From: Bacillota bacterium
GTDB lineage: Bacteria > Bacillota > Sulfobacillia > Sulfobacillales > Sulfobacillaceae
Direction: 5' to 3'
Assembly (NCBI GenBank): GCA_021797675.1
Contig: JAJZZH010000134.1
Span: forward strand, 1-42,207
DNA length: 42,207 nt
Part shown: positions 1 to 42,207 of the stretch, piece after piece
Layout of the letters: each line of letters opens with the position of its first letter
How positions within the stretch are numbered: position 1 is the stretch's first letter
Notes under the pieces: model-generated
Told to the model about the DNA's origin: nothing
The model's input: the letters and a program-made list of their open reading frames with translations, nothing else
The model's database searches: none
Position numbers and translations under genes: made by a program

Positions 1-870
1 ATCCATCGGCAGGGCAGGTGATGATGATGGATACGCATCCGCTGATGGATTTAAAGACGGATTACGCATTCAAACAACTGTTTGGCCAGCCGCAAACCGC
101 AGACATCTTGATGGCGTTCGTCAATGCGTTACTCAAACGCCAGGACTCCGATCGGTTTGTCGCCAGCGACTGGCCCAATACCGAGATTGCGCCATCACGG
201 CGTTCGGGCAAAGGCAAGCGGCTCGACGTCTATGTCCATTCCGAACGTGGCGAACGCCTCCATATCGAAATCCAGGTCGGTCGCATGGCCGCATGGCCCA
301 AGCCCTGGCGGGCATGGACTACGGAGCATTGCATCGCATGATTACGATCAATATCGTAAATTTCGTGATGCTGCCCTCGACAGCCCGCTACCACACGTCG
401 TATCATGTGTACGAAGATGCGCAGCGGTTTCTGCTCACGGACGTCTTCGAAGTGCATTCTGTGGAGTTGCCAAAATTCCGGCGCACCCGTGGCGGGCAAA
501 TGCTGGCCATCGCACAAGATCCGTTGGGACGGTGGTTGCTACTGCTGGACGCCGCGAAAAACCGCCGAATTCGAGAAGCCCTGGAGGTGATCGCCATGGC
601 GGACCCTACGATGGACCACGCCTTGGGCGTATGGGAAGAGTTGAGTCAGGATCCTGAGCAGTATGCGGCGTATCTCTCGAGACGCATGGCCCTCTTGGAC
701 GAGGTGTCGCAAGTCCACAGTGCAGAACAAAGAGGCTTAGAGAAGGGATTTCGGAAAGCTCAATGGGCTATTGCGCGGGCAATGCTGGCCGACGGTGAAA
801 GCATCGCGCGTGTGATGAAACTGACCGGCCTCCCGGCCGAAGAGGTAGCCGACTTGCAGCGCCACGAATC
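1..870 (+). repeat. Duplicated segment, copy A
   Basis: This segment is nearly identical in sequence to 1664-2609, starting with the same bases upstream of the nuclease start. Differences are scattered substitutions, the 40-bp deletion at about 303 and fewer tandem repeats near 735. Copy A begins at the window edge, so its true left end is unknown. Confidence 0.9.
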
Positions 871-874
871 CTGA
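21..874 (+). pseudogene. Rpn/PDDEXK_2 nuclease, copy 1, broken by 40-bp deletion
   Basis: This is a damaged copy of the nuclease gene found intact at 1684-2613. The family (recombination-promoting nuclease, PD-(D/E)XK, formerly called a transposase) cuts DNA. The N-terminal part (MDTHPLMDLKTDYAFKQLFG and the catalytic core LDVYV...IEIQ) is read from about position 21. The frame is then lost at about 295-303, where 40 bases present in copy 2 are missing. The rest continues in another frame to the stop at 872-874. The missing segment is flanked in copy 2 by the 9-mer GGCCCAAGC at 1958-1966 and 1998-2006, and copy 1 keeps one 9-mer, which is the mark of slippage or recombination between short repeats. 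Copy 1 also has a shorter GLEKG repeat tail. The upstream end may lie outside the window. Confidence 0.85.
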
Positions 875-1011
875 TGGGGAGCGTCTCTATGAGTTCGGAT
901 CGTGCCGGCCATCTCCACAATGCATGGGTTCTGTTGCCAACCACATCAAATATATTGTGGGTTTGCTTATAATCGTCTGGATTAATGGACGAGCTAGACG
1001 GCGTTTAGCCT

Positions 1012-1041
1012 AAACCCATCTTGGCCTCACGGCTGCGATGC
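1012..1041 (+). repeat. Shared downstream tail, copy A
   Basis: This 30-base segment starting AAACCCATCTTGGCC matches 2636-2665 with a few substitutions. It lies about 140 bases after the stop of copy 1 but only about 20 bases after the stop of copy 2. It suggests that the duplicated unit included 3' flanking DNA and later changed by an insertion or deletion. Confidence 0.7.
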
Positions 1042-1659
1042 CATCCGCTCCCAGGGCCGCTTTAAGCCTTGGGCCGGAGTAGGATCGGCTGTTTGTTGGG
1101 CAGAGCACAATGTTCTGGGTAGTACGATGGTGTCGCCTTCGAGTGTAGCGCGCAAATCGCCGCTTCACCGTTTTCGTTTCCCTTCGATCCCCTGTGGCAG
1201 AATTTCGGCTGGAGTTCCCCAAGCGTCAGGACACGTTCGTGCTCATTATCCCGGACCGGACGACCCGTCCGCTGGCCGAGGGATGGCGTTCCCGATACAC
1301 GAAGATATTCCATTCGCCATCGGCGACGTATTCGGTCTCCTCCGGGAACGGGTGGTACGCGATAAGGATCATCGCGTGCGCATAAGCAGTAACTTGATTC
1401 ACCGGCAATTGCCGGCCGGTTCCCATGGCACCATTCCGATCGCCTTTGTCCTGTCTTTGATGCGCTATTTCGTGGTCGGAATCACCAACGGCGCCATTAA
1501 AATGTAGAACGCCGGTCATGCTTTGCCTAGTCCCCCCCCGGTTCCGCCCCGAGCACGGGGACTGGGCGATATCTCCGGCACGTTTGAAATACAATCGCTC
1601 TGCGCTTGGTCTGCCGACCAGGGATCCATATCGACAGGGGTTCGGTAGCGATTCCACGG

Positions 1660-1665
1660 TATAAT
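1660..1665 (+). promoter_or_regulatory. Possible -10 box for the intact Rpn nuclease
   Basis: A perfect TATAAT lies about 20 bases before the start codons of the intact nuclease. No good -35 hexamer is found at 16-18 bases upstream, so this is only a candidate. The first bases of duplicated copy A begin within this box, so it is not known whether copy A kept the promoter. Confidence 0.35.
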
Positions 1666-2609
1666 CCATCGGCAGGGCAGGTGATGATGATGGATACGCA
1701 TCCGCTGATGGATTTAAAGACGGATTACGCATTCAAACAACTGTTTGGCCAGCCGCAAACCGCAGACATCTTGATGGCGTTCGTCAATGCCTTACTCAAA
1801 CGCGAGGACGCCGATCGGTTTGTCGCCAGCGACTGGCCCAATACCGAGATTGCGCCATCACGGCGTTCGGGCAAAGGCAAACGGCTCGACGTCTATGTCC
1901 ATTCCGAACGTGGCGAACGCCTCCATATCGAAATCCAGGTCGGCCGTGTGGCCGCATGGCCCAAGCGGAGCCTTTTGTATTGGAGCAGCCTCTACGAGGC
2001 CCAAGCCCTGGCGGGCATGGACTACGGAGCATTGCATCGCGTGATTACGATCAATATCGTAAATTTCGTGATGCTGCCCTCGACAGCCCGCTACCACACG
2101 TCGTATCATGTGTACGAAGATGCGCAGCGGTTTCTGCTCACGGACGTCTTCGAAGTGCACTGTGTCGAGTTGCCAAAATTCCGGCGAACCCGTGGCGGGC
2201 AAATGCTGGCCATCGCACAAGATCCGTTGGGACGGTGGTTGCTACTGCTGGACGCCGCGAAAAACCGCCGAATTCGAGAAGCCCTGGAGGTGATCGCCAT
2301 GGCGGACCCTACGATGGACCACGCCTTGGCCGTATGGGAAGAGTTGAGTCAGGATCCTGGGCAGTATGCGGCGTATCTCTCGAGACGCATGGCCCTCTTG
2401 GACGAGGTGTCGCAAGTCCACAGTGCAGAACAAAAAGGCTTAGAGAAGGGCTTGCAGAGGGGGTTGGAGAAGGGCTTAGAGAAGGGATTTCGACAAGCTC
2501 AATGGGCTATTGCGCGGGCAATGCTGGCCGACGGTGAAAGCATCACGCGGGTGATGAAATTGACCGGCCTCCCGGCCGAAGAGGTAGCCGACTTGCAGCG
2601 CCACGAATC
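1664..2609 (+). repeat. Duplicated segment, copy B
   Basis: This is the second copy of the segment at 1-870 and carries the intact nuclease gene. It keeps the 40 bases lost in copy A and has two extra copies of the GLEKG-coding repeat near 2440-2490. Confidence 0.9.
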
Positions 2610-2613
2610 CTAA
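1684..2613 (+). CDS. Rpn family PD-(D/E)XK nuclease (recombination-promoting nuclease/putative transposase)
   Basis: This is the intact copy, about 309 residues. It has the family's N-terminal signature (MDLKTDYAFKQLFGQPQ), a PD-(D/E)XK-like core with Asp in RLDVYVHS and Glu/Gln in HIEIQVG, and a C-terminal low-complexity tail of GLEKG/GLQRG repeats followed by a helix-rich end. Known members are DNA endonucleases that stimulate RecA-independent recombination; here that role is inferred. Several in-frame starts (GTG 1681, ATG 1684, 1687, 1690) follow a weak AGGGCAGG site, and 1684 is a choice of convenience. The C-terminal repeats are longer than in copy 1, so this tail seems to vary by slippage. 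It is unlinked by direction or spacing to the sugar genes. Confidence 0.85.
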   Translation: MMMDTHPLMDLKTDYAFKQLFGQPQTADILMAFVNALLKREDADRFVASDWPNTEIAPSRRSGKGKRLDVYVHSERGERLHIEIQVGRVAAWPKRSLLYWSSLYEAQALAGMDYGALHRVITINIVNFVMLPSTARYHTSYHVYEDAQRFLLTDVFEVHCVELPKFRRTRGGQMLAIAQDPLGRWLLLLDAAKNRRIREALEVIAMADPTMDHALAVWEELSQDPGQYAAYLSRRMALLDEVSQVHSAEQKGLEKGLQRGLEKGLEKGFRQAQWAIARAMLADGESITRVMKLTGLPAEEVADLQRHES

Positions 2614-2635
2614 TGGAGCGAGGCAACCCTGGCCC

Positions 2636-2665
2636 AAACCCATCTTGACCTGACGGCTGCAATGC
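2636..2665 (+). repeat. Shared downstream tail, copy B
   Basis: This is the counterpart of 1012-1041, close after the stop of the intact nuclease gene. Confidence 0.7.
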
Positions 2666-3199
2666 AATCGTCCAGGTCATGCTCCTGTTCCGACCCTCGC
2701 CGAGCGGCGTGGTAGCGCGTTTTGCTCCCAGCGTGCAACCAGAATCTGGGCAGCCCCCCATGTCGCCATACCAACCACCAACAGTTAGAACATGGCCACG
2801 AAACTTCCCCCGGCGCCAGGGCATGGAAATCATCACCCCCTCAGGTTCACTGCGTTTGCTCAAGGTGCGTTGCTGATTTGACTTGGGTGCTAGTTGGATT
2901 GCTCAACGGAGAAATATAGAAGGCTGCTCTTGCTAGAAAAACTTCTGATCTTCACCCAGGAACTCCGTAACCTTTCTTTCCGCTGCGGCGTTCTTGTTGT
3001 TGACCCTCCACCCATGCCGCCTGACGTCGGCTAGGACCGCAACATTCGAGACTGCCAACGCTCTCAGCTGCGAACGGGCAAGCTCAAAGCAGGTCGCCAT
3101 GACGCTTCCGGTCAGGAGGTTGAGTTCGAGAGAGCGCGACGGTCAGAGAGAAGAAGGGCTAAAACACGAGCAACGAACACGAAAAGGAAGGGATTCTTG
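2666..3199. other. Intergenic, no supported gene
   Basis: I see no recognisable gene, RNA or hairpin here. The right end holds the GGAAGGG ribosome binding site at 3186-3192 for the SIMPL protein. Confidence 0.55.
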
Positions 3200-3910
3200 A
3201 TGCACCGGGGAATTTTTTGGGCTGGCGGAGGCGTCGGCGTTCTGGTTGCCGTTGCGCTGTTCCTGCCGGGCGCAAGGTTTGCTCCGCGACCGGCCGCTAC
3301 CACCGCGGCTGCCAGCCAACGCACCATCACGGTGATGGGCAGCGCATTGGAGTCGTCTCCGAACAATGGCACCGGTATCAATGAGGTTTCAATCAATCTG
3401 TCTACGGCGGGACATCGGTCGCTTGAGTCGTCCCTAGCCGAGCTGAACGGCGAGGTCACCGTCGTCGTGCAAGCGGCCAGGAAACTCGGCATTCCGGCGA
3501 GCGATATTAGCCAGAACAATCAAGGATTTTTTTGGAACAACCAAGGCGTGCCGGGCAAATTCTCCGGTGGCGTCAATGCCAACGACAACATCGTGATCAC
3601 GGTGTCCGCCAAGAACACGCAGAGCGTCTTCGTGGCCGTCGTCCATGCCCTATCCGCCTTTTCCCGGCATCCTGGCAACAACAACATCTATGTCAGCCCC
3701 CAAAGTCAGTTTGAGCCCGTCAACGCCAGCACCGCCAGCATTGATGCGGCATTGTCCGCGGCCACCCATGAAGCCACCGCGATTGCCGGCCGCATGGGAG
3801 TCGCCTTGGGCCCTATCCAGTCGGTCACCCAGGAACCTTACACCGGACCCCAAAACGGCAATCAAACCGCGGTCACCCTAAAGGTAGTCTTCATCACCCG
3901 GGCCGGGTAG
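3200..3910 (+). CDS. SIMPL (DUF541) domain secreted protein
   Basis: This is a protein of about 236 residues with an N-terminal membrane-spanning or signal segment (GGGVGVLVAVALFLPG, roughly residues 8-25) followed by a SIMPL/DUF541 domain. The domain is recognised from the opening ITVMGSA strand, the long helix-forming stretch with ARKLGIPASDI, and the closing QSVTQEP...VTLKVVF strands. Members are periplasmic or cell-surface proteins of unclear function, some linked to oxidative stress. ATG at 3200 is preferred because GGAAGGG lies 7 bases before it; a TTG at 3197 is in frame. The last 33 bases overlap the convergent aldo/keto reductase gene, so the two stop codons lie inside each other's reading frames. 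Confidence 0.8.
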   Translation: MHRGIFWAGGGVGVLVAVALFLPGARFAPRPAATTAAASQRTITVMGSALESSPNNGTGINEVSINLSTAGHRSLESSLAELNGEVTVVVQAARKLGIPASDISQNNQGFFWNNQGVPGKFSGGVNANDNIVITVSAKNTQSVFVAVVHALSAFSRHPGNNNIYVSPQSQFEPVNASTASIDAALSAATHEATAIAGRMGVALGPIQSVTQEPYTGPQNGNQTAVTLKVVFITRAG

Positions 3911-4846
3911 CTCCGAGCGGTCGCCCCGGCCGTTTTCGAGCCACTTCACTTCGCGGGCGGTAAGTCGAATATCGGCCGCTTGCCGGCAGGAACGGAGTTC
4001 GGCCGGGGTTTCCGGGCCGACGATGGCCCCGGTGGGAAACGATTGGCTCAGGACATAGGCCAGGGCAATCTGAATGGTGGCCACGCCTTTGTCTGCGGCC
4101 AGTTGCTCCGCGCGGCGGTAGCGGGCCCAGTTGGCCTCGCTGTAAAAGACGCGCACGAGGTCGGGATTCGTCCGATCCTCAGGCCCATACCGGCCGGTGA
4201 AGAATCCCCGGCCTTGCGCGGACCAGGACAACAGCGGCAGGCCTGTCTTTCGATGCCAGGATATGGTTGCTTCCTCGGCCACCACACACCCGGGCCAGAA
4301 CGGCTCCTTGGCCGTGGCCAAACTGAAATTCGGGCTGCTGAATGCAAACCCCTGGAGGCCGTGGTCCGCCGCATACCGGTTGGCCTCGGCAATGCGGGCG
4401 GTGGTCCAGTTGGATGCCCCCAAGACCCGGATCCGGCCCTGCTCCACCGCGTGGTTGAGCGCCTCGATGATGGGTCCCACCGATACCGCAGGATCGTCCC
4501 GGTGGAGGGCATACAGGTCGATATAGTCTGTGCGCAGCTGATCGAGGCTCGCTGCCAGGTCGTCTGCGATGGCCTGGGGAGTCACCCGCGGGCCACGCGC
4601 GTCGTGGTGCGCGCCTTTGGTCAGAAGGTTAACCTCAGCCCGGTGGGCTCCTGCCTGGAGCCACTGGCCGATGGCGGATTCACTCTGGCCGCCGCGGTAG
4701 ATTCGCGCCGTGTCGATGGTGTTGCCACCCAGCTCGAGATAGGTGTCCAGCATCGTCCTGACGCGTTCGCTGTCGTCGGGCGTAAAAGAGTCCGATCCCA
4801 TGATGAGCTGGGAAATCCGCCTGCCCTGCACGTCAATGTACTGCAT
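3878..4846 (-). CDS. Aldo/keto reductase family oxidoreductase
   Basis: This is an NADPH-dependent aldehyde/ketone reductase of about 322 residues, complete for the family. The catalytic tetrad is visible: Asp45 and Tyr50 in NTIDTARIY, Lys77 in LLTKGAHH and His115 in LYALHRDD. The start at 4846 is chosen because GGGAGGA stands 6 bases upstream; a longer frame to 4891 has no such site. Its start overlaps the 3' end of the Gfo/Idh/MocA gene by 14 bases, so the two are probably translationally coupled as the last two genes of the alpha-glucan operon. The substrate is unknown; a sugar or sugar-derived carbonyl is an inference from the neighbours. The 3' end overlaps the SIMPL gene by 33 bases. 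Confidence 0.88.
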   Translation of the reverse strand: MQYIDVQGRRISQLIMGSDSFTPDDSERVRTMLDTYLELGGNTIDTARIYRGGQSESAIGQWLQAGAHRAEVNLLTKGAHHDARGPRVTPQAIADDLAASLDQLRTDYIDLYALHRDDPAVSVGPIIEALNHAVEQGRIRVLGASNWTTARIAEANRYAADHGLQGFAFSSPNFSLATAKEPFWPGCVVAEEATISWHRKTGLPLLSWSAQGRGFFTGRYGPEDRTNPDLVRVFYSEANWARYRRAEQLAADKGVATIQIALAYVLSQSFPTGAIVGPETPAELRSCRQAADIRLTAREVKWLENGRGDRSELPGPGDEDYL

Positions 4847-5858
4847 CGGCGTCCTCCCGACCGGCCGCCGCCACCCGCACCCGCTCGCCACGTCGAGCGG
4901 CGGTCAAACACGCATCGAGCGCGGTCATGTTGCGTACGGCGTCCATGGGGTCGAATCGCAAGCGTTCACCGTGGAGCAGGCTCCGACCGAAACTGTCCGC
5001 CTGCAGGCTATAGGGGTTGAGATCGGGCACTTCCGCCCGGCGGCGCTCGCCGCCCGTGACGACCCAATAGTCTGGGGGGCCGATAAAGGCATGGGGCACT
5101 TCGATGCGGCCGTCGGCCCCCAGGATTTCCAAGGTGTTGCGTCCCGAGGCCCACATCGCGCAATCAAAGGTCAGCGCCACCCGCCCAGGGAATTCAAGCA
5201 GACCGGCGGCCATCATATCCACCCCGTCATGGTCGGGCGAGAACTGGGCCAGGACGGTGGCTGCCTCGGGTTCCTGGCCGAGCAACAGCCGTGCAGCGCT
5301 CACCGGATAGCAGCCCACGTCATACAGCGCTCCGCCGCCCATCTGGCGGCGATGACGGATATTCCTCACCGCGTTCGCGTTATTAAAGCTGAATACGGCG
5401 TGGATGCCCCGAATCGGTCCGATGTCCCCTGCCTGAATCGTGGCCGCGATCTGGTCATACCGCGGGTGATACCGATACATGAAGGCTTCGGCAAAGCTCA
5501 CACCTGCCTTCCGACACGCGGTGACCATTTCCCGCGCTTCCTGGGCGGTGAGCCCGGCGGGTTTTTCGCATAGAACATGCTTGCCTGCCGCAGCGGCACG
5601 CAGCGTCCACTCCCGGTGGAGATGATTGGGCAAGGGAATGTAGACCGCATCCACCCCGGGGTCCGCGAGCAATGCTGCATAGCTCCCGTACCAGGTGGGG
5701 ATGGCGAGCTGAGCCGCCGTCTCGCGGGCCTTGCTTTCGTCCCGGCTGGCGATCGCCACCACGGTTCCGGTAGCCGACTGCTGGATTCCCGGAATGGTCG
5801 CTTGCACCGCAATCTTCGCACACCCAAGAACTCCCCAGCGGACCTTTTCTTCGCCCAT
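4833..5858 (-). CDS. Gfo/Idh/MocA family oxidoreductase
   Basis: This is an NAD(P)-dependent sugar or cyclitol dehydrogenase of about 341 residues. It has an N-terminal Rossmann fold (VRWGVLGCAKIA at about residues 6-17), the family lysine motif LCEKPAG, and a C-terminal substrate domain with GGGALYDVGCYPV. The start at 5858 follows a GGGGAGGG site 7 bases upstream; the frame is open to 5951 but without a comparable site. It lies 461 bases after the intracellular GH13 gene and overlaps the aldo/keto reductase by 14 bases. Family members oxidise or isomerise sugars such as glucose, glucose-6-phosphate derivatives and inositol. The exact substrate cannot be told, but a link to alpha-glucan breakdown is plausible. 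Confidence 0.88.
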   Translation of the reverse strand: MGEEKVRWGVLGCAKIAVQATIPGIQQSATGTVVAIASRDESKARETAAQLAIPTWYGSYAALLADPGVDAVYIPLPNHLHREWTLRAAAAGKHVLCEKPAGLTAQEAREMVTACRKAGVSFAEAFMYRYHPRYDQIAATIQAGDIGPIRGIHAVFSFNNANAVRNIRHRRQMGGGALYDVGCYPVSAARLLLGQEPEAATVLAQFSPDHDGVDMMAAGLLEFPGRVALTFDCAMWASGRNTLEILGADGRIEVPHAFIGPPDYWVVTGGERRRAEVPDLNPYSLQADSFGRSLLHGERLRFDPMDAVRNMTALDACLTAARRGERVRVAAAGREDADAVH

Positions 5859-6319
5859 GGTGCAGCCCTCCCCGAAATTTCGTCCGGAACCCCGGGCCTC
5901 GTCACCTAAAACCCAAAGATATGGCCTGAATTCCGGCCCGCCCTCGCTCACGCTGTGTCATCCAGTCTAACACTCCCGAAGGGCGATCGGCGAGGCGGGA
6001 CGGTTAAGCATTCTCCAGGTCGAAACTTTCTTGGACCATCTTATTTTTTTCGAGATCCCGCGGTCGGCCGGCAGTAGCCGCAGAGTCCTCCCCGATCGGC
6101 ATCAACCCCCGTTTTTCGGTCAGGAGACGCCCCTGTGCGGGGTTCGGGGCACCCTCCTGAATGAAAACTGGGGACGCCCCCCGCAAGGCCCCGTGGTGGC
6201 GAAACCGGATAGCGTGGGGGTCAGGATCGGGCCATCGCGATGTCGAGGTCGGCCAGGACGGTTCCTCCTTCGCAAACCATGCCGCGCAACGCGCCAAAGG
6301 ATATGGGTCAGGATGCGCT
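5859..6319. other. Gap between GH13 and oxidoreductase genes
   Basis: This gap is 461 bases long and no gene is supported. A minus-strand open frame at 6004-6297 has no recognisable domain. I found no convincing promoter, but the gap is long enough that the two oxidoreductases could be transcribed on their own. Confidence 0.5.
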
Positions 6320-8020
6320 CTACGTCAGGGGGCGCCAAATCTCTCCGCTCGCGGGCATCAGGGCTCCGGCGGAGGACCCGCCGGCCACATAGAGGGTGGT
6401 GCGGCGCACCGGAAGGGCATACGCGTAGGGGGACAAATTGAGCGTCACGGTCAGCGTGTCCTCGGCGGTCTCTCGCCGGAATTGCAGGATATGCGCGGAT
6501 GCCAAGTCGTGGTCGAGTCGCAGCTCGCCGGTTTGCAGCGCGGGCTCGGTGGCCCGCAGATGAATGAGGGCGCGCAACACGGCATAGGTCTCGGGTGGAT
6601 GGACCATCCGCTCCCACGCCATTCCCGCCCGGCAGAGGGGATCCGCGCCGCCGGCCATGCCCAGCTCGTCCCCGTAATACAGCATCGGGATGCCGGTCCA
6701 GGTCATCAAGAGCATCATCAGCAACCGCCACCGCTCGGCATCCCCGTCGATCAGAGTGATGATGCGCTCGGTGTCGTGACTGCCCAACAAATTCCAACTG
6801 GCCCGGTTGGCCGGACCGGTTTGGGCATAGCGGAGGGTATCTAAGCGGCGGGCCATTTCGGCCACCGACAGCTTGCCGCCGACAAAGTAGTCGAGCAGCG
6901 TTTGCCGAAAGGGATAGTTCATCGTCCCGTCAAACTGATCGCCACCGAGCCACGGCGTCGGATCGTGCCATACTTCCCCCACAATGAGCGCCTCAGGGTT
7001 CTTAGCCTTGACCTGCTGACGAAACTTCCGCCAAAACGCGTGATCCACTTCATTGGCCACATCCAGCCGCCAACCGTCAATGCCGGCCTTTTCCAGCCAA
7101 TAGACACCGACCTGCAGAAAGTATTCCTCCACCGCCGGGTTGGCAAAATTCAATTTCGGCATCGTGGGAATGCCCACGCCAAAGGTTTCGTAGTTGACCG
7201 GGTCGGTCGTCACCCGGTCGCCACCGGCAAAGGAATACCATTGCCAGTACGGAGAGTGCGGTCCCTGGCGAATCGCATCGCGGAAGGCAAAAAAACGGTT
7301 GCTGGTATGGTTGAAGACGGCATCCAAGATAACCTTCATACCCAGCGCATGGGCCGCCGCCACCAAATGGATCAGATCTTCCTCGCCGCCCAGGCGGGGG
7401 TCGACCGTGTAGTAATCTTCGGTGTCGTAGCGGTGGTTGCTCGGTGAGCGAAAAATCGGCGTTAAATACAGCAGCGTGATGCCCAAGGCGGCGAGATACG
7501 GGAGTTTTTCGCGAATGCCCCGCAGGGTGCCCCCATAGAAACTGGTCGGTTTCGGCTCCCGGTCCCAGGGCACCCGCCGAGGCGAAGGCTCGTCGGCGTC
7601 GGAAGGGCGAAAGAAACGATCGGGAAAGATATGATAGCCGATGGCCCCCGTCACCCAACTCGGCACCTGAGGGGTGTCCCGCTGCTGAATGCGGGCGAAC
7701 TGAAACGGCTCATCGCGACCGAGGTCGTTGCCGGCTCCGTTGGCGCCCCACACGATCGTCTCCCCAGCCTCCGTCACCACTTCGAAGAGATACTGAAAGC
7801 GCCCGGTCTCAAGCTCAATCTTGGCCTGGTAGAGGTCTCCGACGCGGCTCCGGCCCACCTTGACCATGCGCCGGGAACGGTCCCGACGGGTCTGGTAGCG
7901 GTCGCCATAGTGCACCCACACCGCCACGACCCGCAGGTCACGGAGGGTGAGGGTGAGGCTAAGGGCCGTCGGCGACACCGGATAGGCATCCGGCGCCCAG
8001 GGCAGGTGGCGTACCAACAT
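6320..8020 (-). CDS. Intracellular GH13 alpha-glycosidase (cyclomaltodextrinase/neopullulanase/maltogenic amylase type)
   Basis: This enzyme hydrolyses maltodextrins or cyclodextrins in the cytoplasm; there is no signal peptide. It has 566 residues, with an N-terminal CBM34-like domain (about 1-115) and then the GH13 barrel. The signature regions are complete: ILDAVFNHTS (about 231-240), GWRLDVANEVD with nucleophile Asp320, IVGEVW with acid/base Glu349, and GSHDTERI with Asp416. The MNYPFR motif is typical of GH13_20. A near-ideal AAGGAGGA lies 5 bases before the ATG. It follows the LacI gene by 32 bases and acts after uptake by the MalEFG importer. Unlike the two secreted GH13 enzymes in this cluster, it keeps both conserved active-site histidines. 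Confidence 0.92.
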   Translation of the reverse strand: MLVRHLPWAPDAYPVSPTALSLTLTLRDLRVVAVWVHYGDRYQTRRDRSRRMVKVGRSRVGDLYQAKIELETGRFQYLFEVVTEAGETIVWGANGAGNDLGRDEPFQFARIQQRDTPQVPSWVTGAIGYHIFPDRFFRPSDADEPSPRRVPWDREPKPTSFYGGTLRGIREKLPYLAALGITLLYLTPIFRSPSNHRYDTEDYYTVDPRLGGEEDLIHLVAAAHALGMKVILDAVFNHTSNRFFAFRDAIRQGPHSPYWQWYSFAGGDRVTTDPVNYETFGVGIPTMPKLNFANPAVEEYFLQVGVYWLEKAGIDGWRLDVANEVDHAFWRKFRQQVKAKNPEALIVGEVWHDPTPWLGGDQFDGTMNYPFRQTLLDYFVGGKLSVAEMARRLDTLRYAQTGPANRASWNLLGSHDTERIITLIDGDAERWRLLMMLLMTWTGIPMLYYGDELGMAGGADPLCRAGMAWERMVHPPETYAVLRALIHLRATEPALQTGELRLDHDLASAHILQFRRETAEDTLTVTLNLSPYAYALPVRRTTLYVAGGSSAGALMPASGEIWRPLT

Positions 8021-8052
8021 CCGATTCCTCCTTGGTTTTGACGGAGCGCGGT

Positions 8053-9105
8053 CTAGGACCGCTCGGTGAGAACCGGGGCGGGGGCCCGTCCGGTGGAACT
8101 GCGCAGAATAATCCGGGTTTTGACGATGACGCGCTGCACGGCGCGCTCGGGGTTGGCGATCTTCTGCAGCAAGACCTCTGCCACCGCCGTGCCCAGCTGT
8201 TCCATGTGCACCTCAACCGTGGTCAGCGGGGGGATGGAAAACTCGCTGGCCGGAATATCGTTGAAGCCAATCACGGACAAGTTCTCGGGCACGATCCACC
8301 CCAAATCGTGGGCGGCCTGCAGCGCGCCGATGGCAATTCCGTCGTCGGAGGCGACGAGCGCCGTCGGCGGCACGCTCGACTGCAGCAGGGTGGAACAGAG
8401 ATTGTATCCGCTCTGCCACTCATACTGCCCCAGGAGGATGTAGGCGTCCGATACCGGCAGCGAGGCCTGGGCCAACGCCTGCCGGTAGCCGAGGAGGCGA
8501 TCTTCGGTCACCGCCAAATCCGGCGCACCGCCGATGAAGGCGATCCGCTCATGGCCTAGATCGATGAGGTGCTTGGTCGCCGTGTAGGCCGCGGTCACAT
8601 TGTTATTGTCGACATAGCTCACTTCATTGACGCAGGGTCGGCCCAACACCACCGCGGGAAAGCGCTCACGCTGGATCAACTGCATGGCGGGCTCATTGAC
8701 GCGGCTGCGCAGGAGGACGATGCCGTCAATCCGGCGGCCGTGAATCCAGTCGGCCAGGATCTCCTCGGCATCCCCCCCGGCGGTGGATAGCAGCACGTCG
8801 TAGCGCGCGGCGGCCGCCGTGCGGGAAATCCCCTTTAACACGTGCATAAAGAACGCATTATTGAAAAAATCGTCCACATCGGTCAACGCCATCACGCCCA
8901 AAATGCGCGTCGTCTTGGTCACCAAGCCGCGGGCGGCGATGTTGGTGCGGTAATTCAGCGCCCCGATCGCTTCGGCAATCCGCTCCTTGGTGTCGGGCTT
9001 GATCCCGGCAAACCCGTTGAGATAGCGGGAGACGGTGGTGGTCGACACGCTGGCGCGGCGCGCCACATCCTTAATCGTTGCCTGAGTTCCAAGTTTTTCC
9101 ACCAT
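8053..9105 (-). CDS. LacI family transcriptional regulator of the alpha-glucan cluster
   Basis: This 350-residue repressor has an N-terminal LacI helix-turn-helix (TIKDVARRASVSTTTVSRYL, about residues 9-29), the hinge helix (RTNIAARGL) and a periplasmic-binding-protein-like sugar-sensing domain ending in TTVEVHMEQLGTAVAE. The ATG at 9105 comes one base after the TAA of malG, so translation is probably coupled. The RBS AAAGGA is inside the malG end. It likely binds the two similar operators at 12334-12348 and 17766-17779, both with the central AACGTT typical of LacI-type sites, with a maltodextrin as inducer; this is inference. Because it is inside the operon it would control, autoregulation is expected. 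Confidence 0.9.
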   Translation of the reverse strand: MVEKLGTQATIKDVARRASVSTTTVSRYLNGFAGIKPDTKERIAEAIGALNYRTNIAARGLVTKTTRILGVMALTDVDDFFNNAFFMHVLKGISRTAAAARYDVLLSTAGGDAEEILADWIHGRRIDGIVLLRSRVNEPAMQLIQRERFPAVVLGRPCVNEVSYVDNNNVTAAYTATKHLIDLGHERIAFIGGAPDLAVTEDRLLGYRQALAQASLPVSDAYILLGQYEWQSGYNLCSTLLQSSVPPTALVASDDGIAIGALQAAHDLGWIVPENLSVIGFNDIPASEFSIPPLTTVEVHMEQLGTAVAEVLLQKIANPERAVQRVIVKTRIILRSSTGRAPAPVLTERS

Positions 9106-9106
9106 G

Positions 9107-10003
9107 TTATCCTTTCACTCCGCCCATCAGCCCCGAAGCGATATACTTCTGCAGGAGGCCAAAGGTTACGGCCAGCGGAACGGCCGACAGCAGCGCCGCG
9201 GCGGCAAAATATCCCCAGTTCTTGGCAAACTGGTTGCTGATGAGGCCGTACATGCCCAAGCCCAACGTGTAGTTATTCGGCGTTTCCAAGATGGTCCCGG
9301 CCAGAATGTACTCGCTAAACGACCCCATCAGGGTGAAGATGAAAATCACGATCAGCATTGGACGGGCCAGGGGCAAAATGATGCGTGAGAACCGCTGCCA
9401 CACCGTCGCTCCGTCGACAAAAGCGGCATCGTCCAGCTCCTTGGGAACCGAGTCGAAAAATCGCTTTAAGAGCCAAATATTAAAGGCGCTGCCGCCCATC
9501 AGGATGAGCATGTAGACCCAGAGCTCGTTGAGCAGATTCAGTTCCGCCAGCGCCGTGTAGATGGCGGCCAGGGCGAGAAAGTTCGGAAACATTTGCAGGA
9601 TAATCAGCACCATGAGACCGTATTTCCGGCCCCAAAACCGGAGGCGGGAAAAGGCAAACGCCGCCAGCGCGGTGACCAACACCTGTCCCAGGGAGACGGT
9701 GAACCCGACCAGCGCGCTGTTTTTCACCCAGATCAAGAAGTTGGTCTGATGAAACAGGTACGCAAAGTTGCCAAAGGAGGGATGGCTAGGAAACAGACCC
9801 AGGCTGAAATAGGCGTTGGTCGGATTGAACGCCGCCTCGACCACAAACCACATCGGCGCCAGGGTGAGGACAATCACCACCCAGATCACGACGCGCGAGA
9901 TCCACAGGGTGACGGCTTCATGCCGCGGGATTCCCCGGCGCGTCCGCACCCGCGCCCGGGAGGCGGCGCGTTGAGCTTCGACCCCCACAACGTGTTGGCT
10001 CAT
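9107..10003 (-). CDS. MalG-type sugar ABC transporter permease
   Basis: This is the inner-membrane permease of a carbohydrate (CUT1) importer, 298 residues. It has about six hydrophobic segments, beginning with VVIWVVIVLTLAPMWFVV (about residues 37-54), and the EAA loop ELDDAAFVDGATVWQRF, which contacts the ATPase. The start overlaps the malF stop in TAATG, with GAGGAGGCGG upstream. The basic N-terminal tail (RARVRTRRGIPRHE) is cytoplasmic. It works with the malF and malE neighbours. No ATPase gene is present nearby. Confidence 0.92.
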   Translation of the reverse strand: MSQHVVGVEAQRAASRARVRTRRGIPRHEAVTLWISRVVIWVVIVLTLAPMWFVVEAAFNPTNAYFSLGLFPSHPSFGNFAYLFHQTNFLIWVKNSALVGFTVSLGQVLVTALAAFAFSRLRFWGRKYGLMVLIILQMFPNFLALAAIYTALAELNLLNELWVYMLILMGGSAFNIWLLKRFFDSVPKELDDAAFVDGATVWQRFSRIILPLARPMLIVIFIFTLMGSFSEYILAGTILETPNNYTLGLGMYGLISNQFAKNWGYFAAAALLSAVPLAVTFGLLQKYIASGLMGGVKG

Positions 10004-10971
10004 TAGGTATCCGCCTCCTCAAAAGCATGGGTGTACCGCATGTTGAACCAGCTTAAGGTTCCTACGATGATAAATAAGATCACGGAAATCGCCGCCGCCC
10101 AGTTGTACAGGTTGAACGTCAGCGTCATTTTATAGGCGGCGGATGCCAAAATGTCCGTGTACCCGACAAACTCATTGGTGGGTCGGGGCGGCCCGCCGCC
10201 CGTCAACAAATACACTGCGTTGAAATTGTTGAAATTAAACGCGAAGGAAGGGATGAGCAGCGGCAACGACAGCTTCCAGATCTCCGGCAGCGTAATAAAG
10301 CGAAATGCCTGGGGTTTCGAAGCCCCGTCGATGGCGGCGGCCTCGTGCAATTCGGCCGGCACGGCCTGCAGCGCGCCCAAGGACACGGTCATCATGAAGG
10401 GAAACCCTGCCCACAGATTCACCATCAGGATCGAGATCCGAGCCCAGAACGGTTGACCGAGCCAGTTAACCGCAGGGATGCCGAAAAGATGCAAAAACCC
10501 GTTAATCTGTCCATAGTCCTGATTGAGGAGTCCCTGCCAGGCGAGGATGCTAATTAACGCAGGCACGGCCCAGGGGATGATGAGCAGCGAACGGTAGATG
10601 GAGGATTCCCGCATGTGGCGGTTGTTGAGCACGACGGCCAGGAACAGGCCGACCAGGTAATTGACGACGGTCGCCCCCACCGCAAACATAAACGTCCATT
10701 CCAAAGTAGGAATAAAGACCGAAAATAACGGGTCGTTGGGGTTGAAAAGGGCGATGAAATTCTGCAAGCCCACCCATTGGTAGGAAAGAAAATGATTCGC
10801 ATCAAAATTGGTAAACGCAATGTAGATGGCAAACACCATCGGCACCAGACTCAAGACGGAAAGGCTCAGAATCGCCGGCGACAAGAAGCCGTAGGCGGCG
10901 AGCCGATCCTTTCCCGTCACGCGTGCGCGGTGGACCCGAGCCGGGCGTTGTGCAGCGGTTGAAGAAGCCAT
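10003..10971 (-). CDS. MalF-type sugar ABC transporter permease
   Basis: This is the partner permease of the maltodextrin importer, about 322 residues, with six or more membrane segments and the EAA loop ELHEAAAIDGASKPQAF. The start at 10971 is chosen because AGGGAGGA lies 6 bases upstream; the frame is open to 11007. The 3' end overlaps malG by one base (TAATG). It lies downstream of a hairpin that separates it from malE, which would lower permease expression relative to the binding protein. Confidence 0.92.
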   Translation of the reverse strand: MASSTAAQRPARVHRARVTGKDRLAAYGFLSPAILSLSVLSLVPMVFAIYIAFTNFDANHFLSYQWVGLQNFIALFNPNDPLFSVFIPTLEWTFMFAVGATVVNYLVGLFLAVVLNNRHMRESSIYRSLLIIPWAVPALISILAWQGLLNQDYGQINGFLHLFGIPAVNWLGQPFWARISILMVNLWAGFPFMMTVSLGALQAVPAELHEAAAIDGASKPQAFRFITLPEIWKLSLPLLIPSFAFNFNNFNAVYLLTGGGPPRPTNEFVGYTDILASAAYKMTLTFNLYNWAAAISVILFIIVGTLSWFNMRYTHAFEEADT

Positions 10972-11017
10972 TTCGATCCTCCCTGTCGCGCGGGGCCAAG
11001 TCGCCACATCATGGAAA

Positions 11018-11044
11018 AGGGCGTTCGGGAGGTCCGAACGCCCT
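11018..11044 (-). terminator. Hairpin between malE and malF (attenuator)
   Basis: This is an 11-bp perfect stem (AGGGCGTTCGG / CCGAACGCCCT) with a 5-base loop, only 8 bases after the malE stop. On the minus strand it is followed by TTTT then CCAT, so it is a weak intrinsic terminator. In many binding-protein operons such a hairpin keeps malE mRNA abundant while letting some transcription reach the permeases. Confidence 0.7.
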
Positions 11045-11052
11045 GCCTTCCC

Positions 11053-12291
11053 TTATCCCGCGTTAGCGACCTTAATACCCTGCTTGACGTCTTTGACGAA
11101 GTCCCGCGCACCCACGGCAGGACTCAGTTTGCCATTGATGATGTCTTGAATCACCGACATGGCCGTCCATACTGACTGCATCTGGGGAATGTTCGGCATC
11201 GGCTTGGCATACTTAAGCTGATCCGAAAAGGCCTTGAACATGGCGCTGTTGCGCACCAACGGCGATTGCCGCACCCCAGTCAGCGCCGGCAACTGCTGGG
11301 ACAGCTGGAAATAGGCCCGCTGGGCGGGGGCGGTGTCCAACGCCTGGGCCAGGCTAAACGCCGCCGCCTTGTTGGGCGCGCGCGAATTGACGAAGGTGGT
11401 GATCACGCCCAAGAACGGCGTCATGTGCTTGCCGTTCGGTAACGTCGGCATCGGAGCGACGCTGAAGGGCAGCTTGGCTTTTTGGTAGTTGGGCACATCC
11501 CACGGCCCGTCGATCGTCATTCCGATCTTGCCGGCCGCAAACTTGGCGGTGGCCACGCCATAGTTGGAGCTGGGAGTCATCCAGTGATACTTGGCATCCA
11601 TTTCCCGCAGGAGCGTAAACCCGGCAATCGCCCCCTTGTTGGCCAGGCCTAGCACATTGGGGTTTTCCACGCCATTTCGGGTCTTAAACACGAAGCCGCC
11701 CATGCCGCCGATGATGGCGTAATTGTAGTAGAAGTTGTGCTGACCAAACATGAACCCGTACTTATTGGCGTCGGCGACAAATTGCGCCCACGTCTTGGGC
11801 GGAGTCTTAATCATCTTGGTGTTATAGAACAGGGCCGTGCTCTGCACGTAGTCGGGCAGGGAATACACCTTGCCGTAAATGCGGAGCGCGGCGTCGATCG
11901 GCTTGATATATTGGCCGGGATGAAACGCCGCCTTGGGCACCGGCGCCACCAGTCCCTCGCGGACAAAAGTGCCTAGGTTATCGTGAGGCATCCCGAACAG
12001 CACGTCAGGCCCCTTGCCCGCCCGGGCGGCGGTAGCATAGAACTGAAATCCCGACGAGTTGTTGCTCTGATTGACGATTTGCACCTTGTCCCCGTGCACC
12101 TTGGCCCAATGCTGAGCCAGCTTGACGACTTCTTGATAGATGGGCGGACCCTGCCAGGTCCAAAGCGTCAGCGTCTGCCCTCGGGGCACGTTGGCCACCG
12201 CCCGGTGCGGAGCACCGGTGGCGGCCACGGAGAGGGATGCGGCCAGCATGGCTGCACTGACGGCGCCCACGGTCCACTTTTGCTGCTTCAT
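11053..12291 (-). CDS. MalE-type extracellular sugar-binding protein
   Basis: This is the solute-binding protein of the maltodextrin importer, about 412 residues. It has an N-terminal signal peptide (KWTVGAVSAAMLAASLSVAATG) and the binding-protein fold starting at LTLWTWQGPP, with motifs such as IDGPWDVPNY. There is no lipobox cysteine, which is unusual for a monoderm bacterium, where such proteins are mostly lipoproteins. The start is ATG 12291 or the adjacent GTG 12294; AAAGGAGG lies 10 bases before the GTG, which makes GTG a fair alternative. The frame is open further up, but the promoter and operator fall there, so the longer frame is not used. Confidence 0.9.
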   Translation of the reverse strand: MKQQKWTVGAVSAAMLAASLSVAATGAPHRAVANVPRGQTLTLWTWQGPPIYQEVVKLAQHWAKVHGDKVQIVNQSNNSSGFQFYATAARAGKGPDVLFGMPHDNLGTFVREGLVAPVPKAAFHPGQYIKPIDAALRIYGKVYSLPDYVQSTALFYNTKMIKTPPKTWAQFVADANKYGFMFGQHNFYYNYAIIGGMGGFVFKTRNGVENPNVLGLANKGAIAGFTLLREMDAKYHWMTPSSNYGVATAKFAAGKIGMTIDGPWDVPNYQKAKLPFSVAPMPTLPNGKHMTPFLGVITTFVNSRAPNKAAAFSLAQALDTAPAQRAYFQLSQQLPALTGVRQSPLVRNSAMFKAFSDQLKYAKPMPNIPQMQSVWTAMSVIQDIINGKLSPAVGARDFVKDVKQGIKVANAG

Positions 12292-12333
12292 CACGATTGA
12301 GGAACCTCCTTTGTTAAGGAACGCACTGAATGT

Positions 12334-12348
12334 ATGAAAACGTTGCCA
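12334..12348 (-). promoter_or_regulatory. LacI-type operator upstream of malE
   Basis: On the minus strand the site reads TGGCAACGTTTTCAT. It has the AACGTT core of LacI-family operators and matches 17766-17779 (TGGTAACGTTTGCA). It lies roughly 10-25 bases after the expected transcription start of the malE promoter, the right place for a repressor to block transcription. Confidence 0.6.
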
Positions 12349-12363
12349 TAGGAAAACAGGTTC

Positions 12364-12392
12364 AGTGTATACGTCTATGAATATACTGTCAA
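12364..12392 (-). promoter_or_regulatory. Sigma-A type promoter of malEFG-lacI-GH13 operon
   Basis: On the minus strand a consensus TTGACA (12387-12392) is separated by 17 bases from TACACT (12364-12369). The spacing is ideal, and the site lies in the AT-rich gap between the secreted GH13 gene and malE. So malE starts its own transcription unit. Confidence 0.65.
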
Positions 12393-12521
12393 CAATGCCA
12401 GAAGTACTTTTTTTCATACAACCATCCAAGCCCTCCCTGCCCCGCGACGGGGCGCCTGCCGAGGCCCCAACCGCCCGACGAGCGGGCGGTCGGGGACAGG
12501 CCACCGGTGCGGTCTCTGCGG

Positions 12522-14837
12522 TTAGGAAGGGTGCGCCGCGGCGAACCACATGTCGGCCCCGAAGCGCGCCAAATGCAGGGTTGCGGAACCGTGCTGGATC
12601 GTCAACCGCGCCTGCGAAGAAGAACTCCCCAGCGCAGCGTTGAGCACGGCGCCATCAGGCAGCAACGCGCCGATGGGCACGCGCACGGTGCGGGCGGGCC
12701 CGTTGTTCACGGCTATCAGCGCCGTACCGTTGGGGGCGGGATGGCCCAGCGCGTCACGGCCATGGCGAATCGTTCGCGCATAGACGAAAACGTTTCCGTT
12801 GGCATAGAGCGGCTGGAATGCGCCCGCCTGCAACACGCGATGCGACTTGCGGATCTGGCCCAAGCGCTGGAAATAGGCGATAAGGGATTGGTTTACCCGC
12901 CCCCAGGGATAGGCGGCGCGGTTGAGCGGATCGCGGTAACCAATCATGCCGGCTTCATCCCCGTAGTAGATATCGGGCACCCCGACAAACCCATATTGAA
13001 AAGCGGCCACCTCTCGGAGTTTGGCGAGCCCCATCGCCTGTTGGGCGGGAGTTGGCCGCCAGGTCGCTTGTTGATACGCGGTGAGCGTGTTGGCGTCGGG
13101 AGCTCCCTCGAGGATGGTCAGGATGCGCTCGGTATCCTGCGAGCCCAGGAGATTCATCTCGGCATACATGGCCGGCGGGGGATAGGATTGCAACATCTGC
13201 ATCAGCGTGTTGCTAAAGGCGCTCGCCCCCATTTGATAATTCTGCACGTTGCCGTCGTTGTAGGTGCCGCGGAAGAAAGAAATCACGGCATTGCGAAAAG
13301 GATAGTTCATCGTCGAATCCCACGTGGTGCCCGTCAGCCAGTCGGTCCCGTTGTCGTTGGTAGGATTGTTCCAATCCTCACCGATGATGGCCGCCTGGGG
13401 ATCGCTCTGCTTGACCGCATGACGAAATGCCGTCCACCACTTCACCGAAAAATTGCTGTTGTCGGCCGAATCCAGCCGCCATCCCGACGCACCCATCGCC
13501 AGCCAGTAACGGGACACCGCGTTCTTGGCGGGATTTTGCGGCTGCTTTTTATCGTAGCGCCCATAGATGAACTGCTGGAAACTCTTCGATCCCGTGTTGG
13601 TCAAGGGCAGGGTATCGTTTCCCCACCAGCCGGCGTACGGCGGATTGCTGCCTGGCTGCCATTGAAACCAGTGATAGTAGGGAGATTTCAGCTTGGGATG
13701 CAGATATTCTTGCCAGGCTCCGACGCCGGGGTATTGGCCAAACTTGTTGAAGTACAGGCTGTTGCTGCCGGTATCCTCGAAGACCCCGTCAAGAATCAGG
13801 TGCATGCCCCGCGCTTTGGCCGCCTTGGCCAAGTCGACGAAGGTCTTCAAGGTGCCAAAGCCGGGATCGATCCGCAGGAAATTGCCGGTATCGTACTTGT
13901 GGTTGGTGTCCGCCTGAAAGATTGGCGTCAAATAGAGGGTGTTCACCCCCAGATGCTGCAGGTAGCCGAGTTTGTCAATGATCCCCCGAAGGTCTCCGCC
14001 AAAAAAGTCGGTATTCCACTGCCCGTCGCCTCGCAGGGCGCGTTCCTGGCGGTAGTGCGGACTGTTCGGATTCACCGCCACGTTGGGATCATAGGGCGTG
14101 CTGTACCAATTGCGGTGAAACTGGATCGGTACCAAACCCTCCTGCCCGTTCGCCAAGGTGCCTACCGCCGCCTGGGTCTTGGGGTTTTCGTCGTTGGCGT
14201 GGTTTCCGTTATAAAACCGATCGGGAAAGATTTCGTAGATAATGCCATGGCGCAGCCACGTCGGGGTGGAAAATCCCCGCGCATAGACCGTGATCGCGTA
14301 GTTGACCGCGCCAAAGGGGTTCGGGTAGGCCGCCCCCACCCCGCCGTAGCCGGACCCGTTATTAGCATAATAGATGACCTGGCTCCCACGCCGCACCTTA
14401 AACGCGTAACTCATGACCCCCGGTTGGCGCAGGTCCGCCGCCGGAATCGTGCCCTGCCAGACTGCGCGTCCCGCCGTTTGGCGCAGACCGGGGGCGCTCT
14501 GGATGGCCGTTCGGGGCATCCGCTGCATGGTAATGGTCGCGATCGCGCTCGGGTTCGCGTTCACACCGATCAGTTTGATCACCGCCGAGGTCAACGATGC
14601 CGGCCCCACCAGCCGCAAACGCACCGTGGATCCGGTGGGGGCAGCGCTAAACGGGGACCGGTAAAACGTGTTAAACGAATTCGCGTAGAGCTCTCCCTGC
14701 CATCCGGTGGTGTGGGCCGCAAGACGCCGCCCGGCCGCAACCGCTACCCCGGGCATCGTCCACCACCCCGCGAACAGGATGGAGCCCATCATCATCACCG
14801 CGATGCCTGCCCGCGGCAAACCTTGTTGACTTCCCAT
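12522..14837 (-). CDS. Secreted GH13 alpha-glucan hydrolase with altered active-site regions
   Basis: This is a 771-residue exported enzyme with a signal peptide at about 1-36 ending VAVAAG. It has an N-terminal beta-sandwich-like domain (about 45-190) and a GH13 barrel. Nucleophile Asp456 (GWRLDSADN), acid/base Glu487 (IIGEDW) and Asp568 (LLGSQDTERI) are present. Region I reads LDGVFEDTG instead of the usual DxVFNHTx, so the conserved Asn and His are Glu354 and Asp355. Region IV has Gln567 where most GH13 enzymes have His. Both changed histidines normally bind the -1 glucose, so specificity or mechanism may differ. RBS GAGGAGG precedes the ATG. It lies 33 bases after the CBM25-bearing enzyme, in one operon. 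Confidence 0.88.
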   Translation of the reverse strand: MGSQQGLPRAGIAVMMMGSILFAGWWTMPGVAVAAGRRLAAHTTGWQGELYANSFNTFYRSPFSAAPTGSTVRLRLVGPASLTSAVIKLIGVNANPSAIATITMQRMPRTAIQSAPGLRQTAGRAVWQGTIPAADLRQPGVMSYAFKVRRGSQVIYYANNGSGYGGVGAAYPNPFGAVNYAITVYARGFSTPTWLRHGIIYEIFPDRFYNGNHANDENPKTQAAVGTLANGQEGLVPIQFHRNWYSTPYDPNVAVNPNSPHYRQERALRGDGQWNTDFFGGDLRGIIDKLGYLQHLGVNTLYLTPIFQADTNHKYDTGNFLRIDPGFGTLKTFVDLAKAAKARGMHLILDGVFEDTGSNSLYFNKFGQYPGVGAWQEYLHPKLKSPYYHWFQWQPGSNPPYAGWWGNDTLPLTNTGSKSFQQFIYGRYDKKQPQNPAKNAVSRYWLAMGASGWRLDSADNSNFSVKWWTAFRHAVKQSDPQAAIIGEDWNNPTNDNGTDWLTGTTWDSTMNYPFRNAVISFFRGTYNDGNVQNYQMGASAFSNTLMQMLQSYPPPAMYAEMNLLGSQDTERILTILEGAPDANTLTAYQQATWRPTPAQQAMGLAKLREVAAFQYGFVGVPDIYYGDEAGMIGYRDPLNRAAYPWGRVNQSLIAYFQRLGQIRKSHRVLQAGAFQPLYANGNVFVYARTIRHGRDALGHPAPNGTALIAVNNGPARTVRVPIGALLPDGAVLNAALGSSSSQARLTIQHGSATLHLARFGADMWFAAAHPS

Positions 14838-14870
14838 GGTCCGTCCTCCTCATTTGATCCGTTGATTTGC

Positions 14871-17594
14871 TTACTGCACCGGCACGTTATAGTTGAAGCC
14901 GGCGTTGTTGTCCCAGGTGCCGCTTTGGTTTTGGAAGGCCGCGTTGAATTCGGTGGCGCCGCTCGGCATCGTGATCGTGGCCGCCCACGTCCCGTTTCCC
15001 TGGGGCCGCATCGGGGTATCGGTGACGTCGCTCCATCCGTTAATTCCCCAGTGCATGTCGACGGACGTGGCCGTCGGCGCCAGTGAGCCATAGTAATACA
15101 CGGTTTCCGTCTGGCCGGCGGTGAGGGGTTGGGGATTCGTGGTCACCGGGCTTGGCATCTGAATCTCCAGATTGTAATTGTTGCCGCCGTTGTTGTCCCA
15201 GGTGCCATTTTGGTTTTCGAAGGCCGCATTGAGCCGCGTGCCCACCGGGATCTTCACGGCGGCCCGCCAGGATCCGTTGGGCTCTTGGGTCATGGGCGTA
15301 TTGATCACCGACTGCCATCCGTCGTAACCCCAGTGCATGATGAGCGACGTCGATCCCTGGGCTAGCGATCCGTCATAATAAATCGACGCGGTCTGGCCCG
15401 CGGTGAGTGGGCTCGGATTCGAACTGACCGTCCGCAAGCTGGCACCGGCCACCAACGGCCCGCCCGCCTGCTCCAAAATGGTCGCGTAATGCCCGTCTAG
15501 CGTCATGGAAAGATTGCCTTGAGCATCAACCGTATAATGCGAGGGCTCCGTGACTCCTGCCACTAACGGCGTCACGTTGGTCAACGTGCTGCCAATCGGG
15601 CACCCGGCGTCGGCGGCGGAAATGGTCTCGGTTTGCGCCGTGTTGCTATTATTCAACACCACGATCATCCGGTAGTTGGCGTCAAAGCGTGCATACGCAT
15701 AGACATTCGTGCTATTGTCGGCGGCAAGGGTCAAGAATGACCCGTCCCTCAGCGCAGAGTACTGATGGCGAAGGGCGATCAGATCGTGATAGAGCTGAAA
15801 AACGCTGTTGCCGCCGTTGGCCACCTGACTCCAGTCGAACGTCCAGCGCTTGCCGGGGTCGTTGGTCCCCCCGCCCAGCATGCCGTATTCGTCGCCATAG
15901 TAGATGGTCGGCAGCCCTGGGTAGGTAAACTCTAAAAATGCCCCCAGATAATCCTTCCAGTAGTTGGGGGTGCCGCCGTAGGGCTCGATAAACGTGCTGC
16001 CGTTCGGCTCCGTGTACGTTTTGTACTGAATCGCCTCCGCGGCTCGCTCGCCAAAGCGCGGCGTGTCCTGGGTGCTGAGCTGGTTGACCTGGGTCAGCTG
16101 GGCGGCCCGGGGGGCCTGGATGAGGGTATTGTGCAGCCACTGGTTGAGCTGCGTGGGATCGATGCTGGCCGCGTTGAACCCCTCGCCATAACCGGTAACC
16201 CATTCGGAGGCCGGGTTTAAAAACCCGTTATAGTTGACCTGACCATCCCACTGGTGACCGCCCAGCCACTCCCAGGCCTGGGAATTGTTGAAAAATTCGC
16301 CGAAGACGTACGCATTGGGATTCACCGCCTTGACCGACCGTCGAAATTCGCGCCACACGGAGTGGTTGGTGGGATCTTGATAGTTGCCGTTGGCCTGCGG
16401 CGCATACCCGTTTTTCCCGACGTCGCCCGGATCGTCAAGGCGCCAGCCGTCGATGCCGTAGGGCGGACTGAGATAGTGTTGCGCCACGCTGGTGCTGGTG
16501 CCATACATTTCGGCCCGCAGCGACATCGATCCGTAATTCAACTTCGGCAGGTTGGCGGTCCCGTAAAAGGTGGCATATTGCGTTGGCCAGTTGGTAAACG
16601 TGTACCATGGGTAATATTGGCTCGACTGACTCGCTTGCGCGGACTGAAACCAGGGATTGCTCGCGCCGGTAAAGGTGAAGGGCCCGTCGAGCACGATGCG
16701 CCCCTTTTGGCCGGCCGTGTCGGTGGATGCATGCAGGTCGGCGATGAGCTGCTTGAGCGCGGTGTTCCCGCCGAAATGGGGATCGACGGCAAGGTAGTTT
16801 TGGGTGTCATATTTGTGGTTGGTGTTGGAGGTGAAGATGGGGGTTAAATAGACGATGTTGGCCCCCAGCGTCTTCATGATGTACGGCAGTTTTTGGTCTA
16901 TACCTTCGAGGTCCCCGCCGGCAAAGGCCACCTCATCGCTGCCCGAAGGGTCGCCGAGCTCGGGATCTTGCCCCCACGCCAACTGCACCGTCGGATGGCC
17001 ATACCACGAATATTCGCCATTGGTGACGTCATTCTCCGTATTGCCATTGTAAAACCGGTCCACAAAAATCTGGTACTGAACGCTCCCCTGAGCCCAACTG
17101 GGGGTGGTAAACGCGGGAGCAATCCAAAAGTCCCCGCCAGTGGGGTTGGTGGTATTGATCGACGGCGGCGTCGAAGACGGGCCGAAACCGTTGTAATACG
17201 CCGTACTGGAGCCATCGTTGGCTTGAAAGTAGTAAAACTGGGGGTCGGGACTCGCGGGCAGGGTGGCGCGCCAGAAGGCATAGCGTCCGTTGACATCCGC
17301 CCCGGCATCGGTCATGGCGTAGGCGCTAGTCGTTTGGGTGACCGTATTGTAATCGATGACTTCGGCACTGGTTAGATTCTTGTTGGTAGCCCGCAATGTC
17401 AGCGTAACCGGGTCGACGGTCGACGGCTCCTGCGGGTGGAAATACTGCGGCCCTTGGTCGGCAAAGAGGCCGTCCCACTGCACCGTGGAAGTTGCCGCTT
17501 GGGCCGACAAAGGCCATGCCAAGACGCCAATCCCCAGCACGGCCGTGATGGCCAGCGCCGACCTAGACGATCGTGACCTTCGCCGTGCGTCCAT
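14871..17594 (-). CDS. Secreted GH13 amylase-type enzyme with two C-terminal CBM25-like starch-binding domains
   Basis: This is a 907-residue exported alpha-glucan hydrolase. The signal peptide (about 1-34) ends in SAQAA. There is an N-terminal domain (about 38-165), then a GH13 barrel with nucleophile Asp387 (GIDGWRLDDPG), acid/base Glu433 (VFGEFF) and Asp510 (LSTQDTPRF). Region I is LDGPFTFTG, so the usual Asn and His are Thr307 and Phe308, and region IV has Gln509 instead of His. The C-terminus carries two tandem CBM25-like modules (about 728-812 and 822-907), each with an HWGxxGW motif and a WDNN motif, which bind raw starch. It is first in the cluster, with its own promoter and operator. 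The RBS is weak (GGGGG about 10 bases upstream). Confidence 0.88.
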   Translation of the reverse strand: MDARRRSRSSRSALAITAVLGIGVLAWPLSAQAATSTVQWDGLFADQGPQYFHPQEPSTVDPVTLTLRATNKNLTSAEVIDYNTVTQTTSAYAMTDAGADVNGRYAFWRATLPASPDPQFYYFQANDGSSTAYYNGFGPSSTPPSINTTNPTGGDFWIAPAFTTPSWAQGSVQYQIFVDRFYNGNTENDVTNGEYSWYGHPTVQLAWGQDPELGDPSGSDEVAFAGGDLEGIDQKLPYIMKTLGANIVYLTPIFTSNTNHKYDTQNYLAVDPHFGGNTALKQLIADLHASTDTAGQKGRIVLDGPFTFTGASNPWFQSAQASQSSQYYPWYTFTNWPTQYATFYGTANLPKLNYGSMSLRAEMYGTSTSVAQHYLSPPYGIDGWRLDDPGDVGKNGYAPQANGNYQDPTNHSVWREFRRSVKAVNPNAYVFGEFFNNSQAWEWLGGHQWDGQVNYNGFLNPASEWVTGYGEGFNAASIDPTQLNQWLHNTLIQAPRAAQLTQVNQLSTQDTPRFGERAAEAIQYKTYTEPNGSTFIEPYGGTPNYWKDYLGAFLEFTYPGLPTIYYGDEYGMLGGGTNDPGKRWTFDWSQVANGGNSVFQLYHDLIALRHQYSALRDGSFLTLAADNSTNVYAYARFDANYRMIVVLNNSNTAQTETISAADAGCPIGSTLTNVTPLVAGVTEPSHYTVDAQGNLSMTLDGHYATILEQAGGPLVAGASLRTVSSNPSPLTAGQTASIYYDGSLAQGSTSLIMHWGYDGWQSVINTPMTQEPNGSWRAAVKIPVGTRLNAAFENQNGTWDNNGGNNYNLEIQMPSPVTTNPQPLTAGQTETVYYYGSLAPTATSVDMHWGINGWSDVTDTPMRPQGNGTWAATITMPSGATEFNAAFQNQSGTWDNNAGFNYNVPVQ
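14874..15131 (-). repeat. CBM25-like module coding repeat, copy 2
   Basis: This encodes the last module of the GH13 enzyme (residues 822-907). It shares TAGQT, YYxGSLA, MHWG, GW, NAAF and GTWDNN with copy 1, at both protein and DNA level. It arose by internal duplication. Confidence 0.8.
15159..15413 (-). repeat. CBM25-like module coding repeat, copy 1
   Basis: This encodes residues 728-812 of the same enzyme, with HWGYDGW and GTWDNNGGNN motifs. A short linker separates it from copy 2. Confidence 0.8.
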
Positions 17595-17765
17595 GGCTTG
17601 AATACCCCCGATCTATTGCTTTTGCTTTATGATTTGGCATCGAATCAACCCGGACTGCCTCGACGTTGTCCGGGGCGCCGCAACCTCACGGGCGTCAAGC
17701 GATTCCCCGCGCTCCGCGACGATGCGTTCCCGCCTGGCGCGGCATGATGGACTTGAAGACCATTT
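17595..17765 (-). other. Untranslated leader of the secreted GH13 operon
   Basis: About 190 bases lie between the expected transcription start (near 17780) and the ATG at 17594. The only structure I see is a short inverted repeat CCCGGAC/GTCCGGG near 17650-17675. I do not recognise a riboswitch. Confidence 0.4.
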
Positions 17766-17779
17766 TGGTAACGTTTGCA
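17766..17779 (-). promoter_or_regulatory. LacI-type operator at the GH13 operon start
   Basis: The plus strand reads TGGTAACGTTTGCA, a close match to the malE operator in core and flanks (TGG-AACGTTT-CA). It begins about 8 bases after the -10 box, overlapping the transcription start. The same LacI protein (8053-9105) probably controls both promoters. Confidence 0.62.
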
Positions 17780-17786
17780 TGATAGC

Positions 17787-17815
17787 ATCCTAACCACCCT
17801 AGATCGTTCTGTCAA
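17787..17815 (-). promoter_or_regulatory. Sigma-A type promoter of the secreted GH13 operon
   Basis: On the minus strand TTGACA (17810-17815) is followed after 17 bases by TAGGAT (17787-17792). The operator sits directly downstream. Confidence 0.62.
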
Positions 17816-18094
17816 CGTCGGACATTGCGAAGTATCCAACGCTACCGACAGCGGACCACAAATCAGGAATCGTCACGTGGCTCACCATGTTCTCTCGGCG
17901 GTGCCCACCTCCGATCGGGGAGCCCGGTCATACGGGTCGTTCAGGCGCCAACGGGCAGCAAAGTTCGGTTGCCCGCAGGGAAACCGCAAGGCGACGGTGC
18001 TGGGCCTGGATGCCAGGCGGTCGATAAATGTCGATTCTACGACTTACGACACGCGAGTGTCTGCGGCATCCTATCACGAAAAGGAGGACTAATC
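17816..18094 (+). other. Leader region before the small-gene cluster
   Basis: No complete gene is supported. Several short inverted repeats occur: CGGGCA/TGCCCG around 17950-17975 and GCCTGG/CCAGGC at about 18003-18018. One plus-strand frame contains CRFYDLRHASV (about 18020-18055), like the DLRH box of tyrosine recombinases, and could be the last trace of an integrase. A strong AAAGGAGG lies at about 18080-18087 before the next ORF. Confidence 0.35.
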
Positions 18095-18284
18095 ATGATA
18101 TTTCGCGAACTCTTTCAGCAGCTTATGACATTAACCCAAACGATTGCCGAAGATCCCCATTTCACCCGACGAGCGGACGGCGTTAACGCTCGTGGGCTAT
18201 GAGAACTTTGATCGTTTGACCATAGACCCTGTCATTCACGCGATTTTAGCGAAGGAGGATGAACCATCATGGACCCCATCGTGA
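18095..18284 (+). pseudogene. Small unknown protein, frameshifted
   Basis: A strong AAAGGAGG followed by ATG 18095 opens a 35-residue frame that stops at 18202. At about 18164-18168 an extra C in CACCCGAC seems to break the frame. Reading on in the next frame gives a coding-looking tail (TALTLVGYENFDRL, then PVIHAILAKEDEP) to a stop at 18282-18284. Removing one C joins both into about 62 residues. The repaired frame overlaps the start of the next gene by 16 bases, as in a coupled operon. No function is recognised. It could be a sequencing error, a real mutation, or programmed frameshifting. Confidence 0.55.
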
Positions 18285-18655
18285 AAGAATATCGGAACCA
18301 AATCATGCGGGCTGCCCAGCAGTATCACTGGATCGTACAGGAAGACCCCGCACCGGATGATCGCGACGCCCGCCTTACCATCCGCCACGGCGTCTCGTCT
18401 TGCCCGATGTTGTTGTATCACACCGGAAAAATTGTTGTCCAAGGCAAGGCCAGCCCCTTACGCGACACGTTGATAGACATGGGGCATCAGTTAAAGGCGG
18501 GAGAACAGTTGTCTGACGTCCCCATGGGGATGCCAGATCCCGATGAGGCGATTCAGGAATTGCATCAGTTGTCTGCATTGCTCCCCACTCTCGATTCGTT
18601 AGCCGCCCAGCTCGCCGCAGAAGCCGCCGTAACCTATCAACATCAGGCCTGCTAG
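18269..18655 (+). CDS. Hypothetical protein, faint resemblance to the RNase HIII N-terminal (DUF3378) domain
   Basis: This is a 128-residue soluble protein with GAAGGAGG 9 bases before the ATG. The middle part, with MLLYHTGKIVVQGKAS followed by an amphipathic helix, looks like the TYxSGKxxxQG pattern of the TBP-like N-terminal domain of RNase HIII, but no RNase H catalytic domain follows. The C-terminal third is a predicted helix rich in Leu and Ala (IQELHQLSALLPTLDSLAAQL). It is the second gene of a three-gene set with the frameshifted 18095 gene and the 18692 gene. A nucleic-acid-binding role is only a guess from the motif. Confidence 0.6.
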   Translation: MDPIVKEYRNQIMRAAQQYHWIVQEDPAPDDRDARLTIRHGVSSCPMLLYHTGKIVVQGKASPLRDTLIDMGHQLKAGEQLSDVPMGMPDPDEAIQELHQLSALLPTLDSLAAQLAAEAAVTYQHQAC

Positions 18656-18691
18656 GCGACCGCATTCCTGTTGGGCGCGAGTTCTGAGCGC

Positions 18692-19030
18692 ATGATACTG
18701 TTGCTCATCGACGCCTTTGCAAATACGCTTCCTCCCACGGAGCGCGAAGTGTATCAACGGCGTTTGCAGAAACAGCCCGCGTTAGCACGGCAGTGGGAGG
18801 TATTTCGGGAGCTTTGGCACCGATCTCCCTTGCGCAAAGAAGCGCCTCATGATTTAGACGCGGAGATTACCCAAACCTTTCAGTTTACGCGTATTTGTCG
18901 CAATGAAGCTGGACATCCCCAGTTACCGCCCCGCTTTGATTGTGAGCTCTTGCGAGCGCATTTGGCATATTTTCGCCGCTATTTGACGGCTCTTCAGGGC
19001 TTGATTGACTTGTGCCATGGTCAGGCCTGA
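18692..19030 (+). CDS. Hypothetical protein, third gene of the small cluster
   Basis: This is about 112 residues from ATG 18692, or 119 from TTG 18671; neither start has a good ribosome binding site. The N-terminus (MILLLIDAFANTLPPTEREVYQRRLQKQP) is helical. No domain is recognised. It follows the 128-residue gene by 36 bases in the same direction, so co-transcription is likely. A GCCGATGAC hairpin lies 33 bases after its stop and may end the transcript. Confidence 0.5.
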   Translation: MILLLIDAFANTLPPTEREVYQRRLQKQPALARQWEVFRELWHRSPLRKEAPHDLDAEITQTFQFTRICRNEAGHPQLPPRFDCELLRAHLAYFRRYLTALQGLIDLCHGQA

Positions 19031-19062
19031 TTTGCAGCTAGTCTATCTAGGCCGTCGTGTTG

Positions 19063-19095
19063 GCCGATGACGGCACGATTGCGGCGGTCATCGGC
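19063..19095 (+). terminator. Hairpin after the small-gene cluster
   Basis: This is an inverted repeat GCCGATGAC / GTCATCGGC with a 15-base loop. It has no T-run, so termination is uncertain. Confidence 0.4.
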
Positions 19096-19153
19096 TAAGT
19101 CGGCTAGGGGCCCGCTGGTTGCTAGCCCCAGGCGGTTGTTCGAAGTCAATGAC

Positions 19154-19184
19154 CCCCACCTGAGCCTTCGGGTTTGAGGTGGGG
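19154..19184. repeat. Stable hairpin with UUCG tetraloop
   Basis: The arms CCCCACCTGAGCC and GGTTTGAGGTGGGG enclose TTCG, giving an 8-bp outer stem and an inner stem capped by the very stable C(UUCG)G loop. Such hairpins occur at ends of IS200/IS605-type elements and as terminators. No T-run follows, so an element end or a small structured RNA is possible. Confidence 0.5.
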
Positions 19185-19846
19185 CTTACCAGGAGACTCT
19201 GGCAACGTGAGCATTGTACTATGACCGTCTTTCTGGATCTTGCACAATGACTGCTATCCGTCTAAATATGCCGAGCCCATCGGTTTGGCTCATTGATGCA
19301 CAAATAGAACAATCAAGCCCATCGTAGGTCATCGTATATTGCGAGTTGCTTTGCTCCGAGAACTGGCCTCAACGGTCGATAGCAGTCTTTGTGCAAGAAC
19401 CGATAAATGTGGCAACGGTCTCCTCAACAAAAGCCCCGGCGGCCTGCTAACGAATTCCTCCTAAAGGCACCCAGCGTCCCCACCGCCGCACCTCTGGCAC
19501 CGGCGCTTGGCCCTGGGGGGCGATCGTCGCCCACCACGAGGTCTGGGCGCGCGAGGTCGAAGCACCCGCAGCCTGACCGCCGCCGCGAAAGCGGTGAGGG
19601 CGCGCCACGTCCTATATTGGGCCGTGACACGATCTGGTAAACCCAATTCGGGGTATCGCTTGCCCTTATTCCCGAGACTCCCACGGTCAAGAATGAACGG
19701 TTCAATTATGCCGGTACTTGCCGAAACCCACTTAATGTACTCTTGGCTTTTATGAAAAGGCACTCATAGTCACTGGTTGTTATGAGGCATTGGCGGAACG
19801 GAACCCCCAGCGGAGCGAATCTGGCACTCAATGCCATGCCGCTGAC
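19185..19846. other. Intergenic, no supported gene
   Basis: This stretch is about 660 bases long. Open frames at 19407-19763 on either strand are arginine- and proline-rich without any recognisable domain. The region is probably worn-down mobile DNA. Confidence 0.45.
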
Positions 19847-19860
19847 CTAGCAGAAGTTTC
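19847..19860 (+). repeat. Left inverted repeat of the IS1634-like element
   Basis: CTAGCAGAAGTTTC is the exact reverse complement of 21801-21814. Confidence 0.8.
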
Positions 19861-20002
19861 TTCATTTGGCCCCGCATTGCCCCGAAACCCGCGCCGTGTC
19901 CCAAAAGGGCGCATTATACAAACATTCGTTATGCATTAAGGGCTATGGAAATCGAAAAAATCGTGGATAGATCACCGTTTTTCTAAGGGAGATCGCAACC
20001 CG

Positions 20003-21721
20003 ATGTCGAAGAAGAAATATTATCCCACTGCGCGACGGAGGCGATCGCGAATGGCAACCATTACCAAACGGAAGGTCCACGGGCACACGTATTATTATCT
20101 GGTAGAGTCCAAACGCATTGACGGAAAACCTCGGTTAGTCTTACAGAAGTATTTAGGGCGGGCGGAAGACGTCGTGGCCCAGTTAGAAGGTCAGACCACA
20201 GAGCCCCAAAGCGTGGTCGTCGTGGAATATGGCGGCAGTCACGCCTTGTTGCAGATAGCGCGACGGCTCCGCTTGGTGGAGCACATTGACGCGGAGGCAC
20301 CCAGACGCGCCCAAGGGCTGTCCGTCGGCACCTACATCCTACTGGCCGTGCTCAACCGCGTGTTGGCGCCATACAGCAAAGCCGAGTTGGCCGACTGGTA
20401 TCATGGTACGGCGCTGTATCATGAACTCCCGGTCCGCGACGCGGACCTCACCAGTCAACGGTTTTGGGACCACATGGACTATTTGTCGGCCGAGCGGATC
20501 CGGGCCATCGAAACCGCGTTGACGCAACATATGGTGCAAGAATTTCGGCTGGACTTGTCGACCGTGGTCTACGATGCGACCAATTTTTACACCTGGATAG
20601 AGGATACCAACACCCCGTCTGAGTTGGCTCAACGGGGCCATCCAAAGCAACCTCCGACGGACCTGGGGACAATCGGTCTCGCTCTGTTGGTGACGACGGA
20701 TTTCAACATCCCGCTCCTGCACACCGTCTTTCCGGGCAATCGTGATGACAGCAAGCAAGTTCAAAGCCTTACGGAGGACCTGGTGGCACGCTATGCAGGG
20801 CTGCGGCAGGGCGTTGAGCGAGCCACCCTGATTTACGACAAGGGGAATAATTCGCAAGCGAACCCAGCGGCTGTGGATGCCAGTACCTTTCATTTTGTCG
20901 GATCCTTGCAGGCCAATTCACCGCCGGATCTGTTCGACATTCCTATCCAGGAATTTGTGCCCGTTCCCGAGCATGGGGGCGTGACCGCCTATCGGACGAC
21001 GCGGAAAGTCTTTGGGGTCGAGCGGACCATCGTGGTCACCTATAACGAAGCCCTCTATTTAGGGCAATGCCAGGGCGAATTGACGCGGCTGCGCAAGGCG
21101 CAGCAACGCCTGCAAGCGATTCAGCAGAGTGTGCAGAAAGCTCGGCGGCCACCGACGGTGGCCGCGTTAACTCAACGCGTGACGCAAGCCGTCGCCCAAG
21201 CAGGGCCTCCCATTACGCAGTGGATTGCCCCCCGCGTGGAAGGCAACGACGAGCATTCGAGGTTGACCTACACCATTGACTATGAGGCGTTTCATCGCTG
21301 GGGAGAGCGCCATGGGGGAAAAACCATTCTGTTTACGGATCACGACGACTGGTCCACGGCGGACATTATAACCGCCTATCGGGACGCCTGGCATGTGGAA
21401 TCGACGTTTCGCGATCTCAAGCACCCGTTGTGGATTCATTGGCAACCGCAATTTCACTGGACGGATGACAAAATTCGGGTACACGGCCTGATCTGCATCT
21501 TGGCGGTCACGCTGGCGCATCTCTTGCGTCGGGAATGTGCCCGGGCGGGCGTCGATCTCAGCCTGCCCGCCTTGCTGGAAGAATTGACGACAATTCAGGA
21601 GGTAGCGTGGATCTTTCCGTCGAATCATCGCACGTACTCCTACGTTACCCTGACGAATCGCTCCGCTCGGCAACAAGAGCTGATGAAGCTCTTGTCCATT
21701 CCGATGCCTGCGGCCCCATAA
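20003..21721 (+). CDS. IS1634 family DDE transposase
   Basis: This 572-residue transposase catalyses cut-and-paste movement of its element. It has a basic N-terminus (KKKYYPTARRRRSR). The DDE triad is visible as Asp in TVVYDATNFYTW, Asp in TLIYDKGNNS and Glu in AWHVESTFRDLKHPL, the Y-x2-E-FRDLK signature of IS4/IS1634-type enzymes. An insertion with coiled-coil character (RLRKAQQRLQAIQQ) lies between the second Asp and the Glu. The RBS AGGGAGA precedes the ATG. The length is normal and no lesions are seen. Confidence 0.92.
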   Translation: MSKKKYYPTARRRRSRMATITKRKVHGHTYYYLVESKRIDGKPRLVLQKYLGRAEDVVAQLEGQTTEPQSVVVVEYGGSHALLQIARRLRLVEHIDAEAPRRAQGLSVGTYILLAVLNRVLAPYSKAELADWYHGTALYHELPVRDADLTSQRFWDHMDYLSAERIRAIETALTQHMVQEFRLDLSTVVYDATNFYTWIEDTNTPSELAQRGHPKQPPTDLGTIGLALLVTTDFNIPLLHTVFPGNRDDSKQVQSLTEDLVARYAGLRQGVERATLIYDKGNNSQANPAAVDASTFHFVGSLQANSPPDLFDIPIQEFVPVPEHGGVTAYRTTRKVFGVERTIVVTYNEALYLGQCQGELTRLRKAQQRLQAIQQSVQKARRPPTVAALTQRVTQAVAQAGPPITQWIAPRVEGNDEHSRLTYTIDYEAFHRWGERHGGKTILFTDHDDWSTADIITAYRDAWHVESTFRDLKHPLWIHWQPQFHWTDDKIRVHGLICILAVTLAHLLRRECARAGVDLSLPALLEELTTIQEVAWIFPSNHRTYSYVTLTNRSARQQELMKLLSIPMPAAP

Positions 21722-21750
21722 TCCGTATACAATACGCAGATCGATCGCGG

Positions 21751-21773
21751 AACCCCTTGCGGCGCAAGGGGTT
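21751..21773. terminator. Hairpin after the IS1634-like transposase
   Basis: This is a 10-bp perfect stem AACCCCTTGC / GCAAGGGGTT with a 3-base loop, 30 bases after the transposase stop and inside the element. It ends in TTTATT, so it is a plausible weak intrinsic terminator that may also insulate the gene from read-in. Confidence 0.65.
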
Positions 21774-21800
21774 TATTGCTGCCCGAATCCTTACCTTAGG

Positions 21801-21814
21801 GAAACTTCTGCTAG
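21801..21814 (-). repeat. Right inverted repeat of the IS1634-like element
   Basis: GAAACTTCTGCTAG is the reverse complement of 19847-19860. Confidence 0.8.
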
Positions 21815-21854
21815 CAAATCGGCGCAGCGCAAAAAGCTCTATAGGGGAACAGCA

Positions 21855-21883
21855 TTGAAATTGGCTACACAGACACATATAGT
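21855..21883 (+). promoter_or_regulatory. Promoter of the RHH-PIN toxin-antitoxin pair
   Basis: TTGAAA (21855-21860), 17 bases, then TATAGT (21878-21883), just upstream of the antitoxin's RBS GGAGA and GTG start. The promoter lies just outside the right IS end. Confidence 0.6.
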
Positions 21884-21907
21884 AGGAGTAGTAAGGAGAT
21901 GGTATAG

Positions 21908-22168
21908 GTGATACGTAAACAAATTTTCATCGAGGAGCAGCAAAACCAAGCGTTAAAGCGGCTGGCACAACGAACCGGGAAGTCTGAGGGCGCCTTGATT
22001 CGGGAAGCGGTTGGGCGTCGCCTAGCCGAAGAGCAAGATGCTACCGCACTATGGGAGACGCTGCTGGAACGTTGGTCACAAGACCCCGTGAGCAACCAAC
22101 CTCGGACGTGGCGCCGGGATGACCTGTATCAGGAACGGTTGGAGAAATTCGATGCCGACCCTCATTGA
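21908..22168 (+). CDS. Ribbon-helix-helix (CopG-type) antitoxin
   Basis: This 86-residue protein has an N-terminal ribbon-helix-helix DNA-binding domain (RKQIFIEEQQNQALKRLAQR, then TGKSEGALIREAVGRRL). Its acidic/aromatic C-terminal tail (RRDDLYQERLEKFDADPH) should wrap the toxin. The start is GTG at 21908 with GGAGA 10-15 bases upstream. Its stop overlaps the PIN toxin start by 17 bases. It neutralises the toxin and probably represses the operon. Confidence 0.85.
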   Translation: MIRKQIFIEEQQNQALKRLAQRTGKSEGALIREAVGRRLAEEQDATALWETLLERWSQDPVSNQPRTWRRDDLYQERLEKFDADPH

Positions 22169-22553
22169 TACCAATATCCTGGTTTATGCTTCTGGAATAG
22201 ATGGCGATCGGAGTCGACAACAGACGGCGGTTGAAGCCTTGCGATCGCATCGCGTAGATGGTGCCTTGGGGGTCCAAGTATTAGCGGAATTCGCCAATGT
22301 CCTCATTCGCAAACGCAGGCCGCTCGGAGCGATTCAAAGGGATGTCGCCGTATTGGAACAAACTTGGAAAATAGTCGCGCCAAACGACAAAACTGTTTCG
22401 CTAGCGCTTGCAGGGGTCGAGAAGCATCAGATGAGCTTTTGGGATGCAATGCTGTGGGCGACCGCTAAGCAACACGGGCTCACGACGATTCTCAGCGAGG
22501 ACGGTCCCACGGGGACAACGGTTGGTGGAGTCCTGTACCTGTCGCCGTTTTAA
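22152..22553 (+). CDS. PIN-domain (VapC-type) ribonuclease toxin
   Basis: This is about 133 residues. The acidic metal-binding residues of PIN nucleases are visible: Asp in LIDTNILVYA, Glu in VLAEFANVL and Asp in SFWDAMLWATA. It is an RNA-cutting toxin held by the RHH antitoxin upstream, with which it overlaps by 17 bases. ATG 22152 is chosen as the start because it gives the standard MPTLIDTN PIN opening. The length is normal and it looks intact. Confidence 0.85.
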   Translation: MPTLIDTNILVYASGIDGDRSRQQTAVEALRSHRVDGALGVQVLAEFANVLIRKRRPLGAIQRDVAVLEQTWKIVAPNDKTVSLALAGVEKHQMSFWDAMLWATAKQHGLTTILSEDGPTGTTVGGVLYLSPF

Positions 22554-22795
22554 AGGGGTCGTTGACAAAGATGCGTGTGCCTGCTTATCTCCCCGGTTCG
22601 ACCGAATCGTCGACCGCTCGAGGCCACGACGGGCCCGCATCGTTGGTCCGGAGTCGGAGGGCAATCTTGGTCAAGGTCCACACGACCCTGGCAAGCAAGG
22701 CCCCATCAAAGTCCTCCCTAATCTCACAGCGTATAACGTTGAAATTTAGAGTGAACCTTTTCTGTCTGAAGGATCGGCTATCATGCAATTATGCA

Positions 22796-24070
22796 TACAG
22801 ACCCGACCCGGCGACCTACCAAGAAACATGGGTCCCAGATTGGGCATCCTGTCTCACGGTGCGCCTCGTCCGATCGGACGAGCGAGAACGCTGGCGGACG
22901 CTCATGACCCAGCAGCATTATCTCGGATTCCGGGGATCGGTCGGGGAATCGCTCTATGATGTGGCGGAACTGGATCAAGAAAACTGGGTAGCCCTGTTGG
23001 GCTGGGCCGCTGCGGCATGGATGTGCCGAGCCCGGGACCCATGGATTGGCTGGTCGCGCCCGCAACAATGGGAACGTTTACGTTTTGTGGTGAACAATGC
23101 CCGCTTTCTGATCCTCCCCGACGTCCACATCCCGAATCTCGCCTCGAAGGTGCTCGCTCTCAATTGTCGCCGTCTGGCCGACGACTGGGGCACCGTGTAC
23201 GATCATCGGATCGCTTTAGCGGAAACCTTCGTGGACCCGAGCCGATTTGCCGGCACAGCCTATCAGGCTGCGAGGTGGCAATGTCTGGGGCACACGCGGG
23301 GATTTGCGCGACATCAGCACCACTACGTGCGGTAGGCTCGTCCGAAGACGGTGTGGATCCGGCCCTTGGGGCCGGCTAGCCGGGCGAGTTTGATCGCCCC
23401 ATTCGTGTCCTCTCACGTACCAGGAAGTGCGCCGCTGCCTTGAATTGGACGGGTCCCGGTGGGCTCCAAGAGTACTTGGCGCGGGTGGTCGATCCCCGTC
23501 ATCGCCGAGGTGTCCGTCACCGGGTGGACCAGGTGTTGGTGCTGGCGTTGGCCGCCATGTTGGCCGGTCAACGGACGTTTGTCGCAATTGGCGACTGGAT
23601 TCAAGACTTGCGACCGGCGCAACGTGCAGCCTTCGGCTGTCCCCGGTGGGGAGACACGTATAAGGTGCCGAGTGCTTCAACAACTCGATAAATACGCCTT
23701 AGATACCGTGCTGGGCCAGTGGCTCACGGCCGAATCTGTGCAGACCGGGGACGCAGTTGCCATCGATGGGAAGAATGCACGCGGGTCCGGGCATGGAGCC
23801 CGTAAGCGCCCTGTCCATCTCCTTTCGGCATTGGTACATCGCACCGGTCAGATGCTCGGCCAAGTCGACGTGGATATCACAACCAATGAAATCCCGAAAC
23901 TGAAGGACCTCTTGGATCCGCTTGATATCGCAGGTGCAGTCGTCACTACCGATGCGCTCCATACACAGCGCGCAGCGGCGCTGCCCGTCCATGTAAGTAT
24001 CATCAGACTGGCCAAGAGCCTCGCGGCTGAAATCAACTCCAATCACCTGCCCAAACGCCACAGAAAATGA
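22796..24070 (+). pseudogene. DUF4338-ISAs1 fusion transposase, multiply broken
   Basis: The N-terminal part (to 23335) matches the DUF4338/DruA-like domain, with RTLMTQQHYLGFRG, VALLGWAAAAW, RFVVNNARFLILP and LAETFVDPSRFAGTAY. A TAG at 23333 stops it, but the same frame goes on with the typical linker PKTVWIRPLGPAS. A shift near 23440 leads to the ISAs1 N-terminus (VDPRHRRGVRHRVDQVLVLA). A second, deletion-type shift near 23672 leads to the ISAs1 catalytic part (VAIDGKNARGS, TNEIPKL, VVTTDALHTQ), which is cut off at about 23980. The true start is uncertain. The fusion is a known transposase arrangement, so this is a dead element, not a Druantia defence gene. Confidence 0.8.
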
Positions 24071-24307
24071 TAGCGCCCCGCGGTTGTTGAAACCCGAGAC
24101 AACGGCTTTTGGATCATTTGCATAGTAACCGATTCGAGCTAGGATGACTAATAATCGGCGCCTAAACTGAGGCTTACGATGAACCGGGCTGTATCATTGT
24201 TCACCCTTGCCCACTTTGTCGAAGACCCGTGAAACGCCCCGCGGATCTTGTCGAATGGGACCGCAGTAGGTCATAATAAACTGGAACTTTATGAGGAGGT
24301 CCTTTAC

Positions 24308-25456
24308 ATGCCACGAAAACCGCGAGCCGGTGAAGGAATGTGGGGCGGATTGATCATTGACACCAAACCGTTGATGGACAGTTTCGAATATGCCCAATAC
24401 GAAAAGGTCGATCAACAGACCATCTCAGCCAAGATCCTGTTCCGAGCCGGCGTTGGCCGCTATCCCACGACTTGGCTCGAAGCCACGCTGGCCGTGTATC
24501 ATATCCCCAATCGGGGAGTCAAACGCGATAAAATCGCAAGCCTCGACGAGATTGTGCATGACCGCCGTCGACTCGGTCCCGTGCTGGGGAAGTTGAGCCC
24601 TGAGGAGCGGGCCATCTTGTCCCAGGTTTTGGCCGGCGGCGGCTTCGTGAAATACCAGACGGTCTCCCGCAAGTATGGCGACGAGACCGAAGACGGCTAC
24701 TTTTGGAGTTCCGAGCCGCCGACTTCGAACATTGGCCGACTCCGTCTGTGCGGCCTGCTGTTCGTTGGGCGCATGATCATCGGTCAACGTCGCGAGAAGA
24801 TCCTGGTGATTCCATCCGATTTGCGGGACGACCTTACGTCGCTCCTGGAGACCGAAGCCACCCCCGAGCCTTCGGTTGCGCCAGCGAATGAATCGGTCTA
24901 TGAATTGGACGTTGCCCTGTCCGCCATCGAACCTCCCGTTTGGCGCCGCCTGTCGGTTCCCGGCACCATTACGCTCTCCCAGCTTAACCGCGCCATTCAA
25001 AGCGCCATGGGCTGGAACGGCAGCCACTCCTATGAATTCTTGATTGACGATCAGAGCTACGGCGACCCCGATCCGGACCTCGAAACGAAAAGTGCCCGCC
25101 GGGTTCAACTTCACGCGGTGGTCACCCGACCGAAGCGCACATTTCAATACATCTACGACTTGGGCGACTTCTGGGAGCATGAGATCACCGTACGCGCCGT
25201 CCGTCCCATTCAAGCCGGGGAGACGGTGCCCAGTCTGCTGGATGGGGCGCGCGCCTGCCCCCCCGAAGACGTGGGAGGAATTCCTGGATATGAAGACTTT
25301 TTGCGGATTATTGCCGATCCGAACGACCCCGAACATCAAGACACGCTGGAATGGGCAGGCGGCACGTGGGATCCGGAAGATTTCAATCCCGAGGTTCTCC
25401 AACGCCAGCTGATCACGAATGCTCGCCGGGGCCGGTGGATCAAGGTTAACACTTAA
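24308..25456 (+). CDS. PRiA4_ORF3 (plasmid pRiA4b ORF-3-like) domain protein
   Basis: This is about 382 residues. The C-terminal half (from about residue 197) is a PRiA4_ORF3 domain: YELDVALSAIEPPVWRRLSV, MGWNGSHSYEF, YIYDLGDFWEHEI, PPEDVGGIPGYEDFL and WAGGTWDPEDFN. The N-terminal 190 residues have no recognised domain and include a possible winged-helix segment (RLRLCGLLFVGRMIIGQRR). The start at 24308 is chosen because GAGGAGG lies 8 bases upstream. Domain members occur on plasmids and in mobile elements with unknown function. Together with its mobile neighbours, this suggests accessory cargo. It is intact. Confidence 0.82.
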   Translation: MPRKPRAGEGMWGGLIIDTKPLMDSFEYAQYEKVDQQTISAKILFRAGVGRYPTTWLEATLAVYHIPNRGVKRDKIASLDEIVHDRRRLGPVLGKLSPEERAILSQVLAGGGFVKYQTVSRKYGDETEDGYFWSSEPPTSNIGRLRLCGLLFVGRMIIGQRREKILVIPSDLRDDLTSLLETEATPEPSVAPANESVYELDVALSAIEPPVWRRLSVPGTITLSQLNRAIQSAMGWNGSHSYEFLIDDQSYGDPDPDLETKSARRVQLHAVVTRPKRTFQYIYDLGDFWEHEITVRAVRPIQAGETVPSLLDGARACPPEDVGGIPGYEDFLRIIADPNDPEHQDTLEWAGGTWDPEDFNPEVLQRQLITNARRGRWIKVNT

Positions 25457-26688
25457 TCCCACACGGATGGGGTTACCGAGGCTCCCCGAGGGGCTGGAGA
25501 TGAAATGCCTCCAGCCTACTCGGGTCATTGAGGTAGACGCCGAGTCAGTACTTGGGATTTCGAGGATGACCCCGGGGGGTTACGGGGCATGCTACACTCC
25601 CCGTCCGGTTTCCCATTCGGATAAGCCGATGATGGGCCATTCCCATGTTGAACCCCCTGTCGTGCTACGGGCAGGTTTCAGATCAACCCGCGCAACGCCG
25701 GGCGGCGTTGCTTACAGGCGCACCCCTAACGCATCCAGGAACCGGAAGCATTCCACCGTAGCAGCATCCGGCGCGGTGTTCTCTCGCAGGAACCGTTTCC
25801 GAATGCTCGTCTCCGAACCCTACGTACATCTCTCGAGGACGCGATACATTTTACGTCTTCCACGATTGCGGGAGACAACCGCCAACGTATCCAATTGTCA
25901 AAGAGCGAACATGCGTGTTTTAGCAAACGATTTACCTGACGGCAACGCCTTATATCTCCGCCCTGAACGGCGGGGTTTGCGGCGCACCCTGATAAACTGC
26001 CTTCCTTCGCCATGTGGCAGGCTTTCCCCATCGCGCACTGCTACGAGAACTCCGTGGCCGTGCCGATCAGCCCCGTGGGGCACCCCTCCATATTGACCCG
26101 GAGGTTGCCCACGAAGCCATCCACGCGCTGAATACCATGCTTGGTCGTTGTCGTGTTTGCCATCGCCAAATGCCGGGGGATTTTTGCAAACTACATCCCC
26201 GGATAAGTCAGGCATGGAATCAGGGGAGGAAGGGAAACGACCATCCTGAGGTTATTTTCGACCGCCACGACCCATCTCATCGGCAATAGTCCTCGTGATT
26301 TCAGGGCCCGAACCCCACCACCTGACTTAACCGATCATGGATGTCTTGCAATACCTAACCAGGGTTCATAGAGGACAGCCCAGACCAGGGCCGCGAGGGT
26401 TGCTGCCAGAGCCGAAGCTGACCCGGGTTGGTGAAAAACCCGGTCATCGATCCCAGGGAAATCATCCGAATCCTCCTCTTGCCGCCAAGCTGGCGTCTTT
26501 TCACTGCGTCGCGTCAACCAAAGTGGGGATGACTCAGGAGTCAGCCGTCTTGCATGGTCTGATGGCGCGCACGCATCAGACCGTGTGCTGCCTGCACCGC
26601 ATCGCTTCCGTAGCACAATGGCCATGCCGCTTCCCTCGACCGATGGTACTCCAAGGCTCCAATGTGCCGAATGCCAAAAATGGTGGTC
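25457..26688. other. Gene-poor region with hairpins, probable degraded mobile DNA
   Basis: This stretch is about 1.2 kb. Around 25470-25680 there are many short inverted repeats, such as CTGGAG/CTCCAG and paired GGGG/CCCC runs, as in a structured RNA. At about 25940-25990 lies a sequence resembling IS200/IS605 right ends. An open frame at 26014-26289 has a zinc-ribbon-like CRVCH...CKLH but no match I can name. On the minus strand GAGGAGG precedes a 36-residue frame near 26460. None is firm enough to call a gene. Confidence 0.4.
25956..25975 (+). repeat. IS200/IS605-like end hairpin
   Basis: CTCCGCCCTGAACGGCGGGG folds into a 7-bp stem, followed by TTTGCGGCGCACC. This arrangement is often seen at the right end of IS200/IS605 or IS607 elements, where TnpB guide RNAs end. 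No TnpB or TnpA(Y1) gene is found beside it. Confidence 0.35.
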
Positions 26689-27339
26689 TTATTCCGCAAC
26701 GTCTTCCTGGGCGAAGGTGGCCATGGCCTGAAGCAAGGTCGCCGCGATCTTTTTCGCGCCGCGTTTGCCGTAAATGCGGGACGACAACGATGTCGTGAGG
26801 GCAATCAATTCTTCAACGCATTCCTGCTGATCGGCCTTTGCCGTTTGCTCCGTCACGACCACACGCGCGCCGAAGGCATGTAAAAAGGTTTCGAGATACC
26901 CCAAACCCAACCGGGCTAAGCGGTCCCGATCCTCGACCACCACGATGCCCGCTTGATGCTGTTGCACCCGATCCAACAGTTGCTGCAGCCCTCGGCGTTT
27001 TTCATCGAGCCCGCTGGCGACATCGGTCAGGGCTGCCACGACCGTCCATCGCTGCGCGGCCGCAAATGCCGTCAAGCGCCCGAGCTGTCGATCTAGGTTA
27101 CCCGCATCCTGTGCTTGTTGTGTAGAGACCCGGGCATAGAGGATACACCGCGTCTCCAGCGCAGGGCTCTGGACCTCCTCGTGCATCAGGGCGTGTAAGT
27201 CCGCCACCCGATAGCGGCGATGATTGGTCACCGTGCGTACGGGAATCAATCGCCCTTCCCGTTCCCACTTCCGTAGCCCGTCGATGCTCATTCCAAGCAT
27301 CTTGGCCGCCTTGCCAATACTCACAAACTGTTCGTCCAT
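26689..27339 (-). CDS. IS607 family serine recombinase (TnpA)
   Basis: This is about 216 residues. The N-terminal MerR-like helix-turn-helix (SIGKAAKMLGMSIDGLRKWE, then EGRLIPVRT) is followed by a serine resolvase catalytic domain (CILYARVSTQQAQDAGNLDRQ, with Ser in ARVST as nucleophile, and DRLARLGLGYLE). It catalyses transposition of IS607 elements. The start at 27339 (MDEQF) is chosen by family length; the frame is open to 27360 and neither start has a clear RBS. The usual downstream tnpB is absent, so this is an orphan or truncated element. Confidence 0.88.
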   Translation of the reverse strand: MDEQFVSIGKAAKMLGMSIDGLRKWEREGRLIPVRTVTNHRRYRVADLHALMHEEVQSPALETRCILYARVSTQQAQDAGNLDRQLGRLTAFAAAQRWTVVAALTDVASGLDEKRRGLQQLLDRVQQHQAGIVVVEDRDRLARLGLGYLETFLHAFGARVVVTEQTAKADQQECVEELIALTTSLSSRIYGKRGAKKIAATLLQAMATFAQEDVAE

Positions 27340-27684
27340 TGGTCTATCACCCAGAACCATTCTATAACATTATCCAGGAGAATCATATGCTTATGGCAAG
27401 CCTTTCACCCCTTGCCCCTGGGGTCCATGCCCACGACCCGCGTCTATCCTAACCCGGCGACGTAGCTCTACCGAACGATCGCCACACCCACGTCGCAGGC
27501 CGCGCTCAGAAGCTTCTTGTCTTGGGGTGGCCAGCGGCATGCCGCGCGCAAGGCCAGAGCGAGGTAATCGGTATCCCCGGGCGGTCAGGCTGGTGGCGCG
27601 GCTCCACAATCGTAGCGTCTCAGCGCGGTTGGGCCAGGCGCCTTCACCTACCGTGATGGGCTGTCGCCCATCGTATCGAGAAAT
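27340..27684. other. Intergenic, no supported gene
   Basis: A minus-strand frame at 27391-27609 lacks any recognisable feature. This stretch separates the accessory island from the mannan locus. Confidence 0.45.
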
Positions 27685-28809
27685 TCATGCATTAGCGTCG
27701 CCAACCAGCGACCGGGTGGTAATCCCTTCGACCAGCCTGACCGGAATGGCGATCTGGACAGCTTCCGTTTCCCGGTTGGCGATCTGAGCGACCAAAAGCT
27801 GGACCGCGGTCAGGCCCATGGCCCACTCGTCTTGGCGCATATGGGTCAACTGGGCGGACGCATCGATCGGCCAGGGTCCATCGAACGTGACCACCGACAC
27901 CGCCTCCGGGCAAGCGATGCCCAGCGCTCGCAATGCCTTCAGGGTGTCGAGGCCGATGCGGTACTCGGCCGCCAGCACCGCCGAGGTCTCCGGGTGACTT
28001 TGCAGAAACCTTACAATCCCGTCGTACCGTTGTTGTTCAGCCTGGGCCTCCTCTTCCAGGTGTTCGGAGGGCAGGTCGTCCACGACCCATTTTGGATTCA
28101 ACGCGATGCCCGCCTCCCGGATGGCTCGCTCATAGCCCGCATACCGGCTCTCCAAGGTCTCGGTATTCGCCATCGGCGGCGTCAAAAAGGCAATCTGGCG
28201 GTGGCCCGCATCGAGCAGAAACCGCGTGGCTTCAAAGCCCGCCTGCTCGTTTTCCGAGCCCACCGCAGAAACCCGGATGCGCGCCAGCGGTTTGTCGACC
28301 AGCACCAGCGGCACGCCGTCCAAATGCAGACGTAAAATCCCCGCGTTATGGTACTCGCCATTGACCGGAAAGATCACGAAGCCGACGGCACCCCGCCGGC
28401 TAAAGCGTTCGATTTCCTCAGATTCCGCCGCTTGGCTGCCGTGGGAGAGTCCCAACATCATGTCAAACCCCGCCTTGCGCAGACCATAGTGCAAGCTGGC
28501 CAAGAGGCGCACACCGTAGCTCGGGGAGAGCTCGGGCATCACGACCGCCACCAGGCCGGATTCTCCGCCCTCGGCGGCGACCGCAGGTTCCTCGCGGACA
28601 TAGCTGCCGAGACCCGGTCGCCGCACGATATATCCGTCATGAGCCAATTGATCCAGGGCGCGCTTGGACGTTATCCGGCTGACCCCGAATCGCTGAGCAA
28701 TTTCCGTTTCCGATCCCAGGCGATCTCCCGCCCCGATTTCCCCGTCTTGAATCGCCCGCAAGATGTCTTGATAGATCTTTTCATAGAGCGTCTCTTTTTC
28801 ACGAGCCAT
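27685..28809 (-). CDS. GntR-LacI hybrid regulator of the mannan cluster
   Basis: This 374-residue repressor joins an N-terminal GntR winged helix (YQDILRAIQDGEIGAGDRLG, then SETEIAQRFGVSRITSKRAL; about residues 1-75) to a LacI-type periplasmic-binding sensor domain (from about 84). This is the AraR-type architecture known for sugar regulators. GGAGGAATATC precedes the ATG. It lies downstream of the GH125 gene by 30 bases, so it is probably the last gene of the operon and self-regulated, with a manno-oligosaccharide as the likely effector (inference). I could not pick out its operator with confidence. Confidence 0.88.
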   Translation of the reverse strand: MAREKETLYEKIYQDILRAIQDGEIGAGDRLGSETEIAQRFGVSRITSKRALDQLAHDGYIVRRPGLGSYVREEPAVAAEGGESGLVAVVMPELSPSYGVRLLASLHYGLRKAGFDMMLGLSHGSQAAESEEIERFSRRGAVGFVIFPVNGEYHNAGILRLHLDGVPLVLVDKPLARIRVSAVGSENEQAGFEATRFLLDAGHRQIAFLTPPMANTETLESRYAGYERAIREAGIALNPKWVVDDLPSEHLEEEAQAEQQRYDGIVRFLQSHPETSAVLAAEYRIGLDTLKALRALGIACPEAVSVVTFDGPWPIDASAQLTHMRQDEWAMGLTAVQLLVAQIANRETEAVQIAIPVRLVEGITTRSLVGDANA

Positions 28810-28839
28810 GATATTCCTCCGCGCGGCCGCGCCTCGGGC

Positions 28840-30201
28840 TCACCTAAACGAAACGTGAGCCTGCGACTCGCCGTCCTCTGAATTCCAGTTTACCGGCACC
28901 AAAGCGGGCCGGGCGACGGGCGCATATCCCAAGAGTCTCAGCACGAGTTCAGCAAACATCGAGTTGGCCCAAGCGAACCAGGGACGCGTAAACTCCTCCG
29001 GGCGGTCAACATGAACGCTTTCGTGCATTAATCCCGTTCCTCCGTCGGCGGCCGCCAAGCGCCGCACGTATTCCCACCCTCGCCGAGGCGAGGGATCGGT
29101 CAGGCCTTGCATGATGACGGCCAAGGGCCACGCGTTGGGCGCGGGGGTGTGGGGGCTGCCTACGCCGGACAACGTACTTCCCTGAAAATAATAGGGATTG
29201 TCGCGGCTGAGGACAAATCGCCGCGTGTTCTGATAGAGGGGGTGCTCCACGGGACAAAAGCCTAGAAAGGGCAGGGAAAGCAAGCTCGGAATGTTAGCAT
29301 CGTCCATCATCAGCATATGGCCCAGGCCGTCGACCTCATAGGCCCAAATCCTTCCGTAGGGGGGTTCGACGGTGCTGGCATAGCGGACAATGCCATCCAA
29401 GATCTCGCGCTTGAGCGTCTCCGCCCGTTCCGTGATGCCGCCGTCGTGCCATACCGCCCGTCCCCAGTCGGCCACCATATCCAGGCAAACCGCGAGAAAC
29501 ATTTCCGCCGGGACTAAATAGGGATAGACGGTGGCGTCGTCGCTGGGACGAAATCCCGACCAAACCAAACCGGTCGGCCAATGCTCCGGGCCCTGCCCGT
29601 CGCGCGTCAGGGTGTCACTCGCGGGGGCCTCAAACCGTTGAAACCGGTAGCGACTGTTCCGGGGGTGGTCCATTTCATCCCCCAACACCTGTAAGATGCG
29701 CTCGATGGCGGCCTTGGGGAGGTCCTTCAAGATGCCGGTGTCGCCGCTGGCTTCCACATACATCCACCATAATCGGATCGGATGCGCCAGGGAATCGATT
29801 TCAAACTTGCGTTCATAGACCCAGGGACCCATTTCCGTCGCGTCCGCGGGAAACCCGTGCTCTCCGGTTGGGCCGCGGTTGAAAGCGTTGGCATAGGGAT
29901 CCTCCAAAATGTAGCGCGCCTGGCGCAGCACGATTCCCCGCACCAGCGCACGCAAAAAGGGATCGTCGTGAACAAATCGCACATAGGGTTCAACTTGCGC
30001 CGACGAATCGCGCAGCCACATGGCCGGAATGTCGCCCGTGACCACGTAAGGCAGCTCGCCGGTCTCCCACCGCACGGTCGTCTCCAGCGTATTGAGCAGG
30101 CATCGACCCGCCATGGCGGCTAGGTATTGGTCGTCAATGTCCTGACGAAAATGATCCACGACTCGCGCGAGCGTGCGGTTTTCGGTCCAGGCTGTGGTCA
30201 T
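28840..30201 (-). CDS. GH125 exo-alpha-1,6-mannosidase
   Basis: This is a 453-residue cytoplasmic, metal-independent enzyme that removes terminal alpha-1,6-mannose with inversion. The family is recognised from GDIPAMWLRDSSAQV (about 56-70), WSGFRPSDDATVYPYLVP and RPWFAWANSMFAEL. By comparison with the characterised Streptococcus enzyme, Asp221 or Asp222 should be the acid and Glu394 the base. There is no signal peptide. The RBS GAAGGGAAG precedes the ATG. It lies between the binding-protein gene and the regulator and should act on imported manno-oligosaccharides. Confidence 0.9.
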   Translation of the reverse strand: MTTAWTENRTLARVVDHFRQDIDDQYLAAMAGRCLLNTLETTVRWETGELPYVVTGDIPAMWLRDSSAQVEPYVRFVHDDPFLRALVRGIVLRQARYILEDPYANAFNRGPTGEHGFPADATEMGPWVYERKFEIDSLAHPIRLWWMYVEASGDTGILKDLPKAAIERILQVLGDEMDHPRNSRYRFQRFEAPASDTLTRDGQGPEHWPTGLVWSGFRPSDDATVYPYLVPAEMFLAVCLDMVADWGRAVWHDGGITERAETLKREILDGIVRYASTVEPPYGRIWAYEVDGLGHMLMMDDANIPSLLSLPFLGFCPVEHPLYQNTRRFVLSRDNPYYFQGSTLSGVGSPHTPAPNAWPLAVIMQGLTDPSPRRGWEYVRRLAAADGGTGLMHESVHVDRPEEFTRPWFAWANSMFAELVLRLLGYAPVARPALVPVNWNSEDGESQAHVSFR

Positions 30202-30301
30202 GGGACTTCCCTTCGCTGATAGGTGTCATCTGGTCTTCGCGTTCAAGCCTAGCATAACGCTGAAATCAAGAAGAGGAAAATCGGTTCCGGCGTCCCACCT
30301 T

Positions 30302-30323
30302 CGGCCCGGCGATGGCCGGGCCG
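30302..30323 (-). repeat. Intercistronic GC hairpin, binding protein to GH125
   Basis: This is a 9-bp perfect stem CGGCCCGGC / GCCGGGCCG with a GATG loop, 55 bases after the binding-protein stop. There is no T-run, so it is more likely an mRNA stabiliser or attenuator than a full terminator. Confidence 0.6.
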
Positions 30324-30377
30324 CGTGGACGCATTACCATCGGGGCCCGCATGCAGCCCCGGTCCCTCGTCGGAGCC

Positions 30378-31697
30378 CTAGGGCACCGACGTCTTGATGG
30401 CTTGGTTAATTTGAAACACCATGTGCGCAACACCCTTATAGGTAAGAACTTTGCCCATCAGGATATTGTTCCAGTCGGCGGTGATGACGTTGGTGGCATT
30501 GCCTGCCCACGGAGCCAAGAACTTGATCGGGATCTTGTACGGTGCCGTGAGTTCGTACTTGACCGAGTTGGCCACCGAGGCTTCGCCGTCCTTCTTCAGG
30601 GCATTGAAGTAGTAGCGGGCTCCCGGCACATAGGCGGGCGCGGCCACTGGGTGCTGATAGAGCATCTTGCCGAGGCCTATCGTATCGAGATACGACATGA
30701 CCAGCCAGACCGCCTGGGGATCTTTGATATACGTGGGCGCCGCGATACCCACGGCGTCATAGGGCTCCACTTGCTTCTTGATAATCGGCGAAGGGGCCCA
30801 ACCCCACTTGAACTTGGGATGGTTTTGCAAGATGGAGACGGTTAGCCACTGGCCGCCACCCATCATAGGCACCTTGCCCGTGGAAAACACGGCCGTGGAA
30901 TTCGACACGGTGTAGGCCGGAGGCGTAATCGATCCGTACTTAATCGCTCGCACCCACTGCTGGGTCCCTAGGACAAACTGCTTGGCGGCGGTAACTTTGG
31001 TGGGGTTGGCAATCCGATTTTCAAACGGTACGCCGCCCGCCGAAAATGCGTATTGGCCCATCCACCACGGTGAGTTGGCCGGGGTGATAACCCCGTAGCG
31101 GGTGACCTTGCCTCCGCTCTTTTGCGTCAGCACCCGGGCGTCGTGAAAGAACTGCGCCCATGTCCAGCCCGCCTTCGGCAACGCCAGGTGCGCCGCCTTA
31201 AACAGGTTGGCGTTGAAGTAGTAGCCGTACGTGTTCATGAAGGTGGGCAGCCCGTACAGCTGACCTTTGACCCGCCAGTTCACCACCGAATCGGGGGCGA
31301 ACTTCTTGAGGTTGAACCAAGGCACGCCAGGCTTCTTGGCAAATTTCGTCCAGTTATACAGCAGCTTCTGCGCGCCCCAGTCTTGCTCGTGTTCGTTCCC
31401 CGACCAGAATAGATCAGGCAGGTTGTGGGCGGTAAACATCGTGTCCAGTTTTTGATAGTAGTCACTGGAAGGCGTGGGCACGTTGACCACGTGAATCCAG
31501 GGATACTTCTTTTCCAGCGGCTTCATCGCGTTCAAGATTAGTTGGTTGGTGCTGGCGCTCTGCCAGGTCATCAGGGTCACCGTCACCGGTTTGTGACCTG
31601 CAATCAACCGAGGATGCGCCGACACCGATCCCATCAAACCCATGATCAAGGTGGTGGCCGTAACAACCCCGACCGAAGCCTTGCCATATCCTTTCAT
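30378..31697 (-). CDS. Extracellular sugar-binding protein of the mannan importer
   Basis: This is a 439-residue CUT1-type binding protein. A signal peptide (about 1-27: VVTATTLIMGLMGSVSA) leads to a mature domain with TVTLMTWQSA, LPDLFWSGNEHE and GLPTFMNTYGYYFN. As with the other binding protein here, no lipobox cysteine is present. AAAGGAGG lies before the ATG. It should bind oligosaccharides made by the GH76 enzyme and pass them to the two permeases upstream in the operon. Confidence 0.9.
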   Translation of the reverse strand: MKGYGKASVGVVTATTLIMGLMGSVSAHPRLIAGHKPVTVTLMTWQSASTNQLILNAMKPLEKKYPWIHVVNVPTPSSDYYQKLDTMFTAHNLPDLFWSGNEHEQDWGAQKLLYNWTKFAKKPGVPWFNLKKFAPDSVVNWRVKGQLYGLPTFMNTYGYYFNANLFKAAHLALPKAGWTWAQFFHDARVLTQKSGGKVTRYGVITPANSPWWMGQYAFSAGGVPFENRIANPTKVTAAKQFVLGTQQWVRAIKYGSITPPAYTVSNSTAVFSTGKVPMMGGGQWLTVSILQNHPKFKWGWAPSPIIKKQVEPYDAVGIAAPTYIKDPQAVWLVMSYLDTIGLGKMLYQHPVAAPAYVPGARYYFNALKKDGEASVANSVKYELTAPYKIPIKFLAPWAGNATNVITADWNNILMGKVLTYKGVAHMVFQINQAIKTSVP

Positions 31698-31926
31698 CGT
31701 CGTTCCTCCTTTGAATTTTCCACGCCGAACGGGCGGTTTTGCCTCATCTCAGCGTCCTCTCATCAAGATCAAGACGGCAAGCTTACCATGCATGAAAGAA
31801 AAACACGATGCCAATCGATGCCTCGATTCCCTTCCTTGCGAAACCGTCTGCCTAATTTGCGCCTGCCGGCAGAGCGGCCAAGGCGATCAGTCGGTTTCTC
31901 GCATCCCCCCTTTCACGCGGCGCCAC

Positions 31927-32814
31927 TTAGCGGACCGATGCCCCACCCAGCGAACCAAGACCTTCCATGAAATAGCGCTGGGCGACAAAAAAGATGATGA
32001 GCGGCGGTAACATATAAATGAGGTCGGTGGCCATGTATTCGTTCCACGGGGTGTTGTACACCCCGCTGAAGGACGCCATGCCCAAGGCCAGCGTCCACTT
32101 GGACTGGGAATAGAGATAGACGAGCGGCCCCAAGTAGTCATTCCATGACCCTTGGAACGCAAAGATGGCCATGGTAATCCAGATTGGACGGGTCAAGGGC
32201 ACCATGATGCGGGTCAAGATGGTAAAATGCCCGGCACCGTCCAGCTTGGCCGCCTCGTCGAGCGATCGGGGGATGGAAAAGTAAAACTGCCGGGCCAAGA
32301 AGATGAAGAAGGGATTGCCGAACCACGCCGGAATCATCAGCGGAAACCAGGTATTGTACCAGCCGATGCTCAAATACAAGCGAAACATGGGAAGCAGCCC
32401 CACAATGCCCGGCAGCATCATGCTGCCGACGAAGGCATAGAACCAAATTTTCCGGCCGGGAAACCGAATCCGCGCGAGCCCGTAGCCCACGAACATCGAA
32501 CTCACGACCGAGCCAATGGTGGCTACGGCGGCAATGATGGCCGTGTTGATGAACAGACGGACAAAGTGCACGGCCCGAATTCCCGCCCCAAAATTGGCGA
32601 AATCAAACGTGGTGGGAATGTATTGGGGAGGCAATTGATAAATGCCGTTATTCGTCTTAAGCGCCGTGGTCAGCATCCAGAAAAACGGCAGCAGCATGAT
32701 TGCCGCAAAGAAGACGATCAGTCCGAAGATAAAGATCTGCTGGGGTGTCCAACGGCGCCGTCGAGGCAAATGCGTCGACACCACCTGCGAAACCGCCTCT
32801 TCTGCCTTCACCAT
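31927..32814 (-). CDS. MalG-type permease of the mannan importer
   Basis: This is a 295-residue membrane protein with about six hydrophobic segments, the first at about residues 26-48 (IFIFGLIVFFAAIMLLPFFW). The EAA loop SLDEAAKLDGAGHFTIL docks the ATPase. TAGGAGG lies 10 bases before the ATG. It is 42 bases from its partner permease and 229 bases from the binding-protein gene. No ATPase gene is nearby. Confidence 0.9.
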   Translation of the reverse strand: MVKAEEAVSQVVSTHLPRRRRWTPQQIFIFGLIVFFAAIMLLPFFWMLTTALKTNNGIYQLPPQYIPTTFDFANFGAGIRAVHFVRLFINTAIIAAVATIGSVVSSMFVGYGLARIRFPGRKIWFYAFVGSMMLPGIVGLLPMFRLYLSIGWYNTWFPLMIPAWFGNPFFIFLARQFYFSIPRSLDEAAKLDGAGHFTILTRIMVPLTRPIWITMAIFAFQGSWNDYLGPLVYLYSQSKWTLALGMASFSGVYNTPWNEYMATDLIYMLPPLIIFFVAQRYFMEGLGSLGGASVR

Positions 32815-32856
32815 GGGGCGAAAACCTCCTACTCGATGCCTTACTTACGCGATGCC

Positions 32857-33768
32857 TTACTCCGTGCCTTCTTCGGTGTAGACCCACATCGAAGACAGGC
32901 GAAAGGTAAATACGGTAACCAAGATAATGGCAATGAAGAGCACCCAGACTTGGGCCTCGGCAAAACCAAACGCTTGATTTTGAAAAGCATTTTGCCAAAT
33001 GTTATACATGAACAAATCGGTCGAAAATCCGGGGCCTCCCGCCGTCAATACGGCGGGTTGAACAAAGGCCTGCATCGACCCGATAATGTGCATCACCAGT
33101 TGCAAGAATAAGATTGGGCTAATCAGCGGTAGCGTCACCCGCAGGAGGATGGTCCAATTACCGCCGCCATCGAGCCTGGCGGCCTCGTAAAGTTCCTGGG
33201 GCACCGCCTGCAGTCCCGCCAAGAAGATGATCATGGTGCCCCCCACTCCCCAAAGCCCGATAATAACAATCGAGGGCAGGGCCATCGAATAACTGCCCAA
33301 CCAGAGGCTCGTGGGCAAATGCAGGGCGGACAGCAACTCATTGGCGAATCCGAATCTGGGGTCGAAGATAAATTTCCATAGCGTCAAGGTTGCCACCGCC
33401 GGCAGGACCACCGGGAGATAGAAAATGGTGCGGAACATCCGAATGCCTCTAATCTTGCGATTAAGCAGCATGGCCAGCGCCAAGCCCAAGATGAGCGAGG
33501 TGGGCACCGACATCAACACAAACAGGCCGGTGGCTTTCAGAGATGGCCAAAACGAAGGATCACTGTGAAACATGAAGGCAAAGTTCTTGAGTCCAATAAA
33601 GGTCGGAGCGCTTACCCCATTCCAGGACGTCAGCGCATAGTAGATCGACGTGACCAGCGGATAGACCACAAACACGCTAAAGCCGATAATGGAGGGCGCA
33701 ATAAAAAGATATCCGATCCCTGCATCGGGATTTCGCCTGCGTTTGCGCTGTGGATGAACCTCCACCAA
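32857..33768 (-). CDS. MalF-type permease of the mannan importer
   Basis: This is a 303-residue partner permease with six hydrophobic segments and the EAA loop ELYEAARLDGGGNWTIL. The start is TTG at 33768, or GTG 33765 next to it; GGAGGA lies about 8 bases upstream of TTG, and no ATG is in frame. It follows the GH76 gene. Confidence 0.88.
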   Translation of the reverse strand: MVEVHPQRKRRRNPDAGIGYLFIAPSIIGFSVFVVYPLVTSIYYALTSWNGVSAPTFIGLKNFAFMFHSDPSFWPSLKATGLFVLMSVPTSLILGLALAMLLNRKIRGIRMFRTIFYLPVVLPAVATLTLWKFIFDPRFGFANELLSALHLPTSLWLGSYSMALPSIVIIGLWGVGGTMIIFLAGLQAVPQELYEAARLDGGGNWTILLRVTLPLISPILFLQLVMHIIGSMQAFVQPAVLTAGGPGFSTDLFMYNIWQNAFQNQAFGFAEAQVWVLFIAIILVTVFTFRLSSMWVYTEEGTE

Positions 33769-33832
33769 TTGTCATTCCTCCTCCGTATTCGGTCGCCGGT
33801 GAAATACCCGCAATGCGTGATCGCGTGGGTCG

Positions 33833-33858
33833 CGGGGGAGGAGGATGCTCCTCCCCCG
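33833..33858 (-). repeat. Intercistronic GC hairpin after the GH76 gene
   Basis: This is an 11-bp perfect stem CGGGGGAGGAG / CTCCTCCCCCG with loop GATG, 10 bases after the GH76 stop. It has the same loop as the hairpin at 30302-30323. No T-run is present. Confidence 0.65.
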
Positions 33859-33868
33859 ACGCCCTGGA

Positions 33869-36802
33869 TTAGCTGCTGCGAATATTTCCCTTAGCCAACA
33901 TCCCGAACAGGCGCAAAGTGCCGCCCTGCGTCAACAAGTCGACCGGCACCGCCGGATTGTTCAGACCTGTCCAGTTATTACCGTAAATCCCACTGGCATA
34001 CTGGTCGTAGCGCAGCGCCAGATCGGCCTGCCGAACCAGCGGTCGGATCCAGGCCGGGTTGTGATCCACCTGCCACAGCATATCGAGCCCGCGCAGCAAG
34101 ATGGCGTTGAAGGGGGCGTTCGAGCTGCCTGCGTTCTCCACCAGCACGCCGTTCAGCGGATTGACGTAGGCGGAGATGGCCGCCGTCGCCAACTGCTCCG
34201 CCCGGTGGAGATAGCGGGGATTTCCGGTAGCCCGGTACCACAAGACGTCTGCCTGCAACACCACCCCGGTGTCATACGTGAAAGGCGTGCCGCCGACAAC
34301 CCCGGTCGGGCTCATGCCGTCGTTGTAGATGCCGTTCAGTCCGCGCATGTAGGTGCGGTCCCAAGTCGATATCGTCCGCGCCCAGGTCAGGTAGGTCGGA
34401 TTCTTGGTCGCCAGGTACAGGCGCAGAGCGGCGTCAAGAAAGCTCCCGGTGGCGGTCTGGGTCCGTCCCACCCTATTTTCGTTAAAGTACTCGCCCCCCG
34501 GCGGCGGCAGCGTCGGATTCCAACCGCTTTCGAGGAACTTCAGGTCTGCCTCGGCCACCTTCAGAAATGACGCGTTGTTGGTGTCATAGTACGCCCTCAG
34601 CAGATCGAGCGTGGTCCACCCATTGTCATCGAAAAAGGCCGTGCCGCCACCGCGGCTGGCGACGTAGGACTCGAATCCTGGCGGAGTCAAGGCCGAATCA
34701 TAGTAACGGTTCAATCCCGTTTGCGCTTGACTTAGCGCCGAGGTCAGCGATGTCTGGCCCAGCGCCGACGCCGACGCATTGATTCCGGCCATGGCCTGGC
34801 TAAACGGCCAGAGATAGGAGTACTTGCGTTGGCGGGCCGTGGGGCTAGAGAGCTCGTGATAGAGTCCGGTGCCTGGGACCGCGTATATGGACTGGATGGT
34901 GGCATAGAGGGAGCGCGCCGCCGAAGCGTACGAAGGAATCGCCGCGAGCGACGGCTCAAGTCCTTGAGTTGCCCAATTGACGAGGGAGGTGGTCACCGGC
35001 AGATGATCCTGGCCGTGACTCGCCACCTGCAAGGTGGTCAACACCACGCGCCCTTGCCCGCTCTGAGCACCCACCGCCACCGGCTCCGTGGTCGTGCCGA
35101 CTTGGCCGCTAACCAGAGTCTGGTAGCCGGCAGCCGAACCGTAATAGGCATTGGCGGCGTAGGTCCAATCCACCGTTTTCCCCTGCCACTGGACCGTGTT
35201 GATCGAGGCCGGGGTCAGACTGACGGCGAGCGGACTTAACAGCGGCACGGGACCGGTGTCGCCTAGGTCGATAAGGCGTCCCCCGCCCTGAATCCAGGAC
35301 ATTAGCGCACTGGCGTGTTGGGTAAAGGAACTCTTGTAACCGTTCTGATCGGCCCAGGCGTTTTGCGAGAGCACCACCACCTGAAATTGCTTCAGGTTGG
35401 GCCACAAGTCGTTGAGCGGATAATAGCTTTCCGCGTGGTTGGGCTTGTACCAAAAGAGCGATACGTTGTAGCCGAGTTGGGTCAACTGCCACGCCGCGTT
35501 TAGCTCCAGATTGGCCTCGTTGCTCGACGACGTCGCCGGCTGGGTGGGGGAAATCACCGTCGACGGGTCGCTCACCACGACCGCCACCCGAATTCCCCGC
35601 TGCATAGGAATCGCGGGGTCAGGCGAGGCCACCCCCGGCGCGGTCACCGTGACCGTCTGTCCGCCGGCCGTGTAGGTCGCCGACTTCCAGCCGAACCCGA
35701 TCTCACCGTGACGCAAGAGGGTGTCCGTCGCCAACAGGTAATGGGCGGTGACCGCAACGCTGGGTGCACTTGGACCGCTCGCAAAGGACCCGGTTTCCGG
35801 CCCCACGGGTGGATGCGCGGTGGAGCCTAATCCCCCCGTTGACATCTGCAGGGTAAGCCCATAGTTGTACTGCATCTCCGCCGCGTCGGGCAGACCCGCA
35901 TAGACGCTGGCTACCACGTCATTGAACGTGCTCGCGCCGTCGGTCCAATCCATCCCCGAATAATAGCCCGGGCCGGCCTTGGCTCCATAGCCTTGGTAAG
36001 CAAACCCCAGGTCAAACAGGGCGCCGACCGTTCGCGCCGCACTCACCGGATTCGGATCCAGGTTCCATAGCGGCGCCGCTAGGAAATCGGTCGTGCGTCC
36101 CCGGTGCACCCCGTTGTCAGCCAACAGGGCGGCCTGGGCGCTATTCGCCGCCTTCAGCCAGGAAGCCGCCATCGCTCCGCCACCGGCCCACTGGGCCGCC
36201 TGCTGGAGCGCGGTAATCGCGACGGCGTTGGCCTCCGCCGATCCCGCCGGGCTGCCGGGGCTCGATGTGAACGACCCCCACACCGGCGATTGAAGCCCGA
36301 TCACGGCCTGGGCGCCGCGCTCGACCGTCGGCAGCCAAGCGGCCGCCGTGTTCGCACCGACCAATCCTGCGGTCTGGGTCATCGCCCATAATACGCGAGC
36401 GGTAGCCCCCAGCGTAGACGGCTGACTTGCCGACAACGCCGGGTTCCATCCCCCGCCGGCCGTCTGCACTTGGCGCAAGTGATCGACAATCGCCGTGGCT
36501 GGCGCGGACTGTCCATTAGCTGCCAAGGCTACCGCCGTGTAAGCGGTGGTGGTCGCCGACGCCGGTGCGCCACTGCCGCTGATCACGTCACCACTGGAGG
36601 TGACGTGCGCGTTCAGATAGCTTATCGCCTTCTGGTAGGCGGTCAAATAGGTTGACGGGCTAGACGCCACCAGTTGGATCGGCCCCGCTGTCGGACTCGC
36701 TGAATGGTTCGGCGCAGGTGGCGGTGCCGCTGCCCAAGCGCTGCCCGTCGTCCCGAAGAGCAGCAAACCCGCGCCAATCCAGGATAATCCTTTGGCAGTC
36801 AT
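33869..36802 (-). CDS. Secreted three-domain protein with C-terminal GH76 alpha-1,6-mannanase domain
   Basis: This is 977 residues. A signal peptide (about 1-25) ends SAWAAA. Residues about 50-370 look like an alpha-alpha toroid of squalene-cyclase/prenyltransferase type, with repeated TAYTAVALAANGQ and GGGWNP motifs. Residues about 403-615 look like a flavodoxin- or glutamine-amidotransferase-like fold, beginning IRVAVVVSDP, then QLTQLGYNVSLF and GGGRLIDLGDTG. Residues about 640-977 match GH76, with the catalytic pair Asp725-Asp726 in AFFDDNGWTTLDLL, and NENRVGRTQTATGSFLDAALRLY. GH76 enzymes cut the alpha-1,6 backbone of yeast mannan. The fusion to the two N-terminal domains is unusual. GGGAGG lies about 13 bases before the ATG. 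It heads the mannan operon and has its own promoter. Confidence 0.82.
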   Translation of the reverse strand: MTAKGLSWIGAGLLLFGTTGSAWAAAPPPAPNHSASPTAGPIQLVASSPSTYLTAYQKAISYLNAHVTSSGDVISGSGAPASATTTAYTAVALAANGQSAPATAIVDHLRQVQTAGGGWNPALSASQPSTLGATARVLWAMTQTAGLVGANTAAAWLPTVERGAQAVIGLQSPVWGSFTSSPGSPAGSAEANAVAITALQQAAQWAGGGAMAASWLKAANSAQAALLADNGVHRGRTTDFLAAPLWNLDPNPVSAARTVGALFDLGFAYQGYGAKAGPGYYSGMDWTDGASTFNDVVASVYAGLPDAAEMQYNYGLTLQMSTGGLGSTAHPPVGPETGSFASGPSAPSVAVTAHYLLATDTLLRHGEIGFGWKSATYTAGGQTVTVTAPGVASPDPAIPMQRGIRVAVVVSDPSTVISPTQPATSSSNEANLELNAAWQLTQLGYNVSLFWYKPNHAESYYPLNDLWPNLKQFQVVVLSQNAWADQNGYKSSFTQHASALMSWIQGGGRLIDLGDTGPVPLLSPLAVSLTPASINTVQWQGKTVDWTYAANAYYGSAAGYQTLVSGQVGTTTEPVAVGAQSGQGRVVLTTLQVASHGQDHLPVTTSLVNWATQGLEPSLAAIPSYASAARSLYATIQSIYAVPGTGLYHELSSPTARQRKYSYLWPFSQAMAGINASASALGQTSLTSALSQAQTGLNRYYDSALTPPGFESYVASRGGGTAFFDDNGWTTLDLLRAYYDTNNASFLKVAEADLKFLESGWNPTLPPPGGEYFNENRVGRTQTATGSFLDAALRLYLATKNPTYLTWARTISTWDRTYMRGLNGIYNDGMSPTGVVGGTPFTYDTGVVLQADVLWYRATGNPRYLHRAEQLATAAISAYVNPLNGVLVENAGSSNAPFNAILLRGLDMLWQVDHNPAWIRPLVRQADLALRYDQYASGIYGNNWTGLNNPAVPVDLLTQGGTLRLFGMLAKGNIRSS

Positions 36803-36885
36803 GCGAATCCCGTTACCTCCCTTGAACTCGCAAAATGGATCCCATTATGTATCATTATTGTCATGGTTCATCCAATTCAGGCCCA

Positions 36886-36914
36886 ACTATAAACGATTAC
36901 CAATATAATTGCAA
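36886..36914 (-). promoter_or_regulatory. Promoter of the mannan operon
   Basis: On the minus strand TTGCAA (36909-36914), 17 bases, then TATAGT (36886-36891), in a markedly AT-rich upstream region. The leader to the ATG is about 75 bases. Several short palindromes (GATATATC, ATTGCAAT) lie around the -35 and could be operator parts, but I cannot assign one. Confidence 0.6.
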
Positions 36915-37148
36915 TATATCCAGTATGTTCGATATATCAATCGTTCACTGGCCAAGAACCGCGCGGAAACAAGCCGGTAGGCCTTTGATCCTTTCAGCCA
37001 CCAGCCACGGCCACCAAGAATTTTTCGAGCTGTGCAATGACAGGCATTATGTCGTCGCATTCGAGGGACCGACCTTTTTGGGATGCCACCAAGTGTTTGC
37101 GGTCAGGCTGCGGGAAGCCGCTGTGCCGCCAGGCAGGTTAGATGATGA

Positions 37149-37177
37149 TTGACACACTCCAATACGGATCATAGACT
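37149..37177 (+). promoter_or_regulatory. Promoter of the Phd-VapC pair
   Basis: TTGACA (37149-37154), 17 bases, TAGACT (37172-37177). The -10 box is part of the direct repeat described next. Confidence 0.62.
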
Positions 37178-37192
37178 GGTCTTAGACTGGTC
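37172..37192 (+). promoter_or_regulatory. Direct-repeat operator for Phd autorepression
   Basis: TAGACTGGTC occurs twice, at 37172-37181 and 37183-37192, one helical turn (11 bases) apart, covering the -10 box and transcription start. Phd-family antitoxins repress their own operons, so this is the likely binding site. Confidence 0.55.
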
Positions 37193-37212
37193 GTAAAGAA
37201 AGGACGCTGGCC

Positions 37213-37452
37213 ATGAAGGAAATCGGTGCCTATAAAGCCAAAACACATCTTGCTGAGCTGTTGGACGAAGTACTCGCAGGTGAGACCATTACAATTTCCC
37301 GTCACGGAACTCCTGTGGCCATTATGATGCCTGTGCCGTCCCGACAAAAGGCTTCGCCCCAGGATGTCATCGCAAAATTGCGGCGGCTTCGGGAGCGTGC
37401 CCGCATCGACGGATTATCTTTACGTGATTTGATTGAGGAGGGTAGAAAGTAG
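37213..37452 (+). CDS. Phd/YefM family antitoxin
   Basis: This is 79 residues. The opening MKEIGAYKAKTHLAELLDEV followed by GETITISRHGTPVAIMMP is the standard Phd/YefM DNA-binding fold. The C-terminus (LRRLRERARIDGLSLRDLIE) should bind and mask the toxin. GAAAGGA lies 10 bases before the ATG. The stop overlaps the toxin's GTG start by one base. Confidence 0.88.
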   Translation: MKEIGAYKAKTHLAELLDEVLAGETITISRHGTPVAIMMPVPSRQKASPQDVIAKLRRLRERARIDGLSLRDLIEEGRK

Positions 37453-37880
37453 TGGCCTTCGTTGTCGACGCATCGGTCACGATGGCATGGTGTTTCCAAG
37501 ATGAAAAAAGCGCGTATACCGAGTTCGTTCTGGAGCGCCTGACATCTGAAGAAGGTTTCGTCCCAGTCATTTGGCCGCTAGAAGTGGTGAATGTATTGTT
37601 GATTGCCGAGCGCAAGGGCCGCCTGACATCAGCTTTGGCCGACGAGTTCATCGTTACGCTTAGCCAGTTGCCGATTACGGTGAAAGAATTTGACTGGCCT
37701 GGCAAGGCGGAGACACTCCTTTTGCGGGGACGTGCGATGGGGCTTACGGCATATGACACGAGCTACCTCGATCTTGCCCTGCGGCTCGGGTGCCCATTGG
37801 CCACAAAAGACAGCAAGGTTCAAGACGCAGCCTGCCAAGCGGGTATCGCGCTCCTTGAGCAGGATTTTCCTGACTCATGA
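37452..37880 (+). CDS. PIN-domain (VapC) ribonuclease toxin
   Basis: This is 142 residues. The PIN acidic residues are present: Asp in VVDASVTMAWC, Glu in WPLEVVNVL, Asp in TAYDTSYLDLA and Asp in LATKDSKVQDA. The start is GTG at 37452, inside the TAGTG overlap with the antitoxin stop. It is a different lineage from the pair at 21908-22553 (Phd partner rather than RHH). It is intact. Confidence 0.87.
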   Translation: MAFVVDASVTMAWCFQDEKSAYTEFVLERLTSEEGFVPVIWPLEVVNVLLIAERKGRLTSALADEFIVTLSQLPITVKEFDWPGKAETLLLRGRAMGLTAYDTSYLDLALRLGCPLATKDSKVQDAACQAGIALLEQDFPDS

Positions 37881-37983
37881 GCAAAGATCCTTCGCATTCA
37901 TCAGGCCTTCGTGGCAAGTTGCATGATGAACCCACGGCGGCAGCGCGTATTAGGGGTTTGTGCAGTAACGGAACGAAAAGTGC

Positions 37984-38708
37984 GTGCGCTTGGAAGTGGC
38001 CGCCTCAGGCGGTCACGCGGACGAGTTTGAAATCTGCCTTAGCCAGGCAGTGGGCTCGATATGACAATGGCCTATCATCACCCGGCTTATCCGAAGGGGA
38101 AACTCGACGGGGAGGGTAGCAGGCCGGGAAAAGGCCCAAGTCCGTCAACCATCAGACGGCGACTGCGGGGCAGATGACCGGGACGATATGAGGATTAAGG
38201 CTGATCTGCCCGAACGACAGCGAGAGGGGTGTTATCGTTGACTACGCGGAACGATGGGTACTGACGCCGCATGGATACGCGGGGGCGTAGCGTTGCACGG
38301 ATGCGTCCACCACCATGTCGCGTCCGCCCAGGCGCCATCCGCGGAAAATCGCTAACGTCGCGTATCCGACCATCGTCCATGCTGGTTCAAATCCGTCTAA
38401 CCCGGAACGCTGACCGTCGGTCAGCTATGCGCAATGGTGCTGAATATCCGGCATGGTTACGGAGTCCCCGTAGTAGTCAGCGGTCGGGAAAGCCGACCAC
38501 AGGGCGAAGGGGGACAGTTTACTCTCTAAGACACGTGAGGAACGATGCGTAAGGCGTCCTAAGACATCCTCAAGTTGTCTTGGAACAGCTACGGTCTGTA
38601 GCTGATGAGTACATGGAGAGCCGTATACATCGAGAGGTGTACGTACGGTTCGGGGGCGAGCATCCCGAAACCCGTCTTCGCAAGAAGACCTCGGCGCTGG
38701 ATGCTTAG
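37984..38708 (+). ncRNA. ORF-less group II intron (degenerate or mini-intron)
   Basis: The 3' part contains a textbook 34-base domain V at 38618-38651: GAGCCGTATACATC, then GAGAGG, then TGTACGTACGGTTC, with the AGC catalytic triad. A possible 5' end, GTGCGCTTGGAAG, is at 37984. Between them are domain I-like features (GGGAAACTCGACGGGG, GGCCGGGAAAAGGCCC) and the CGAAGGGGGACAG segment found near the start of intron reverse-transcriptase genes. No reverse-transcriptase frame exists, so domain IV has lost its ORF. Boundaries are approximate. It abuts the Tn3 fragment. Confidence 0.7.
38618..38651 (+). ncRNA. Group II intron domain V
   Basis: This is a 34-base hairpin with GAGCCGTATACAT pairing with GTGTACGTACGGTTC. 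The length, AGC triad and terminal GTTC are those of bacterial group II introns. Confidence 0.82.
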
Positions 38709-38724
38709 CCTACAGCAATAGGCC

Positions 38725-39460
38725 TTAGTGCCGGGTTGGCCGCATCAACGGCCGCAGTCGCCCTTGAGCCACCGATTCGGGCACGTGAAACAAGTAGTGG
38801 CCCGACATGGTGAGGTGGTCATGGCTTAAGGGCGACAACCGACTGAGGTCCGCCTCGTCGATAGAGACGTCTTCTTCGCGCAAGGCATCGACCGCTACCC
38901 CCATGTACCGCGTGTTCCACGGGCAATCGCATTCGCGACCAGCTCCAAGGCACTCCACGGGTCCTCTTGACCTGCCTGATAGGCTTGAGGGAGCTCACCG
39001 CGTTTTCCGTAGAAGACGGCACGATCGAGACGGTGCCGTGCTTCCCCGCGGTTGAGTTGCGTCAGAATCCGGCGCCGATATCCTTCATCATCCAGGTACG
39101 CTAAAAGATACCGCGTCTTATAGATCCGGCCCAGTTCCCCAATCACACGGCCTAATACCGTCGGCCGTCCAGCGCCCTGAAGCGTTTGGATGAGCGCCGT
39201 GGCATTGACGGTGCCCCATTTCAACGATCCTGCCACCCGCAGCATGTCCTCCCCATGGCGCTGAATCAGATCGATCCGGATGCGGGGGCGTGCTAGATCA
39301 TTTAGCACCCTATAATCGGCATCGGCCGCGCTCCGCCAGCATCGCGCTTCCGCGAGATCCGCCAAGCGCGGGCTGAATGGATAGCCCAAGAGGCCAAAAA
39401 TGAGGCTCTGGCTCAAAGGTTGCCACACTACATCCAAGAAACCAGGGCCACTGGTTGGCG
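38725..39460 (-). pseudogene. Tn3 family transposase, C-terminal remnant
   Basis: Only the last third of a Tn3-type transposase (normally near 1000 residues) remains. It matches LGYPFSPRLADLAEARCWR, DMLRVAGSLKWGTVNATALI, RYLLAYLDDEGYRRRILTQL, NRGEARHRLDRAVFYGKRGE and then, in another frame, WNTRYMGVAVDAL and LSRLSPLSHDH. A one-base deletion near 38919-38923 (GCC CTG TGG reduced by one T) explains the shift. The upstream end is degraded at about 39440-39460. The remnant is dead. Confidence 0.85.
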
Positions 39461-39904
39461 GGTCGGATGCAACCTATCCGCGAATCTAAGATCATGGTGC
39501 AGCCGACGTTGAAACAAACCATGCGCCCACGCGGAACGTCTTGGTGGGCTCTTCGCTGTTTTGTACAGGTGGGGGCTTGGGCCCAGGGTAAGCTGGGGTA
39601 GGGAAAGTTTGCGCGCCAGCAAATCGATCATGGTAATAAAATGGTGGTATCCTCGAGTGCAGGACGCCGGACCAGTGCCTTTTCATCGTAGAGCCGCACC
39701 CCCATAGGCTAACATTCTACCGCGCAGCCATTTAGGAGAAAGACGGCAATTTGGCGAACCCTTGGCGCGGAAAGACGGGGTTGCGTTAGTGTCAAGCTCC
39801 GGTTGCTGGGCGTAATGCCTAGACTGGATAGCATTTTGACCCGGTCTAAGTCCATCAGCGGCCCTTGCTCCTTGCGCAAAGACCGCTGATGGATTGGTCA
39901 GAGG
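39461..39904. other. Intergenic between the Tn3 remnant and GH38
   Basis: No gene is supported. Frames at 39428-39686 show no clear Tn3 similarity. The only structure is the long inverted repeat at 39851-39893. Confidence 0.5.
39851..39893. terminator. Inverted repeat after the GH38 gene
   Basis: TCCATCAGCGG (39851-39861) pairs with CCGCTGATGGA (39883-39893) around a 21-base loop that can pair further inside. It lies 12 bases after the GH38 stop. It has no T-run, so it may be a terminator of unusual type, or the end of an inserted element. Confidence 0.5.
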
Positions 39905-42207
39905 TTAGTGAATTTCCAGACGGAAGCTCCGTATCTCAAATGGGCCCAACTCCACGGTGAGCGGTCCCGTCTCCTGCGGGCCGGTCGGCCGCTCCCGCAG
40001 GTCGACCGCCTGCCAATGCACCCATTCGCGGTCACTGCCTATCCGAATGCGCGTCCGCCCACCCGCGCATTCGTGCACCCGGAGTACGAAGCCGTCACCG
40101 TCCTCCGCCCGCTTCATCGCGGCCACCTGCACGTGCTCCCCCTCGACCCACACCACGCGGTCGTGACGCCGGAGCGCCCCCGGCATCACCGCCAAAGGCC
40201 GATTCAGATCCCACGCCGCCTCGACCGTCCGTCCCGCCACCAAGTCCCCGGCGTGCGGCAAGAGCGCATAGCAAAAATGGTGCGCGCCCTGATCCGCCGC
40301 GTAGTCGGGATGGGTCGCCGACTTGATCAACGAAAGCCGCAGCACCCCGTCCTTGATGGCATAGCCGTACTTACTGTCATTGGCCAGGCTCACCCCGTAG
40401 CCATGCTCGGACAAGTCGGCCCATTGATGGCCCACCACTTCGAAGCGTGCCTGGTCCCACGGCGTGTTCCAGTGCGTCGGCCGCTCCAGGTGGCCAAATT
40501 GAATCGCATAGCGTGCCTCCCGCGCCCGCACCGCCACCGCAAACGCCACTTTCAGCAACTGATGCTGGGCCTGCCAGTCCACCCGGGTGTCAAAATCAAT
40601 CCGCGGGTCATGCGCGTAGAAGATCGCGTCCTGCTCGATCGTCGACGCGCCATAGCGCCAGCGGCACCGCACGACCGCTGCCACCGGCCCTTGGCTGACC
40701 AGGTCCATCGTCTCCAGGTCGGTGACCGGATAGGCCTTCTCCTGATAAAAGAGGTCGATGTCCCAGGCGTCTCCGTCCAACGGCTTATCCTCATAGACTT
40801 CGAGAACATTACCGAGCGCCCCCGCCGCCAACACCTCGCGATCCACCCGCCGGTCATACAGACGCGTCAGGCGGCCGTGGGCATCCCAGGCCACGATATA
40901 AAATGGGGTCGTCAGCTGGCCGGCTTGCCAGGTAAACGGTCCCGTCGGCTCCGCGGCGTGTGCGGCGCTCACCCCGACCTCGGTCGCCCCCATCGCGGGC
41001 ACCCGGGGGACCACCACCCACCACGCCCCAGCCACGCGCTGCGCGGCCAGGGCGCTTCCGTCGGCGCCGGCAAACCGAGCCCGGTCCGGCAGCGCCGGAT
41101 CGGTCAGTCGAATGACCCCCGTGCGCTCCCAGGGCACCGAGTTGAAAACGGCAAACGTGCCCGGCTCGGCGGTGGTTCCCGCCGCCTGGCACTGCTCCCA
41201 CACCCGAGCCACCCGCTCGGTCGCCGCTTGGTAGTCGGCCGCCGCATCTTCATAGACCTCGCGGATGCTGGACCCGGGTAAAATGTCGTGAAATTGGTTG
41301 CGGAGCACGATCTCCCAGGCGGCATCCAATTCGGCCTTGGCGGCTGCCTGCCCCGCCGGCTCGAGCGTCCACGCGGCAAGCCACTCCGCCTCCCGCAACC
41401 CCAGTTCCAGCGTCCGGTTTTGCCGCTTGACCGCCGCCTGGCTCGTATAGGTGCCGCGGTGATATTCCAGATACAGTTCCCCGTCCCAGACTGGCACGGG
41501 CTCCGCGCTCGTTGCCAGCGTTTCCTGCAGGCGGGCCAGGTAGGCGTCCACCCGCCCGATGCGCACCCGCGGCAACCCCGGCATGCGATCAAAGCGGCGG
41601 ATCATTTCGACCATCTCCCGGTTGGGCCCGCCGCCGCCGTCGCCATAGCCGAACGCCACCAGCAAGTCCCGATTCAACGCCTTGTCGGCGTATTTCCGCC
41701 AAGTTCCGAGCAGGGTGCCTGCTGTGATTTCGCCATTGTAGGTCGCAAACCATCGGTCGTCGCGATTCCATTGGTTCGCCGACGGGGTAGTCACGAAGTG
41801 CGCCAACACCTCGCTGCCGTCGATGCCCCGCCAACGAAACGTGTCATGGGGCATACGATTATACTGGTTCCAACTGATTTTCGTGGTCACGAAGGCGTTA
41901 ACCCCCGCTTGGCGGAGAATCTGCGGCAAGGCGGCGCTAAAGCCGAAGGCATCCGGCAGCCAGAGCACGGTCGCCCCTTCCTGCCCAAATTCCCGCGTGA
42001 AAAACTGGGTGCCGTGCAGAATCTGTCGCACCAGTGCCTCCCCCGACGACAAATTGCTGTCGGCCTCGAGCCACATTGCGCCGTCCGCTTCCCACCGGCC
42101 CTCCGCCACCCGCTTTTGGATCCGCGCGAAGAGATCCGGATGGTCCGCCTTCACGTAGGCGTACAGTTGCGGCTGCGACTGAAAGAATACATAATCCGGA
42201 TGCGTCT
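39905..42207 (-). CDS. GH38 alpha-mannosidase (N-terminus beyond the window)
   Basis: The frame is open to the right edge, so the start is missing; about 767 residues are seen. The family motifs are clear: THPDYVFFQSQPQLYAYVK at the edge, MWLEADSNLSSGEALVRQIL, and LWLPDAFGFSAALPQIL, in which the Asp is the catalytic nucleophile. The C-terminal beta domains are complete. GH38 enzymes are zinc-dependent, retaining exo-alpha-mannosidases; the substrate is probably alpha-1,2/1,3-mannose side chains. No signal peptide can be judged. It points the same way as the mannan operon, from which the island at 37.1-39.5 kb separates it. Confidence 0.9.
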   Translation of the reverse strand, partial: THPDYVFFQSQPQLYAYVKADHPDLFARIQKRVAEGRWEADGAMWLEADSNLSSGEALVRQILHGTQFFTREFGQEGATVLWLPDAFGFSAALPQILRQAGVNAFVTTKISWNQYNRMPHDTFRWRGIDGSEVLAHFVTTPSANQWNRDDRWFATYNGEITAGTLLGTWRKYADKALNRDLLVAFGYGDGGGGPNREMVEMIRRFDRMPGLPRVRIGRVDAYLARLQETLATSAEPVPVWDGELYLEYHRGTYTSQAAVKRQNRTLELGLREAEWLAAWTLEPAGQAAAKAELDAAWEIVLRNQFHDILPGSSIREVYEDAAADYQAATERVARVWEQCQAAGTTAEPGTFAVFNSVPWERTGVIRLTDPALPDRARFAGADGSALAAQRVAGAWWVVVPRVPAMGATEVGVSAAHAAEPTGPFTWQAGQLTTPFYIVAWDAHGRLTRLYDRRVDREVLAAGALGNVLEVYEDKPLDGDAWDIDLFYQEKAYPVTDLETMDLVSQGPVAAVVRCRWRYGASTIEQDAIFYAHDPRIDFDTRVDWQAQHQLLKVAFAVAVRAREARYAIQFGHLERPTHWNTPWDQARFEVVGHQWADLSEHGYGVSLANDSKYGYAIKDGVLRLSLIKSATHPDYAADQGAHHFCYALLPHAGDLVAGRTVEAAWDLNRPLAVMPGALRRHDRVVWVEGEHVQVAAMKRAEDGDGFVLRVHECAGGRTRIRIGSDREWVHWQAVDLRERPTGPQETGPLTVELGPFEIRSFRLEIH

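Follow-up and report, generated by a model that had tools for sequence, protein, structure and literature searches.

Loss of conserved active-site histidines in two secreted GH13 enzymes of a Sulfobacillus-family bacterium, with possible adaptation to low pH

AmyA and AmyB, two secreted GH13 enzymes encoded in the window (the whole 42,207-nucleotide stretch of DNA that was analysed), have lost two of the three -1-site histidines that are otherwise universal in the 89 relatives compared. The histidine-to-glutamine change in CSR-IV arose twice, independently in the AmyA and AmyB lineages. The kind of enzyme is known; what is new is that histidines were lost on two separate occasions, with the substitutions now shared by the whole AmyB clade and none of the three histidines left in one relative, L065. 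In the reading that we consider best supported, if unproven (probability about 0.6), AmyA and AmyB are active secreted hydrolases of starch or pullulan with a -1 subsite remodelled for low pH.

The -1-site histidines overall rank with the most highly conserved residues of GH13, and to our knowledge their roles have been studied mainly via mutants of neutral or alkaline enzymes. The high conservation of the CSR-I histidine in particular is documented (PMC11239784). Here, evolution removed such histidines at least twice from presumably strong-acid enzymes with an intact catalytic triad, and in one case all three are gone. These natural losses with the triad intact make the contribution of the histidines, and its pH dependence, directly testable, and AmyA versus TVAI, AmyB versus amylopullulanase, and AmyB versus the cytoplasmic AmyN are natural comparison pairs. 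Starch enzymes that work in acid are of interest to industry as well.

Genes and active sites of AmyA and AmyB

Both enzymes are encoded by intact open reading frames on the minus strand. AmyA (907 aa, 14871..17594) is TVAI-like (GH13_21-type) and comprises an N-terminal domain, the barrel and two C-terminal starch-binding modules, whereas AmyB (771 aa, 12522..14837) belongs to a separate clade within the neopullulanase/amylopullulanase group. Pfam matches to PF00128 (160.2 bits for AmyA and 167.6 bits for AmyB) are far above the cut-off of 22, and a Sec-type signal sequence could be read in each protein, in line with the initial annotation of both as secreted. AlphaFold models have confident barrels (mean pLDDT 81.5 and pTM 0.83 for AmyA; 88 and 0.90 for AmyB). 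In a search among solved structures the closest fold to both models is TVAI.

The starch-binding modules of AmyA are a tandem CBM25/CBM53 pair (PF03423, PF16760) at the C terminus (14880..15422, minus strand). A secreted glucoamylase-like protein from another member of the family (L155:3287-6190; genome G414, contig C98) also ends in two modules. Given that this pair is 46% identical to that of AmyA, the arrangement appears to be common to unrelated starch enzymes.

We compared the active sites in an alignment of 94 GH13 sequences of the neopullulanase/amylopullulanase group. The 89 comparison sequences comprise genome sequences, AmyN (a third GH13 of the same operon), and TVAI and TVAII. TVAI is represented by the 5z0t mutant, in which CSR-II is altered (AQY to VNE), and nothing is concluded from the CSR-II residues of that row. 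The catalytic Asp/Glu/Asp are retained in both enzymes, as first noted, together with the CSR-II arginine (R385/D387/E433/D510 in AmyA and R454/D456/E487/D568 in AmyB). As the nucleophile (Asp), the acid/base (Glu), the third Asp and the Arg are all in place, both enzymes should work by the usual retaining mechanism.

The alignment confirmed the aberrant motifs that had drawn attention to the pair of genes. CSR-I reads DGPFTF in AmyA (16671..16688, minus strand; residues 303-308), with Asn replaced by Thr (T307) and His by Phe (F308), and DGVFED in AmyB (13773..13790, minus strand; residues 350-355), with Asn replaced by Glu (E354) and His by Asp (D355). In CSR-IV the His before the third catalytic Asp is Gln in both, giving TQD in AmyA (16065..16073, minus strand; residues 508-510, Q509) and SQD in AmyB (13134..13142, minus strand; residues 566-568, Q567). 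Each of these two histidines, highly conserved though not strictly defining features of GH13, occurs in 89/89 of the other sequences and is absent from AmyA and AmyB.

The initial annotation described the -1 site as lacking its usual histidines, which holds for CSR-I and CSR-IV but not for the beta2 histidine. That residue, likewise present in all 89 other sequences, aligns with a retained histidine in the motif NHKYDT of both AmyA (His260, 16815..16817, minus strand) and AmyB (His313, 13899..13901, minus strand). The CSR-I Asn was also flagged; it is indeed replaced, but the position is variable among the 89 others (Asn in 60, Ser in 28, Gln in 1), which makes its loss less meaningful than first thought. 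The genome encodes two further GH13s, and in both the CSR-I and CSR-IV histidines are canonical: one is an oligo-1,6-glucosidase-like enzyme from a different contig, the other the intracellular AmyN, which was correctly recognized as keeping these residues (DAVFNH and SHD).

Relatives and separate origins of the substitutions

Three orthologues of AmyB were identified in the class: L066/L122 (72% identity), L065 (64%) and L067 (50%, from another family). All three (L065, L066 and L067) have DG(V/A)FED together with SQD. Chance or sequencing error could be ruled out for the AmyB substitutions, since the same residues are carried by three other genomes. The L065 orthologue (L065:1435-3768) reads NNKYDT, DGAFED and SQD, so that all three -1-site histidines are replaced; the beta2 histidine, replaced by Asn, is lost only there. 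Values of dN/dS against AmyB are 0.09-0.16 across the orthologues and, because dS is saturated, are read only as a sign of purifying selection. A search for AmyA orthologues in 398 Bacillota genomes, 154 from the class and 59 from a different class, as well as in plasmids and solved structures, found none closer than about 44-45% identity, the best relatives at that level being TVAI and L036. The AmyA substitutions therefore rest on a single sequence.

In a maximum-likelihood tree built without the CSR-I and CSR-IV columns, AmyA is sister to TVAI (SH-aLRT 96) on a long branch whose unusual composition was flagged by the tree program. AmyB and its orthologues form their own clade (support 100) beside, not inside, the adjoining amylopullulanase-like groups, at a fork that the tree does not resolve. 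AmyN groups on the side of TVAII (PDB 1bvz), a GH13_20 neopullulanase/cyclomaltodextrinase, and with its canonical residues serves as a control. Parsimony places 2 changes to Gln at CSR-IV on this tree, and a tree uniting the five Gln enzymes was rejected by the AU test (p-AU 0.0008). Together, these results exclude AmyA and AmyB as paralogues with one ancestral change, and the initial view of them as a specialised pair is wrong as regards descent.

AmyA groups with TVAI and has the CSR-V sequence LPKLN (neopullulanases have (M/L)PKLN), the N-terminal domain and a TM-score of 0.84 on the target, features of a GH13_21-type enzyme, "type" denoting likeness throughout and not formal CAZy subfamily membership. 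Identity between AmyA and TVAI is 45% over the fold match and 53% in the barrel. The two share the N-terminal domain, barrel and CSR-V, but TVAI has DGVFNH and NHD where AmyA has DGPFTF and TQD, and AmyA has in addition its two C-terminal starch-binding modules.

AmyB has LPLTN in CSR-V and SADN in CSR-II, which differ from the GH13_39-type set (LPNVN or LPVIK; VADE). By tree path, the nearest named-type neighbours of its clade are Bacillota amylopullulanase-type GH13s (such as L008, L056 and L064; 37-45% identity), which we take to be GH13_39-type. These are long open reading frames with DGVFNH or DGVFSH and SHD, in contrast to AmyB, which is much shorter and lower in charge and has DGVFED and SQD. 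The substitutions might have been normal in some described subfamily, a case raised at the outset, but in the tree the nearest relatives, including TVAI, keep the histidines, and we found no described subfamily that accounts for the changes.

Operon setting and substrate

The genes for AmyA and AmyB are followed in the same direction (minus strand) by those for an extracellular MalE-like sugar-binding protein (11053..12291; the signal peptide needs the ATG at 12291, and the longest open reading frame starts at 12549), a MalF-like permease (10003..11007), a MalG-like permease (9107..10003), a LacI-family regulator (8053..9105) and AmyN (6320..8020), a GH13_20-type cytoplasmic neopullulanase/cyclomaltodextrinase that provides an internal control. 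In two relatives the transporter, LacI gene, AmyN and AmyB are also clustered; AmyA was not seen there. In a third relative, from the same genus, the contig starts at the binding protein, so the absence of AmyB may be an assembly effect only.

Putative regulatory sites, assigned by consensus match only, precede two of the genes. A promoter-like TTGACA-17-TAGGAT followed by a LacI-type operator-like sequence, GCAAACGTTACC, is located ahead of AmyA (17767..17815, with the operator-like part at 17767-17778; minus strand), and TTGACA-17-TACACT followed by operator-like GGCAACGTTTTC is located ahead of the binding protein (12336..12392, with the operator-like part at 12336-12347; minus strand). Operator-like matches of the GCAAACGTT type number 9 in the window, versus 3 expected, and 0/100 shuffles reach 9.

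This setting points to use of starch and maltodextrin. We predict that AmyA and AmyB are endo-hydrolases acting on starch, pullulan and similar alpha-glucans, and that they perform the extracellular step for a maltodextrin uptake operon under LacI control in an acidophile of the Sulfobacillus family. The polymer would be bound and cut outside the cell, the fragments imported via the binding protein, MalF and MalG, and the imported fragments finished in the cytoplasm by AmyN. An uncommon glucan, proposed initially as one possible substrate, is unsupported given the CBM25/CBM53 modules on AmyA and the maltodextrin-type transporter and neopullulanase nearby.

Elsewhere in the genome (G000, contig C166:3514-7914; L001), a secreted protein judged by eye to be GH66-like adjoins an ABC permease and an oligo-1,6-glucosidase-like GH13 with canonical histidines, which suggests a separate locus for dextran or isomaltooligosaccharides.

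Acid habitat, proposed mechanism and alternatives

The genome that contains the window falls in the family of Sulfobacillus, shared with S. thermotolerans, and it is from this membership that we take its organism to be an acidophile. Cultured Sulfobacillus grow near pH 2 (PMC6172347). The sulfocyanin-type marker PF06525 was identified in S. thermotolerans and G364 but was not found in the window's genome, so it was not used as proof of acidophily there.

Charged residues (D+E+K+R) make up 14.6% of the AmyA barrel and 13.0-16.8% of the barrels of the AmyB clade. The figure for AmyN is 22.5%, and the median for the 89 others is 23.9%, with only TVAI (14.9%) below 19.4%. When TVAI is left out of the comparison, the five substituted enzymes are the five lowest in charge of 81. 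For AmyA, charge depletion was dropped as proof of acid adaptation, since the barrel of TVAI, its sister, is just as poor in charge (14.9% vs 14.6%) and the signature is thus not independent; the source organism of TVAI is not known as an acidophile. Mature AmyB has 6.1% acidic residues and a pI of 9.6, and the binding protein 4.7% and a pI of 9.9. In these features the two proteins resemble a maltose-binding protein from Alicyclobacillus that is stable in acid (PMC6172347). The initial suggestion of low-pH adaptation is favoured by the acidophile family, charge depletion in the AmyB clade, two origins of His-to-Gln in secreted enzymes and the histidines kept by cytoplasmic GH13s of the same genomes; its charge argument fails for AmyA.

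We propose that each lineage remodelled its -1 subsite on its own, by His to Gln in CSR-IV of both and, in CSR-I, by His to Asp in AmyB or to Phe in AmyA. At a pH of about 2, Gln, Phe and protonated Asp would be neutral and His cationic, and Gln could still hydrogen-bond the -1 glucose while uncharged. The histidines would serve catalysis at near-neutral or alkaline pH and be useless or harmful in acid, a cause that we infer, as we do the activity, substrate and pH optimum of the two enzymes. The CSR-IV histidine corresponds to His-327 of a cyclodextrin glucanotransferase. According to PMC8153356, which cites Nakamura et al. 1993, transition-state stabilisation in that enzyme involves its three active-site histidines, with His-327 being particularly important when the pH is alkaline. 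Without exposure to such conditions, an enzyme could dispense with the CSR-IV histidine. In an amylase of B. subtilis, engineered His-to-Asp changes are reportedly not at active-site histidines. These changes, in the catalytic domain, gave better performance in acid (PMC6172347). The electrostatic argument is not one-sided, since a protonated histidine could lower the pKa of the nucleophile and so help in acid.

An acid amylase from the moderately thermophilic acidophile Alicyclobacillus acidocaldarius has a pH optimum of 3 (PMC6172347) and resembles AmyA and AmyB as an amylase of an acidophile. It may retain its histidine, which would count against the acid reading. More tentatively, and with somewhat less than even odds in our estimation, secreted GH13s of the Sulfobacillus class may convergently dismantle the -1-site histidines, down to none of the three in L065, and this may be how they generally achieve catalysis near pH 2, with the AmyB clade as a new acid-adapted GH13 subfamily.

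Changes at the -1 and +1/+2 subsites could instead fit an uncommon bond pattern or transglycosylation rather than pH. TVAI and TVAII, named neopullulanases, cut several bond types, and CSR-II, III and V of AmyB are SADN, GEDWNN and LPLTN, versus VADE, GEVWED and LPNVN in its relatives; CSR-II and III of AmyA differ too (DDPGDV and GEFFNN). Altered specificity may therefore contribute. As the whole explanation we consider it unlikely, given the starch-binding modules, MalEFG-like transporter and neopullulanase of the operon, the separate dextran-use-like locus on contig C166, and the convergence of AmyA and AmyB on Gln despite their differences at specificity positions.

Still less probable is that strong acid outside the cell simply made the histidines worthless, so that they drifted away without benefit. 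The AmyB clade does vary at one CSR-I position (V/A) and at beta2 (His/Asn), and the CSR-I replacements in AmyA (Thr, Phe) are unrelated, but all four sequences of the AmyB clade (50-72% identity, dN/dS 0.09-0.16) have the same Glu, Asp and Gln, and the same Gln arose twice. We give least credence to weakly active or dead proteins with a starch-binding or scaffolding role. Each has indeed lost two residues that are invariant in the 89 compared sequences; against this are the fully kept triad and Arg, the low dN/dS of the AmyB clade and the confident, intact barrels of both models. BmaN1, a secreted amylase with a natural and far more aberrant GH13 active site, in which the catalytic triad itself is altered (Asp to His), still hydrolyses starch (PMC5347038). 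BmaN1 has lost a catalytic residue, whereas in AmyA and AmyB the triad is intact and only supporting histidines are gone.

Outside the operon, the window also contains two near-identical open reading frames (293-874 and 1606-2613, the first shorter) that by eye look Rpn/PD-(D/E)XK transposase-related. On the other side, a transposase-like open reading frame (20003-21721, 572 aa) and more transposase-like fragments to about 24070, also recognized by eye, suggest that the flank near 20003-24070 is rich in mobile elements.
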